Position numbers and translations under genes: made by a program. Below, piece by piece: positions 1 through 64,000 of a stretch of DNA of 64,000 bases (the stretch's first letter is position 1; every line of letters starts with the position of its first letter). The notes below the pieces were generated by a model that worked only from the letters and a program-made list of their open reading frames with translations, made no database searches and was not told the origin of the DNA. The stretch comes from Methanolobus sp. Its GTDB lineage: Archaea > Halobacteriota > Methanosarcinia > Methanosarcinales > Methanosarcinaceae. The stretch covers positions 1-64,000 of the forward strand of contig NZ_JAUXNK010000092.1 of NCBI RefSeq assembly GCF_030682845.1, given 5' to 3'.

Positions 1-414
1 GAACTATCTAAGATAGCGTAAGCTATCCTAAAATTAAGGTGAAAAGGAACAAAAACATAAAAATCTTGGATGAAGTGGGACGAGTAACAACTTGAATTTA
101 TCAGATGCTTAAAAAAAGAGGGTTAATCTGAATCCTCTATATTATAAACCAATATCGAAACTACCTTCTGACTCACCACCATTTTAAGCACTAGATAAAT
201 TAGAATTATATCAGCTTGTATATATATTATAAATACACACAAAATCTCGTCAATTTGACTAGGGATTTTAATTTTTGCTGCTGCTAAAATAGAATTCTGT
301 AATAAAATAACTTGTCACCAGTATTATTAATAAAAGGTCATGTTAAATAGAGAAAAGACCTACTGATTATTGCGGGTCGTGGGGAAAATGAACCGCAACA
401 CGGGAGTGGATTAG

Positions 415-606
415 TTGAGAGATGTTGGGGAACATCTCGGATTCGTTAAGGAGAGAGGCGCCTTAAAGCGTGGTGGTTTCCAGGCGCCTCATCCTGCTTT
501 CACAACAGAGTTGTGGATGTGGGGATTGAAGAGATATTGGGGAATATCTCGGATTCGTAAGGAGAGAGGTGCTTCAAAGCGTGGTGGTTTTCCAAGCACC
601 TCATCC
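415..606. repeat. Two tandem copies of a two-hairpin element, about 75 nt each (419-490 and 531-602)
   Basis: Copy A: GAGATGTT-GGGG-AACATCTC (419-438) and GAGGCGCCT..AGGCGCCTC (455-463/482-490). Copy B: GAGATATT-GGGG-AATATCTC (531-550) and GAGGTGCTT..AAGCACCTC (566-574/594-602). Conserved loop AAAGCGTGGTGGTTT. Stem changes are compensatory. Confidence 0.75.
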
Positions 607-704
607 TACCTTCCAACTACACAGGAAATAGTTTTTCTGGTATAAATCGTTCTCGTAATCGAAAATGTTTTCACACGAGAAATATTTTGATTACAGTTGG
701 GTTA

Positions 705-810
705 CTGGTGTTGAATCTTTCAGATAATGCTCAAATAATTCTTTACCCCATTGAATAGCACGTGGAGTACCGCATAAAATACGGTTATTATCAAAAATTC
801 AACGTGAGCT
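705..810 (-). pseudogene. C-terminal remnant of a FilR1-domain (DUF1724) transcriptional regulator
   Basis: Minus-strand translation FDNNRILCGTPRAIQWGKELFEHYLKDSTPVTQ aligns with LDNKYILCSEPSALSWAKELFNHYLKDA at 3431-3634 and with the C-termini of the intact FilR1 regulators in this window. Confidence 0.6.
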
Positions 811-1373
811 GGAAAAGATACAAGACCCCTAAGGACTATTATCTAATTGTATTTGTGGGAAGGGACACTGTGGATAATAAAGAAAACAACGGACTCGATG
901 AATCAAACATCGATATGGCTTCAACTGAATTACATGACTTAACTAAGTTCTGGAATGGACTGAGTTTATGGGAACGTGACCAATCGATAATAACAGTGGA
1001 GGATTTCTTGGGCAGAGCATCACTCTGTTCATCTGACACATCAACAAAGCAATTTGAAAAGATGCGTGAAAATATTAAGTTTTTTTCATTGTCAAATCAT
1101 ATAGAAAAACAATCCCAAATTAAGTCTTTGCTCATTGAGTCATCAACAGATTTGACGAATGAGCAGAAAAAACCCAACTTTAATGCCTGCATGGAGATTA
1201 TCCTATCTCTATCACGGGAAGAACTATTGAACTTGGGTGATTATATGGGGATGAATAAAGCAAGATTGAGTCTTATCAAGTCTGCAGAATTGTGTCGGTT
1301 ATATGAAGAGACCTTAACAACAAAGAGTATTGCTGTATTCTTTGCTGTTCGAAACTATCTTGGGAAGAAGTAA
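762..1373 (+). CDS. Hypothetical protein (true start may be downstream, e.g. GTG near 869)
   Basis: 203-aa ORF; its 5' end overlaps the antisense FilR1 remnant; no family recognised. Confidence 0.5.
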   Translation: MEYRIKYGYYQKFNVSWKRYKTPKDYYLIVFVGRDTVDNKENNGLDESNIDMASTELHDLTKFWNGLSLWERDQSIITVEDFLGRASLCSSDTSTKQFEKMRENIKFFSLSNHIEKQSQIKSLLIESSTDLTNEQKKPNFNACMEIILSLSREELLNLGDYMGMNKARLSLIKSAELCRLYEETLTTKSIAVFFAVRNYLGKK

Positions 1374-1470
1374 ATGTAACAATATTTTGACCAAATGAGT
1401 GGATGCACAATCCATCTACTTTTGGGCGAATGTACTGCAAACTGATGAACCGATTTGCGGGCATATATAG

Positions 1471-1587
1471 GAGGGGTCACACCCTCAGATTCTCGACCAT
1501 TCGGTCTCACTTCGTCAGTGGGCATCCATCGAAGATGGAGCCAGCCAACTCCGTACATATAGGAGTCTAAAAATCCTGCCGAGAATC
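1471..1587. ncRNA. Candidate structured RNA (multi-stem junction)
   Basis: GAGGG/CCCTC 1471-1486; closing stem GATTCTCG 1488-1495 with CGAGAATC 1580-1587; GACC/GGTC 1495-1506; CACT/AGTG 1508-1520; GGC(A)TCCATC-GAA-GATGGAGCC 1521-1542; ACTCC/GGAGT 1548-1566. Strand not determined. Confidence 0.4.
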
Positions 1588-1730
1588 GAGATGGATATAG
1601 TGATATCAATTACTTTTCTATCATACTACTGAATCAATGATTTCTATCTGTTATATGTCGTGACTTCGCTTTTACGACCCTATAGAGGGCCTCTAGTGAG
1701 ATGATTTGCACCAAGCATGCTTATTCAATG

Positions 1731-1795
1731 ACTGATAAAATGGTTGCAGCTAAAGCGATTGTGGTGAATGTCAGACAGGATAGAAGAGTTCACAG
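1731..1795. repeat. Diverged repeat, partner at about 3013-3077
   Basis: GCTAAAGCGATTGTGGTGAATGTCAGACAGGATAG versus GCTAAAAGTGATTGTAATGAACATCAGACAGGGTAG. Confidence 0.5.
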
Positions 1796-1981
1796 CTAGC
1801 ACAAGCAGGCAACCTATATTAGGATATGTTTAAATATACTGCAGTCCTTATATATTTTACTTGTAAACCCATGACACACATGTATCCCAAATAAGTCTAT
1901 TTTGAATGGTGTCAAACGCCTCGTGCGTTATTCAATATTCGATTAGGCTAAGCCTTTTACAAAAGGAATAAAGGGATAAAC

Positions 1982-2293
1982 ATGAAAATAAGGGAAAAGA
2001 TGGAGCAGTGGCTTTGTGAAATATTGGTAATGGATATTTCTGATGAGGAAATGGAAAAGTTCGTTCGTCACGTCCAATTTGATAACATGTGGCATGGGGT
2101 CGTTTCATGCAATTCTAACCCAAATAGGTATTATGGCTTACCTTCTATCCATGACACCTATGGAATGAAATGGGGCGGACGCATGCACATTGACATGGGA
2201 TATCCTGGTGTGCATATAATGCTAGGCCGGCATGCTGCACCTTACTTCATCAATTACATAAAGGAATTGAGGAAGCAAAATAATTTAGGTTAA
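1982..2293 (+). CDS. Hypothetical protein
   Basis: 103-aa ORF with ATG start and no overlapping better candidate; no family recognised. Confidence 0.5.
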   Translation: MKIREKMEQWLCEILVMDISDEEMEKFVRHVQFDNMWHGVVSCNSNPNRYYGLPSIHDTYGMKWGGRMHIDMGYPGVHIMLGRHAAPYFINYIKELRKQNNLG

Positions 2294-2369
2294 GAGGGGT
2301 ACTTCCTCTCTATTATTTAATATGATTATATTATTTAGTTAGTATTTAATTATTGAGTATTACATTTTA

Positions 2370-2925
2370 AACTTCTTGTAGAAATGCATTTCCTGAAGTC
2401 AAATGGTTGGTATTGAAGCTTACAATATCTTTTTGTGGATTACTATAAAATCGATATGGGAAAGTGGGGAAATCATAATGATTGTCAACTTTTACACTAT
2501 TGTAAGGGGGCTGTATTTCTTTTAGACAATCAATTAAAATCCACTCGTCTTGCCACCATCTTTCATCATAATAGACTTCTTTTCTGAAGGGTGGAATATA
2601 CTGTATCTCATTCTCGCTGATTTCTTGTTTATTTAATTTAAAGGATTCAATTCCAAATTTGAAATTAATATTTTTACTTTTGGATGAATAGAAGTATCCT
2701 GTTGTATCAACTTTTACTTGTGTACCGTTGATATCAAGGAATTTTCCGAGATTTGCAAGTAATAGCTGTAAGTGTTCCTTATGCTCTTGTTGAATACCTG
2801 CATTCGATAATCCCCAGCACCAGAAGACTTTTCCATGATCATTATAGAAATCGTAGTGAGCATCAAGATCACCAACCGGAGGGCCTCCATAATATCCTTC
2901 TGGCTGATCTTTCTCTGGTTTAATG
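2370..2925 (-). pseudogene. 5'-truncated gene of unknown family
   Basis: Open minus frame (..KPEKDQPEGYYGGPPVGDLDAHYDFYNDHGKVFWCWGLSNAGIQQEHKEHLQLLLANLGKFLD..) with an in-frame TAG just upstream and no ATG, so absent from the ORF track. Confidence 0.5.
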
Positions 2926-3160
2926 GAGAACTAGATATATCGAAGAAATGTCAGCATCTTGCCCTAGAATCAGCTATGCAGGGACTTTTTGAGTTAGTTC
3001 AGGTATTTGTATGACCTGAAAAATGATGTTGCTAAAAGTGATTGTAATGAACATCAGACAGGGTAGGGGAGTGTGTCTTCTTTTACCAGTTGTTTTTAAT
3101 TCTTCAACATTATAAGACTGTTGCTTCGGTTAACATATCTTAGCAACGGGTGGCTGATTC

Positions 3161-3282
3161 TTAAAGAACATTTTTATCGTTGTCATTTCCCGGCAAATAA
3201 TTAATGGGGATATCTAAATCCATATCTCCACTCACCAAAAACTCCGCGAATACCGGATAGTGATCCGACACCTCCACTGTTT
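3161..3282 (-). pseudogene. C-terminal remnant of an endonuclease/exonuclease/phosphatase (EEP) family protein
   Basis: Minus translation VEVSDHYPVFAEFLVSGDMDLDIPINYLPGNDNDKNVL*; SDHYPVFAEF is the typical EEP C-terminal motif. Confidence 0.5.
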
Positions 3283-3297
3283 ACTCTCTTGTCGGGT

Positions 3298-3382
3298 TAT
3301 ACCGAGGTTATTTCCCCGGGGATAGCTTGGATTCGTAAGGAAAGAGACACCTTAAGCGTGGTGTTTCTGGGTACCTCGCTCT
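3298..3382. repeat. Third, degenerate copy of the two-hairpin element
   Basis: Shares TTGGATTCGTAAGGAAAGAGACACCTTAAGCGTGGTG...GGTACCTC with the copies at 419-602. Confidence 0.6.
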
Positions 3383-3430
3383 GCTTTAACTGTGTAAGAA
3401 CGATTTTTTCTGTATCAAAAATCTTCGTGA

Positions 3431-3634
3431 TTAAAATTCTGCTATCGATATCGCATCTTTCAGATAGTGATTAAATAGTTCCTTTGCCCAGCTAAGAGCA
3501 GAAGGTTCAGAACATAGAATGTACTTATTGTCCAATTTTCCGGTGTTAGTCATTGGACTGAGCAGAACATAATAGTCATTATGCACAAATTCCAGAAAAT
3601 CTATTTTTTTAGGATCAACGTAAAAATGAAGCAA
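3431..3634 (-). pseudogene. C-terminal remnant of a FilR1-domain transcriptional regulator
   Basis: 67 aa covering only the FilR1 C-terminus (SALSWAKELFNHYLKDA); intact paralogs here are about 260 aa. Confidence 0.55.
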
Positions 3635-3693
3635 ATCGGAGATTTTTTATTATTTTCTGTTTTCTCACCATAACCCAACTTTCCGCAGATGTC

Positions 3694-4350
3694 TTGAGAA
3701 TTTTCGGAATTATCTGGATTGCATGTATTTACCAACTACTAGGGAGAATAACAGTACAGATTAGCATTTATCAGGGCGAATATTGTAGTAAGTATTCAAA
3801 GGCCAGGGAAACAATGAGCGAAGATGATATCGCCTATATTGAAGAAGATCTGCGATCTCCCTGTACGCAGGAAATTGCAGTTTTCAGAGCATTTGCCCAG
3901 ATCGTGGAAAGATCCAAAGATGAGATCGTCGTTATTGATACAGCACCAACAGGACATACTCTGCTGCTCCTTGACTCGACCCTAAGTTATCATCGGGAGA
4001 TCGAGCGTTCACAAGGCGACGTCCCGGAAGCCGTTCAAAATCTATTGCCCAAGTTGAGGGATTCTGACAAAACAGAGGTGCTTATCGTTACATTAGCAGA
4101 GACTACACCTGTGCATGAGGCAATGAGACTTGAATCGGACCTGGAACGTGCCGGTATCAGTAGTAAATGGTGGATAATCAATTCAAGCCTGTATGCTACT
4201 CAGACAACAAACAAGACTCTCAGGGCAAAGGCCAGCAATGAGATCGAGTGGATAAACAAGGTTGATGAACACTCTAATGGGAATTTTGCAGTCATAGAAT
4301 GGAAGGCAGATGAAATAAAAGGAGAGAAACTGCTGGACCAGATCGAATAG
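3694..4350 (+). pseudogene. arsA: 5'-truncated ArsA-type arsenite-transporting ATPase
   Basis: ArsA motifs EEDLRSPCTQEIAVFRAF and DTAPTGHTLLLLDS from about 3805 onward; N-terminal Walker A P-loop missing. Confidence 0.8.
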
Positions 4351-4433
4351 TGTGATCATCCAAGATACTTACATTGTGAAAGCAATAGTGATAATTTGGT
4401 ACTTGCTTAGAATACGTGCCATCAATTTCGGCA

Positions 4434-4907
4434 TTATTCCTTGAATGCTTCTGTAATCCATTCTTTGATCTCATCCCTGACCCGACGGAACACCCTGAGC
4501 TGTTCTTCCTTCGAACCTTCAGCCGATGCAGGGTCATCAAAACCCTTGTGGATCACTTTCTTCGCCCTTGGAGAATCGTCATTTTTTGAAGCCGGCACTT
4601 CTAAAGGCATACTGCATATAGGGCAGGCCTGTTTAGCCCGGTCACAGACAGTTATGGCAACATCGAATACAATATCCTGAAACTCTCTGGCCTTTTTGGA
4701 GCGCTGAGAAGAAATGTCAATGCCAATCTCCTGCATGACCTCAATAGCGCGGGGATCCACACGAGTGGCCTCTACTCCAGCGCTATATACCTCATACCAG
4801 TCTCCGTAAGTGGCTCTCAGGAGACCTTCAGCAATCTGGGACCTGGCTGAGTTGTGTGTGCATAGAAATAGAACCTTCTTTTTTTCCTGCAATCTCTTAC
4901 CTGTCAT
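4434..4907 (-). CDS. arsC: Arsenate reductase, low-MW protein tyrosine phosphatase fold
   Basis: KKVLFLCTHNSARSQIAEGLLR active-site loop; ars context. Confidence 0.9.
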   Translation of the reverse strand: MTGKRLQEKKKVLFLCTHNSARSQIAEGLLRATYGDWYEVYSAGVEATRVDPRAIEVMQEIGIDISSQRSKKAREFQDIVFDVAITVCDRAKQACPICSMPLEVPASKNDDSPRAKKVIHKGFDDPASAEGSKEEQLRVFRRVRDEIKEWITEAFKE

Positions 4908-4984
4908 TATCTTATGATTTTATCTGTGATCCTATATATCATTTTGAGGGCAGCTCTAAAAGTTGTCTATGAGAAAGTACTCTT

Positions 4985-5146
4985 TCACCTTTCTGATATT
5001 TTGTGCACCTCACTTGTTATCCCCTTTATCATTTCTCCAACAAGATTTGCCTTTTCACAGTGAGAAGCTTCTTTTGGTTTGCAGTTGAGCAGAATGCTCA
5101 TTAGTCTGTCAGCCAGCCGGTAGAATTCCATATCTTCAAGTGTCAT
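4985..5146 (-). CDS. Small hypothetical protein (53 aa)
   Basis: Minus ORF MTLEDMEFYRLADRLMSILLNCKPKEASHCEKANLVGEMIKGITSEVHKISER*, below the ORF-track length cutoff. Confidence 0.4.
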   Translation of the reverse strand: MTLEDMEFYRLADRLMSILLNCKPKEASHCEKANLVGEMIKGITSEVHKISER

Positions 5147-5202
5147 CAGGAGATTGGATAATCTTTCACCTTTGTTATTGGATTATGTTGTTCGGTCTGG
5201 TC

Positions 5203-5601
5203 TCAATTAGTCAAAGCATCCTCTACTTTGACCAGAATCTCATTGACGTCACTTTCCTGCAGATCCAGACTTCCACCCTTTTTCATACCAAGTTCAGTAA
5301 TTACTATACCCTTGTCTACTGTGAAACCTGCACGTTCCAATGACTTCTTTGCACAGAGAAGAGGACAACCATCGATAGCAACTATCTCGTCGGTCCCTTC
5401 AGTACTTTTTATGATACCAGGAACATTGCCTCCAATCCCGACAGTGCACATGATCTTGCCTTTTCCCTGTTTAGTGAGCTCAACTGCAACTTTGTTTGCC
5501 ATCTGTCCCACATTGGAGCCACCTGCACATGCATATAATCCGATGATTGCCGCTTCACATGCACATTTTACTCCTTGCGTTATTTTTAGTTCTTCTGCCA
5601 T
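5203..5601 (-). CDS. DGC-domain putative zinc-binding protein
   Basis: MAEELKITQGVKCACEAAIIGLYACAGGSNVGQMANKVAVEL..DGCPLLCAKKSLERAGF; start moved from 5625 to the ATG at 5601. Confidence 0.75.
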   Translation of the reverse strand: MAEELKITQGVKCACEAAIIGLYACAGGSNVGQMANKVAVELTKQGKGKIMCTVGIGGNVPGIIKSTEGTDEIVAIDGCPLLCAKKSLERAGFTVDKGIVITELGMKKGGSLDLQESDVNEILVKVEDALTN

Positions 5602-5625
5602 GATATGTCCTTCATTATTTTGCAC

Positions 5626-5859
5626 TTATGATAACCATTCCTTTACTTTCTCTATCGTCGGAACCTTCCCTGCGATCTTTACATCACCATCGATCACAAC
5701 GGCAGGCGTGATCATCACTCCGTAATCCAATGCAGCATTTATGTCCTCGACTTTAACCACTTCAGCATCAATACCAAGCTCGGCAACTGCCTGCTCAACT
5801 AGTTCCTTTGTCTTCTTGCACTTTGCACAACCAGAACCAAGAATTTCTATTTTCATCAT
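5626..5859 (-). CDS. Small thioredoxin-family protein
   Basis: MKIEILGSGCAKCKKTKELVEQAV, CxxC redox motif, 77 aa. Confidence 0.9.
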   Translation of the reverse strand: MMKIEILGSGCAKCKKTKELVEQAVAELGIDAEVVKVEDINAALDYGVMITPAVVIDGDVKIAGKVPTIEKVKEWLS

Positions 5860-5904
5860 ATCACCTTTGCTTATAAAATTATCATATGGGAAGTGAATTT
5901 AACT

Positions 5905-6594
5905 TTACTTCCCTCTTTTTAATATTGAGATCAGTTCGTCCGCATGAGGCATGTTCTTCCTGATCTTGTCGAAAACTGCTTCCATATCATATTCAACTCT
6001 GATGAGCTCGGCCTGTAATGTATCGGTATCAAATACCGCGCAGCTTGCTCGGATATCTCCGTCCCTGGGCTGACCCACGGAGCCGGGGTTTATCAGGGTC
6101 ACATCCCCCACTTTACGTGTGAAGGGGATGTGCGAGTGGCCTATGAATATGAAATCTGCATCGACCTCTTCTATATACTCCTTTACTGTTTCTTCCGGAG
6201 TATCCGGTTTTATGTAATCATAGAAGGACAGGGGGCTTCCATGGGTAAAATATAGTTTTACCTCGTTCTCTATCCGTTCATGATTCATAGGAAGTTTGCG
6301 AAGGAAGTCCATCTGCGTATCATTTAGAATATCTCTTGTGTATTTTCGAGTTGCTATGGAGAGGTGCTTGTATTCATAACCACAGCCGCATTCCATTTCA
6401 AATGCTACTGCATTATCATGGTTTCCCCTGATTGTTAGTATATCCTGCTCTCTAAGCAGGTCGATACATTCACCTGGTGACGGCCCATAGTCCACAAGGT
6501 CACCGAGGCAGATGGCATCATCATGAAGTACAGCCATAACAGCGTCAAGTGCTTCCTTGTTTCCATGGATGTCTGAAATGATCAATAACTTCAT
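5905..6594 (-). CDS. Metallophosphoesterase, YfcE-like
   Basis: MKLLIISDIHGNKEALDAVM, GDLVDYGP, RGNHD, GHSH motifs. Confidence 0.85.
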   Translation of the reverse strand: MKLLIISDIHGNKEALDAVMAVLHDDAICLGDLVDYGPSPGECIDLLREQDILTIRGNHDNAVAFEMECGCGYEYKHLSIATRKYTRDILNDTQMDFLRKLPMNHERIENEVKLYFTHGSPLSFYDYIKPDTPEETVKEYIEEVDADFIFIGHSHIPFTRKVGDVTLINPGSVGQPRDGDIRASCAVFDTDTLQAELIRVEYDMEAVFDKIRKNMPHADELISILKRGK

Positions 6595-6613
6595 CCTTTA
6601 CACCTTTTTTTAC

Positions 6614-7654
6614 TTACAGTATATAGTAGTCGAATACGAATCCTGAGATCATTGCCATGATGACGACCAGCACAATGTATGAAAGTCCCTTTTTAATGCC
6701 CATGACCCTGCTGATCACTATCATGCTGGGAAGGCTCAATGCCGGACCGGCGAGCAGCATAGAAAGAGCGGGGCCTTTAGCCATTCCAAGGATAGTAAGA
6801 GCACTGATTATAGGGACTTCTGTGAGCGTGGAGAAATACATCAATGCAGCAGCTACAGAGGCGATGAAATACGACATGAAATTGCCACCACCTACGTATT
6901 TTACCACTACTTCGGAAGGAAGGAGTTCTACAATGATACCTGCGAAGAAAACGCCTATGAGTAGCAGAGGAGCTATCATCCTCACAAGGAACCAAGTTTC
7001 CTGCATCCAGCTTGCCCTTTCTTCTTTAGTGTACCATTTGAACGACAGATAAACGGTCACGGCTATGAGCGGAATTTCTATAAGGGCCAGGTAAGTCCAG
7101 GATTGTATGATCTCAGGGATCACAAGTATTGCCAGCAACAACAGGAAAAGGTAAACAGTATGTGAATGCTCTTCGCTATTAAAGGTCTTTATTCCCTTTT
7201 TCAGCTCGTTCTTCTTTTCAAACATCAGTGCCATCGTCAATCCAATCACTACCGATAGCAAGATCGCTGCTATTGCCCTGGCGATCCCAATATCATATCC
7301 AAGGATCTTTGCTGTATAGACAATTGCCAGGATATTGATGGCTGGTGCTGAGAACAGGAACGTGGTGGCTGGCCCGATCCCTGCACCTCTTTTGAAGATG
7401 CCCGCAAAAAGAGGAAGCACAGTACAACTGCACACCGCAAGCAGGCAACCGGAAACCGCTGCCACAGAGTAAGAAATGTATTTTGGTGCATCAGCACCGA
7501 AGTATTTCAGCACAGATTCCTTTGAGAAGAGTGATGCAATGGCTCCGGCAAGGAAGAATGCCGGGATCAGACAGAGCAGTACGTGCAAGGCCAGGTATTC
7601 CTGGACGGATTGCAAACCGACGTTCATTAGATGTAGGAGATAATCTTGGGTCAT
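6614..7654 (-). CDS. Permease (DUF318 / ArsP-like family)
   Basis: Multi-pass protein with permease-family spacing; start moved to ATG 7654 (MTQDYLLHLMNVGLQ) because palindromic operators and an AT-rich promoter lie at 7658-7730 inside the called ORF. Confidence 0.8.
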   Translation of the reverse strand: MTQDYLLHLMNVGLQSVQEYLALHVLLCLIPAFFLAGAIASLFSKESVLKYFGADAPKYISYSVAAVSGCLLAVCSCTVLPLFAGIFKRGAGIGPATTFLFSAPAINILAIVYTAKILGYDIGIARAIAAILLSVVIGLTMALMFEKKNELKKGIKTFNSEEHSHTVYLFLLLLAILVIPEIIQSWTYLALIEIPLIAVTVYLSFKWYTKEERASWMQETWFLVRMIAPLLLIGVFFAGIIVELLPSEVVVKYVGGGNFMSYFIASVAAALMYFSTLTEVPIISALTILGMAKGPALSMLLAGPALSLPSMIVISRVMGIKKGLSYIVLVVIMAMISGFVFDYYIL

Positions 7655-7657
7655 GTA

Positions 7658-7675
7658 TTTCAAATGTATTTGAAA
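7658..7675. promoter_or_regulatory. Palindromic operator TTTCAA-N6-TTGAAA
   Basis: TTTCAAATGTATTTGAAA, perfect inverted repeat. Confidence 0.7.
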
Positions 7676-7696
7676 TAAAGTACTTAAAGGTTTCTG

Positions 7697-7714
7697 TTTC
7701 AAAATTAGTTGAAA
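7697..7714. promoter_or_regulatory. Palindromic operator TTTCAA-N6-TTGAAA (second copy)
   Basis: TTTCAAAATTAGTTGAAA, perfect in the arms, 39 bp from the first copy. Confidence 0.7.
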
Positions 7715-7922
7715 TAAATCTATATATGATGAATAGCAACTATTCAATCATATATTCGATAAGTAGTGTATAGAAATGAGGCGTAGTGTGGAAATAATAG
7801 GAAAGGCAGCACTTTCTTTTTGCTACGTGCATGTAGACAGGAGTATTGTGGTAAAGTATCAGTCTTATTTAGGCAGAGGTATATTTTCAGCTTAAGCTGA
7901 ATTCATTTGGGGAAACAAGTGC

Positions 7923-8258
7923 ATGAAAATTCCAGAGCAGATATCCAGGGAAATAAAATTGAGTGGCGGGATAGATAAGATTATTGAAAAATTGCCTGAT
8001 GAAAATCGAATCGTAAAGCAGAGCCTAATATACGATGCTCTTTCATCTCCCCTTAGACTTAAGATATTGAGTCTGCTCTCAATACAACCACTTTGTGCCT
8101 GCATCATTCAGAAAATAACGAAAACCTCTCCATCAAAGCTCTCTTACCATCTTTCAATATTAACTAACAATAATCTAATTGAAGGCAAGAAGGAAGCATC
8201 GTGGATAACATACAGCATTACAGAATTAGGACAGAAATATGTATTTCCAAACTTGTGA
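7923..8258 (+). CDS. ArsR-family winged-helix regulator
   Basis: YDALSSPLRLKILSLLSIQPLCACIIQKITKTSPSKLSYHLSILTNNNLI. Confidence 0.85.
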   Translation: MKIPEQISREIKLSGGIDKIIEKLPDENRIVKQSLIYDALSSPLRLKILSLLSIQPLCACIIQKITKTSPSKLSYHLSILTNNNLIEGKKEASWITYSITELGQKYVFPNL

Positions 8259-8604
8259 GCTTTGGTCATTTAATGCCTATGAACATTGATTAAATCCTAA
8301 TTTTTCAATCGACGCGAACCTTGAAGCGTTTTCAATCTGGCCTTGCCTCCAGCATAAAAAAGAAATAGTCTCTGTATTAATGTTACTTCATGGCTGAGGA
8401 TAATAAAGAGCAAGATAAAAAAGAAAACAAATCAAACGCTTCTGTTTTAAACAGCACTATTGATGAAGAAGAGGATCTTCTGTATACACATCGACAGAAA
8501 AACGATACTGCACAGATGCGATGGAACGCCAGTTTATGCAGGAAACCTGGGAAATAAATTGGGAATAAAAAGAGTAAAGTGGTACGAGTTAGATATTAGG
8601 GCCA

Positions 8605-10593
8605 CTATTTGCATTTCAATATTGAGGAACTGTCAACGCAGTTATCATATGTATCTCTAAGTGCCATTAGAGGATCCCCAACTCCTACAACAGTCACTAT
8701 CGTCTCGATTGGTGGATGTGGCCAGTTATCAGGAGAAATTGTCTGTTTAGATACTTTTATGATAGTATCTTCCTTTATTATACCGCATCTCTTCTCATAA
8801 TCGAGCACCAATGATTGTCCTAATTTCATAGCATAGTCCACAGCATCCCCATAGCTTTCAAAACGTTCCCTGCCTTCTGAGGAAAATACAAGAAAACCGG
8901 TGTCAGGATAGACCAGAGATTCAACTTTTATCACAATCTCCACCTTTTTAACACTCTTCCCTACAAGTGCTCCTACAGCATTTCCAACAATGGCAAATTG
9001 CGGAACCTGTATGTCTGCATCAATAATGGTGTTTAGATCATCCACATATGCAGAAACAGGGCCCCCTAGTAGCACCACCGGAATGTCTGTCTTGAACCTT
9101 ACAGGATAGTTGTTGCTTAGGACTTCATCGATTGCGTTTTTTGGAATTGCAGGTATGAGGAATGATATCATATCTTGAGCCATATTCATTGCAAAAGCGT
9201 CTTTGACATGTCTACAAAACTCATACTTACCCATGTTAGCATATTTAGACAGGTAAGAAGCTCCTATGTCTGAAGCCTCTTTATTCCACTGAGTATACTC
9301 CTCAAGCACATGGAGCACATCGGTAGGTGTAAAACCGATTGACTGTACAAGCCTTTTATTGATCAATGAATCGAGGGTATTATTGACGAGCATTATATCC
9401 CTTGAGTCAGTCATATCGGTTATCTCACTGACAGGAACCGGCTCTGCGCCTATAGACTTTAGTAGTTCATTCTCATTCTCACGGAGTCCGGTTGGCTCAT
9501 ACTCAGTTCTGACAACAAATTTAGTTTGCTGATAATTTTCGTTTAGATCTTTGCGCATAATCATTTTGTTGAGCTTTAGACTATGGAGAAAACCCGGATA
9601 GATAGTTGCCGCAACGCAAAGAGGTATGACCCTTCGGGGGCCGATATTCACATTTTTATCTTTAATCCAAACATGACTATCCCCACCTAGAGCCGAAGTT
9701 TCCATCTTCATGGCTTTTACTCTGGTTTTCCATCCTCCCACCATACAGCCCTCAGGACTGATCTGAGGAATTCCGTCTTTTATAGATGATACGTCTGTGC
9801 TTGTGCCTCCTACATCAATAACTGCACACGTATCGACCTTTGCAAGATACGAAGCACCAAGGATGCTTGCAGCCGGACCGGAGAATATTGTCTCGATGGG
9901 TTTTTCCAGGGCATCTTCTATATTATAAACAGAGCCGTCACACTTGAGCATCAACATCCTTGCATTGATGCCTCTGTTACGGATATCAGAGACAACAGAG
10001 TTTACGAACTGATAGGTAATAGGTATCAACTGGGCATTAAGAGCTGCAGTTACGGCCCTTTCATAGACACCCAGCTCCTGTGAGAGTTCATGTCCGCATA
10101 CAACCGGCATGTCTGTGATACTATGGATTATGCTCTTTACTTTAAGTTCGTGTTCGGGGTTGCGCGTACCAAAATATGCAGATACCGCATAAGCTGATAC
10201 CCATGGCTTAGATGTCCCTACATACCTTTTCACAGCCTCTATATCCAAAGGATATTCTTCTTCCCCGTTTGTATCATGACCACCCGAAACAAAAGTTACA
10301 CTATCAGCAGGATAACCTTTGTCTGCCGGGTGTTCTCCTACTAATATCAATCCTACTGGCCTGCCGGTGTTCTCAAGGAGGGCATTTGTTGAAAGGGTGG
10401 TGGACACTGAAACCAGATTAACATCTTTCAAGTAGTTACTGTCCAGTGAATCTAATACGTTTTTAATTCCCTGTTGAATGTCAGGGTAAGTCGTAAATGC
10501 TTTTTTAGCATCAACGATAACTCCATCCGACCCCCTTATAATAACGGCGTCAGTGTAGGTTCCTCCGGCATCAATTCCTAAACCATAATGCAT
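8605..10593 (-). CDS. Hydantoinase/oxoprolinase family protein
   Basis: GIDAGGTYTDAVII, VSTTLSTNALLEN, FSGPAASILGA, IDVGGTSTDVSSI motifs. Confidence 0.85.
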   Translation of the reverse strand: MHYGLGIDAGGTYTDAVIIRGSDGVIVDAKKAFTTYPDIQQGIKNVLDSLDSNYLKDVNLVSVSTTLSTNALLENTGRPVGLILVGEHPADKGYPADSVTFVSGGHDTNGEEEYPLDIEAVKRYVGTSKPWVSAYAVSAYFGTRNPEHELKVKSIIHSITDMPVVCGHELSQELGVYERAVTAALNAQLIPITYQFVNSVVSDIRNRGINARMLMLKCDGSVYNIEDALEKPIETIFSGPAASILGASYLAKVDTCAVIDVGGTSTDVSSIKDGIPQISPEGCMVGGWKTRVKAMKMETSALGGDSHVWIKDKNVNIGPRRVIPLCVAATIYPGFLHSLKLNKMIMRKDLNENYQQTKFVVRTEYEPTGLRENENELLKSIGAEPVPVSEITDMTDSRDIMLVNNTLDSLINKRLVQSIGFTPTDVLHVLEEYTQWNKEASDIGASYLSKYANMGKYEFCRHVKDAFAMNMAQDMISFLIPAIPKNAIDEVLSNNYPVRFKTDIPVVLLGGPVSAYVDDLNTIIDADIQVPQFAIVGNAVGALVGKSVKKVEIVIKVESLVYPDTGFLVFSSEGRERFESYGDAVDYAMKLGQSLVLDYEKRCGIIKEDTIIKVSKQTISPDNWPHPPIETIVTVVGVGDPLMALRDTYDNCVDSSSILKCK

Positions 10594-10701
10594 CTTATCA
10601 CCTTTTCTAAAAGAAATCAGTTGGTATAAACCGCATGTTTTTATATATAGTATAAAAAACAGAGTAAGTTTTGTAATTCAAAACTTCTCTGATTCTGAAA
10701 A

Positions 10702-11757
10702 TCAAGTTTCTACTCCAAACTGGAACTTGGCCTTGTTTCTCTTCATAATGCTTACCAGATGCAACATCACCGGCACTTCCACCAGCACACCTACCACAGT
10801 TGCAAGAGTCGCTCCGGAATCTATACCGAACAGTATAAGAGCCACTGCCACAGCCAGCTCAAAGAAATTGCTGGCACCGATGAATGTGGAAGGTGCAGCT
10901 TCCTGGTATGGTATTTTCAGTTTTCTAGCCCCAAAATATCCAACGAAGAATATTAAGTAAGTCTGGATTATCAAGGGTATAGCTATGAGCAGGATGTGCA
11001 ACGGATAGTTGAGAATCTTGTCACCCTGGAATATGAATATCAGGACAAGCGTGATCAGCAGGCCCGCCGGGGTCACCCACTCGATCTTCCGGATGAGGCT
11101 GTTCTCAAGCCAGGAAACGCCTTTCCTTTTAATGGCCGCATGTCTTGTGATGAACGCAAGGGAAAGGGGTATTGCCACATAGAACAGCACCGAGAAGAAG
11201 ACCGTCATTACAGGCACCGGGAAGTCCGTGGTAACTCCTACAAGCAGTGCTCCCAGTGGTGCGAAGAGTATCAGGATTATGATGTCGTTCACGGAAACCT
11301 GCACCAGTGCGTAATTGATGTTCCCCCGGGCAAGATGCGTCCATACCAGGACCATGGCCGTACAAGGTGCAAGCCCGAGCAGGATCATGCCTGCGATGTA
11401 CTCTTCCTGCAATACGGGCGGTATGAGGTCTGCAAAGATGACGCTCATGAAAAGCCAGGCAATGAAAGCCATGGTAAAGGGCTTAATGGCCCAGTTAATA
11501 ATAACTGTCAGGGTAAGAGGCTTGGAGTTCTTCTTTACATTAAGTACCTCTTCAAAATTGATCTTCAGCATGATCGGGTACATCATCACCAGCAGCACGA
11601 GCGCCACCGGGATGGAGACGTTAGCCACCTCTATCCTGCTGAGGGACTGAGCGAATCCCGGGAACAGATACCCTATTGCAGTGCCCAGTACTATACATAT
11701 AGCAACCCATATGGACAGGTATTTACTGAAAAAGTCAAGTTCTCTTTCTTCTTCCAT
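10702..11757 (-). CDS. ACR3-family arsenite efflux transporter
   Basis: ILLGLAPCTAMVLVWTHLARGN and FIGASNFFELAVAVAL are ACR3 signatures. Confidence 0.92.
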   Translation of the reverse strand: MEEERELDFFSKYLSIWVAICIVLGTAIGYLFPGFAQSLSRIEVANVSIPVALVLLVMMYPIMLKINFEEVLNVKKNSKPLTLTVIINWAIKPFTMAFIAWLFMSVIFADLIPPVLQEEYIAGMILLGLAPCTAMVLVWTHLARGNINYALVQVSVNDIIILILFAPLGALLVGVTTDFPVPVMTVFFSVLFYVAIPLSLAFITRHAAIKRKGVSWLENSLIRKIEWVTPAGLLITLVLIFIFQGDKILNYPLHILLIAIPLIIQTYLIFFVGYFGARKLKIPYQEAAPSTFIGASNFFELAVAVALILFGIDSGATLATVVGVLVEVPVMLHLVSIMKRNKAKFQFGVET

Positions 11758-11761
11758 AATT

Positions 11762-12610
11762 TCACCTCTTGCTTACAGGAACAAGCAACACTGGCTTTCT
11801 TGTTTTTCTAAGCAGGCTCTCAGCAGTGCTTCCAAGCAAGATATGCTTAATGGACCCTATTCCACGATTTGTGATTGCTATGAGAGTGATGCCAAGCTCT
11901 TCTGCAAGACTATCAATCACTTCTGCAGGCTTACCTTCACTTACATAATAGCTGACTTCAAGATCACTCTTAAACTTACTTCCAAGTTTGGATAGGGAGT
12001 TCAGACTTTGTTCTTTAGTTATCTCAAGCTCTTCAATCTTTACATCCTCAAGTACATGAACAAAAACAAGTTCATCAATTATATCTACCAGACCACTGAT
12101 TTCATCCAACAGTGTACGTGAGTTCTCCGACAGATCTACAGGAAGCATCACTTTTGAGAATTTAGCAGAACAGGCTTTTATGTAAAGCTCCTCTTCGCTT
12201 TCTTTAAGCGTATCATACTTTTCAATGAGTACTATTTTTCCGGACTCACGTGATATATATTCAGTCGTCCTTCCTATCAAGCGCCCCCTAAGACCGGAAG
12301 TGGTTGCACCCATAACTATACAGTCAACATTTTCCTCGTCTGCTACCTGTACAATTGTCTTTTTGACATCTCCATGGATAACAAGGGTGATTGCATCGAT
12401 GCCTATTTCATCAAGCAGCTTTTTGTAGTCCAGAATCCTCTTCTTTGCATTCTCTTCAAACATTGGAGCCAGACCCTGGGCCTGATAGATGTCCACGACA
12501 TGCAGTAACACCACTTTCTTTAACCCTGCATTTTTGAACTCTCCTACACAGGCTAGAAGTTCCTCACTCTCAATGGTAAAATCAGTAGGTACTAGTATAG
12601 TTTCAATCAT
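11762..12610 (-). CDS. Tandem universal stress protein (UspA) domain protein
   Basis: Two Usp domains; GATTSGLRGRLIGRTTEYI and GSIKHILLGSTAESLLRKTRKPVLLV. Confidence 0.9.
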   Translation of the reverse strand: MIETILVPTDFTIESEELLACVGEFKNAGLKKVVLLHVVDIYQAQGLAPMFEENAKKRILDYKKLLDEIGIDAITLVIHGDVKKTIVQVADEENVDCIVMGATTSGLRGRLIGRTTEYISRESGKIVLIEKYDTLKESEEELYIKACSAKFSKVMLPVDLSENSRTLLDEISGLVDIIDELVFVHVLEDVKIEELEITKEQSLNSLSKLGSKFKSDLEVSYYVSEGKPAEVIDSLAEELGITLIAITNRGIGSIKHILLGSTAESLLRKTRKPVLLVPVSKR

Positions 12611-12660
12611 AGATGCCTCTACATATATTTACAAAAACCTAGCAATATTTATTCATTTCA

Positions 12661-13026
12661 CTATTTCTTCTCTCCACAACAACACGAATCATCTTTCTCA
12701 CAGCATGCATTGTTGTTTTTGTCATCCTGCTGCCCAAATATCTTATCATAGACATTTGTCCATCCTATTTGGGAACCACATGCAATGAACATTGCTACAG
12801 CTATTGTTTCTGCAATTTCATCTTCGCTGGATCCGTTCAAAAGAGCTCTTTTAGAATGGGCCTCGGTACAATATTCACACCTCATCAAAACAGAGGAAGC
12901 AACTGCAATTAATTCCTTTGTTTTTCTGTCGAGTGCGCTGTCTTTAAAGATCGAATCTCGCATTTTACTGAATGCATCGGCGGTTTCAGGTAACTTCTTG
13001 TCTAAGAATGACATACGTTTCTCCAA
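12661..13026 (-). CDS. Carboxymuconolactone decarboxylase/AhpD-like protein with Cys-rich C-terminal tail
   Basis: RTKELIAVASSVLMRCEYCTEAHSKRALLNGSSEDEIAE; tail CCEKDDSCCCGEKK. Confidence 0.85.
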   Translation of the reverse strand: MEKRMSFLDKKLPETADAFSKMRDSIFKDSALDRKTKELIAVASSVLMRCEYCTEAHSKRALLNGSSEDEIAETIAVAMFIACGSQIGWTNVYDKIFGQQDDKNNNACCEKDDSCCCGEKK

Positions 13027-13123
13027 TAGTAAAAACGCAGTTTACAAATATAATATCATACGCTTTGTATCAAGATATCCTGATATGATTAAATTTATAT
13101 GATTTGTCTTCTCATTCAATCTC

Positions 13124-13453
13124 ATGAAATGTTGTCCAACTGATTCAAATATAAAAGAAGATTGGGAGCACGATTTAGAAAGCGACATTAACATAGATGA
13201 AAATGAAATTAACAGGTTATGTGAAACATTTAAAGTACTAAGCAATCCGATAAGACTTAAAATTGCTTATCATCTTCTAAAGCAGGACTATTGTGTCAAT
13301 GCATTGGTCTATATGTTGAACGAGAAGCAAAATCTTGTTTCTCATCATTTAGCTATTATGAAGGAAAGTGAAGCTGTTGTTTCTTACAGGAGTTCAAGGT
13401 TTACCTATTATAGTTTAAACCAGCAAATACGACAACTTCTGAAGACAGAATGA
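13124..13453 (+). CDS. ArsR-family winged-helix regulator
   Basis: CETFKVLSNPIRLKIAYHLLKQDYCVNALVYMLNEKQNLVSHHLAIMKES. Confidence 0.85.
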   Translation: MKCCPTDSNIKEDWEHDLESDINIDENEINRLCETFKVLSNPIRLKIAYHLLKQDYCVNALVYMLNEKQNLVSHHLAIMKESEAVVSYRSSRFTYYSLNQQIRQLLKTE

Positions 13454-13517
13454 ATTTTCTACATATAAATAAAATCAAACATTTTCAAGTTTCTTTTTAA
13501 CCAACTTCCCTTTGCTG

Positions 13518-13535
13518 TTTCAAATTTAATTGAAA
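13518..13535. promoter_or_regulatory. Palindromic operator TTTCAA-N6-TTGAAA (third copy)
   Basis: TTTCAAATTTAATTGAAA, same arms and spacing as 7658 and 7697. Confidence 0.7.
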
Positions 13536-13594
13536 CATATATATTCGATGAGTATCTACACTTAAGTGACTTTAATAATAGAGGAGAAGCAAAA

Positions 13595-13909
13595 ATGACA
13601 GATGTTACTATAAATTCTACTATTTGTGGCTTTGTTCACCACGTACATGGAAAGATGCAAGGAAAAAACATTGTTATTGATATCGAAAGTGATTGTGAGA
13701 AGATCAAAAAGATGTCACACATGGAAATACCCATGGATCAGACCTTTGACATTAAAGATAACTATGTGATATCAAAAGCCCAGGAAATGAAGTGCTCATC
13801 TAATTGTCTTGTACCTTGTGGAATATTGCATGTATGTAGAATAGAAATGGGTACTTTGTCGCAATCGCTGGCAAGGAAATCAGGAAACATCAGTATAGAC
13901 TTTAAATGA
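13595..13909 (+). CDS. Conserved hypothetical Cys-containing protein (possibly DUF6951-like)
   Basis: Conserved-looking STICGF, SDCEKIKK, CSSNCLVPCGI; family assignment from memory and uncertain. Confidence 0.55.
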   Translation: MTDVTINSTICGFVHHVHGKMQGKNIVIDIESDCEKIKKMSHMEIPMDQTFDIKDNYVISKAQEMKCSSNCLVPCGILHVCRIEMGTLSQSLARKSGNISIDFK

Positions 13910-14100
13910 ATGCATATAGGATAGCATTTCAGTAAAGAGAATACTTTAATTTTTACTTCCATTTTTTGGATTCTGTAGAAATCTCAATTAAATCTTACTT
14001 TGATTTATGAGGACTGAAAAACAGAAAGTCATTGAGACCTCATTAATAAAACACATATCTATTGACAGGGATATTCTCCCTGCCAATCTGCAAAAGATCA

Positions 14101-14375
14101 CTCCTTTTTCTCATTTGCCTCCGCCTGTGACATAATCTTGCTCATTAGATCGCGCATAGAAGGTTCACTCATTAATGCTCTCATCAGCATGTTCTGTGTG
14201 TCGTTGAACTTTGTAAGCTCTTCATTTGCATCTTCAAGCTCTTCGACACGTCCCCTATACTGGTACGCCAATGCACGGTTTGCATCATTCTGGTCACTGA
14301 GCTCCTCGTTCTTTTCTTTCAGTGCCTTGAACTCCGGAGAAGTTGAAACGTCTGCATTTTCATGAAAAATGGGAG
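14101..14375 (-). pseudogene. Truncated coiled-coil protein, 5' end lost next to an IS remnant
   Basis: Minus frame HENADVSTSPEFKALKEKNEELSDQNDANRALAYQYRGRVEELEDANEELTKFNDTQNMLMRALMSEPSMRDLMSKIMSQAEANEKKE* with no start codon before the IS end. Confidence 0.5.
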
Positions 14376-14404
14376 CTCAGAGGGCCGTGGAAACCCACGA
14401 TTTT

Positions 14405-14955
14405 ACAGGCTGTCCGACAATTCCAATTTTACCTGTCATAGATAACTATAAAGTCCCATAAGATCTGATTTTAAAGTCCAACCATGCCTAATTCTCTGGC
14501 AACAGCAATTGATTGTTTGAATATTTGCTTAAGTAGATCCGTATTGTTTTTCCTAAAGTCACTGATCGTCCTAAAATCAGGTGTTAATTTTTCTGCCAGG
14601 TAAATATACACAACGTTCTCCCTAACATTGCGAGCTATAGCTCGCGATGATCGAACTCTGTCAAGCATTGATTGAATTAGTATCTTGCAAATTATTCTGG
14701 GATGATATGCAGGATGTCCTGCACCCTCATATCTGTTTTCAAATTCAGTAAAATCTAATTCTTCTACAAATGAATCAACTAAAAAGCAAATATGATCTTC
14801 TGGGATCATATCTTTGATATTGGGTGGAAATAACCATGTTTGATTTTTTGAAGACGCTATGAATACCATATATAAATAATTGAAGCTATTATTTATAAAA
14901 TTTATGGTTTTAATTAAACAAATATATCATGTGGTATAATTGTCGGACAGCCTGT
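14405..14955 (-). mobile_element. Deletion derivative of a DUF772-type (IS1182/IS5-like) insertion sequence, about 551 bp
   Basis: Perfect 18-bp terminal inverted repeats ACAGGCTGTCCGACAATT (14405-14422) and AATTGTCGGACAGCCTGT (14938-14955) flanking a 132-aa N-terminal transposase fragment. Confidence 0.85.
14471..14869 (-). pseudogene. Transposase N-terminal fragment (DUF772)
   Basis: WLFPPNIKDMIPEDHICFLVDSFVEELDFTEFENRYEGAGHPAYHPRIICKILIQSMLDRVRSSRAIARN; catalytic domain absent. Confidence 0.85.
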
Positions 14956-15040
14956 TCAGTCGGGGGTAATTGACCCATAATTATTAAATCAAATATCGCA
15001 GTAGGAATATCCAGATCTAATTAGAGTATGGAGACCTTTG

Positions 15041-18000
15041 ATGTTAGAGGAGATTACCAATCAGTATAGCCCGGAAAAACTGGAAAGGAAGATTCAGGAC
15101 TTCTGGGAAGAATCGGATGCGTACTCAAAGGTACGTGAGCACAGAAGAGGCGGGAAAAGATTCTTTTTCGTGGACGGACCACCATACACCACAGGGCACA
15201 TCCACCTGGGCACTGCATGGAACAAGATAATCAAGGACTCCATTCTGCGCTACCGCTCAATGAAAGGCTATGACATACTTGACCGTGCGGGCTGGGATAT
15301 GCATGGATTGCCAATCGAGGTCAAGGTGGAGGGCGTGCTTGGTTTCACATCCAAGAAGGATATCGAGAAATACGGCGTCGGTAACTTCATCGAGAAGTGC
15401 AAGGAATTCGCGCTGAACCAGAAGGACGAAATGACCGGGCAGTTCCGCATGCTGGGCGCATGGCTTGACTGGAAGGACCCTTACATGACCTTGCGTGACG
15501 AGTACATCGAGGCCGCATGGTGGACCCTCAAGCGTGCCCAGGAGAAGAACCTGCTGGAGCAGGGCAAGCGCGTTGTCAACTGGTGCCCCAGGTGCGAAAC
15601 AGCCATTGCTGACTCTGAGGTAGAGTACAGCGACAGGGCGGATCCTTCCATATTCGTCAAGTTCAGGCTCAAGGGTGAGGAAAACACCTATGTTGTCATA
15701 TGGACCACCACTCCATGGACCATCCCGTCCAATATTGCAGTAGCAGTTCACCCTTCATTTGAGTACTCCAGAGTAAAGGCAACAACTTCAGAAGGCAGGG
15801 AAGAGGTACTCATTATTGCTTCACAGCTTGTGGAGGCCGTCCTGAAGAAAGGACGCTATGCCGATTATAAGATACTGGGCAGCATGCTTGGCGAGGACCT
15901 CACTTCGCTGTCATACGAGCACCCTCTTGCAGATAAGGTGCCAAGACAGGCAGCTATGGAGCATAACATCTATCTTGCCGATTTCGTGACCGCCGAGAAT
16001 ACCGGCTGTGTGCATATCGCACCAGGGCACGGTATGGATGACTTTGATGTCGGTATCAAGAACAACCTGCCTATATTCTGCCCCGTAGGTTCTGACGGCA
16101 GGTACACTGAAGCTGCCGGTGATTACACAGGGATGCATATCAGGGATGCGAACACGAGTGTAATCGAAGATCTCAAAGAGCGCGGCCTGCTCCTTGCCCA
16201 GGGTAAGATAACTCACAGGTACGGGCACTGCTGGCGCTGTAAGACGCCTATCATATATCTTGCCACAGAACAGTGGTTCATTAAGATATCAGATCTCAAG
16301 GAACAGATGCTCTCCGAAATACAGAAAGTGAACTGGTATCCTTCATGGGCAGGCTCTTCAAGGTTCAAGGACTGGGTCGAGGGTGCCCGCGACTGGTGTG
16401 TTTCCAGGCAGAGATACTGGGGAATCCCAATACCTGTATGGAAATGCCGGACATGCGACAGCATGCATGTTGTCGGAACCAAGAAGGAACTCCTCGGGAT
16501 GTCAGGCCTCTCCGGTGATATCGAGCTTCACAGGCCTTATGTTGACGAGGTCACTTTTGACTGCCAGTGTGGCGGGACAATGAAACGCGTGGAGGATGTT
16601 TTCGATGTCTGGTTCGATTCAGCTGTAGCTTCTTGGGCAACCCTCAGGTTCCCGCAAAATGCAGAGGACTTTGACAAGTGGTGGCCGGCAGACTTCATCA
16701 CTGAAGGGCACGACCAGACCCGCGGATGGTTCTACTCACAGCTTGGAGCAAGCATGGTAGCATTTGGCAAAGCTCCCTACAAGAGTGTGCTCATGCACGG
16801 CTTCACCCTTGACGGTGAAGGCAAGAAGATGTCAAAGAGCCTTGGAAATGTGATAGAGCCAAAAGAGGTCATCTCAAAATATGGTGCCGATACTCTTCGT
16901 TGCTTTGTGATGTCAGCCAGTGCTCCGTGGGACGATCTAAAGTTCAATAGCGAGGAACTGGGGACCATAAACAGGACATTGAATATCCTCTGGAACGTGT
17001 ATCGCTTCCCATTGCCCTATATGGTGCTGGACAAGTTCGACCCATCACAAGTATCCCTGGAATCTGTAAGGGAGCACATGAGGAAGGAAGATAAGTGGAT
17101 ACTCTCCAGGGCTCAGTCGCTGATCAATGATGTAAACAAGGCCATGGACCAGTACACCCTGCACAGAGCTCTGCGTTCCATCAACGAGTTCGCCCTTGAG
17201 GACCTCTCCAGGTGGTACATCCAGCTCATCCGGCCAAGGACATGGGTTGAGGCTGATGACCCCGACAAACTGGCTGTATACAGGGTGCTGTATGAGGTGT
17301 TTGTCATAACTGCCAAGGTCATAGCTCCTTTCATGCCACATCTTGCAGAGGAGATGTACCAGAACCTTGTTAGGAACGTTTACCCTGACGCACCGGAATC
17401 AGTCCATATGAACGACTGGCCTGTTGCTGATGAGTCTCTTGTGGACAAGGAACTTGAGACTCACATGGATATGATAAGGTCCATGGTGGAAGCATCTTCC
17501 AATGCCCGCCAGAAAGCAGGCAGGAAGCTCAGGTGGCCGGTATCCAGGATAGTGGTCGCTCCGGCCAATGAGCAGGTCGCAGAGGCTGTGGCAAGCCTTA
17601 AGTCCGTGCTCATGGACCAGACCAATGCGAAGGATATCGTACTCACGGCTGCGGGACAGCCATGGGATGAACTCAACTATGAAGCTATCCCCAACCCAAG
17701 CACCATCGGCCCTGTTTTCAAGGGCGATGCAGGAAAGGTCCTGGCTGCTATAAAGAAAACTGATGTGCTATCCCTCAGGAAATCCCTCGCTACAAACGGG
17801 CAGGCAGAAGTTGAAGTTCCCGGAGGTATGGCAACCATTACACCGGAAATGGTCAAATTCGAGGAAAAACTGCCGGAAATGGTCGCAAGTGCAGAATTCA
17901 ACGCAGGCAGCGTATATGTTGACGCAAAACTGACCCGGGAACTCGAGTCTGAGGGCTTTTCAAGGGAAGTCATCCGCAGGGTGCAGGACATGCGCAAGGA

Positions 18001-18214
18001 GCTTGACCTTGCTGTTGATGAGAGCATCAGGGTGCACATCAGGATCAATGACCAAAGGGTGCTCGATCTTGTACTCGATCTTGAGCAACATATTGCAAAG
18101 GAGATCAGGGCGGATGTGCAGGTAATAGGCCTTGACGTGGATGCAAGCGGAAGTCTCAGCAAGGACTGGGATGTCGAAGGTGTGTCTATGAGCATCGGCA
18201 TTTCACCGGCCTGA
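15041..18214 (+). CDS. ileS: Isoleucyl-tRNA synthetase
   Basis: [24 protein letters not shown] (HIGH-type), KKMSKSLGN (KMSKS), 1058-aa ORF. Confidence 0.97.
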
Positions 18215-18246
18215 AACGCATCCGCACCAAAACCCAAAGGAGAAAC

Positions 18247-18879
18247 ATGGAATTTGCAAAATGGGAACCTGTATACTCAAGGATACTTGAGGACATGGGT
18301 TTTAGCAGGAAAGAGGATGAGCGCGCTGCTCTCATTCTCTCCCGCCTGCTGGACCATTCAAGGACTGCAGATGTATCTGTCCTCCATGAACTGATAGGCG
18401 AAAAGAACGTTCTGGTATGCGGCAATGCTCCATGCCTTAAGGAAGAGCTGGGATCTGTTGATGCAGGGAACCATGTAGTCATAGCTGCTGACGGGGCTGC
18501 GGCTGTTGTCCTTGATTTTGGGGTAGTGCCCGATATAATAGTGACAGACCTTGACGGGGACGTCGGAAAGGAAATTATCGCCAATAACAGGGGTTCGCTC
18601 ATGGTTGTGCATGCCCACGGGGATAATATTGACAAACTTGAGAGATATGTGCCTCTTCTTCACAGCATTGTCGGAAGCACACAGTCAGTTCCCCTTAAAA
18701 ATGTCTATAACTTCGGTGGTTTCAGCGATGGTGACAGATGTGTTTTCCTTGCAAAAGAATTCGGTGCTGCCAAAATTATTCTCATAGGCTTTGATTTTAA
18801 TGATGAGGACGTTACCCCTACAAAGAAGAAGAAGCTGCAGTGGGCCAAAAGGCTGATAAGGGAGTTACTTTCGCAATGA
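18247..18879 (+). CDS. mptE: 6-hydroxymethyl-7,8-dihydropterin pyrophosphokinase, MptE-like (DUF115)
   Basis: VLVCGNAPCLKEEL, VIAADGAAAVVLDFGVVPDIIVTDLDGD. Confidence 0.85.
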   Translation: MEFAKWEPVYSRILEDMGFSRKEDERAALILSRLLDHSRTADVSVLHELIGEKNVLVCGNAPCLKEELGSVDAGNHVVIAADGAAAVVLDFGVVPDIIVTDLDGDVGKEIIANNRGSLMVVHAHGDNIDKLERYVPLLHSIVGSTQSVPLKNVYNFGGFSDGDRCVFLAKEFGAAKIILIGFDFNDEDVTPTKKKKLQWAKRLIRELLSQ

Positions 18880-18960
18880 GGAACGGCTCCATGGGTGTGG
18901 AGACCTGACATTTAACAGTCTTTCATTGTAACGATTTTATGAGAATCTATTTATATTTCC

Positions 18961-20109
18961 GTGTCACATAGCAAATGGAGTTATATGCAAATACTGATCC
19001 TCTGTATAGACAGAGACGATGACCTTGGCGTAAAAGCTAATGTAAGAGGCCCTGTTATTGGAAGGGAGGCAAACGTAGAGGCCGCCGTAAAACTTGCCAC
19101 AGCGGACCCCGAGGACTCGGATGCCAACACCATATTTGGCGGTATCAAGGTGCTTGATGATCTGGCTGCAAGAGATATTGACGCGGAGCTTATCACCCTT
19201 GCCGGGGATAAGAACATAGGTATCATATCCGACCAGAAGATAGCAAACCAGCTCGATGTCCTCCTTAAGCGTTTCAACTTTAGCTCTGCTATATTCATTT
19301 CTGACGGGGCGGAAGATGAATCCCTGCTCCCCATCGTGCAGTCCAGGATGAAGGTGGATTCTGTCAAGCGTATTGTAGTTATGCAGAGTGCGAACCTGGA
19401 AAGTACCTATTATATCATCAAGCATGCTTTTAATGATCCCAAGATATCCCAGACATTCTTCGTACCCCTGGGACTGGCATCGCTTATCTATGCCTTTTTC
19501 CTTATGATCAATTATCCTCAGGGCGCTATCATCGGGATACTCGCTGCAGTAGGCCTCTATATGCTCTACAGGGGTTTCGGTGACCCGATATCTGTTTATG
19601 GGGAGCGCATTAAGGACTCTTTCCATTCAGGACGGATGACATTCCTGACATACCTCGCCGCACTTCTTGTAATGGTCGCTGCAAGCGTACTTGGCCTTAG
19701 CAGGGTATGGGAGCTTTACACGCGTGAAGGCATCTGGTATTATGGACTGGTACCTCTGGCAACAGTTTTCATAAACACCACTGTATGGTTATATGTAAGT
19801 GCTATACTGATAGCAGACGTCGGGAAGATAATTGACTGCTATAAGAACAGGACATCCACTTTCAGGTATATAATACCTGCTTTCTTTGTGATATCCATGG
19901 GCCTCCTATTCTGGGGTGCAAGCACATACCTGATATCCATAAGCACAGTCATAGGCGGCAGTTCTATTGACCCTGCAGTGGGAGTGCAGTATTTCGTTTA
20001 TTCTATAGTTGCAGCTATAATCATTGCCCTGGTGGGAATAAAGGTCTCTGCAAGTATCAGGATGGAAGAGAAACAGGTTTTAAATGGTAGCAATAATGCG
20101 GACACATAG
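18961..20109 (+). CDS. DUF373 family membrane protein
   Basis: LCIDRDDDLGVKANVRGPVIGREANVEAAVKLATADPEDSDANTIFGGIK plus C-terminal TM segments. Confidence 0.85.
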   Translation: MSHSKWSYMQILILCIDRDDDLGVKANVRGPVIGREANVEAAVKLATADPEDSDANTIFGGIKVLDDLAARDIDAELITLAGDKNIGIISDQKIANQLDVLLKRFNFSSAIFISDGAEDESLLPIVQSRMKVDSVKRIVVMQSANLESTYYIIKHAFNDPKISQTFFVPLGLASLIYAFFLMINYPQGAIIGILAAVGLYMLYRGFGDPISVYGERIKDSFHSGRMTFLTYLAALLVMVAASVLGLSRVWELYTREGIWYYGLVPLATVFINTTVWLYVSAILIADVGKIIDCYKNRTSTFRYIIPAFFVISMGLLFWGASTYLISISTVIGGSSIDPAVGVQYFVYSIVAAIIIALVGIKVSASIRMEEKQVLNGSNNADT

Positions 20110-20896
20110 GTCAGGATCTACCACAGGTCCCAGCTTTGATGTTGCAGTGATCGCAGGTGTGAACTTCTCTTTCCCTGAAGTATCTGAAAACATAACTGTG
20201 GAAACGCCTTTTGGTGTGGTCCGGGCTTACCCTTTTGATGTCAAAGGCAGGAACTGCGTTTTGATACCAAGGCATGCTGACGGTCAGAAACATCTTCCTC
20301 CGCACATGGTAAATTATAGGGCCATTATATGGGCTGTCATGGAGCTTGGCATTGAAAGGGCCATATCGGTAAATTCTGTGGGTACAATGCAGGGTCATCC
20401 AATCGGCAGTTTCGTCCTGCCGGATGATCTTGTGGATATGACGCGTAACAGGATATCCACTTTCCACGATAACAGGACCGTACATGTTGATATGACGGAG
20501 CCTTATTGCCCGCAGATACGGCAAAGCCTTAAGGCGGCGCTCATAAAAGAGGACGTTGGTTTTGCAGATGGCATATATGTCTGTACCGAAGGCCCAAGGT
20601 TTGAGACAAGGGCAGAGATAAGGATGATGAGCAGGTTTGGAGATGTCGTGGGCATGACAGGCATGCCTGAGGTGGCCCTCGCAAAAGAGTTGAACCTGTG
20701 TTATGCTTCTATCTGTACTGTTACCAATAATGCCTGTGGTATGGGTGCTCAGAAAGTCACAGCCTCAGAGGTCGTCAGAACACTTCAGGAAAGGCAGGAG
20801 ATACTTCTGGGGGTCCTGCTCGATACCATTGGCAATATCCCTGATCAGCGCAGCTGCAATTGCAGGTATGCGGCAGACACAGATGCCTGTCTATAA
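20084..20896 (+). CDS. MTAP/PNP-family nucleoside phosphorylase
   Basis: RHADGQKHLPPHMVNYRAIIWA, TEGPRFETRAEIRM, VGMTGMPEVALAKELNLCYASI. Confidence 0.88.
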   Translation: MVAIMRTHRSGSTTGPSFDVAVIAGVNFSFPEVSENITVETPFGVVRAYPFDVKGRNCVLIPRHADGQKHLPPHMVNYRAIIWAVMELGIERAISVNSVGTMQGHPIGSFVLPDDLVDMTRNRISTFHDNRTVHVDMTEPYCPQIRQSLKAALIKEDVGFADGIYVCTEGPRFETRAEIRMMSRFGDVVGMTGMPEVALAKELNLCYASICTVTNNACGMGAQKVTASEVVRTLQERQEILLGVLLDTIGNIPDQRSCNCRYAADTDACL

Positions 20897-20924
20897 GCAA
20901 ACACAGTTCATCTGGAGGGGCGGT

Positions 20925-21776
20925 TCAGGCAATATCCCTTGAAGTATCTATTTGTACTCCCTCTCCTATCTTGAACTTGATCAGCTCCGGGCTTGGCACC
21001 ATTCCTCTTATCTTTGGTATGGCTAGCTTGCTGACCAGTTTATCAGAGTTTGTCTCCAGAGAGGACTCAAATATCACATCAACTGTGGCGAAGACTTCAT
21101 TTACCATTTTTTCCGGGGTGCTGCCCTTATGACCGTAGAGATGTGTCAGGCACTGTATCTCCTTGGTGACCTCATAAATGACATTGGTCAGCTGGCGGAT
21201 AAGCCCGGGGTTGACGCGGAGATTCATATAAAATGAGAAGGAATCGATTATGAGGTTGATCTCCTCACCGGTTGAATCATTGGCAATGTTACGCAGGTTG
21301 TATTCAGTGAACTCTATTATCTTGGAATCGATATATTCATTGCCTACATTTTCTGACATTTCACCGCATGCGCTGAAATAATATTCACTATATACATCAA
21401 CGAAGATTATGTTGGACGGGTCAAATCCCAGGTTGATGATATCATTGAGGACGAACTTGGGCCTGCGTCCGGTTGTGAAATAGAATGTCCTGCGGGATTG
21501 TGTGAACTGATAAAGGAATACTTCTGACATCGAGCGGGGATCGGCTGAGAAATAAGATACTGAACCAGCAGGCAGGCCTCCGCCAAGGTTCCTGTCAAGG
21601 ACTAATATGCCTGTTGAAAGTAAAGTTGGCTGTTCCTGGTATGTCACAGTAGAGGACGTTCTTTTGAGGCTGTCGTATAGTGACACCTCTTCCTGGTCCT
21701 TTGATATCTCATCCTGCATAAAGGAGTTTGCCGCAAAAGATTTGGTTGTTAACATTGTCCCGTTCCTTGTAAGCAA
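20925..21776 (-). CDS. RecA-superfamily ATPase (KaiC/RadA-like)
   Basis: LLSTGILVLDRNLGGGLPAGSVSYFSADPRS; INLIIDSFSFYM. The P-loop looks degenerate. Confidence 0.7.
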   Translation of the reverse strand: MLTRNGTMLTTKSFAANSFMQDEISKDQEEVSLYDSLKRTSSTVTYQEQPTLLSTGILVLDRNLGGGLPAGSVSYFSADPRSMSEVFLYQFTQSRRTFYFTTGRRPKFVLNDIINLGFDPSNIIFVDVYSEYYFSACGEMSENVGNEYIDSKIIEFTEYNLRNIANDSTGEEINLIIDSFSFYMNLRVNPGLIRQLTNVIYEVTKEIQCLTHLYGHKGSTPEKMVNEVFATVDVIFESSLETNSDKLVSKLAIPKIRGMVPSPELIKFKIGEGVQIDTSRDIA

Positions 21777-21863
21777 GCAGTAATATATTGTTATTTATAT
21801 TTTTACTTATGCTTTCCATAAAGCCAATAGTATTTATACTCACTGTGCTATCTGAGTGCGCAG

Positions 21864-24341
21864 ATGACTCTCTGGATACTAATAATTGCCGACAGGGCGA
21901 AAATAACCGTTCTGCCGATACGGGATAAAATGAAAAGACCTCTTTTTGTAGGGGAACTGGTCATGCAGACGACTGCTACAGGACCACGACCCCACAAATT
22001 CAAGGTCGTCCTGAATAATAAAGAGGAGCTGCATCCCCCCTCCGAGCTGACCGAACTCTTGAGGACTGCTGATCGAATCATGATAGCAAAGGACGGGGAT
22101 GCCCAGCAGACAGCTGCTGTTGTTGATATGTTACAGGGATTCCAGCTTCGCGCTGATATTGTAGATGTCTGCAGGTTCTGCCTGCTGAAGAACATGTTCA
22201 ATTTTCTCAACAGAAGATCCGTGAGATATCATCGGGAGAAAATATGCGCGGATTGTGCAAAGGACGAACTGTCCAGAGTACTCTCAAGTTCGCAGGTGAC
22301 TTATGGCGAGGAAGTATGTGAGAGACTGGAGGAAATATTGCTAAGTACAAGGGACCTTGACAGAACCTTGTCCATGCTAAGCCCCGAAGAACTTGACCAT
22401 GAGCTCACAAGATTTGATTCAATAGCAGCAAATACAGAGGTCTCTACATCTATGATAAGGGACCTGCCGATAAACAGGAAATTCAAGGACCTTCTACTTC
22501 AAAAGTCGGATGTGCTCCTGCCGGTGCAGTCAATCTCAGTGGAGAATGGCCTTCTGAAAGGCCAGAACCAGCTTGTGACCTCAGTGACAGCCACAGGTAA
22601 GACACTTATCGGCGAGCTTGCAGGTATCGAGAATATCCTGCGCAGGAAGGGAAAACTGCTGTATCTTGTGCCTCTGGTAGCGCTTGCAAACCAAAAATAT
22701 GACCAGTTCACTGATAGGTACTCAGGATTGGGGATACAGACATCCATCAGGGTCGGAAGCGCACGTATAAAGGCATCTAAAACGGATTCAATGCGCAGGT
22801 CCCTTGATTCTGATATCATTATAGGTACCTACGAAGGTATAGACTATATCTTAAGGATCGGTGCTGCGGACATGCTGGGTAAGGTAGGTACTGTTGTTGT
22901 GGATGAAGTGCACACTATCGAGGATTCGGAGCGCGGTCACAGGCTCGACGGAGTGATAGCAAGGCTCAAGTACAGCGCACCTGATGCACAGTTCATCTAC
23001 CTGTCCGCGACTGTCGCAAAGCCGGAAATAATGGCAAAGCATCTGAATGCAAAGCTTATAGAGTATGAGTACAGGCCGGTTCCTATTGAAAGGCATCTCG
23101 TGCTCTGCCCGGAGCATTCAAAGATAAATATCATGACCAAACTTGCCAGGGATGAGTATAGCAAGGTTTCATCAAAGGGGCACAGAGGTCAGACCATTAT
23201 CTTCACGAACTCAAGACGTAACTGCCATCGTATATCCGAAGCCCTTTCTATTCCTTCTGCTCCCTATCATGCAGGACTGACAAGCCAGGAGCGCAAGAAA
23301 GTGGAAGTGGGCTTTGCAAAAGGCAGGCTTCCTGTTGTAGTTACCACTGCCGCTCTTGCAGCAGGCGTCGATTTTCCGGCATCGCAGGTGATATTCGACT
23401 CCCTTGCTATGGGTATCGAGTGGCTTAATATGCAGGAATTCCTCCAGATGCTGGGCCGTGCCGGCAGGCCGGATTACCATGACCTGGGAGAAGTAGTGTT
23501 GCTTGCGGTACCTGGCAAGAGGTACACGGGTGACCAGGGTGATACGGAAGATACTGTAGCCCTGAAACTTTTAAAGGGAGAGATGCTGCATACAAAGGTG
23601 GAGTACGGGGAAGAGGAGAAGCTTGAGGAGATCCTCGCAACCGCGGCCATAACCTCTTCCGAGAAGGACCTGATTAAGATACACGGGGATATGCTTGCCG
23701 GCTATGCGGTGGATGTGCTTGTGCGCAGGCTTGAACGACAGAAATTCCTTTACAGGAAAAAAGGCACAATTGAGCTGACAAGTTTTGGCAAGATCGCTGC
23801 AGGCCACTTCCTTTCTGTTTCCAGGGCTTTCCTTATACGGGATGCTGTGCTGATGGACCACGATCCGCTTGCTATCATTACTAACCTTGAGTTCTTTGAC
23901 GGGGTGTATTTCAAGTATGTTTCCAGGATATCTGCAGCTCTTAACGTTAATCTTCCTTCGCGGGTCTTTCAGGGGGCTTCACTGGATATCCTCTTTGAGG
24001 GGGAGAACATGGGAAAGCTCGATATCTCTTTGAGAGAGCAACTATTTGATTTTGCATCCGAGTTCCTGGCCTGCAGTTGCAGGGATTCTCCATATTGCGG
24101 CTGTGCCGAGCGTAAGTTCTCCGAAAAGATCATCATGATCAGGACAGAGGGGTACGATCCGGCAGGCATTGTGAGGAAAATAGAGAATCTCTACGGGATT
24201 ACCGCCTATCCGGGAGATGTACTCGGATATCTGGACAGTGCAGTGCGTAACCTTGATGCTGTTGAGATGATAGCAAAGACCTACTCCAAAAGAGAGATCG
24301 CATCTGAAGCTCGCCGGCTTAAAAAAGAGATAGAAGGGTAA
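21864..24341 (+). CDS. DEAD/DEAH-box helicase (DUF5814-containing)
   Basis: TATGKTLIGELA, VVVDEVHT, YLSATV, QMLGRAGRP; N-terminal archaeal extension. Confidence 0.88.
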   Translation: MTLWILIIADRAKITVLPIRDKMKRPLFVGELVMQTTATGPRPHKFKVVLNNKEELHPPSELTELLRTADRIMIAKDGDAQQTAAVVDMLQGFQLRADIVDVCRFCLLKNMFNFLNRRSVRYHREKICADCAKDELSRVLSSSQVTYGEEVCERLEEILLSTRDLDRTLSMLSPEELDHELTRFDSIAANTEVSTSMIRDLPINRKFKDLLLQKSDVLLPVQSISVENGLLKGQNQLVTSVTATGKTLIGELAGIENILRRKGKLLYLVPLVALANQKYDQFTDRYSGLGIQTSIRVGSARIKASKTDSMRRSLDSDIIIGTYEGIDYILRIGAADMLGKVGTVVVDEVHTIEDSERGHRLDGVIARLKYSAPDAQFIYLSATVAKPEIMAKHLNAKLIEYEYRPVPIERHLVLCPEHSKINIMTKLARDEYSKVSSKGHRGQTIIFTNSRRNCHRISEALSIPSAPYHAGLTSQERKKVEVGFAKGRLPVVVTTAALAAGVDFPASQVIFDSLAMGIEWLNMQEFLQMLGRAGRPDYHDLGEVVLLAVPGKRYTGDQGDTEDTVALKLLKGEMLHTKVEYGEEEKLEEILATAAITSSEKDLIKIHGDMLAGYAVDVLVRRLERQKFLYRKKGTIELTSFGKIAAGHFLSVSRAFLIRDAVLMDHDPLAIITNLEFFDGVYFKYVSRISAALNVNLPSRVFQGASLDILFEGENMGKLDISLREQLFDFASEFLACSCRDSPYCGCAERKFSEKIIMIRTEGYDPAGIVRKIENLYGITAYPGDVLGYLDSAVRNLDAVEMIAKTYSKREIASEARRLKKEIEG

Positions 24342-24449
24342 CCGGATATGTTCATCATATCGCAACGTGCTATCATAATGCTTTAGAATGATGCCGACAG
24401 ATAAGGTAGGACAGATGATGCATGAGCCAGTCTGCAAGGAAACATTAAT

Positions 24450-24824
24450 ATGAGTGAAAAATCAGAAGGGATAAAAGGAAAAAGAAAAGTAAGGATAGAA
24501 CTGTTCAAGCCTGATGATTTCAAACAGGTCTACTCTATAGGAGCTGTGGGGGGGCACAGTCCGTACGATTTCAGGATTGGCTTCTATAATGACACACCTC
24601 TGCCGTCTGATAAGGCATCGGAGGAACAGGTGATCCAGAGGAAACTTGAAACAGAGGTAATCCTTTCCCCTTTGGCTGCCTTGGAGCTTGCGAGATGGCT
24701 TAATCAGCATATCCAGGATTATGAGAAGATGTTTGGCCCGATAAGGAGGCCTCATGAGAACATGAATAAGAAAGATGATGCTGAAGCGCAGCAAGCTACT
24801 ACTGAGATCCAGGGGTATATGTAA
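24450..24824 (+). CDS. DUF3467 family protein
   Basis: DFKQVYSIGAVGGHSPYDFRIGFYND..EVILSPLAALELARWLNQHIQDYEKMFG. Confidence 0.7.
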   Translation: MSEKSEGIKGKRKVRIELFKPDDFKQVYSIGAVGGHSPYDFRIGFYNDTPLPSDKASEEQVIQRKLETEVILSPLAALELARWLNQHIQDYEKMFGPIRRPHENMNKKDDAEAQQATTEIQGYM

Positions 24825-24962
24825 ATATCTCTAGGCATGAGCAGTTTCCCCAGGTATATAGTAAAGGTTAAATCGCCAGTAATAAATATTAGATTGTATT
24901 ATTGTATTAGCCTATAACCGGAAAGGCTCTAATGTTGTTTTAAAATGATGTGAGGATTAATT

Positions 24963-25187
24963 TTGTTCCCGAATAAGAAAGTCCAGAAAATGATTGGATC
25001 TAAAATCCAGGTTGAGATGAAAGGTGACCTTCACCTGCTTGAAGGAACCCTTAGCAGTGCAGATGATTACATGAACCTCCATCTTGTCGATACCGTTGAA
25101 ATAGCAAATGGTGAGCGTTTAAGGTCCCTAGGTTCCGTTGTCCTTCGTGGAAACAATATAATTCTTGTCATTCCAGTTGAAGGCTAA
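24963..25187 (+). CDS. Sm-like archaeal (LSm) RNA-binding protein
   Basis: GSKIQVEMKGDLHLLEGTLSSADDYMNLHLVDTVE..LGSVVLRGNNIILVIP; Sm1/Sm2 motifs. Confidence 0.9.
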   Translation: MFPNKKVQKMIGSKIQVEMKGDLHLLEGTLSSADDYMNLHLVDTVEIANGERLRSLGSVVLRGNNIILVIPVEG

Positions 25188-25220
25188 CTGTAAAGTAGTT
25201 ACTGTTAGTGGTAAATTGAT

Positions 25221-25571
25221 ATGAGTATTGAAGAAACTGCTCTCAATGTCATTCGCTCTCAGGAAAGTGGCGTTTTTCAGAACCAGCTATGGAAGATGCT
25301 GGATATAGACAGCCGCAAGTGCTCCAGGATCATTTCAAAGCTCCTGGAGGATGGGCTCATTATTCGTGAGCAGGCCGTTTCCAATGGCGCCAGGACATAC
25401 CTTCTGAAAGTGAAAGAGGAAAAAAAGCCGGTTTTTGAGTTACTCATGGCAGGGGAGGTATTCTCCCCCTGTGCAGGCTGCAGGGATGCATGCCAGCCGG
25501 AAAGCTGTGCAAAGCTCACATTCTGGGTAATGAATCTTGAAAAAGGTGAAGAACAGGGTGAAATATACTGA
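25221..25571 (+). CDS. Winged-helix regulator with C-terminal Cys motif
   Basis: VIRSQESGVFQNQLWKMLDIDSRKCSRIISKLLEDGLIIREQ; C-terminal CAGCRDACQPESCAKL. Confidence 0.8.
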   Translation: MSIEETALNVIRSQESGVFQNQLWKMLDIDSRKCSRIISKLLEDGLIIREQAVSNGARTYLLKVKEEKKPVFELLMAGEVFSPCAGCRDACQPESCAKLTFWVMNLEKGEEQGEIY

Positions 25572-25638
25572 TCTGGGCGAAAGCTTTAATACTGATATGT
25601 ACTATGTTGGAGTCGCTCATTTAGAGCGAAATCGACGT

Positions 25639-25713
25639 GCTCCGATAGTGTAGTCCGGCCAATCATTCCGGCCTTTCGAGCCGAAGACTCGGGTTCGAAT
25701 CCCGATCGGAGCA
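25639..25713 (+). tRNA. tRNA-Glu (UUC anticodon)
   Basis: GCTCCGA..TCGGAGC acceptor stem, CTTTCGA anticodon loop, GGGTTCGAATCCC T-arm. Confidence 0.92.
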
Positions 25714-25791
25714 CTATAAATATTTTTAGATATTACCTGTTCCGTAACCGAGTTTATGAAGAAACTGTTTTCCTCTATAGGGGGAACTTTT

Positions 25792-27015
25792 TTAGCTCCT
25801 CTTCTTTTGCATCCTTTTTGCCAGTGTTTTGCCTCTTAGTCGGGATAATACAAAATAATCTCTGGTGTTTATCTCTTTGCCCTTTCTTACGCTGTGTTTT
25901 GATTCCAGCATCTTGAGGATGAATGTTGTACCTTCATATCTTTCTGCTAGTTTCCTTAGTTTCAGCACATTTTTCCTGTATTTATTATCACAAAGTAACT
26001 CATGTATCTCTGCAAGGATATCTTTGGCTGAAGCTGAATATTCTATCATCTTACCAAGTGAATCCTCATCGATAGCAAAAGCGTTGTTGTGCTGTTCACT
26101 ATGGTTAATATCGGGTACTGAAAGCATGGGAATACCAAAACTCATGGCTTCCATCATAGTGCTGTGCCCTCCGGGCGCGATTATAATATCGCAGGATGCA
26201 AGGAAGGGGAATTGGTCTTCAATGAACTCAAGCATTCTTACGTTTTCTGGTAAGGGCTTGAAAGCATCAAGGTCTATAAAGGGTCCAGAGAGTAGGGTAT
26301 AGTGTATCTTGCTGTTCAATTGTGCAGCTTGGATAACTTTTCGAAAAATTGGTTCCCTGTATCCAAAGCCACCAAGTGTGGAAATAACATGAGGCCTTTT
26401 AAGATCCAGTCTTTCGACCTCTCCATATTTCTTTCCAATAAGCGGACCTGTGTAGAGGACTTTTTCCCATATATCCTCGGTGAAATCCAGATTTTTGCGG
26501 CATATGGTGTGCGGCATTGGGAAATCGGGTATCAGGATACCATCGGCCATCCTGAATACCCCTGTATAGAATCGCCTTATAATATCTCCTACTATCCTTC
26601 CAGGAATACCCTTCTGAACGAAGAACTGTTCCATGTTCGACTGATTAAGAACCAGATAGCAAGGGATTTTTCGGGCTTTTGCGCTCAGAATGCCCATATA
26701 GTAACTATCAGAGATAACAACATCAGGCATGATACGCCTCAATATTCTTGCGAGCTTAAGCAAACCCAGGAACTGTCCTCTTTTGAAGGTAGCAAAGACC
26801 GATTTTCTCAGGTTCAATGTGCCAGCCTTTCCTACAAGCGTGACTTCCGAGGGTATTTTATGCGCAGTATATCCTTTCTTCTCGATGAGTTCCTTTGAGT
26901 ATCCATATGCACCAAAATGTACATCATGTCCTGCAGCTTTTAGTTCTCTTCCCAGCGAGATACACCTGCTGGTGTGTCCGAGTCCTTCTCCACACACAAA
27001 TATCATTATTTTCAT
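25792..27015 (-). CDS. MurG/UDP-glycosyltransferase-like protein
   Basis: MKIMIFVCGEGLGHTSRCISLGRELKAAGH; CDIIIAPGGHSTMMEAMSFGIPMLSVP; paralog of 28261-29391. Confidence 0.82.
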   Translation of the reverse strand: MKIMIFVCGEGLGHTSRCISLGRELKAAGHDVHFGAYGYSKELIEKKGYTAHKIPSEVTLVGKAGTLNLRKSVFATFKRGQFLGLLKLARILRRIMPDVVISDSYYMGILSAKARKIPCYLVLNQSNMEQFFVQKGIPGRIVGDIIRRFYTGVFRMADGILIPDFPMPHTICRKNLDFTEDIWEKVLYTGPLIGKKYGEVERLDLKRPHVISTLGGFGYREPIFRKVIQAAQLNSKIHYTLLSGPFIDLDAFKPLPENVRMLEFIEDQFPFLASCDIIIAPGGHSTMMEAMSFGIPMLSVPDINHSEQHNNAFAIDEDSLGKMIEYSASAKDILAEIHELLCDNKYRKNVLKLRKLAERYEGTTFILKMLESKHSVRKGKEINTRDYFVLSRLRGKTLAKRMQKKRS

Positions 27016-27072
27016 TTTGCACCAGAGTTTGTGTTCTATGATCTTTGTATGCTCATAACTTGCAGGCAAAAC

Positions 27073-28074
27073 TTAACCATTGATCATCCTGCCGATTTTT
27101 GAAACCTGTGGCTGCTTTGAGACCATATACAAAAGGACAGGCAGCCCTGATCCAGATATATGTTTAATAAATTCTTTTGCAGCGTTATTTACCAGAGGGC
27201 TTCTCCCCAGTATATCGCTCTCCATGATACTAACCAGCCTGTCAAAGGCACCCATGCCTGTAGTGAAGCCCATTTCCTCCCTGATATCTCTCCTCATGCT
27301 AAAAACAAGCTCTATCCAGGCATTCAGTTCTCCTGTGATGTGTTTCCATATGGGCTGGTCTACTACCATATATGAACGCCCTTTGCATATATTGGAGAAA
27401 TACTCGTGGAATGTGTCACCTTCGGCAACAGTATATACATTACCGATGCTTCCGGTGTGGCTGTCGGTTGTTATCGCCATTCCTTTTCCATATCGTTGAG
27501 CAAGGATCATCGCAAACAGATTTTTCTGCTTCAGGTCCTGCATGTTATATTCTATCACCGGAAAGTGTCTGGCAATTTCGGGGATTGCGAAGATATTGGG
27601 CCTGTCACCGACTTGGAACCAGAATGGGTGATTGTATATGTATGGAAGATCATTGCTCCTGAAATAATCTATGATACTGTAGATATTGCACTCCTTCTTT
27701 GCCAGGTTGCTGAACTCCATATACTGTTGCCTGTCAAATCCGAAGACATTAATATGCACGGTGTGCCCCACATTCACCGGATCGCTGACCGATAGCTCCA
27801 CGCCAGTTGTCAGGTCATCTCGCTTCCAGCCAAGGATGTCATAGGCCTTTACAGTATCATGGTCTGTAAATGTTACAAAATCAAGACTATTGTCCTTCCC
27901 TTTCTGGAGTAGGTTCTCTGGACGCATTGATTCTGTTGGTGGCACATCATATGAGCAGCAGGTATGTACATGCAAATCCGCTTTATGCCACCCGTTTCCC
28001 AAAAGTTCGACAGCCTTTTCGGAAGAAATGATTTTTTGTTTATTGAGATCTATCCTATGGGGCAAGATCATCAC
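27073..28074 (-). CDS. PHP-domain metal-dependent phosphoesterase
   Basis: HKADLHVHTCCSYDVPP; FVTFTDHDTVKAYDIL. Confidence 0.85.
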   Translation of the reverse strand: MMILPHRIDLNKQKIISSEKAVELLGNGWHKADLHVHTCCSYDVPPTESMRPENLLQKGKDNSLDFVTFTDHDTVKAYDILGWKRDDLTTGVELSVSDPVNVGHTVHINVFGFDRQQYMEFSNLAKKECNIYSIIDYFRSNDLPYIYNHPFWFQVGDRPNIFAIPEIARHFPVIEYNMQDLKQKNLFAMILAQRYGKGMAITTDSHTGSIGNVYTVAEGDTFHEYFSNICKGRSYMVVDQPIWKHITGELNAWIELVFSMRRDIREEMGFTTGMGAFDRLVSIMESDILGRSPLVNNAAKEFIKHISGSGLPVLLYMVSKQPQVSKIGRMING

Positions 28075-28260
28075 TCCTCTTTATGGTCTCAATTTTTTTA
28101 ATTGACATTTGTCTATATAAACACTCCTAAGTAAATACTTTATGTATATATAATATATTTAAGCCCCGTAAATATATATTCTACACACAAATATAATATC
28201 TACTACAATTCTCATATGCAATGTAAATTAATATTGTACAAAAATAGACGGCACGATATT

Positions 28261-29391
28261 ATGAAGTTCTTCATTTTCACATGTGGCGAGGGTCTGGGTC
28301 ACACGGGGAGGAGTATTTCCCTTGGCAGGGAACTATTATCAGCAGGACATATTGTCCATTTTGGAGCATATGGTTCCTCAAAAGAGCTTATTGAGAATTC
28401 TGGGTATGAAGTCTCTTTTATACCTCAGGAGCTCCGGCTGGAAGGCAAAGCTGGAAGTTTTGACTTGGAGGCTTCCATAAAGAAGACAATAGTGAACATC
28501 TCCGCAAAGGATATTCGCTCCGTATTTGCCCTGATAAAGGAAAAGAATCCTGATGTAGTTATCTCTGACGGGTATTATCTTGCAATACTGGCAGCTAAGT
28601 ACAAAAACATCAGAACCTGCATGATAGTGAACCAGTCCAACATGGAGGAGTTTTTCATTAATAAAGGACAGCTTGTGAAATTACTTGGAAGATTTGTCAG
28701 GAATTTCTATCACTACATCTACAGGAGAGTAGATGTCATCGTAGTTCCTGACTTTCCAAAACCGCATACTGTATGTGTACGCAATCTTGCATTCCCGGCA
28801 GATGTTGTAGGTAAAGTGAAATTCAGCGGTCCACTTGTTCGAAAAAGGTATAGTGAAGTGCTTGCAAAGGACCTATCCAGGCCGCAGGTATTGTGCACTG
28901 TAGGTGGTTTTGGTTACAGGAAGAGAATATTAGAAAATATTCTGGGTGCTGCCAGAATGGATGAATCTATCAAATATACTTTCATAACCGGTCCTGCTAT
29001 TGGGAAAGATGACTTGCATGAGGTTCCTGTGAATGTCAATATTTGCACATTTATTGCAGACCCGTTCCCGTATTACAAAGCAAGTGATCTTGTAATTTCT
29101 GCAGGTGGGCATGGGACACTTATGGAAACTCTAAGCTTTGGACTGCCTTTGTTCTCATTCCCTGACAAAGGTCACAATGAGCAGGAGAACAATGCCCAAG
29201 TCGTGGAGGAAATGGAGTATGGCAGAAAACTTGATTATTCTGTATCTTCTGAAGAGATTCTTTCTACGATAAGGGAAGTGGTTTATAGGGGACGTTTCAT
29301 GGAGAATACAGAGAAATTAAGGCAACAAGCAGAAGTGTTCTACGGCCCTGCCTTTGTAAGGGAGCTATTGGAAAACTCAGATGAAGAATAA
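28261..29391 (+). CDS. MurG/UDP-glycosyltransferase-like protein (paralog)
   Basis: MKFFIFTCGEGLGHTGRSISLGRELLSAGHIVHFGAYGSSKELIENSGYEV; ASDLVISAGGHGTLMETLSFGLPLFSFP. Confidence 0.85.
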   Translation: MKFFIFTCGEGLGHTGRSISLGRELLSAGHIVHFGAYGSSKELIENSGYEVSFIPQELRLEGKAGSFDLEASIKKTIVNISAKDIRSVFALIKEKNPDVVISDGYYLAILAAKYKNIRTCMIVNQSNMEEFFINKGQLVKLLGRFVRNFYHYIYRRVDVIVVPDFPKPHTVCVRNLAFPADVVGKVKFSGPLVRKRYSEVLAKDLSRPQVLCTVGGFGYRKRILENILGAARMDESIKYTFITGPAIGKDDLHEVPVNVNICTFIADPFPYYKASDLVISAGGHGTLMETLSFGLPLFSFPDKGHNEQENNAQVVEEMEYGRKLDYSVSSEEILSTIREVVYRGRFMENTEKLRQQAEVFYGPAFVRELLENSDEE

Positions 29392-29415
29392 ATGTAGTTT
29401 TATCGTCTTATTTAT

Positions 29416-30057
29416 TCAAGAGTAGAGTTCCCGGAGATATCCTTGAAGTTCTGCATGGTCTTTTACGATCCTGTCTGCATACTCCAGATGTGCAGCATCC
29501 ACATAGGTTGGCAATCCTACACAAAAAAGCCCTGCATTCTTTGCAGCTTCAACTCCCAAAGGTGCATTCTCAATTACAATACATTCTTCCTTCTTGACGC
29601 AAAGCATTTCCACTGCTTTCAGGTATGGATCAGGAAAGGGCTTCCCCCGAATTACATCGTTGCCACTGATAATGACATCAAAAACACCAGAGTAAAATCT
29701 GTCTGTCATTTTTTCCACGGCATCCCTGTCAGAACCGGAAACAAGGGCAAGGTGAAATTGTTCATGCATTTCGCGCAGGAACTTTTCCATACCATTGAAT
29801 GGTTTCACATGGTCCACATTGAATAATTCATGTTTTCTTGCAGGAACCGAAATGAAGATATCGTCACTGAAAACATGCTTTTCCTTCCGGAGCACCCTTT
29901 CTACAATTCCCCGGTCATTGGCACCCTCCATTTCAAATATATCCCTTATATCTACTTCAATTCCGGCTTCTTTAAAAGATGTCTTCCAGGCTGTGGCATG
30001 AAAGTACATGGAGTCTACCAATACGCCGTCTAGGTCAAAGATCAAAGCTTTTTTCAT
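29416..30057 (-). CDS. HAD-family hydrolase, beta-phosphoglucomutase-like
   Basis: MKKALIFDLDGVLVDSMYFHATAW; VIENAPLGVEAAKNAG. Confidence 0.88.
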   Translation of the reverse strand: MKKALIFDLDGVLVDSMYFHATAWKTSFKEAGIEVDIRDIFEMEGANDRGIVERVLRKEKHVFSDDIFISVPARKHELFNVDHVKPFNGMEKFLREMHEQFHLALVSGSDRDAVEKMTDRFYSGVFDVIISGNDVIRGKPFPDPYLKAVEMLCVKKEECIVIENAPLGVEAAKNAGLFCVGLPTYVDAAHLEYADRIVKDHAELQGYLRELYS

Positions 30058-30290
30058 GGCTATATACAAACAGCATATCTATATATAATTTATTTAAAAA
30101 GCCTTTTTTAAAATGAAAGTATGTACTTAGGGGGAATTCTGGAGTTGACCATTTTGTTTATCGTTCTTACCTGTGATCTTCAGAAGAAAGAAGATTGACT
30201 TACCGGGACAAAAACCCCAATGATGTGTCTTTTCTTTTAGCACCACCTAAGTTTAAGCTTCAGTTGTAATTTTAACTAGAATGCCAAGGA

Positions 30291-32096
30291 TTAGATATCA
30301 ACAAAATAAGGAACACTCAAATAAAAGGTACTGCCTTCACCAAGTTTTGATTCCACCCACAATTTACCTTCATGTTTCTCAATTATATTCTTTGCTATAG
30401 CAAGCCCAAGCCCATTTCCTCCGAACTTACGAGTTGAAGTGCCATCTACCTGATAGAACTTCTCAAATATTCTTGCCAGATTTTCCTTTGGAATGCCAGT
30501 TCCGGTGTCCCTGGTGTAGATAACTGCCCCATCATCATCCAGTAACGTACCTATTTCGATATCTTTGCCTTTGTCTGTGAATTTCAACGCATTGTCAATA
30601 ATCTTTGTAAGCGCATAAGCAAGCTTTTCAGGCTCTGCCTTCACGAAACTGTCAGTACCAAGTTTTATTGTAACATTTATACCTGAAGCATCGAGTTTCC
30701 CTTTAATCTCTCGACATGCCATCTCAACAACTCCATTAATATTTGTTTTTACCATGTTCAGTTTCCCCGTTTCATTATCTCCCCGAGCAACTTCCAAAAG
30801 GTCCTGAATCATCCAGTTCTGCTTTTCAAGGGCTTGCAAGGATTTTTGCAGGTAAAGGCGCCTTTTATCATTGTCATGCTCATCAATGGATATTTCTACG
30901 AATCCTTTCATTATATTTAGAGGAGTGCGTAATTCATGTGAAATATTTGCAATGATGTTGCTTTTCATTTGTTCCAGTTTCTTTATTTCCGTAATATCTT
31001 TTGTAACAGAGACATATTTCAGCTCATTCCTGTATTTCACACTCCCCATACTCAGGATAACATATTTCAGCGTGCCATCACGGGTGATGAAACTTAGCTC
31101 GTGTACAAAAGTGTCGCTAATCTCCGTATTTCTCAAAAAAAACCTAAGTTCTTCACTTTTTTCTTTAAAAAGAGAACACAAATCTAATCCTATCAACTCG
31201 TCTTCTTCAGACTCAGCTATTCCTACAAATGCCTCGTTTACAAACTCTATCTTCCCAACACCGTCACTAACAACTATTCCATCAAGGCTACCTGATATTA
31301 TCTTTGTGAGGTAGTTTCTTGTATCAAGCACTTCCGTAGCAGCTTTCTCTTTCTCGATTATCAGGTTACCTATATGCACTGCCATATCATTGAAAGAACT
31401 GGCAAGCTGACCAATCTCATTTTGAGAGTCGATGCTGACCTTGTGATCAAAGTTGCCTTCACCGAAGACCTCCACTCCTTCCCTGAGGTCCATTATTGGG
31501 CGGGAGATGACTGTACCTGCGACATATGCAACATTGGAACCGGCAATCATTAGTAAAAAAACGAATATTCCCAGAGTTACAGTGAATTTGTCTACTGTAG
31601 CACTTATACTTTCCTGGCTCACGCCAACATGAACCTCGCCGGCTTTTCCTCCAAGAATAGGATAAGAGATATCCCTGATATACCCTTCTTCTGTATCAAG
31701 CAGCATGGTGCTTGTCTCGCCAACAGCAGGATTCAATCCCCGCAGTTCCACCGGAAATCCCCGTTTGAAGGTATGAGCCATCACCTCCCCGCTTTCATCA
31801 ATTATGAATACATACACAACTTCAGGTTCACTTTCTTTTATCGTATCCACAAGCCACTGAAGACGGACCTGATTATCAGTGAGGATCGGATTTATGCTAT
31901 TCTCGGCCAGATTACGCGTGATAGAGATGCCTTTCTCATTAAGTTCTGTTTTCATCATATTCGTTTGGACCACATTGAGATACGAGCCCATCAGAATACC
32001 CAGGATGAGGATAATACCGACAACGTTGAGGATTAATTGTGTCCTGATGCTGAAGTGACCGAAATAGGCGGTAATCTTCCTTAACTGTTTGTCCAT
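30291..32096 (-). CDS. Membrane sensor histidine kinase (HAMP-PAS-HisKA-HATPase)
   Basis: NIIANISHELRTPLNIMKGF H-box; DNALKFTDKGK; DTGTGIPKENLARIFEKFYQVDGTSTRKFGGNGLGLAIAKNII. Confidence 0.92.
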   Translation of the reverse strand: MDKQLRKITAYFGHFSIRTQLILNVVGIILILGILMGSYLNVVQTNMMKTELNEKGISITRNLAENSINPILTDNQVRLQWLVDTIKESEPEVVYVFIIDESGEVMAHTFKRGFPVELRGLNPAVGETSTMLLDTEEGYIRDISYPILGGKAGEVHVGVSQESISATVDKFTVTLGIFVFLLMIAGSNVAYVAGTVISRPIMDLREGVEVFGEGNFDHKVSIDSQNEIGQLASSFNDMAVHIGNLIIEKEKAATEVLDTRNYLTKIISGSLDGIVVSDGVGKIEFVNEAFVGIAESEEDELIGLDLCSLFKEKSEELRFFLRNTEISDTFVHELSFITRDGTLKYVILSMGSVKYRNELKYVSVTKDITEIKKLEQMKSNIIANISHELRTPLNIMKGFVEISIDEHDNDKRRLYLQKSLQALEKQNWMIQDLLEVARGDNETGKLNMVKTNINGVVEMACREIKGKLDASGINVTIKLGTDSFVKAEPEKLAYALTKIIDNALKFTDKGKDIEIGTLLDDDGAVIYTRDTGTGIPKENLARIFEKFYQVDGTSTRKFGGNGLGLAIAKNIIEKHEGKLWVESKLGEGSTFYLSVPYFVDI

Positions 32097-32098
32097 TG

Positions 32099-33034
32099 TT
32101 ACTCAACCTTCCGCGAATCATCTTCGTAGCTTGCATATGTATCATGGTCCATTTGAAGGAACATATCAAAATACATGTTCTTCAGAACATCCCGTCCACT
32201 GGATGAATCGTGCATCCTGAGCAGTGAGGTCTTTATCTTATCCCTGAATCCCTTATCAGTGTCCGGGTGGACCGCAACTGCATGGACGAGTTGCGGTGGA
32301 GATGTATGTATTATCTGCAAATTCGACGAATAATCCTCAGAATCCTCCACGACATAAGCCCACATAACACAATCAACCTCAGCACCGTCAAGAGTCCCCT
32401 GAGCAATCATATTAATAAAATTATCCTGGCTGTTACTGTAGATATAGCTGGAAAAATAAGAATCAGGAGATTCATTTATCAAAGGGCGCATATAGTCGGG
32501 AACAACTTCTCCGCGATTAAAGCGATAACTATTGAATGCAAATCGTTTGTTGCGCAAATCTTCCAAGGAGTTGATATTGCCATCAGACCTTGTGATCACA
32601 TATGAGGAATAGCGTATATCTCCATGAATTACAGGCACTGCAATTACCTGCATTCCAAAATCCTCATAGCCTTCGAAATAATCGCTCTCCCTTACGAATA
32701 CAGCATCCAGATATTTAGTTTTCAGCAAATAGTTTATTTCAGCAGGATTATCCCTCTGGACAAGCTCAAAATCAAGACCTGTATCTTTTGACAGGTAGTC
32801 AAGGAAGTCCTGATAGTATTCCATGGTCATTTTTGGTGATGCCATTGAAAAAACACCTATGCGGACAGATTTGCCCTTAGTATCCTGTTTATCAAGAATA
32901 TCTGTATTCCCAAGAGATACTTTCAAAGCCTTCTCGCTTTCGAAACATCCGCTAGAAACCGTTACCAGTACAATGATTATAAGAAGGGAGATCAGGAGGA
33001 GGTACTTACCGTAATTCACTTTAGGTCCTTTCAT
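32099..33034 (-). CDS. PhnD-like phosphate/phosphonate-binding lipoprotein
   Basis: Signal peptide plus lipobox-like SSGCFE; VRIGVFSMASPKMTMEYYQDFLDYLSKDTGLDFEL. Confidence 0.8.
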   Translation of the reverse strand: MKGPKVNYGKYLLLISLLIIIVLVTVSSGCFESEKALKVSLGNTDILDKQDTKGKSVRIGVFSMASPKMTMEYYQDFLDYLSKDTGLDFELVQRDNPAEINYLLKTKYLDAVFVRESDYFEGYEDFGMQVIAVPVIHGDIRYSSYVITRSDGNINSLEDLRNKRFAFNSYRFNRGEVVPDYMRPLINESPDSYFSSYIYSNSQDNFINMIAQGTLDGAEVDCVMWAYVVEDSEDYSSNLQIIHTSPPQLVHAVAVHPDTDKGFRDKIKTSLLRMHDSSSGRDVLKNMYFDMFLQMDHDTYASYEDDSRKVE

Positions 33035-33183
33035 TCTTTATCCACAACAACATCGTTTTTGATTCCATATATTGACTAAAATATATGCTACAAATGTATT
33101 TAAAATATAAATAGATTTATAGTATTTAAAAGTATAGATTTATATACATAAAATGCTAATTGTATATATAAAGGTCGATTTCT

Positions 33184-34065
33184 ATGTCTCAAAATAATAA
33201 ATACATATTAGGAGTCATTGTTTGCTTATTGCTGCTTTTTGTTATATTTCTGTCACACTCAGTTTTCCAGGAGAAGGACGTATTAACAACGCCTTCCACT
33301 AATGCTGGAAGCAAGATATTTATCAAAGGTTCGGATACGATTCTGCCTGTTTCAATCGCCGAATCCAAAATTTACATGGATCTGCACCCCGGCAATGAGA
33401 TTATCGTCATTGGAGGAGGTTCTTCTCTAGGACTTGCCAGTTTCATTGAAGGCGAGGTTGAAATCGCTATGGCCTCACGAAAAATAAAAGAATCAGAGAT
33501 CACAAGTGCGACTAATAAAGGCATTGAGCCTGTAGAGACTATCATTGGATGGGATGGCATATCTGTTATCGTCAACAAGAATAATCCTCTTGAGAGCTTA
33601 AGCGTTGAACAACTCCAAATGGTCTACAGCGGAGAAATTACAAACTGGAAGGAACTTGGAGGCAATGACGAGAAGATCAGGGTTCTGGTTCGTGACCAAA
33701 GCTCAGGAACCTACGGATTTTTCAAGGAACATGTACTCGGGGACAAAGCCTATACTAAAAACGCGATTATTGAACCTAACACCGAAGCTGTGGTCAAGGA
33801 TGTCTCATTGAACACGGCATCTCTAGGATACATCGGACTCGCATATATGGATGAAAGTGTGAGAATGATTGGACTTGGCACATCAGAAGGCACATTTTAT
33901 CCTAATGCCGATACGATCAGGAGAGGAACCTACCCGCTTTCCAGACCACTTTACTATTATACCGATGGTGAGCCTGAGGGAACTGTAAAAGAATATATTG
34001 ATTTTGTATTGAGTGCTCAGGGGCAGGAAATTCTCTCTGATATTGGGTATCTGCCAATCAACTAA
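33184..34065 (+). CDS. PstS-like phosphate-binding protein
   Basis: FIKGSDTILPVSIAESKIY; VIGGGSSLGLASFIEGEVEIAMASRKIKESE; RDQSSGTYGFFKEHVLG. Confidence 0.9.
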   Translation: MSQNNKYILGVIVCLLLLFVIFLSHSVFQEKDVLTTPSTNAGSKIFIKGSDTILPVSIAESKIYMDLHPGNEIIVIGGGSSLGLASFIEGEVEIAMASRKIKESEITSATNKGIEPVETIIGWDGISVIVNKNNPLESLSVEQLQMVYSGEITNWKELGGNDEKIRVLVRDQSSGTYGFFKEHVLGDKAYTKNAIIEPNTEAVVKDVSLNTASLGYIGLAYMDESVRMIGLGTSEGTFYPNADTIRRGTYPLSRPLYYYTDGEPEGTVKEYIDFVLSAQGQEILSDIGYLPIN

Positions 34066-34497
34066 ACTTGCTAGGATAGGAAGAGCAATATCTCACGTTA
34101 TGATGAGATTCCCATGTTGTTGCAATTATGCGCTATAAGTGCATATTTATCTTATTTTACTCCATTGTCTTGCCTTGCGGCATGGTAATTATTTGAAGTT
34201 TGCGTAATCATTGAACCTATAAAAAAGCGTCCATATTGCAGCCACAGAGAACATTGAGTTCACAGAGAGGTATTTCACACTCCGGGTGGGAATCTTCCGG
34301 GCCACTATTTGGTCTAAATCTGATAATTGAAAAACTAAATGATTACTAAGTAAGTAAATTACTCGATAATCGATAATAGAACTACATAATCTATAGGGGG
34401 AGTATTATTATCACAGTAATCCAATTTAAACCAAAACCCAAGTTAAAGGTAGTAGACTGAAGAAAATATATAATAATGGTATAAATGGGGTGAATAA

Positions 34498-34632
34498 TTG
34501 AAGCAGCTAAAAGAATGTCCTGAATGTAAGGCACTCCTGAGTGATATGGACCAAAGCACACAGCATTGTGAAATATGTGGATACTGGACACGGAAGGGCA
34601 CTGCCAGACTTGAACAGATAATGGTATGTTGA
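34498..34632 (+). CDS. Small zinc-ribbon protein, TTG start (44 aa)
   Basis: LKQLKECPECKALLSDMDQSTQHCEICGYWTRKGTARLEQIMVC*; two CxxC knuckles; GGGGTG upstream. Confidence 0.55.
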   Translation: MKQLKECPECKALLSDMDQSTQHCEICGYWTRKGTARLEQIMVC

Positions 34633-34646
34633 GGAGGGAAACTAAT

Positions 34647-34784
34647 ATGTGTTTTTGGGTTCAATTCCAAGATGAAGACATTTTAAGAGAGGTGCCTATA
34701 CACGCCGATACAACAGAAGAGGCTAAAGATATATTCCAGCAAGATTTTCCTGATGTGAGTCAGTTTGAGTTGATATCCCCTTAA
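34647..34784 (+). CDS. Small hypothetical protein (45 aa)
   Basis: MCFWVQFQDEDILREVPIHADTTEEAKDIFQQDFPDVSQFELISP* preceded by GAGGAGG. Confidence 0.55.
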   Translation: MCFWVQFQDEDILREVPIHADTTEEAKDIFQQDFPDVSQFELISP

Positions 34785-35196
34785 AGTGCACAAATATTTA
34801 ATCTTATTCTTTTTCAAGTGCACATCTAACTCAACTTCTTCTCCCGGTATTGGTTGTGGTAGTAAGCATGACTTAATAAACTTCTACTATTCATCAAATG
34901 ACGCTTATAAAACAACGATACATTTTTAAGTATCCTATATATACATGTTTCCAATATATCTGTGACATGACTAAATATGACTTTAACTGCCAGTGAGAAT
35001 TAGAACCTGGTTCAAATTAATTTCAATGGTTACTATTCGACACAGTAAACAATATAAACACCCTGAAATGACATTATATCAATAATGATTTATCGATGAT
35101 ATGACTAATTGACCATAAGATAGGCCTGCTTTATGGTTATGCCCTGATCATTATCAGGTGTTATGGCTTAAAATAATCGCAATGAATTAAAATAAA

Positions 35197-35379
35197 ATGA
35201 TAGTTAACGGCGTGAAGAAAGAAATAAGATCAATTGCTTATAGTCCTCAGCATGGCTATCTGTCACAGGATTACCTGGGAGGCAGGCGCACATCTCATGA
35301 AACGATATACTCGATGATGTTCAAAACAATCGACTGCATTTTAGATGATCACTACGGACCAAGACTCAAGAGGAAATAA
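35197..35379 (+). CDS. Small hypothetical protein coupled to the FilR1 regulator by a TAATG overlap
   Basis: 60-aa ORF whose TAA overlaps the ATG of the next gene. Confidence 0.35.
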   Translation: MIVNGVKKEIRSIAYSPQHGYLSQDYLGGRRTSHETIYSMMFKTIDCILDDHYGPRLKRK

Positions 35380-36161
35380 TGAAAACAGAGCTAATAAGTA
35401 CAGTGTTCCTCTCAGAAAAAAGAAAGAACACTCTCCTCATGTTGATGGAGCGGCCGGCCACCATAGATGAGATTAAGGATTCCCTCACAGGAACCACCAG
35501 TGCAATAATGGCTCAGATGAAGATCCTTCTTGAGCAGGGTCTCATTGAACAGTCAGCTGATGAATACAGCCTGACATATATAGGGAAGATCATATTACGA
35601 AAGATAAAGCCCCTGATGGAAGCGCTGAATGTCCTTGAGGAGAATAAGGAATACTGGGAAAGCAGGGATATGAGCGCTATACCTGATCCACTACTGGACA
35701 GGATTGGCGACCTTGGGCAGATAATGGTATATCAGCCTGATCTCAACCATCTTTTTGAGCCACCGACAGCATTGCTTACGAGTTTAAGGCAATCTTCATC
35801 AGTATGCACATTCTATTCGTATTTCTGTCCAAGTTGCCCTATGAATTATTCCGAACTGGCAAAAAAAGAAGTAAATTTCAATTTGATGTTGACCAGGTCT
35901 GTATACAATAGGTTGAAAGATGAATATACGGAACAGTATAATGCCATGATGGATTCTCCAAGTTCCAATATGTTCATATGTGAAGATAACACGATTCGTC
36001 TGGGCGCTCTCTCTATAACGGATAATCTCATGCTGATTGCCTTTTTCAACAAACAGGGGATTTTCGATCACAAAAAAGTCATCACTTTTGAGAACAGTGC
36101 ACGTCAGTGGGGATTGGACCTTTTTGAGCAATACAAGCAAACCGCTGAAAAAGTTAAATGA
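35379..36161 (+). CDS. Helix-turn-helix FilR1-domain regulator (Msr-like)
   Basis: MKTELISTVFLSEKRKNTLLMLMERPATIDEIKDSLTGTTSAIMAQMKIL; close paralog of 56263-57045. Confidence 0.85.
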   Translation: MKTELISTVFLSEKRKNTLLMLMERPATIDEIKDSLTGTTSAIMAQMKILLEQGLIEQSADEYSLTYIGKIILRKIKPLMEALNVLEENKEYWESRDMSAIPDPLLDRIGDLGQIMVYQPDLNHLFEPPTALLTSLRQSSSVCTFYSYFCPSCPMNYSELAKKEVNFNLMLTRSVYNRLKDEYTEQYNAMMDSPSSNMFICEDNTIRLGALSITDNLMLIAFFNKQGIFDHKKVITFENSARQWGLDLFEQYKQTAEKVK

Positions 36162-36328
36162 AATATAACCTCCAGTCACTGCAGAATATTGACATCAATT
36201 ATTTATCCGAATTATATTTTTTTGCCTACGGCTTTTTATTGTTTTATTTTGCGATAATTCATAAAAAGGCCTTTTTTGTATGTCTGTATGACTTAATATC
36301 AAATTTCCTTATGTCCCTATTCATGGTC

Positions 36329-36341
36329 TCGATATTATCGA
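36329..36341. promoter_or_regulatory. Palindrome TCGAT-ATT-ATCGA in a conserved upstream block
   Basis: TTCATGGTCTCGATATTATCGAAGGTGTTAATTTTTTTCCTGCCGGGGTTTTCC, similar to blocks at 51816 and 57107. Confidence 0.65.
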
Positions 36342-36462
36342 AGGTGTTAATTTTTTTCCTGCCGGGGTTTTCCTGAATGCTTTAGATTAAGAATATGCTC
36401 TCGGTAAAAACTACAATTCAAACCTTGAACAGGCAATTGATAATAATAATGGCATTGACTAA

Positions 36463-36486
36463 TTACCGGGAGTTATTATATATATC
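36463..36486 (+). promoter_or_regulatory. Shared promoter box TTACCGGGAGTTATTATATATATC
   Basis: Matches 57241, 57637 and minus-strand 51671-51694. Confidence 0.65.
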
Positions 36487-36641
36487 TATGCCCAGATACC
36501 AATTAGTGTCAATAATGACAAATTCATAATTTGCATGGTTGACTGCGAAAAGATTTGATTTCAGATTGGTGGTTATGGATGGAAAAAGTGTACTATTTTC
36601 GCCATTCCTAACCAGTAATAACAAAAGATTGGTGATGAATT

Positions 36642-37754
36642 ATGCCAGCACAAGATTATATCCCAATAGATCAAAATTGGCTAGGAAATGCAGGAAAGTT
36701 ATGGACTACTCCATGGGTGGACAAGCCATCGGATAGAGTTATCGTGGACCCTATTATACTGTCACACGCAGCCACTCTATTCAGAAAGAACGCAGGGTAC
36801 TTCTATTCGAATCCTGATGAAGCAGTAAGGATGGTTTGTGCCGCCTGTGAACTCTACGATGTCACTCCGGTTGGTCACTACCTTTATGCAGATTACTGGG
36901 GAGCCGACTACGGAGCTGAAATAAAGATTCAGACAAATGCTCCACCAGGTATCACAAACCGCCCGATAAAGACTGCTGAAGATGTCGATAAGTTTGAAGT
37001 GCTGAGCACAGAAGAACTGGTCAAAGGCCCGACCCTTGCGACACACTACAAAGCACTTGACACAGTGAAGAATGAATATCCACAGATGTTCGCCCCTATC
37101 ACTCAGCTGGGTGGTACCATGGAAGTAGCTACCAACTGGGCTTCAATTGAAGATGTATTCATGTGGATGATCACAGAACCTGAACTTGTCGACAAGCTAT
37201 GTATAAAGGCCGGAGACCACATGGTCAATGCCTGCAGAGCAACAGCCGAGAGGTATGGAGCAAACGTCATGATCACCGGTTCAGTAATAGCAAGCGGTGA
37301 CCTCATGGACAGGGAACAGATCAAGAGGTTCAGTTACCAGCCCGTATCCAGAGCTGTCAGGAAAGTCCTGAGCGCAGGCGCAGGTCCGGGTGTCTATTAC
37401 CACCTCTGTGGAAACCACACCGACGACTTCGACCTGTGGAAAGATGCACCAATGAGCCCGTTCACCATTGTCCAGATAGGATATGACGGACAGAAAATAT
37501 TCCCGACATCAAAGCTGGTAGAAAACTTCGGAGACAGGTGCACATGCTTTGGAACTGTTGATACAAAGCTGGTTGACCGCGGTACACCTGCACAGGTCTA
37601 TGCACAGGCCAAGGAACAGGTCCTTGCCGGTAAGGACAGCCCAAGAGGTTTCATCCTGGGAACTGCATGCGAATGCCCAACCAACGCTCCACCTGTGAAC
37701 GTCCATGCACTTGTAAGGGCAGCAAAGGATTTCGGAAAGTATGAGAAGTTCTGA
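36642..37754 (+). CDS. Uroporphyrinogen-decarboxylase (URO-D) family methyltransferase
   Basis: MtaA/CmuA-like fold; putative zinc-site HLCGN and [10 protein letters not shown]. Confidence 0.85.
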
Positions 37755-37798
37755 GAAAGGGGATGAACAACAACAGTACAAAATAATGAGGGTTTCTT

Positions 37799-38260
37799 AT
37801 GGATATAAAGATAACTGAACAAGTGGACAATTTATTGAAGGACAACGGCGTGAGGAAAGAGGAGATCCTGGACATAATCAAGAAGGCTGAATCCAGCGGT
37901 CAAAAACTCAAGTCAAAGGATGGAAACACCTGTATTGCAAAGGGTGCATCCGAGAACCTGACCATCTACGCTGTTTATTCTGCAACTGAACTGCTTGATG
38001 TCTACGCCCACAAAATGAACATCCTCGGAATCACCGGCGGAGAGATCAAGCCAGTGGAGTACGATGATGCAAGTGACTGGATATGTGCAAAGTGCGGAGA
38101 GGTCGCACTGGAGAGGAATGTTGACATGAGCTACCTGGGAGTCACCAGGCCAGGCCCTGGTCTCGTCTGTGCCAAATGCGGCGAAATGTATGTCTCAGCC
38201 GGCATGGCAAAGTCAACACTCAAAACAGCAGAAGCGATCCTTGAAGAAAAAAGAGCTTAA
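37799..38260 (+). CDS. DVU_1557-like redox protein, two CxxC knuckles
   Basis: WICAKCGEVALERNVDMSYLGVTRPGPGLVCAKCGEMYVSAGMAKSTLKTAEAILEEKRA. Confidence 0.7.
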   Translation: MDIKITEQVDNLLKDNGVRKEEILDIIKKAESSGQKLKSKDGNTCIAKGASENLTIYAVYSATELLDVYAHKMNILGITGGEIKPVEYDDASDWICAKCGEVALERNVDMSYLGVTRPGPGLVCAKCGEMYVSAGMAKSTLKTAEAILEEKRA

Positions 38261-38322
38261 GAATACCTGAGAATCAGAGGGATTCTCGGGTAGATTACCA
38301 CCACCAACCAGAGAGGGAACAG

Positions 38323-39765
38323 ATGGAACCGATAAGCACAGTAGAAAGCCTTTGTCCGGAGTGCCTTGGAAAAATAGGCGGCATCAAGTATGCAGAGAAC
38401 GGACAAGTCTACATAAAGAAGGAGTGCCCTGACCATGGTAGTTTTACAACCCTTATATCTGAAGATATAGGTCACTACCGACAAATGGAGGAATGTTTCG
38501 AGGTCAATAGGTCACGTGCCAGGGCATCTTTAACTGATGTGGAAAAAGGCTGCCCCTTCGACTGCGGCCTCTGTCCCTCTCATAAACAGGATACCTGCCT
38601 GGCAGTGGTGGAAGTAACAGACAGGTGCGACATGGGATGTGCTTATTGTTTCGCCAGTTCTTCAATGGATAAGAGCCTTGACCCCGATATGGACACAATA
38701 AGGTTCATGTTCGAAACAGTAAAGAAATGCCAGAACAAACCAACCTGCATACAGATCTCGGGAGGAGAACCAACTCTGCGGGATGACCTGCCTGAGATAA
38801 TAAGGATGGGAAAGGAAGTAGGCATCGATCACATAGAATTAAATACCAATGGTCGCAGAATCGCCAGCGACCAGGATTATTTTGATAAGATCGCCTCAGC
38901 AGGTATAGATGCTATCTATCTTGGATTTGATGGCGTATCCGATGATATTTATATAAAAAGGACCGGAAAGAAGCTCTTTGACATAAAGGCCGAGGTCATC
39001 AACAGATGTGAGAAGGCCGGCATCGGCGTTGTTCTTGTGCCTCTTGTGGCTAAGAACTATAACCTGCACGAAGTCGGCAGGATCATAGAGTTTGCAGGCA
39101 GCAGGGTCCCGACCGTAAGAGGCGTGCACTTCCAGCCTGTATTCTATTCCGGCCGTGCACCTTCAGGTCGTGAAGGAAGGATTACCATTCTCGAACTTCT
39201 CCGGGAGGTCGAGAAGCAGACCAAGGGGCAGCTTAAGGTTGAGAATTTCACACCTTCACTGATGCCTCATGCCCATTGCGGAGCAACCTGCCTGACAGTC
39301 ATTGACAGCAATGGCTTCCTGCCACTGACCAATGTCTCACTGGGAGCACTCAAATCCGCTTCTGATGTAGCAAGCAAAACAAAGAAGTCTATCATGGGCA
39401 GGTGGAGAGGTTCTGAGAAGGATGCTCAGAAGTCCTCATGCGGCGATCTGCTTATTAAAAGCTCATGCTGCGAGAAGCCTATAAGCCAGCTGACAGTGAA
39501 AGGCTCATGCTGTGAAAAGCCGATCACTGATGTCCTTCCACAGAACTCCCTTCTGGGCGGGGGATGGGCGGACTTTATTGAGATGAGCAAGAACAGCTAT
39601 CTCACTATCTCAACAATGGCATTCCAGGACGTCTGGTCATACGAGAAAGAAAGAGTGGAGAACTGCTGCATACATGTGGTGACACGTGATGGGAGGTTTG
39701 TTCCCTTCTGCAACTACAATATGACCGATTGTGACGGCAAGTTCCTTTACAGGAATGCCGCTTAA
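38323..39765 (+). CDS. Radical SAM protein, TrsS-like
   Basis: EVTDRCDMGCAYCFASSS (CxxxCxxC); N-terminal CPECLGKIGGIKYAENGQVYIKKECPDHG; Cys-pair insertion SSCCEKPISQLTVKGSCCEKPITDV. Confidence 0.8.
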   Translation: MEPISTVESLCPECLGKIGGIKYAENGQVYIKKECPDHGSFTTLISEDIGHYRQMEECFEVNRSRARASLTDVEKGCPFDCGLCPSHKQDTCLAVVEVTDRCDMGCAYCFASSSMDKSLDPDMDTIRFMFETVKKCQNKPTCIQISGGEPTLRDDLPEIIRMGKEVGIDHIELNTNGRRIASDQDYFDKIASAGIDAIYLGFDGVSDDIYIKRTGKKLFDIKAEVINRCEKAGIGVVLVPLVAKNYNLHEVGRIIEFAGSRVPTVRGVHFQPVFYSGRAPSGREGRITILELLREVEKQTKGQLKVENFTPSLMPHAHCGATCLTVIDSNGFLPLTNVSLGALKSASDVASKTKKSIMGRWRGSEKDAQKSSCGDLLIKSSCCEKPISQLTVKGSCCEKPITDVLPQNSLLGGGWADFIEMSKNSYLTISTMAFQDVWSYEKERVENCCIHVVTRDGRFVPFCNYNMTDCDGKFLYRNAA

Positions 39766-39804
39766 TCATTACTTTTTATTTCTGAGGAAAACAGGAGGCG
39801 TAAC

Positions 39805-40941
39805 ATGAGTCTTTCTGCAAAGATCAATACTGCTGTTCGGATGACTATAGCAAAAAGGAAACTGGAGTCCCGGAAAATAGAAGACGGGACCGGGAATCCT
39901 CTTGAGCAATGGGGCCTGGCCAAGATAAGGAATGACGTGAAGAACAACAGGGAGCTGAAAGAGTTCTTTGGCCAGAGGGAACTTGACAGGGATTACATCA
40001 ATGAGTACAAGCTCATAAAGTTCAGGCAACTGATGGCGTATGTACTGGAGAACAGTCCCTATTATAAAGAGATTTACGAAAAAGCAGGTATCGATCCTTC
40101 TCAGATCACCGGATATGAGGACCTGGAGAAACTGCCACTGACCGAGCAGCAACTGTTAGCTGAGCATCCGTATCATTTCCTTTGCGTATCAAGAAAGGAG
40201 ATAGCCAGGGAGTTTACAAGTTCCGGTACCACCAACATGCTCAAGAGGATGGCATATACCCAGGACGAACTGCTGGAAATTGTTGATTCGGTCATCTCAG
40301 GCCTGAAAATGGCAGGAATGAATTCTAAAGAAGATACATTGCAGATAATGTATCCCACCATAACAGCCACCTGGGACCCCGGTCTTGTCCTCAGTAAGGC
40401 CTGTGCCCTTGCCGGTTATAAATCGGTCATTAATGATTCCCTGGATGTGGACGATCAGTTAAGGACCATGAGGGAGTCAGGGACGACTCTTATCATTGGG
40501 ACATCATCCTTCCTGCATGACCTGTCAAAGGCCGTCCGTGAGCTTATAAAGCCCGGAGAAATGGGAATAAAAACCATTATCTGCTCATCCGAACCCCTGA
40601 CGCCTTCCATGAGGGAGGAAATAGAGAGCGTATGGGGCTGCAAGACCCTGAGGCAGTGGGGCATGACAGAACTGGGGCTGGCCAATGCAATCGAATGCTC
40701 TGAGCAGGATGGTTTCCATCTCAACAACCCGGATTTCCTGGTTGAGGTCATTGATCCAAAAACCGGAAAACAGCTACCTCCCGGTGAGGAAGGAGAGCTT
40801 GTCGTCACAACTCTGCGGAGAAGGTGCATGCCTCTTATCCGTTACAGGACAAGGGACATCACAGCTCTCATTGACGAGCCGTGCAATTGTGGCGCCTGCT
40901 TTGACCAGCGAATAAGTGATATAAAGAGAATGAACTCCTGA
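39805..40941 (+). CDS. AMP-dependent CoA ligase (phenylacetate-CoA-ligase-like; DVU_1553 type)
   Basis: FTSSGTTNMLKRMAYT; RQWGMTELGLANAIEC; GEEGELVVTTLRRRCMPLIRYRTRD. Confidence 0.82.
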   Translation: MSLSAKINTAVRMTIAKRKLESRKIEDGTGNPLEQWGLAKIRNDVKNNRELKEFFGQRELDRDYINEYKLIKFRQLMAYVLENSPYYKEIYEKAGIDPSQITGYEDLEKLPLTEQQLLAEHPYHFLCVSRKEIAREFTSSGTTNMLKRMAYTQDELLEIVDSVISGLKMAGMNSKEDTLQIMYPTITATWDPGLVLSKACALAGYKSVINDSLDVDDQLRTMRESGTTLIIGTSSFLHDLSKAVRELIKPGEMGIKTIICSSEPLTPSMREEIESVWGCKTLRQWGMTELGLANAIECSEQDGFHLNNPDFLVEVIDPKTGKQLPPGEEGELVVTTLRRRCMPLIRYRTRDITALIDEPCNCGACFDQRISDIKRMNS

Positions 40942-41066
40942 GGGCTCATATCTCAAGGGAGGGACTCCGGTTCCTTTCTTAGTCTTTCTTTCAGAAACGG
41001 ATGTTATGAACATTTATCCCAGGGACGGTTCTTACCGTTCTGATGCTCTTTTATGGAAGTGATGCA

Positions 41067-41747
41067 ATGAACCAGAGAGGACCGGATATAGATAAAGGAG
41101 CCCTGAGCAGGCAACAGCAACATTGGGAGTGCGTATTTTCAAGCAATGATTCTATGTTTGGCGAGGACCCCAGCAGTCCGGCCCGGTGGGCAGCCCGGCT
41201 GTTGAAGGAAGAAGGCAAGACAAAAGTCCTTGAGCTTGGTTTTGGACAGGGAAGAGATACCCTGTATTTTGCAAGGAATGGTTTTGATGTAACTGCTCTT
41301 GACTATTGCGAAAAAGGAATCAAATCCCTGAGGGAGAAAGCCAGTGAGTCCTCAGTATCAGGTTCTGTAACTCCCATGCAGCATGATGTCAGGAACAGAC
41401 TGCCTTTTAAGGATGACACATTCGATGCGTGCTATTCTCATATGCTTTACTGTATGCCCCTGACAATTTCGGAATTACGCTCACTTTCAACAGAGGTCAT
41501 GAGGGTCCTTAAGCCCGGAGGACTGAACATATTCACCACAAGACATACAGAGGACCCCCAGTACGGGACCGGTATCCACAGAGGTGAGGATATGTGGGAG
41601 ATACAGGGAGGATTCATCGTGCATTTCCTGAGCAGGGAAAAGGTGGACCTTCTCTCGGAAGGCCATGATGTATTGGATGTTACGGAATTTCAAGAAGGCG
41701 ACCTGCCTAAGAAACTGTATCGTGTAACTCTGAGAAAAAAGAGCTGA
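41067..41747 (+). CDS. SAM-dependent class I methyltransferase (DVU_1556/TrsM-like)
   Basis: KVLELGFGQGRDTLYFARNGFDVTALDYCEKGI; start assigned to ATG 41067 (MNQRGP). Confidence 0.82.
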   Translation: MNQRGPDIDKGALSRQQQHWECVFSSNDSMFGEDPSSPARWAARLLKEEGKTKVLELGFGQGRDTLYFARNGFDVTALDYCEKGIKSLREKASESSVSGSVTPMQHDVRNRLPFKDDTFDACYSHMLYCMPLTISELRSLSTEVMRVLKPGGLNIFTTRHTEDPQYGTGIHRGEDMWEIQGGFIVHFLSREKVDLLSEGHDVLDVTEFQEGDLPKKLYRVTLRKKS

Positions 41748-41799
41748 AAGGTTCTGTTGCTTTAAAGCAAATACGTTAAAACAAAAGTGGTGAGTAAGA

Positions 41800-42795
41800 T
41801 TGTCTGATTTAGACCTTATCCAAAAATCAAAAGAAAAAGCATTGAAAGGTGAAAGGTTGGACCGGGATGATATAATCGCTCTACTGGAGATAGACCCGGA
41901 TTCAAAGGATGCGGAAATTCTCGGGAAGGCGGCACGGGAAGTTGCTGCCGTGATCACAGGGAACAGCGGGAGTGTCTGGGCTTCAATTGGTGTTGATTAT
42001 AAGAAATGTGCTATGAATTGTGATTTCTGTGCTTTTGGCCGTAAATGGGGAATTGTGAAGGATGAAAGCGAACGAGACTCCCAGGAGATCATAGAGCTGG
42101 TCCGCCAATTCGTTTCCCATGGAGCCAGATGGATAACTTTACGGACTACGCAGTTTTACGGAATTGAAAGACTGACCCAGATTGTCAAGGATATCAGGGC
42201 TTCAATTCCGGGAGAGTACCAGATAGTCGTCAATACCGGGGAGTTCAACGAGACACAAGCAGAGACCCTGTCCGGCGCAGGGGCGCAGATGGTCTATCAT
42301 ACCATCCGGCTTCGCGAAGGCATAAATACGAGATTCAAAACCGAAGACCGGATCGCAACTCTTGCTTCTGTCAGCAGTTCCCCGCTGGACCTTGCCTACC
42401 TTGTCGAGCCTGTTGGCATAGAACACACGAACTCCGAAATAGCCGACGTCTTCCTGACAGCAATGGAGTACAATGCCAGGCTATGTGGCGTTATGGCAAG
42501 AGTGCCTCTTCCAGGCACGCCTTTGAGTGATTATCCTCAAATTTCGGAGCGAAGACATGCACAGATAGTAGCAGTGACACGTCTGGCTGCCGGCTATCAT
42601 GCACCGGATATATGCGCACATCCCCCCTCACGGCTTGCTGTGGAATGGGGTGCTAATGTGGTTGTTGTCGAGACCGGGGCCATTCCAAGAGAAGGTGCTG
42701 ACTGTAAGACTGAATGGCATGGTTTCGGTCTGGAAACTGCCAGGGATTATTTCACGAATGCAGGATATGGATTTTACTCCGGGAGGGAGAACTGA
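41800..42795 (+). CDS. BioB-like radical SAM protein
   Basis: ASIGVDYKKCAMNCDFCAFGRKWG (CxxxCxxC); biotin-synthase-like barrel. TTG start possible at 41800. Confidence 0.8.
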   Translation: MSDLDLIQKSKEKALKGERLDRDDIIALLEIDPDSKDAEILGKAAREVAAVITGNSGSVWASIGVDYKKCAMNCDFCAFGRKWGIVKDESERDSQEIIELVRQFVSHGARWITLRTTQFYGIERLTQIVKDIRASIPGEYQIVVNTGEFNETQAETLSGAGAQMVYHTIRLREGINTRFKTEDRIATLASVSSSPLDLAYLVEPVGIEHTNSEIADVFLTAMEYNARLCGVMARVPLPGTPLSDYPQISERRHAQIVAVTRLAAGYHAPDICAHPPSRLAVEWGANVVVVETGAIPREGADCKTEWHGFGLETARDYFTNAGYGFYSGREN

Positions 42796-43779
42796 ATGCA
42801 AAAACGCGTCTCTATGTTATGCATGCTTTTCATCCTTTTTTTATCCCTTCTGGCATCCGGATGCACAGGACATGCATCTGAGGGTACAGAGAAAATAAAA
42901 GTAGGAACATGGAAGACCGCCCAGACCATCCAGCCATTTCTCTACCAGGACTACATTGACGACAGGTACTCGGTAGAAGTGCTCCCCTTCACAAATCCCG
43001 GTGACCAGAAAGCTGCACTGCTTGCGGGAAGCCTGGATATGACAGGTACGACAATAGCACTTGCCATCACGGCTGCTTCTAAGGGTGAGCCGGTGGTTAT
43101 TGTGAGCGGACTTGCCAACAAATGCTCGGCCATTGTTGTAAGGGAAGACTCTGACATCAAAACGGCTGAAGACCTCAAGGGTAAGAGAATCGCATACGTC
43201 CCGGGGACCATGCATCATGTCCTTTTGCTTGAAACACTGGAGCAGGCAGGACTTGATCCTGCAAAAGATGTCAGGCTTCAGCGTATCGACTTCTTCGATA
43301 TGGGGCAGGCGCTCTCTCAGGGCACTGTGGATGCTTTCTGCAGCGGGGAACCTTATCCGTCCCTTGCGGTTGCTAACGGATACGGGCGTGTGCTTATTTA
43401 TCCATATTACGGGGAAAGTGTGGGAACTATCAATGCCGGCATGCTCACAACAAAGAGCAATATTGAAAATGACCGGGAAAAGATCCAGCAGCTGGTAACT
43501 GCTCATGCCCGAGCGACAGAATATCTAAACGACAATCCTGACGAATGGATCAACATGTCCTCGTCTTTTGGAACTGACCCTGAAGTACTGAGGATCGCTC
43601 AGGATAATATGGAACTGGCATGGTATATGGATGAAGCATATGTTCAGCAGGCGGAGAAGCTTGCAGAAAGGATGAAAGACCTTGGCATGATCGCTCAGGT
43701 GCCGGATATGGATGTCCTCTTTGATCGGAGCTTTGTGGAACAGGCACGCAATGATCTTCAAAACAGTGAAACCGCATGA
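42796..43779 (+). CDS. NMT1/TauA-type ABC transporter substrate-binding lipoprotein
   Basis: LLASGCTGHAS lipobox; LKGKRIAYVPGTMHHVLLLETLEQAGLDPAKDVRLQRI. Confidence 0.88.
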   Translation: MQKRVSMLCMLFILFLSLLASGCTGHASEGTEKIKVGTWKTAQTIQPFLYQDYIDDRYSVEVLPFTNPGDQKAALLAGSLDMTGTTIALAITAASKGEPVVIVSGLANKCSAIVVREDSDIKTAEDLKGKRIAYVPGTMHHVLLLETLEQAGLDPAKDVRLQRIDFFDMGQALSQGTVDAFCSGEPYPSLAVANGYGRVLIYPYYGESVGTINAGMLTTKSNIENDREKIQQLVTAHARATEYLNDNPDEWINMSSSFGTDPEVLRIAQDNMELAWYMDEAYVQQAEKLAERMKDLGMIAQVPDMDVLFDRSFVEQARNDLQNSETA

Positions 43780-44570
43780 CAGTCAGTAACTGGAAAATGG
43801 ACTATATAGGATTTGTTCTTCCAGCATTGATATTTACCGCATGGTATCTTGTGACTCTGGAGGGAGGAGTACCGGCATATCTTATTCCCTCACCATCGAA
43901 CCTGGTTCGCGTGGCAGTTGATTTTGCTACCGGGCATGCGAATCTCACACCTTATGCAGGGACACTGTTAGTACATACCCTTGCCAGCGTTCAAAGAGTG
44001 GCGATGGGTTTTGGTCTGGCTGTTGCTGTGGGACTTCCCCTGGGTTTTCTGACAGGGCGCATGTCCCTTGCAAAGAACTCTCTTGACCCAACTGTACATC
44101 TCATCCGTATCATCCCCGGCATTGGGTGGTTACCCATAGCCATAGTATGGTTTGGCGTGGGGGAGAATACAACCCTGTTTCTCATATCACTGGCAGCCTT
44201 TTTCCCGATATATGTGAATGCAGCCCAGGGAGCCTCTTCAGTACCTCCTTTACTCATCCGTGCAGGGAGGATGCTGGGTGCCAATAAGCTGATGATATTC
44301 ACTACGGTAATCATACCAGCATCCATGCCTTCCACTTTGGCCGGACTACGGCTGGGTTTGGGCATTTCCTGGGCCTATCTTGTACTGGGTGAGCTTACAG
44401 GTGTGACATGTGGACTGGGTGCGGTTATGATGGATGCCCGGATGCTGGGGCACGTAGAGATGATCCTGGTCTCTATGATATTCATAGGATTGTTTGGCCG
44501 CATCAGCGATATGATACTCGTAGGTTCTTTTAAAAGGCTGGACCTGCTAAGGGAGGAGAACAAAGAATGA
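43776..44570 (+). CDS. ABC transporter permease, SsuC/TauC-like
   Basis: HLIRIIPGIGWLPIAIVWFGVGENTTLFLISLAAFFPIYVN (EAA loop region). Confidence 0.9.
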   Translation: MTVSNWKMDYIGFVLPALIFTAWYLVTLEGGVPAYLIPSPSNLVRVAVDFATGHANLTPYAGTLLVHTLASVQRVAMGFGLAVAVGLPLGFLTGRMSLAKNSLDPTVHLIRIIPGIGWLPIAIVWFGVGENTTLFLISLAAFFPIYVNAAQGASSVPPLLIRAGRMLGANKLMIFTTVIIPASMPSTLAGLRLGLGISWAYLVLGELTGVTCGLGAVMMDARMLGHVEMILVSMIFIGLFGRISDMILVGSFKRLDLLREENKE

Positions 44571-45340
44571 AACTCATGCAACGCACGAACCTGTCGGCAG
44601 ATGGAATAAACAAAAGTTTTTCCCGCCCAGGCGAGCATGACCCTTTAAAGGTTCTGGAGGATATCCATTTTGAGATCAGGGAAGGTGAGTTCGTCAGTAT
44701 ACTGGGTCCAAGTGGCTGCGGTAAATCCACATTCCTTAATATCCTTGCAGGATTTGAGCCTGCAGACAGTGGTCATGCAGCCTGTTGCGGTGAACACATA
44801 AGAGACCCCTCTCCCGAAAGAGCAGTAGTATTCCAGTCACCTGTACTGTTTCCATGGCTCAATGTTAAGGACAATATCCTTTACGGGCTGAAACTAAGGA
44901 AGGACGTCAGGAACGAAGCAGAAGAGATAGCTTCTGAATATATAAGAGCTGTAGGACTTGACGGTTTTTGGGACTATTACCCTTCCCAGTTATCCGGCGG
45001 CATGCAGCAAAGGACTGCCCTGGCACGTGCGCTTGTATTAAGGCCGAAGGTCCTGCTTATGGATGAGCCCTTCGCAGCATTGGATGCCCAGACACGTTAC
45101 AGCATGCAGCAATTGCTGCTTGGTCTCTGGGAAAATTATAGGCACACCATTGTTTTCATCACACATGATGTGGAAGAGGCTCTGTTACTGTCAGATCGCA
45201 TCTGCATTATGAGTAAAAGGCCAGGCAGGATGATTGAAGAGATAGCTGTGCCTTTTGAGCGTCCCCGTCCACTGTCATTGACCGGCACCCAGGAATTCTC
45301 AATGCTAAAGGGCCATATACTTGGCAGATTAATGGATTAA
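44567..45340 (+). CDS. ABC transporter ATP-binding protein, SsuB/TauB-like
   Basis: LGPSGCGKSTFLNILAGFEP; LSGGMQQRTALARALVLRPKVLLMDEPFAALD. Confidence 0.93.
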   Translation: MKLMQRTNLSADGINKSFSRPGEHDPLKVLEDIHFEIREGEFVSILGPSGCGKSTFLNILAGFEPADSGHAACCGEHIRDPSPERAVVFQSPVLFPWLNVKDNILYGLKLRKDVRNEAEEIASEYIRAVGLDGFWDYYPSQLSGGMQQRTALARALVLRPKVLLMDEPFAALDAQTRYSMQQLLLGLWENYRHTIVFITHDVEEALLLSDRICIMSKRPGRMIEEIAVPFERPRPLSLTGTQEFSMLKGHILGRLMD

Positions 45341-46093
45341 GTATGGAGTGGTAGTTTTATTGTTATCAGTACCAGATCTATCCTTATATTCACAGTTCTC
45401 ATCGCATTCTTTATTGTATTTTGTGTAATTACATTTCGCAGACAGGTCCAGATTCTCATACCACAGCAGGCCAAATATATCTGACAGATATGCCACTCCT
45501 TTTCTCAGAGAGATACGGGTTGCTTTTTTGCAGCATCTGGCTCCTCCTGCATCTGCAATGCACCTCAGGGCCCCTGATGTAGCCCAGTTTGCATGGGAGC
45601 GTTCAGCAGGTGTGAAGGGCGTAGCTTCCGCCAGTATACAAACAGCGACTCCAACTCCAATTCCTGCGCCGCATGCTCCATAGATACCGCAGTAACCGCC
45701 GGGAACTTTGCTTCCTCTTTTGATTGCTTCTAAAATATCTGCTTCTTTCTTCTTTCCTGTGTAATTCTGGTATGCTGCTATAAGGACAGCGGGCACAAGT
45801 GCATGATGCTCCGGTCCGTGCATGTGCACACTGGGATGTTCCATGATCTTCTCAGCCAGTGTTACAGGGTTCTGCATGTCGGTGCTCAGACAGATATTCT
45901 CAATGATTTTGAGCGCGTCCTGCGAATGACAGGAATTGCAGATATAGTGTCCGTTCTTACATTGGATATAAGCTTCTTCTTCAACACCGCAGTAGTGACA
46001 TTTTGCAACAGTTGCCTGACAGGAGTGAACTATCCTGTTTCCGCATAGCATACAGTTGTTTTTCTCATTACACAACGTATCAATGTTTATCAT
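45329..46093 (-). CDS. DUF5714 Cys-rich protein
   Basis: CMLCGNRI, CHYCGVEEEAYIQCKNGHYICNSCHS; MHGPEHHALVPAVLIAAYQN; PGGYCGIYGACGAGIGVG. Confidence 0.75.
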   Translation of the reverse strand: MINIDTLCNEKNNCMLCGNRIVHSCQATVAKCHYCGVEEEAYIQCKNGHYICNSCHSQDALKIIENICLSTDMQNPVTLAEKIMEHPSVHMHGPEHHALVPAVLIAAYQNYTGKKKEADILEAIKRGSKVPGGYCGIYGACGAGIGVGVAVCILAEATPFTPAERSHANWATSGALRCIADAGGARCCKKATRISLRKGVAYLSDIFGLLWYENLDLSAKCNYTKYNKECDENCEYKDRSGTDNNKTTTPYLIH

Positions 46094-46139
46094 CTTATAT
46101 CACCTGCTTAACCTCTAACTGTAAACATAAGTTTTCTTC

Positions 46140-46949
46140 TCATAGTGATTCTATTTCCCGCAGCTGGGAGCGGGATATCCTCATCTGCCAGCTTGCCGGG
46201 AGAAGGCTTACCAGAGCCTGCCCGAAACCAAATCCCCTTCCGGGTATCACCACATCCTTACCACACTGCATAGCCCTGTACGTGTCGCGTGCCACGATAG
46301 CGGGTGTTGTAGCCATCCAGGAACTGAATGCCCTGGAGCACTCCATCCTTGCCGATGTCTGGAAACCAGTGCCTTTAACAGCGGTAGGACAAACAGCTAA
46401 TACCCTGACCCTGGAGCCCTGTTCCCGTAATTCGTAGTTAAGGGCCCGGCTGAAGTTGAGTATGAAGCTCTTGCTGGCTCCGTAAGTTGCAAAAGTCGGG
46501 TTTGGCTGGAAGGCCGATATCGAGGACATATTAATGACCTGACCATTGTCCCTTTCTACCATTTCCCGAAGGTAGAGCCTTGTAAGATGATAGAGTGTCC
46601 CGATATGCAGTTGCAGCATGGCCAGCTCCCTTTCAATGTCTATCTCATTGACATGGCCGTAAGTGCCAAAACCGGCGCAGTTGACCAGCACATCCACCGT
46701 GAGATCATGGGACAAGGTGAAGTCATAGACCTCCGTTGCCGCTCCTGGCCGGGACAGGTCCTTTTCCAGCAGGAAGATGCTGGTGAATGGACTGATGGCC
46801 TGCAATATATCCCCGGCATGCTTAAGGTCTTCACCGGGCATCGCGACAATGATCAAACGGTAGCCATCTGCCACGAAAAGCTTGCCAAGCTCCAGTCCTA
46901 TCCCACCGGAACCGCCGGTTATCAGTACTGTCCTTCTGCCATCTTTCAT
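46140..46949 (-). CDS. Short-chain dehydrogenase/reductase
   Basis: VLITGGSGGIGLELGKLFV; YGASKSFILNFSRAL. Confidence 0.92.
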   Translation of the reverse strand: MKDGRRTVLITGGSGGIGLELGKLFVADGYRLIIVAMPGEDLKHAGDILQAISPFTSIFLLEKDLSRPGAATEVYDFTLSHDLTVDVLVNCAGFGTYGHVNEIDIERELAMLQLHIGTLYHLTRLYLREMVERDNGQVINMSSISAFQPNPTFATYGASKSFILNFSRALNYELREQGSRVRVLAVCPTAVKGTGFQTSARMECSRAFSSWMATTPAIVARDTYRAMQCGKDVVIPGRGFGFGQALVSLLPASWQMRISRSQLREIESL

Positions 46950-46980
46950 AGTTTCCCTTCATCTTTCTGCCCAGGCATGT

Positions 46981-48390
46981 TCACATCCACCTGTACAGTG
47001 TTTTAATAAGCTTTCTGACACGATCATTATATGGCGGGTGTATCATGCTCAATGACCCCCACCTGCGGTGTATTACGCTGCGTTCGTTAGAGAAGCCTGT
47101 AAAGCAGTGAAAACCCAATGACCTGCCAATCCCGCTACTGTTTATTCCTCCGAATGGCAGGGAAGGATTGCTGTAACCCAGCATATAATCGTTAATCACC
47201 GTCCCTCCCGCAGATACGCTTCCCATGAAGTACTCGATGTTGCTCTTGTTCCGGCTGGCTATATACAGAGTAAGGGGTCTTGGGAGACGGTTTATTATAT
47301 TCCTTACTTCTGTCCTGTCGCTGTATGTCAGCACCGGCAGCAGGGGACCGAATATTTCTTCCTGCATGATGTCCATGTCCTCAGTGATCCCATCAAGCAA
47401 GGTAGGAGAAATGAAGCGATCCGACTCATCGAACTCACCACCAGCCAGAACACCTGCACCTTTGCTCAGTGCATCTTCATAAAGGGACTTCAGTCGCATG
47501 AAATGCGCATCACTGACAATACGACAGTAGTCCGGGGATTGCTTTATTCCCCTGCCATCCGGGTCATATAATTGCTGCAGTGCAGTTCTGAATTCCCGGA
47601 TAAAGGGCTCTCTTATTGATTCGTGGAGAAATATGTAATCCGGAGTGATGCATGTCTGTCCGTTGTTGACAGACTTGGCCCAGGCAGCACGCCGGGCTAT
47701 CCGGCTGATGTCTGCCGTTTCATCTATAATGGCTGGCGATTTTCCTCCAAGCTCCAGGGTAACGCTGCAGAGATGCCTGGCAGCCTCGGTCATGACTATC
47801 TTACCAACTTTCGGGCTGCCTGTGAAAAAGATATGATTGAATGGTTGGTCAAGCAATGAACTGGCAACCGATGCGTCGCCTTCAAAGACGGCAACTTCAC
47901 TCTCTTCAAAAAGCTCATCTATCATGTGCTTAATGAACGATGAAGTGTGAGCCGAAATTTCGCTGGGTTTGAGCATAACCGCATTACCGGCAGCTATAGC
48001 GTAGACCAGCGGCACCAGTGACAGGTTAAGGGGAAAATTCCAGGGAGATATAATTAGCACCACGCCTCTGGGTTCGTACCGGATGTGAGAGCGGGTTCCG
48101 ATAAGTGGCAGAGGTGTGGGTACCGCCTGTGGCTTCATCCAGCGTTGGAGATGCTTTTTCACATGGGATATCTGAGCCTGCACAACACCTACTTCTGTAG
48201 CAATTACCTCCACTTCCGGCTTGCGAAAGTCCTTATGCATGGCCTGGCAGAGTTCAGAAAGGTGCTTTTCATCACGGAGATAGTTGTCAATACGCACCAA
48301 CCGCTCTATCCTCTCAGAGGCTTCCAGGCGGGCCAGTTGTGGCCACTTTGCCTGCTGCAAATTGAATACGCGTCTGATTTCCTCATACAT
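46981..48390 (-). CDS. Aldehyde dehydrogenase family protein
   Basis: ISPWNFPLNLSLVPLVYAIAAGNAVMLKPSE; TLELGGKSPAIID; NNGQTCITPDYIF. Confidence 0.93.
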   Translation of the reverse strand: MYEEIRRVFNLQQAKWPQLARLEASERIERLVRIDNYLRDEKHLSELCQAMHKDFRKPEVEVIATEVGVVQAQISHVKKHLQRWMKPQAVPTPLPLIGTRSHIRYEPRGVVLIISPWNFPLNLSLVPLVYAIAAGNAVMLKPSEISAHTSSFIKHMIDELFEESEVAVFEGDASVASSLLDQPFNHIFFTGSPKVGKIVMTEAARHLCSVTLELGGKSPAIIDETADISRIARRAAWAKSVNNGQTCITPDYIFLHESIREPFIREFRTALQQLYDPDGRGIKQSPDYCRIVSDAHFMRLKSLYEDALSKGAGVLAGGEFDESDRFISPTLLDGITEDMDIMQEEIFGPLLPVLTYSDRTEVRNIINRLPRPLTLYIASRNKSNIEYFMGSVSAGGTVINDYMLGYSNPSLPFGGINSSGIGRSLGFHCFTGFSNERSVIHRRWGSLSMIHPPYNDRVRKLIKTLYRWM

Positions 48391-48432
48391 GACATTTCAT
48401 CTTCATGCGTACTTATTTACATATCCCTTTAC

Positions 48433-49284
48433 TCAGACAGCAACTATCCCAAGTAGCAGCAATATATAGAATGATGTAATAGAAACAGCAGCTATCGGCT
48501 CTACCTTGCCCCATTTTTTCTTACCTTTTACCACATCACTTAGCGTGATGCATATCCAGAGAAGGAACACGTATCCTGCCATCAGGGAGAAAATCGAGAA
48601 AGTAGGGTGCGTCCATGTTCCCAGCATCTCTCCTGTGAACTCGGTAAGGACAGTGAAAAATCCCGTAAAATATGCAAGTCTCAGACCATCAAGGCTATTG
48701 AATAGCATGAGTGCAAGGGAGAATTTCAAAAGTATTGCCATCGGTTGCAGGGAGAGATCGAAAATGGTGTAATCGGCCACAAGCATTAAAGCCACACTTG
48801 CGACTATGAAATAGTTCACCCTGTGGAACCACTGTTTTTGCGAATATCTTTCCTGGAATATCTTCCAGAGATTATAGGATGACCAGAATATAGCACCATA
48901 GCCTGGAATCAGCCATATGGGAGCGCCACCTATAGCTCCGCCAAGATATGTGAAATATCCATGCTGGACGCCCAGAAGCTCATGCACATATCCAAAGACA
49001 GACGCTATCACCAGGAGCATCCTGCCTTTAAGCATACTGTTATTCCAGAAAAGCAGCCACAAGACCCAAAGTATTATGGCTGGTATGACCTCGTTCTGCG
49101 TATGCCTGTAGAACACAAGGATACCAAGTATGACCGTGAGCATGAATATGGCAAAGTACCATACATTACTGAAAAGGATCTGACTTTTCTTTTCTATTGA
49201 TCTGTGTAATGATTGAAAAGAAGGTACATTTAGATCAACTGTATTTTTTTCCCATGGAAGGTATCTAATCAATTTTGATAACAT
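48433..49284 (-). CDS. Multi-pass membrane protein of unknown function
   Basis: 283 aa with many hydrophobic segments (GYFTYLGGAIGGAPIWLIPGYGAIFWSSYNL). Confidence 0.7.
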   Translation of the reverse strand: MLSKLIRYLPWEKNTVDLNVPSFQSLHRSIEKKSQILFSNVWYFAIFMLTVILGILVFYRHTQNEVIPAIILWVLWLLFWNNSMLKGRMLLVIASVFGYVHELLGVQHGYFTYLGGAIGGAPIWLIPGYGAIFWSSYNLWKIFQERYSQKQWFHRVNYFIVASVALMLVADYTIFDLSLQPMAILLKFSLALMLFNSLDGLRLAYFTGFFTVLTEFTGEMLGTWTHPTFSIFSLMAGYVFLLWICITLSDVVKGKKKWGKVEPIAAVSITSFYILLLLGIVAV

Positions 49285-49551
49285 TCAGATCACACTTTTA
49301 TATTTTATTTACATCTGTTATATTTAGGGGTAAAAAACTTTCATTTGATATATTGGGAAGGCCGTCTGCTGTTATGGGAAATGGGCCAGTGTTATTCCAC
49401 TGGCCTGGGATGGATGGAGGTAGATAGGCTGGTGAAGACCCGAATGCATTTTTTGATTGCAAGTCTAGCTCCCCCAGACTACAAAAATAATGTCTCCGGG
49501 CTGTTGGTGACCAAGAACATGAAAGAAGGGCCCGGAGCATTATCTTTGATC

Positions 49552-50571
49552 TTAATATTTACGGTTCTTTGCGGATTCGACCATTGCCTGAAGGTTGGCG
49601 CTGGGTGTCTTGCTGACGATTCCGCAACCCGGAGCAAGGAGATCGACACCTGCATCGATAGCTTTCTGTGAAACTCCCCTGATTGTATCCGGGGTGCCTT
49701 TCCAGAGAACTGCTACCGGGTCAAGGTTTCCAATGATCATTGCCTTGTTAACCTTGCTCTTTGCGGTTGCAATGTCCACGCTCTGGTCAACGCTGATGGC
49801 GTCCACACCGGAAGACTCCATAAGCTCCAGGCTCATTGTTGTGTCACCGCAGATGTGTATCACTACCGGTACGTTCATCTCATGCATTGCATCGACGATT
49901 TTCCTGTGTGCAGGTACTACGTATTTCTCGTAATATGCATCGCCAATGAGCATTGCACTTGCTGTTGGGTCGATGATGACCATTGTATCCGCACCGTTCT
50001 CAGCCATTTTCTTTGCGTATGCAATGTTGAACTCTGTTGCAAGATCCATCAGTGCTGTTGCGAACTCCTCATCTGTCATTATTGCCATGAACCAGTCATC
50101 GCCGTTCATGTGCTGTGCAAGGGAGAATGGACCAAGCATGCTTGCCATGATAGGGAGTTCCTTGCCATACTTGTCTGCAAGGATCTTTATCGCTTTGCAG
50201 ATAGTAGCTACTCTGCCCTGAGTTATGTCAAAGTTCTTCAGTCTCTCGACATCAGACATATCTTTTACACAGTGGCTGCTTACAGATGGCTGCTGTTCTT
50301 TTGTGCCTGCCTTGATGTCACAGCCGAAGAACTCAGCTTCTGCGCTGATGTCGAACGGGACACGCACAGCTTCAAAGCCCACGACGGTGTGGCCTGCTTC
50401 TGCGAGCTTTGCCATGGTTTCTGCATTATCGTTTGCTTCCGGCCAGAATGCGCCAGCTGCTTCCATCTGTTCTACCGTGCCTGTCTGCGTGAATGAGACA
50501 GCAGGCATCCTGTCAACAGGTTTTCCTGTCAGAGCACGTGCCAATCTCTCTTTAGGGGTGTATGTTACCAT
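49552..50571 (-). CDS. mtbA: Methylcobamide:CoM methyltransferase (MtbA/MtaA)
   Basis: [39 protein letters not shown] and LLAPGCGI zinc ligands. Confidence 0.9.
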
Positions 50572-50843
50572 TTAACTGAACTCCTGTGATAATTGCATAA
50601 TGTTAGTATTGCCTGCTGCAAAGCAAGCTATGAGTGGTATAGATTTGTTAAGTGTATCTCGCAGGAATGTGACAGCGCCTGCAGCAGCTCCACCTATTTC
50701 TGCAAAATACCTTTTTTGGGAGAGTAAAGCATCTTTCTTACTGCAGATAAGCATTAGTAGATGTTACTCTCGCCTTTGACCCATGTAAGAAAATAGAGAT
50801 TTATGCAGTAGTGAGCTACATACATAAATTCCAGTTTGTTTAC

Positions 50844-51509
50844 TCAGTTCCACCTGTTGTCAGGAAGCTCTTTTACGACTTCCTTTGCCCACTTTGCAGC
50901 TTCCATTGCATCCGGCTTGGATGTGTCTGCTCCGATCTCAGCTGCATAGTCAGGGGTTATAGGGGCTCCACCGACAATGATCTTTACCTTGTCCCTGATT
51001 CCTTTCTCTGTGAAGCTCTTTACGATCTTCTCCATGTTGTCCATTGTGGAGGTCATAAGTGTGCTTACAGATATGACATCTGCTTTGTGTTCGATAGCAG
51101 CTTCCGTGAACTTGCCTATTGGTACGTCCTTGCCCAGGTCAATAGCCTCAAAGCCCATTGCACTCATCATGGTCTTGACAAGGTTCTTACCAATGTCGTG
51201 AACGTCTCCTTCTGCAGAGCCGATGACAAGAACTGCTCTTTTGGCACCGCCTTCTAATTTCATGTGAGGGGTAAGTACATCCATGCCACCATACATTGCA
51301 TTGGAAGCCATTAGGAGGTGGGGCATAAATGCCTGTTTACAGTCATACTTCTCACCCATAATTTCCATGCCCCTTGCAAGACCCTCGATGACCGCCTTAT
51401 AAGGTTCAATTCCAGCTGCAAGTGCCTGGTTTGCCAGTTCAACAGCCTGGTCTTTCTTCCCATTTACTACCGCATTCGTTAATCCGTTTATTATTTCGCT
51501 TTCTTCCAT
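50844..51509 (-). CDS. Methyltransferase cognate corrinoid protein (MtbC/MttC-like)
   Basis: GSAEGDVHDIGKNLVKTMMSAMGFEAIDLGKDVP (DxHxxG B12 motif); start moved to ATG 51509, preceded by GGAGGCG. Confidence 0.88.
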   Translation of the reverse strand: MEESEIINGLTNAVVNGKKDQAVELANQALAAGIEPYKAVIEGLARGMEIMGEKYDCKQAFMPHLLMASNAMYGGMDVLTPHMKLEGGAKRAVLVIGSAEGDVHDIGKNLVKTMMSAMGFEAIDLGKDVPIGKFTEAAIEHKADVISVSTLMTSTMDNMEKIVKSFTEKGIRDKVKIIVGGAPITPDYAAEIGADTSKPDAMEAAKWAKEVVKELPDNRWN

Positions 51510-51670
51510 AGAAACGCCTCCAAATGTTTTATTGCTAATGCCGGTCAGTAACGCGGAGCATGTTGACTTTCTCCACCTTTTCCGCTTTTGACCATGATCT
51601 GACAATCATATTTTGCTTTAGGCCAATAAGATGACAAATCACTTATCGACAATTACGGTATTCAGGTATA

Positions 51671-51694
51671 CGTATATATAATAACTCATGGTAA
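51671..51694 (-). promoter_or_regulatory. Shared promoter box (minus: TTACCATGAGTTATTATATATACG)
   Basis: Matches 36463, 57241 and 57637; upstream of the corrinoid protein gene. Confidence 0.65.
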
Positions 51695-51815
51695 TCAACC
51701 AATAGCGTGATTATTATCAATCATCTGTTCCAGGTCTAAATTATAGATTTTACTGCGTGCATATTCTGAATCCATGACACATCGGAAAATCCCGGCAGGG
51801 CTAAAAACAAGGCTA

Positions 51816-51828
51816 TTGATTATATCAA
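51816..51828. promoter_or_regulatory. Palindrome TTGAT-TAT-ATCAA in a conserved upstream block
   Basis: Minus strand TTCATGCTTTTGATATAATCAATAGCCTTGTTTTTAGCCCTGCCGGGATTTTCC resembles the 36320 block including CCTGCCGGG. Confidence 0.65.
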
Positions 51829-51898
51829 AAGCATGAATATAACTGGAATGAAATGTGAACTACTTTTTAAAAAAAGACAATGAAAAGGAGTTCACTGA

Positions 51899-52636
51899 AT
51901 GTCAAATGGAAATGGAACATCCCCGGAAGTGTATACCAATTCACTAGGCATGGAGTTTGTTTTGATCCCCGCAGGTGAGTTCTGTATGGGTTCACTGTCA
52001 GATGAGAAAAACTGGTACAGGAACGAACGCCCCTTGCATAAAGTAAGCATAATGGATGACTTTTTCCTGGGAAGATATGAAGTGACACAGCAACAATGGA
52101 CTGACATCATGGGTATTAATCCTTCCAGGGCTTCTGGAGATGACAGGCCTGTCGACAAGATATCGTGGAACGAAGCACAGGAGTTTATCAGGAGGCTTAA
52201 TGAAAAAGAAGTCACAGATAAATACCGCCTTCCAACAGAAGCTGAATGGGAGTACGCATGCAGAGCCGGTACGACCAGCAGATACTCATTTGGAGATGAC
52301 GAAGTACAACTCAGTGATTACGGCTGGTATGGCGAAAATGAAAGCACCGGGACTTTTCCTGTGGGACAGAAGAAACCAAACCCATGGGGGCTGTACGACA
52401 TGCATGGCAACCTGTGGGAATGGGTCCGGGACAGGTATCACGAGAGTTACGAAGGCGCTCCCGCAGACGGCAGTGCGTGGGAAGAGACTGCCGACAATGC
52501 AAAGGTCCTGTATGTCCTGCGCGGTGGCAGCTGGATAACCTCTGCAGTGGGCTGTCGTTCAGCAAGCCGCTATTATTATTCCCCGGACGGCCGTCGCAGC
52601 CGAAGGATTGGAGTACGTATCGTAAAGGAAGTATAA
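51899..52636 (+). CDS. Formylglycine-generating enzyme (SUMF1) family protein
   Basis: EFVLIPAGEFCMGSLSDEKNWYRNERPLHKV; LPTEAEWEYACRAGT; LRGGSW. Confidence 0.92.
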   Translation: MSNGNGTSPEVYTNSLGMEFVLIPAGEFCMGSLSDEKNWYRNERPLHKVSIMDDFFLGRYEVTQQQWTDIMGINPSRASGDDRPVDKISWNEAQEFIRRLNEKEVTDKYRLPTEAEWEYACRAGTTSRYSFGDDEVQLSDYGWYGENESTGTFPVGQKKPNPWGLYDMHGNLWEWVRDRYHESYEGAPADGSAWEETADNAKVLYVLRGGSWITSAVGCRSASRYYYSPDGRRSRRIGVRIVKEV

Positions 52637-52637
52637 A

Positions 52638-54806
52638 TTATATATTCCTTGCAATCTCGTTTGCTCCTGTTATAGCTTCCCATACTCTCCCAGGCTCTTT
52701 CGCATCGCCTGCGGAGTATATTTCAATAGCAGCTCTCGTTTTTAGCAGCTCATAATAAAGATCATCATCGGCTTGTGTTCCGGTCGTAAGTATTACCAGA
52801 TCTGTATCCAAAGACAGCTCTTCCACATTGCCCGGGTCAAGCTTTCTGCTGAATGGATTTTTTACATTATCAGGTATCAGGGCTTTCCATGGAGTATAGG
52901 GTTCGCTTCTGCCTCTGTTTGCCACTATATGGGCCTTGCCTTCTGTGAACCTGGTGACCTTTGAAGCATTATAAACGATGACAGGTTCTTTCAAGGCATC
53001 TTTCTTCTTTCCCGAAGGAGAGCCTCCTCCAAGCAGCATCCACAGCATCTGGCCCCTGTTAGCCATTACAGTATCAGGCATCAGTGCATCGTTCTTTCCC
53101 ACTATAGTGACACTGACACCTTTTTCATAGGCAAGGGAATAACCGATCTCGCAGCCTATTATCCCTCCCCCTATAACCAGGACCTTTTTCACATCGGCCG
53201 GCAATTCCATGCCCTTATCAAGAAAATCCCTGACTTCCCGGTGCCTGACCTTATCCAGTCCTTCGATTGGAGGGATGATCATTCTGAGACCGTTACAACA
53301 TATTATCACATCGAATATGTTCCTGATATTCTCCGACCCGACCTCTGTATTGAATACGACTTCCAACCCGTCTTTTTGAAGCAGGCTCATCTGGTATTCA
53401 AGATTCTCAATGTATCTTTTAACATCATGTTTTATGGCCATCCTGCTGGCTGTATATAACTGCCCGCCAATCCTGTCACTCTTTTCAAAAAGGGTTACAT
53501 GATGCCCTCTTTTGTGGGCGGTCATTGCAGCTTCACATCCTGCCGGCCCGGCGCCGATAACTGCTACTTTCTTTATCTTCTCTGCTCTTACCAGTTTTTT
53601 CTTTTCCTCAAAACCGGTGTACGGATTGACAGAACAGCAGGGGTGTCCTCCTTTTTTAAATGACTCGATGCATCCTTCCTGATCCCCTATACAATGGATG
53701 ATCTCCTTTGTCCTGCCCTGTCTGACCTTCTCAGGCCAGCGGGGGTCAGCAAGCAGTGGCCTGCCAAGCATAACAAAATCCGCCCATCCATTCTCCAGGA
53801 CTTCCTCGGCACACTCAGGTTTACCCATCTTTCCGACAGCTATCACTTTTGCATCGATGCTCTCTTTGCGGAAGAATTCCTTTAATCGGCCAGCGATCTC
53901 CTCAACATAGATGCTATCATCAAAGTAAGCAGGCGGATGTGGCCAGAACCAGTTCTCATAGCAGCCTTTATCCACATCGAATGCATCTACTCCCGCTTCA
54001 TGCAGCACCCTGCAGAATTCCAGCCCCTGCTCAACTGTCCTTTCCTTACCATGGAAACGTTTCCTGAATATCGCATCCCCGTATGTTTCCTGCAAAGCCT
54101 GGGTCAGGTCGATCCTGTAGATAACAGGAAAATCCTCTCCGCAGCGCTTCTTGATCTCTCTTACAACATCGATCCCAAATCGGTTCTTGTCCCTGTACCT
54201 GCCAAACATTCTCCGGTTCCATGGGTCAGACGTCAGCTGGTCCATGAGGTAACCCTCGTGGCCGTGTATCTGGACGCCATCAAAACCGGCAGATTTTGCA
54301 TTAGCCGCACACTGGCCAAAGCTTTTGACAATCTTTTTGATACTCCTGTCAGAGAACGGGACATGAGGTATCTGAGGCACGTAAAAGTTCCTGTTCCAGG
54401 ATGAAGATCGCAGTATCTTTCCCTTTAAGGCGGGTTCAGGAGAGCCGACCCTGCCAAGCCCTGCAGTAAGCTGGATGAATATCTTTGACCCGTAAGGCCG
54501 TACTCCGGCGGTAAGGTCCCTCCAGCCTGAAAGCCGGGTCCTTGATGTACCATCGATTCGCGGGAAATAACTGGTGTCATTATCTTCAGATACCGTGGGA
54601 TCGATCCCGTAAGATACCGGTACAAGTCCTGTTATCAAAAGACCTGTTCCTCCCTTTGCCCGTTCGATGAAGTATTCTATCATCTTATCCAGGGGCCGGC
54701 CTGTAGGATCGGCCATATTGATGTTTCCCATGGGAGCCATGACGATCCTGTTCATCAGCTTGCATTTTCCGATCTGTTCAGGTTCGAACAGTTTTTCAAA
54801 AGACAT
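52638..54806 (-). CDS. OYE-family NADH:flavin oxidoreductase / FAD-dependent oxidoreductase
   Basis: N-terminal OYE barrel (RIVMAPMGNINMADPTGRPLD), C-terminal FAD domain (KVAVIGAGPAGCEAAMTAHKRGHHVTLFE). Confidence 0.9.
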   Translation of the reverse strand: MSFEKLFEPEQIGKCKLMNRIVMAPMGNINMADPTGRPLDKMIEYFIERAKGGTGLLITGLVPVSYGIDPTVSEDNDTSYFPRIDGTSRTRLSGWRDLTAGVRPYGSKIFIQLTAGLGRVGSPEPALKGKILRSSSWNRNFYVPQIPHVPFSDRSIKKIVKSFGQCAANAKSAGFDGVQIHGHEGYLMDQLTSDPWNRRMFGRYRDKNRFGIDVVREIKKRCGEDFPVIYRIDLTQALQETYGDAIFRKRFHGKERTVEQGLEFCRVLHEAGVDAFDVDKGCYENWFWPHPPAYFDDSIYVEEIAGRLKEFFRKESIDAKVIAVGKMGKPECAEEVLENGWADFVMLGRPLLADPRWPEKVRQGRTKEIIHCIGDQEGCIESFKKGGHPCCSVNPYTGFEEKKKLVRAEKIKKVAVIGAGPAGCEAAMTAHKRGHHVTLFEKSDRIGGQLYTASRMAIKHDVKRYIENLEYQMSLLQKDGLEVVFNTEVGSENIRNIFDVIICCNGLRMIIPPIEGLDKVRHREVRDFLDKGMELPADVKKVLVIGGGIIGCEIGYSLAYEKGVSVTIVGKNDALMPDTVMANRGQMLWMLLGGGSPSGKKKDALKEPVIVYNASKVTRFTEGKAHIVANRGRSEPYTPWKALIPDNVKNPFSRKLDPGNVEELSLDTDLVILTTGTQADDDLYYELLKTRAAIEIYSAGDAKEPGRVWEAITGANEIARNI

Positions 54807-54877
54807 AATAATAACTCCCGTTCATTCAGAAATTGATATTGCAGGGATTCAAAGTACACTATATATTATACTATATG

Positions 54878-55429
54878 TTACTTTATCGTACAGCTCCTTA
54901 CGCTGCATAACTTCACCTTGCCTTCTTCCGGGCTGTTCTCCATATATTGCTGGTGTTTGCTCTCAGCCTGATAGAAGACAGTAGCAGGAACTATCTCTGT
55001 AAGTATCTGTTTTCCGGGATCCAGGGAATTCTCCATCTCCTTCATGGATACTGCCGCCTGTAATCTCTGATCCTCATCATGGTAAAAGATAGATGAGCGG
55101 TAATGGCTACCCGCATAATCCGGAATCGTATCCAATGTGGAAGGGTCATGGATGTTCCATAAATGCATTATCAATTCCCTGCGTGTCAGGGTGGGATCAT
55201 GGATACTCCAGAAGGCTGTAAGCAATTCATTATAAGTTACCAGAGCAGGGTCAAATGTGATCTCCACTGCCTCGGCATGACCTGTCTTCCCGCTTAGTAC
55301 CTCCGTATAGCCAGGATTTTCCTTAGCTCCTCCGGTATATCCGACACGGGTGCTCAGCACACCGTCAATTTTCCTGAAAGCATTTTCGACTCCCCAGAAA
55401 CAGCCTGCAGCAAATGTAGCTTTCTCCAT
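54878..55429 (-). CDS. msrA: Peptide-methionine (S)-S-oxide reductase
   Basis: MEKATFAAGCFWGVENAFRKIDGVLSTRVGYTGG; start moved to ATG 55429. Confidence 0.95.
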   Translation of the reverse strand: MEKATFAAGCFWGVENAFRKIDGVLSTRVGYTGGAKENPGYTEVLSGKTGHAEAVEITFDPALVTYNELLTAFWSIHDPTLTRRELIMHLWNIHDPSTLDTIPDYAGSHYRSSIFYHDEDQRLQAAVSMKEMENSLDPGKQILTEIVPATVFYQAESKHQQYMENSPEEGKVKLCSVRSCTIK

Positions 55430-55620
55430 TGTAATATTCCTTTTGTCCTCATTTTTGAGCAGAGCAGTATAATACATAAAGATATCCTGTATGTCAAATT
55501 CATAGCTTGAACATAGAATATGCCATTGATAATCTCCGTATCATTGATTGCTTGTAGTAAGTTGTTATATATATTCTGTAAATAATGGTAAAACGTAGTC
55601 ATTTTATGAGGTGTAGATAA

Positions 55621-55965
55621 GTGCCCGAAAGAGAAAACAGATATGCTGATGATTTATCCCGCGATGACAGGTACTCTTTTGAACTGCAGAGAAGAGGGGT
55701 TAACAAACAGTTCTATGATGCGAACAGGATGCTCCTCTGTCCTGAATGCGGCCAGTCGTTCAGTCTCTTTTACTCACGGGCAAAGTATTGCGCTGACTGC
55801 CCGAGCCTGGCAAGGGGCTGTGAACTTGCCCGCTGTACTCACTGTCACACGGAGTTCCCTCTCAACAATTTCATGTCTAAGACATCCTCACGAACTACTT
55901 CCAACTATATCGGATCTGTAGTAAAGCGGTATAATAATACCTTTGGAGAGCGACCCGGCAGATAA
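55621..55965 (+). CDS. Zinc-ribbon hypothetical protein (GTG start)
   Basis: LLCPECGQSFSLFYSRAKYCADCPSLARGCELARCTHCHTEFPLN. Confidence 0.65.
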   Translation: MPERENRYADDLSRDDRYSFELQRRGVNKQFYDANRMLLCPECGQSFSLFYSRAKYCADCPSLARGCELARCTHCHTEFPLNNFMSKTSSRTTSNYIGSVVKRYNNTFGERPGR

Positions 55966-56262
55966 TAAGAAAATAAATATATTCGGCATATCTCTTATTT
56001 GATCACATACTCTTGCGGCCTATGTGAATACCCTAATCAGGATTCTGATCAAAAAGTCGGTTTTGAACTTTCAGGAGTTGGCTTTATATCGGTTAAGCTT
56101 CTAAGAGTACCTTTTATCGGGCCAGGCTTTCAAGCTATAATTGGTTTCTGAAGGCATGAGGCGTGAGAACTATTAGCATAATATTCGATTAAGTAAACGA
56201 AAATTAGTTAAGCAGGAAACGTACTAAATAAATCTATAACAGTATAACATAAGAGGACATAA

Positions 56263-57045
56263 ATGAAAGCCGAATTGATCAGCACGGTGTTCCTATCGGA
56301 AAAAAGGAAGAACACTCTTCTTATGTTAATGGATAAACCGGCAACCATCGACGAAATAAAAGATTCCCTCACAGGAACCACCAGTGCAATAATGGCCCAG
56401 GTAAAGATACTTATTGAACAGGGTCTTATTGAACAGAAGTCCGACGAATACCGGCTGACCTACATCGGCAGGATCATCCTGAAAAAAACAAAGCCTCTTA
56501 TAGAGGCACTTAGTGTGCTTGAGGAAAATAAAGAATACTGGGAAAGCAGGGATATGTGTGCCATTCCCGAGGATCTTCTTGACAGGATTGGAGAACTGGG
56601 GAAAGTAATAGTTCACGAATCGGACCTGAACCATCTTTTCGAACCACCTAAAGAATTATGCCTGAGCCTGAAGCAGTCGGTGAAAGTGTCTACGTTCTAT
56701 TCTTATTTCTGTCCTACCTGTCCTTATAATTATGCTGAACTTTCCAGAAAAGAAGTGAATTTTGATCTGATACTGACAAGATCCGTATATACGCGGTTAA
56801 AAGAAGAATATACTGATCAATATAATGCAATGATGGAATCCCACAACTCAAATCTTTTTGTATGTAATGATGACGCGATAAGGCTGGGAGCTCTTTCGAT
56901 CACGGATAACATGATGCTGCTTTCTTTCTTTAATACCCAGAGGATATTCGACCATAAAAAACTGCTCTGCTTTGATGAAAGTGCCCGTCTCTGGGGAAAA
57001 GATCTATTTGCACACTACAAACAAATGGCAGAGAAGGTTAAATAA
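56263..57045 (+). CDS. Helix-turn-helix FilR1-domain regulator (Msr-like)
   Basis: Close paralog of 35379-36161. Confidence 0.87.
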   Translation: MKAELISTVFLSEKRKNTLLMLMDKPATIDEIKDSLTGTTSAIMAQVKILIEQGLIEQKSDEYRLTYIGRIILKKTKPLIEALSVLEENKEYWESRDMCAIPEDLLDRIGELGKVIVHESDLNHLFEPPKELCLSLKQSVKVSTFYSYFCPTCPYNYAELSRKEVNFDLILTRSVYTRLKEEYTDQYNAMMESHNSNLFVCNDDAIRLGALSITDNMMLLSFFNTQRIFDHKKLLCFDESARLWGKDLFAHYKQMAEKVK

Positions 57046-57106
57046 AGAACCTATATTGCGCCTTTACTCTCATCCCTCTGCATTAAGTCATTTCTGATTC
57101 ATGACA

Positions 57107-57119
57107 TTGATTTTATCAA
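57107..57119. promoter_or_regulatory. Palindrome TTGAT-TTT-ATCAA in a conserved upstream block
   Basis: TTCATGACATTGATTTTATCAAAGGTGTTTATTCC resembles the 36320 block. Confidence 0.65.
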
Positions 57120-57240
57120 AGGTGTTTATTCCCCAGTGACCGCTGTTTTCTGGCTTCTGCTGAATCCTGAATGTACCATGTGTATAATCTATAATTGGGC
57201 AGGATGACACCTGTTTGATAATACATACGCGGTTGTTAAA

Positions 57241-57264
57241 TTACCATAAGTTATTATTTATATC
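57241..57264 (+). promoter_or_regulatory. Shared promoter box TTACCATAAGTTATTATTTATATC
   Basis: Same box as 36463 and 51671-51694; no plus-strand ORF follows closely. Confidence 0.65.
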
Positions 57265-57274
57265 TATATGTTAA

Positions 57275-57480
57275 TAGCGTGATTGCTCAATAAGGGCATG
57301 AAGTAGTTTGCAGAAAAAAATTTCACTAAACTGGGTCGATCCAGCCTACCTCCATCATACAATGTGAATTGCACTTCCCTAACATTTCTGCTTGACTGCG
57401 TGATTGTATCATGCAGTACTACTTCGGATTTGCAAGGCCCGTCTCCACAATCTAAAGGGCCTTGCAAACCAGTATTCTAA
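57275..57480 (+). ncRNA. Candidate small RNA with two strong hairpins; ends approximate
   Basis: Downstream of the shared promoter box; hairpins ACTGCGTGAT-TGT-ATCATGCAGT (57395-57417) and perfect 12-bp TTTGCAAGGCCC..GGGCCTTGCAAA (57429-57468). Confidence 0.5.
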
Positions 57481-57539
57481 GTGTTTGTATAATTATTGTA
57501 AACTTTGTTCTGATTCTCCTGCCGATAAAATCAACAGCT

Positions 57540-57552
57540 TTGATTTTATCAA
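57540..57552. promoter_or_regulatory. Palindrome TTGAT-TTT-ATCAA upstream of ramA
   Basis: Also part of the longer inverted repeat GATAAAATCAA-CAGCT-TTGATTTTATC. Confidence 0.65.
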
Positions 57553-57636
57553 CCCTGTCAATTTGGAGTTAACGCCGTTAAAATCAACTGCATTAATTTC
57601 GCCATCATTATTGATAATATCGTAACCTCGGCTTTA

Positions 57637-57660
57637 TTACTTGAAGTTATTATTTATACC
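57637..57660 (+). promoter_or_regulatory. Shared promoter box TTACTTGAAGTTATTATTTATACC upstream of ramA
   Basis: Same box as at 36463 and 57241. Confidence 0.65.
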
Positions 57661-57752
57661 TTAATAACAGATTGTTTTCATACAGCATTGCACAGTCTGA
57701 CGGACTAAGCGGTTTTTCAGACATTTCAATAAAGTAATACGGAGGACATCTT

Positions 57753-59396
57753 ATGTATGGTATTGCAATAGATCTGGGCACCAGTGGTTTTCGGTTGCAA
57801 CTAATAGACCTTGAATCAAGAAGCATCCTTAAGACTATAATGACGATGAAGCATCCTCTTCCAGGAGGAAATGTTATCGATCATCTTGGTTTTGCCATCC
57901 AGGTAGGTGGAGATGTTGCAAATAAAATAATGGTCCATACACTTCAAAAGATGTTTGATATGCTCCCCGTTTCTCCCGAGGAGATCAGAAAAATCGCTGT
58001 GTGCGGTAACCCTATACAGCTTTCCCTTTTCCAGAACATCGAAATACGCGACCTTGCGTATGCCGGCAAGAACATGCAACAAAGGCTTGGTATAGGTGAA
58101 GTGAAAAGGGGTATGAAGATCTATGATGGTATTGAGATCTTTGGAAAATCCTCCGGGCTTGATGTGTGCGATCTGATCGTACTGCCATCCATCGAACATG
58201 AGATCGGGGCAGATGCCCTTGCAATGATGGTCAAGACTGATTTCATGAAGCAGGATGGCATATCCCTTGTAACTGATTATGGCACGAATGCTGAAATGGC
58301 ACTCAAGGTCAATGGCCGGATAATTACCTGCAGTGCTGCAGCAGGCCCGGCTATAGAAGGACAGGGCATAAAATGTGGGATGCTTGCAAGCCCCGGCGCA
58401 ATATCTGATGTTAACGAAGAGAACGGCATGTGGAGGATCACTGTGCTGGATGAACGCATGGACAGCAGAAAAAGCCATCTTATCGACCCTCTGACAGGTG
58501 TCATCTTTGAGAATGGCGAATTGTCCCCTCTGGGCATTACAGGAACGGGTGTCATTTCTGCTATATCTCTTGCAATGAGCATGGGTCTGATAAAGACACT
58601 GCCGCATCTTCCAAATGGTAAACTTATACTTGGGGAAGGGGTTGAGCTCAGCGACAAGGACATCGAGGAAGCCGGAAAGGCTATTGGTGCCATAAGGGCG
58701 GCGCATCTGACGCTGCTGGTGGAAGCTGGACTGAAATTCGAGGACCTGGAATACATGTATATGTCCGGTGCTTCAGGTACGTATGTGGATGCCGACAAAG
58801 CAAGGAAGATAGGCCTCGCACCCAGATTTGTAAAAAAGATAGTTCAGTTCGGGAACACATCGCTTGAACTTGCAAAAGATGTGGTGCTCGGAAACTATGA
58901 ACTTCAGGAAATACAGGAGCTTGCAGACAGGATAAAAGCAGATCACATTATGCTGGCCTCAAATGAAACCTTTAAGAACATCTATGCATGCGAGCTTGCA
59001 TACTGGACTGAAGGCATGCCTGAAGAAGTATATGACAGTGTCCTTGAGTCCTATAATATGCCCCGTATGCCATCTTTGGAGATTGCTCCATTGTTGCAGA
59101 GGAGGGTCAAAAAGGATATCTCAAGCTCAGAATCCGGAGGCATCGAAATAATGCAGGAAATGGACACAGTCATTGAGGAACAATCATTCGGATGCATGGG
59201 ATGTAAGATATGTGAAAGAGAGTGTCCAGAGAGTGCGATCAAAATAACCAGTAAGAATGGAAGTGTGTATGCAGGATACATGGCTCATCTTTGCCTGGGC
59301 ATGAGTTGCAAGAGATGCATCAGGATATGCCCGGCCAAAGCTATCCATTACAGGGATATAAGGCCTGTTTCCAGTCAGGATCTGTCTGTCATTTGA
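57753..59396 (+). CDS. ramA: Methylamine methyltransferase corrinoid protein reductive activase (RamA-like)
   Basis: ASKHA/DUF4445 core (AIDLGTSGFRLQLIDLE, TDYGTNAEMAL) and C-terminal 2x[4Fe-4S] (CMGCKICERECPESAI; CKRCIRICPAKAI). Confidence 0.93.
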   Translation: MYGIAIDLGTSGFRLQLIDLESRSILKTIMTMKHPLPGGNVIDHLGFAIQVGGDVANKIMVHTLQKMFDMLPVSPEEIRKIAVCGNPIQLSLFQNIEIRDLAYAGKNMQQRLGIGEVKRGMKIYDGIEIFGKSSGLDVCDLIVLPSIEHEIGADALAMMVKTDFMKQDGISLVTDYGTNAEMALKVNGRIITCSAAAGPAIEGQGIKCGMLASPGAISDVNEENGMWRITVLDERMDSRKSHLIDPLTGVIFENGELSPLGITGTGVISAISLAMSMGLIKTLPHLPNGKLILGEGVELSDKDIEEAGKAIGAIRAAHLTLLVEAGLKFEDLEYMYMSGASGTYVDADKARKIGLAPRFVKKIVQFGNTSLELAKDVVLGNYELQEIQELADRIKADHIMLASNETFKNIYACELAYWTEGMPEEVYDSVLESYNMPRMPSLEIAPLLQRRVKKDISSSESGGIEIMQEMDTVIEEQSFGCMGCKICERECPESAIKITSKNGSVYAGYMAHLCLGMSCKRCIRICPAKAIHYRDIRPVSSQDLSVI

Positions 59397-59477
59397 TTCT
59401 CCTGTTCTAGTGAGTTTGCTTTCCATGAAAGAGTGGTTATGGTAGAATACAAACAAGGGGCAAATATATATCTATAA

Positions 59478-62015
59478 ATGCCCATACTTTTTCGGTCAAA
59501 AAATATGGTTGGACAATCGAATCATAAAATCAGCATGGACTCTATAATCAATAGTAGTCCGATTATTGTAATTTCAAGAAAGGTCGATAAAGACTTTCCT
59601 GTGAAATACGTATCCAACAATGTAAGACAATTCGGGTATACGCCCGAGGATTTCTATTCCGGGGAAATAAAATATGCTGACCTGATCCATCCGGATGATA
59701 GGAAACTTGTTTTAAAAGCCTTTAAATACCTGAACAAGCAACTGGCAGAGTACCTTCGGGAATACAGGATCATAACCAAGTTCGGTGAGACGCGGTATGT
59801 TGAAGACAGGGTGCATATAAAGAGTTACGACAATGAGAATGTGCATATCGAAGGCACTATCCTGGATATCACCGAGCGTAAACACCATGAACTTATCAAG
59901 CAGCAGAAAAATTCCAATAATTGGAAGCCTCTTACAGAAATATCTCTTGAGGATGTTCTGGGATTGCTTGTCACCAATGCAGAAAAGGTTCGCTCCGGCC
60001 TGATATGCGCTGTTATGTTGCTTGACAAGAATAAGCAGTACATATGTCGTGTCGTGGCACCTAACCTTCCTCTCTTTTTCAAAGAGGCTATGGAAGGCCT
60101 TGAGATCGGCTATGGGAACTGCACGTGCGGCACAGCACTCTACATGGGTGAAAGGGTCATCGTTGACAGTATAGAAGAGCATCCTTACTGGGCAAGACAC
60201 CGGGAAGTTGCACTTAAAGCAGGGATCAAGGCCAGCTGGGCTGAACCCATAGTAGCTTCCACTGGTGAGATACTAGGCGTTTTCGTAATGTATTTCAATG
60301 TGCCTTTTGAACCGAAAAAGGCATGTTTCAAATATCTTAAGGCAAACGCAGATCTTGCAGCTATAGAGATAGAGCACAGGATCGTGAATGAAACTTTCAG
60401 GGAATCCGAACATAAGTTCAAAACGATCTTCAATAATATCAATGATCAGATATATGTCAGTGAACTGAATGGGAACCTCATAGATGTGAATCAGGTTGTT
60501 ATTGACAGCCTAGGCCATACAAAAGATTACATTTTGAGATCTTCACCACTTGATATCGTGCCTTCCTGGTATGTACAGCGTGCTTCTGAACTGCTCAAAG
60601 TGATAGAAAGGGATCGGAGGGCTATGTATGAAGCTGCTGCGATCAGGAAGGATGGTTCTGTCATACCGCTGGAGATCAATGCAAGGATGATCGATTATAA
60701 TGGCAAGAAAACCATCCTGTCGGTTGCACGTGACATCACGGAACGTAAGAAAGCTGAGAAGGCAAAACTTTTGAACGAGTCACGTCTTGAGACTTTGATA
60801 AAGCTCAATGAAATGACAGCTGCGTCTTTAGATGAGATCGCTGAGTTTGCAAAGGAGGAGGCTGTCCGTCTTACTGAAAGCAAACTGGGATATCTTGCGT
60901 TCATGAATGCTGACGAAACTGTCCTGAATATGCATTCCTGGTCAAAATCGGCAATGGGAGACTGCAGCGTAAGTGACAAACACTTCACTTATCCTGTAAA
61001 GACCACCGGATTATGGGGAGAAGCTGTAAGGCAGAGAAAAGCTGTTATCACTAACGATTATACAGCACCCAGCTCCTTGAAAAAAGGATATCCGGAAGGT
61101 CACGTTGAATTGACAAGGCATATGAACGTTCCTATATTTGACGGCGACCATATAGTTGCAGTAGCAGGTGTAGGGAACAAAGAGGAAGATTACAATGAAT
61201 CAGATGTCCGCCAATTGACACTTCTCATGCAGGGCATGTGGAAGCTTGTCCAGAGGAAACAGCTGATAGGTGCTTTAAGCAAATACTCCGAAGAGCTCTC
61301 AAAGGCGAATACAGAACTGCGATCTGTCAATATGATCAAATCCGAATTCCTTGCGGAGAACATGAAAAAGGACCCTGAGTCTTTACATGTTTATGATATG
61401 TTTGATGACGAAACACTGCATTTGCTTGACGATTCACAAAAAGAAGCTATCTCTACACTCCTGAGGAATTCCGAAAGGTTGAAACGCCTTATAGATACAG
61501 TTTTGTACAGCAATTTGCAACAATCCGGCAAAATAGAATATTCGTTTGCATCGGTGAATATTGGTGGTATCCTGTCTGATGCACTGCTCAATCTGATCCT
61601 GCTGATCGACGAAAAGGAACTGGTATTGGAGAAGGCGATCCCGACAGGTCTTCCGGTGGCAAGGGGTGACAAAGAGAAGCTTACAGAGATGTTTATCTAC
61701 CTGATACACAATGCTATCAATTTCACGCCTAAAGGAAATAGTATTAGCGTCGGGGTATCCGAGGAAGATGATTATCTCCATGTAACAATAACTGACACTG
61801 GTGAAGGTATAGATAAAGAACTCATTCCCCATCTTTTTAACAAAATGTATCAGGTGGAGGACTCGATCACAAGGATGTACCAGGGTCTTGAATCAAGCCT
61901 GTATATCTGCAAGGACACTGTCGTCGCGCATCAGGGTAACATATGGGTCGAAAGTGAAATTGGACAGGGTAGTACAGTGCATGTGAATATCCCAAAATGG
62001 AGTGAAATGGGGTAG
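59478..62015 (+). CDS. Cytosolic PAS-GAF-PAS-GAF sensor with kinase-like C-terminus (MsmS-like)
   Basis: PAS (DLIHPDDRKLV), GAF (GNCTCGTALYMGERVIVDSIEEHPYW), second GAF (AMGDCSVSDKHFTYPV), N-box LIHNAINF, DTGEGI. Confidence 0.85.
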   Translation: MPILFRSKNMVGQSNHKISMDSIINSSPIIVISRKVDKDFPVKYVSNNVRQFGYTPEDFYSGEIKYADLIHPDDRKLVLKAFKYLNKQLAEYLREYRIITKFGETRYVEDRVHIKSYDNENVHIEGTILDITERKHHELIKQQKNSNNWKPLTEISLEDVLGLLVTNAEKVRSGLICAVMLLDKNKQYICRVVAPNLPLFFKEAMEGLEIGYGNCTCGTALYMGERVIVDSIEEHPYWARHREVALKAGIKASWAEPIVASTGEILGVFVMYFNVPFEPKKACFKYLKANADLAAIEIEHRIVNETFRESEHKFKTIFNNINDQIYVSELNGNLIDVNQVVIDSLGHTKDYILRSSPLDIVPSWYVQRASELLKVIERDRRAMYEAAAIRKDGSVIPLEINARMIDYNGKKTILSVARDITERKKAEKAKLLNESRLETLIKLNEMTAASLDEIAEFAKEEAVRLTESKLGYLAFMNADETVLNMHSWSKSAMGDCSVSDKHFTYPVKTTGLWGEAVRQRKAVITNDYTAPSSLKKGYPEGHVELTRHMNVPIFDGDHIVAVAGVGNKEEDYNESDVRQLTLLMQGMWKLVQRKQLIGALSKYSEELSKANTELRSVNMIKSEFLAENMKKDPESLHVYDMFDDETLHLLDDSQKEAISTLLRNSERLKRLIDTVLYSNLQQSGKIEYSFASVNIGGILSDALLNLILLIDEKELVLEKAIPTGLPVARGDKEKLTEMFIYLIHNAINFTPKGNSISVGVSEEDDYLHVTITDTGEGIDKELIPHLFNKMYQVEDSITRMYQGLESSLYICKDTVVAHQGNIWVESEIGQGSTVHVNIPKWSEMG

Positions 62016-62100
62016 ATTCAATGCTCTTTTAAATTATCATGAGAATTGCCGAAGTTGATGAACGATATTATTTCTGAGTATCTCGATGTGAGGGGATAAA

Positions 62101-62886
62101 ATAAAGCTTGCTCTTCTGGGAACACTTTTCCTATCCGATAAAAGAATGGATCTGCTTTTATTGTTGATAGAAAGACCTATGAACATCGAGGAGATCAAAG
62201 GCACGCTCAACGTGACGACAAGTGCCATGATGACCCAGATAAAAGTCTTGATAGACCAGGGTTTGATAGTTTATGACAATGATCTGTATAATCTTTCACA
62301 TTTTGGTGAGGTCATCGTCAGAAAGATAATTCCTCTGGTCAATACATTGAAAGTTTACTCCGATAATATTGAATATTGGGAAAGCCACAAATTCAATTCC
62401 ATACCTACGGGTCTGCAGGACAGGGTTGAAGAACTCGGGGATTGCGAGCTCATAGAGCCTGATCTTAACCGCATGTACGAATTGCCTCTCAAACTTGAGA
62501 ACAACCTGGCAAAAGCGGAATACATAAGGGAAGTATCGTCCTATTTTAGTCCTGCATACCCTTCTAAATATCTGGAGCTGGCAAGAAAAGGTGTAAATAT
62601 ATCCCTTATCGTATCTGCACCGGTCTTTGAGCGTCTCAGAAATGAGTACGGCTCTGTATTGAAAGAGTTCCTGGGAATGGAAAACGTTGATATTTATGTC
62701 CATGCCGATACTATCGGTCTTGCTTCCTGTATAGTGACTAACAGCTTTTTATCCTTCTCACTTTTCTTTAAAAACGGCATTTACCATAACCATGCAATGA
62801 TGAGCTTTGATGAAAGCTCTTTTAACTGGGGTAAAGACCTTTTTGAGCATTTCAGGTCTAATTCTTCATACATAGAGCAGATGTAA
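62101..62886 (+). CDS. Third FilR1-domain regulator; apparent ATA start codon
   Basis: IKLALLGTLFLSDKRMDLLLLLIERPMNIEEIKGTLNVTTSAMMTQIKVL aligns end to end with the paralogs; ORF track starts at the internal ATG 62146. Confidence 0.7.
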   Translation: MKLALLGTLFLSDKRMDLLLLLIERPMNIEEIKGTLNVTTSAMMTQIKVLIDQGLIVYDNDLYNLSHFGEVIVRKIIPLVNTLKVYSDNIEYWESHKFNSIPTGLQDRVEELGDCELIEPDLNRMYELPLKLENNLAKAEYIREVSSYFSPAYPSKYLELARKGVNISLIVSAPVFERLRNEYGSVLKEFLGMENVDIYVHADTIGLASCIVTNSFLSFSLFFKNGIYHNHAMMSFDESSFNWGKDLFEHFRSNSSYIEQM

Positions 62887-63104
62887 CTTGCTCTCTTCAA
62901 CAGTTACTCATATTCTTGGGGGGTGCTCAGGAAAGATATCTCATTTTGATGATATCCTGATTAAAGGTATTAACCTGATTAATGCTTTTAATTTCATTAG
63001 TCGTTTTTCTCCGGTTAACTCTGGTTACCCCATGAATTGCAGTAAATATCATTAACGGAGTTAACTCCCCGAAAGGCTCTGATAATATTAAAGATTCAAA
63101 TAAA

Positions 63105-63128
63105 TAACCTACAGTTATGCTATATACC
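63105..63128 (+). promoter_or_regulatory. Weaker version of the shared promoter box (TAACCTACAGTTATGCTATATACC)
   Basis: Partial match to TTACCNNNAGTTATTATWTATA upstream of the Mts-like gene. Confidence 0.4.
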
Positions 63129-63208
63129 TTAATTTCCTACCCTTTATTGTCAATAGTACGGAAATAGAGTACTGTTGGAAGGAAATACGTAATTCAAGGA
63201 GGTATTTT

Positions 63209-64000
63209 ATGGAAGCTGCCATTCTAAATAAATTAGCGGAAGCTGTAGTTGAAGGCGATGACGATCTTGCAGTAGAACTTGCACAGAAAGTTATCGATGA
63301 CGGACTGGATCCTTACGAGGCAATCGTAAATGGTCTTGCCAAGGGAATGATGATAATCAGCGACAGGTACGAAAAAGGAGAAGCATTCGTACCGCATCTG
63401 CTTATCGCATCAAGTGCAATGTATGCAGGCATGGATATCCTGAGCCCTGCAATGAAGACAGAGGGCGCAGAAAAAGCTGCCGTGGGAGTAATTGGCAGTA
63501 TTGAAGGAGATGTGCACGACATCGGCAAGAACCTTGTGAAAACAATGTTATCTGCTTCAGGTTTCAAGATGATCGACCTGGGTGCCGATGTGCCCATCGA
63601 GAAGTTCGTCGAGGCTGCCAAAGAGCACAAAGCTGACCTTATTTCCATGAGTTCCCTGATGACCACCACCATGGTGAACATGGAAAAGGTTATCGAGATA
63701 CTTCAGGAAGAAGGTATAAGGGACTCACTAAAGGTAATGGTGGGTGGAGCACCTGTATCAGAAGATTTTGCAAAAGAGATTGGTGCTGACTCAACCCATG
63801 CCGATGCTATGCATGCAAGTGACTGGGCAAGCGAACACGTAAAACAGCTTGAGCCCAACCAGATAAGGTGGAATCAGGAAAAGATCAGTCTTGGTAAAGT
63901 TAAGTACAGGGAATCGCTCTCAAAGAAGAAGGTAAAAGGCAAGAGCGATATCGGACTGGAGACTGCCAGGCAGATCATCGAGGAATTCGAGAAGGTCGGT
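63209..64000 (+). CDS. Mts-like corrinoid/methyltransferase protein, N-terminal part (runs off window)
   Basis: MEAAILNKLAEAVVEGDDDLAVELAQKVIDDG; GSIEGDVHDIGKNLVKTMLSASGFKMIDLGADVP; GGAGG upstream; frame stays open to 64000 beyond a normal corrinoid-protein length. Confidence 0.8.
   Translation, partial: MEAAILNKLAEAVVEGDDDLAVELAQKVIDDGLDPYEAIVNGLAKGMMIISDRYEKGEAFVPHLLIASSAMYAGMDILSPAMKTEGAEKAAVGVIGSIEGDVHDIGKNLVKTMLSASGFKMIDLGADVPIEKFVEAAKEHKADLISMSSLMTTTMVNMEKVIEILQEEGIRDSLKVMVGGAPVSEDFAKEIGADSTHADAMHASDWASEHVKQLEPNQIRWNQEKISLGKVKYRESLSKKKVKGKSDIGLETARQIIEEFEKVG

Follow-up and report, generated by a model that had tools for sequence, protein, structure and literature searches.

Introduction

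In Methanosarcina mazei, the small RNA sRNA162 masks a ribosome-binding site and start codon with an exposed linker, and has been tied to the switch between methanol and methylamines (PMC3510493). RNA-A, the Methanolobus RNA described here, resembles sRNA162 and its homolog sRNA171 in its length of about 190-200 nt and in lying beside the gene of a transcription factor that governs methyltransferases (for sRNA162, PMC3510493). sRNA162 differs, however, in targeting the regulator MM2441 and the cis gene MM2442 rather than mtaC, and in being antisense to its neighbour, whereas RNA-A shares its strand with FilR1 and ramA. Moreover, the Methanolobus RNAs comprise three scaffolds with one predicted target. 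As to homology with sRNA162, a search of Methanosarcina with R1, our covariance model of RNA-A, gave no convincing match in sequence or structure; weak R1 matches at Methanosarcina FilR1 loci were rejected as AT-rich noise without the core motif. By analogy, sRNA162 is the nearest functional parallel of RNA-A, and no test made identifies it as a homolog.

Two further M. mazei RNAs share features with RNA-A. The intergenic sRNA41 is also reported to mask ribosome-binding sites, but its target is the ACDS operon, and sRNA154 carries a loop with an anti-RBS sequence, yet acts in nitrogen regulation and on other targets (PMC5867862). In bacteria, sibling small RNAs such as LhrC and Qrr are encoded by several genes, with a common motif and common mRNAs. 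The Methanolobus siblings differ from these in being archaeal, in their unrelated scaffolds and loci, and in that one of them lies in the 3' region of the operon of its target's isozyme. In addition, 195 small RNAs have been reported from M. psychrophilus by dRNA-seq, and the same study cites a cold-adaptive methanogen with long mtaC leaders (PMC5378194). The RNA family described here is without Rfam match and is assigned by inference, without expression or binding data, to the archaeal type of RBS-masking small RNA.

Results

A conserved RNA structure between FilR1 and ramA

The window, a stretch of 64,000 nt of Methanolobus sp. DNA (contig NZ_JAUXNK010000092.1), contains two complete promoter-like units between the FilR1-type regulator gene and ramA (Table 1). 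The original prediction had proposed two copies of a promoter with its upstream palindrome, and no plausible plus-strand gene after the first. Both claims held: the palindrome TTGATTTTATCAA is repeated exactly, TTATTATTTATA stands at 57251-57262 and 57647-57658, and just two short ORFs, neither with a Pfam match, lie between the two copies. The second copy, said to be complete, is present before ramA, but it is the weaker match to our promoter matrix. Of the two hairpins that had been pointed out, the 12-bp one is perfectly paired, as claimed, and the 10-bp one is present with one G-U pair; both fall inside well-folding sequence downstream of the first promoter. The proposed RNA extent of about 57275-57480 is refined to 57276-57472, and since this is the conserved RNA, the transcript probably starts near 57275.

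Table 1. Features of the FilR1-ramA interval, in window positions.
Feature	Position	Strand	Remarks
FilR1-type regulator gene	56263-57045	+	Pfam FilR1_middle, 108 bits; adjoins RNA-A also in the other genus
Upstream palindrome TTGATTTTATCAA, copy 1	57107-57119		exact match; possible regulator site
RNA-A promoter box	57206-57265	+	GATAATA, BRE-like ATTACC, TATA TTATTATTTATAT; matrix score 47.4
Short ORF between promoter copies	57264-57467	-	67 aa; no Pfam match
RNA-A, putative structured non-coding RNA (R1 span)	57276-57472	+	about 200 nt; 147.9 bits in the window
Closing helix P1	57300-57426	+	GAAGTAG (~57300-57306) with CTACTTC (~57420-57426); MFE structure
Core motif GGGTCGATCCAGCCTACCTCC	57333-57353	+	conserved pattern; predicted partner mtaC1 Shine-Dalgarno and codons 3-5
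10-bp hairpin	57395-57417	+	in fold; close species form the same hairpin from different bases
Short ORF between promoter copies	57404-57625	+	73 aa; no Pfam match
Terminal 12-bp hairpin	57429-57468	+	7/12 pairs changed on both sides
Terminal hairpin loop GTCTCCACAATCTAAA	57441-57456	+	contains invariant UCUCCACA
Palindrome copy 2, upstream of ramA	57540-57552		exact match
ramA promoter box	57602-57661	+	matrix score 30.4
ramA, corrinoid reductive activase	57753-59396	+	NCBIfam TIGR04270, 732 bits

The RNA-A region folds far better than shuffled sequence (z = -5.3, with 0/200 shuffles as good), and comparison with three close species reveals blocks of conservation, stems built from different bases, and indels whose lengths are not divisible by three. 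The element lies upstream of ramA orthologs (66-73% identity) in 12 further Methanolobus genomes. The covariance search that had been suggested for related genomes was run with R1 and recovered 16 Methanolobus loci together with one in another genus of the same family; the order FilR1-RNA-ramA is constant in all of them, and the organism names at the related loci are Methanolobus. Within Methanolobus, RNA-A is restricted to part of the genus. It should be noted that counts over related genomes are not independent and that many of these are metagenome assemblies.

In the 16-sequence alignment, both-side changes affect 19 of the 27 pairs in three helices (5/7 in the counterpart of P1), with a shuffled mean of 7.9; the observed value was reached in none of 500 shuffles, and slid controls gave 2-11. 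The RNA-A region contains no reading frame shared by all 16 genomes, the open frames not corresponding to one another, and an Rfam search of the region at gathering and relaxed thresholds yielded only chance matches and no family. Two invariant motifs are unpaired, GGGUC...CUACYUCC and the hairpin loop UCUCCACA; the mean unpaired probability of CTACYTCC is 0.71, and part of GGGUC can enter a weak 4-bp hairpin. We consider it very likely that 57276-57472 (+) encodes a small regulatory RNA, a conclusion that rests on computation only and in which transcription is inferred.

At one locus (L030, genome G019) an extra CTACCTCC directly follows the terminal hairpin of RNA-A on its 3' side. Upstream of a 68% identical ramA in Methanohalophilus sp. 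RSK (L059) there is no RNA-A match, and GTGGAGGTAGAC occurs on the ramA strand.

A predicted promoter of the methyltransferase type

The predicted promoter of RNA-A is of the type used by methyltransferase genes, as shown computationally by a matrix match. Trained solely on promoters of methyltransferase genes in other genomes, the matrix selects five window sites: those of RNA-A (57206) and ramA (57602), and 36428 (+), 51670 (-) and 55517 (+). Site 55517 scores 35.1, and the values 51.8 and 48.8 belong to the other two of these last three. After these, the best score in the window is 0.7, and the reversed window does not exceed -5.2. Site 36428 precedes a URO-D methyltransferase gene and site 51670 corrinoid/MtbA genes. 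The RNA-A promoter region matched other loci in the genus, whose promoters alone went into the matrix; most of these loci are followed by a corrinoid protein gene and then an MtbA-like gene, or by a gene for a URO-D family methyltransferase. All 16 RNA-A loci have a TATA element, which in the 12 further genomes stands about 25 nt upstream of the presumed start. The ramA promoter in 12 other genomes is unlike the box (scores -15 to 10).

Among four close species, mean identity falls from 0.80 in the promoter box and 0.76 in the RNA to 0.46 just past the terminal hairpin, and recovers to 0.77 in the ramA promoter; the 57106-57205 region shows 70% identity among four species. A uniform U-tract (T-run) after the terminal hairpin, as in an intrinsic terminator, was not found in the aligned genomes, leaving the 3' end without this mark. 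In the absence of expression data, we regard RNA-A as probably a separate transcription unit. Comparison (structure, lack of a frame, promoter and drop in conservation) thus supports the methyltransferase-co-regulated small RNA that was originally proposed, with transcription inferred.

Complementarity to the start region and leader of mtaC1

RNA-A exposes a sequence complementary to the ribosome-binding site of a trans-encoded mRNA; this is shown by computation, with binding and repression inferred. The best candidate predicted by our model, mtaC1, encodes the methanol corrinoid protein (NF040655, 445 bits, cutoff 420) and fits the target class foreseen originally, methyltransferase and corrinoid mRNAs. 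It was reached by searching for SD-like complements (GGAGGTAG) near start codons in related genomes, and this search was not blind. The mtaC1 start region in 24 genomes reads GGAGGTAGAAT(T)AGATGGAT(A/G)TAGACCC, the GGAGGTAG site and TAGACCC being identical across all 24 genes. RNA-A and two sibling RNAs described below, RNA-B and RNA-C, are all complementary to the mtaC1 Shine-Dalgarno sequence and codons 3-5. RNA-A matches GGAGGUAG(A) and (AU)AGACCC, RNA-B the SD, UAGAU and GACCC, and RNA-C the SD, the start codon (CCAUC with GAUGG) and GACCC. The predicted RNA-A contact, for which there are no binding data, places CUACCUCC opposite GGAGGUAG.

Mean duplex energies of the three RNAs with mtaC1 are about -29.1, -30.1 and -36.5 kcal/mol, with other gene starts near -15 kcal/mol. 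The core duplex of the window RNA-A amounts to -29.4 kcal/mol, and RNA-A core values range from -24 to -32 kcal/mol in 15/15 testable genomes. Compared with 73 SD-bearing starts, mtaC1 pairs better than all of them in nearly every genome, and in the two exceptions 1/73 pairs as well; this background consists of those 73 starts and not of the whole genome, and the energies take no account of folding in either RNA. When only the SD was preserved and the remainder of the site was shuffled, the observed value was reached in 33/4500, 22/3900 and 9/6600 cases (RNA-A first).

RNA-A and RNA-C are also complementary to an invariant UUGUGGAGA in the mtaC1 leader. TGTGGAGA, the complement of the RNA-A loop UCUCCACA, is present at -118 to -137 in 24/24 leaders, and a TATA element lies upstream of it, mostly near -205. 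The predicted pair of UCUCCACA with UGUGGAGA, likewise without binding data, was found independently of the SD-core match. In RNA-C, CACAAU or CACAAC mostly changes along with AUUGUG or GUUGUG in the leader (AAU-AUU, AAC-GUU); this co-variation follows clades and possibly reflects few events.

Early tests on ramA, filR1 and regulon genes showed no own-versus-swapped signal for ramA as a target and a mild one for the corrinoid gene, and pairing with the filR1 start is weak (-11.5 kcal/mol). In the window's own genome, the SD motif GGAGGTAG near ATG is hardly above control (19 vs 13). The start region of mtaC2, which lies upstream of RNA-C, pairs less well than that of mtaC1 (-16.8 to -23.4 kcal/mol). 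As a separate observation, a conserved GGAGGTAG SD also occurs, in G000 (the window's own genome) and G016, at starts of genes for CheC, an EamA-type transporter and Yip1 (L136, L139, L144, L292, L309, L310), which are possible secondary targets.

Predicted sibling RNAs

The core GGGTC-N-CTACYTCC recurs in RNA-B. This RNA measures about 115 nt and is flanked by a gene encoding topoisomerase-type zinc ribbons and by a nitroreductase gene in convergent orientation. A diverged copy lies beside a nitroreductase gene in the window's own genome (G000:C1 ~43792-43918; locus L126: 893-1019); it carries both CTACCTCC and TCTCCACA, and its GGUUGGGUCU lengthens the mtaC1 pairing (-37.5 kcal/mol). A small ORF starting from ATGGGTC of RNA-B was considered and rejected, as a one-base gap breaks the frame in one genome. 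RNA-C presents CTACCTCC and CTCCACA in a hairpin loop 120-192 nt past the mtaB stop codon (range measured at 21 loci), its neighbour being MtaB by NCBIfam (808.6 bits, cutoff 720). The three RNAs carry common motifs on otherwise unrelated scaffolds, and the C-rich motif is mostly unpaired in the siblings as well (RNA-B 0.88, RNA-C 0.98). Additionally, the RNA-C hairpin is found in the window's own genome at G000:C33 ~7908-7924 (-), downstream of mtaB in the 3' region of an mtaCB operon, and its exact motif in more than 20 Methanolobus genomes.

Discussion

Structure, conservation, promoter class and complementarity are shown here by computation. Our preferred reading, which we hold to be likely, is that RNA-A is a stand-alone, trans-acting small RNA that masks initiation on mtaC1; transcription, binding and repression are inferred. 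According to this model, induction of the alternative methyltransferase regulon (corrinoid protein/MtbA operon, URO-D type methyltransferase) would lead to RNA-A being made from the common promoter. Its CUACYUCC would pair with the mtaC1 Shine-Dalgarno GGAGGUAG and its GGGUC with codons 3-5 (UAGACCC), bridging the start codon, and its loop UCUCCACA would contact the invariant UUGUGGAGA about 125 nt upstream in the leader. Because this pairing would block mtaC1 initiation, methanol use would be lowered when other methyltransferases are induced. RNA-B and RNA-C would direct the same motif against the same mtaC1 site, and RNA-C may link expression of the second MtaCB isozyme to repression of the first.

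A bolder reading, toward which we lean only slightly, is that Methanolobus has a small-RNA network of several loci, in which three unrelated scaffolds converge on mtaC1, with two-site pairing by RNA-A and RNA-C, and that the choice of substrate and of MtaCB isozyme is set post-transcriptionally. Known targets are scarce among archaeal small RNAs, and for this family a target is predicted, the pairing sites are exact and natural variants exist. The model could plausibly explain the ranking of competing methyl substrates by methylotrophic methanogens, and makes post-transcriptional control of methanol methanogenesis directly testable.

Several other explanations deserve consideration. The segment 57276-57472 could be a long structured 5' leader of ramA, a cis element or riboswitch read through from the first promoter, and in favour of this the element is always upstream of ramA on the same strand and is strongly structured. 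Nevertheless, such a leader should be contiguous with its gene and without a separate gene promoter, which is not met here: ramA has its own conserved promoter and RBS, and the spacer that separates it from RNA-A is variable (257-386 nt) and poorly conserved directly after the hairpin. Furthermore, two other RNAs contain the core motif, RNA-B, with a convergent gene in front of it, and RNA-C, downstream of mtaB, and no Rfam family matches. We therefore consider this explanation unlikely. That a small protein is encoded in the RNA-A region, as the overlapping ORFs of 67 (-) and 73 (+) codons might suggest, is practically ruled out by indels between close species that are not multiples of three, by the lack of a frame common to the 16 genomes and by the absence of a Pfam match.

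Two further alternatives accept the complementarity and read it differently. RNA-A, RNA-B and RNA-C may bind mtaC1 and yet activate or stabilise it, for instance if they open up an inhibitory leader or cover an RNase site. The contact with a leader site far upstream would agree with this, and stabilisation of some mRNAs has been reported for M. mazei sRNA154 (PMC5867862). The main contact, however, covers the Shine-Dalgarno and start region, and for M. mazei sRNA162 such a contact has been proposed to block translation (PMC3510493), so that activation seems improbable. Even less credible is the idea that the common motif binds one protein or ribosome component, the RNAs being mutual decoys and the mtaC1 match an anti-SD side effect. 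The same short motifs in three unrelated scaffolds speak for it, but the complementarity runs well beyond the SD, taking in codons 3-5 and the leader site, and some changes in one partner are matched in the other.

Other regulon boxes in the window

The box at 36428 is preceded by a second FilR1 gene at 35379-36158 (+), 75% identical to the copy at 56263 and just upstream of the box-controlled URO-D methyltransferase gene (36642). Behind this box, 36642-41747 (+) holds genes for the URO-D methyltransferase, a TrsS-like radical SAM protein, a DVU_1553-like ligase and an MduS-like methyltransferase. The strong box at 55517-55576 (+) stands before an ORF (55621-55965) for a small Zn-ribbon-like protein of 114 aa, possibly an unknown member of the methyltransferase regulon.
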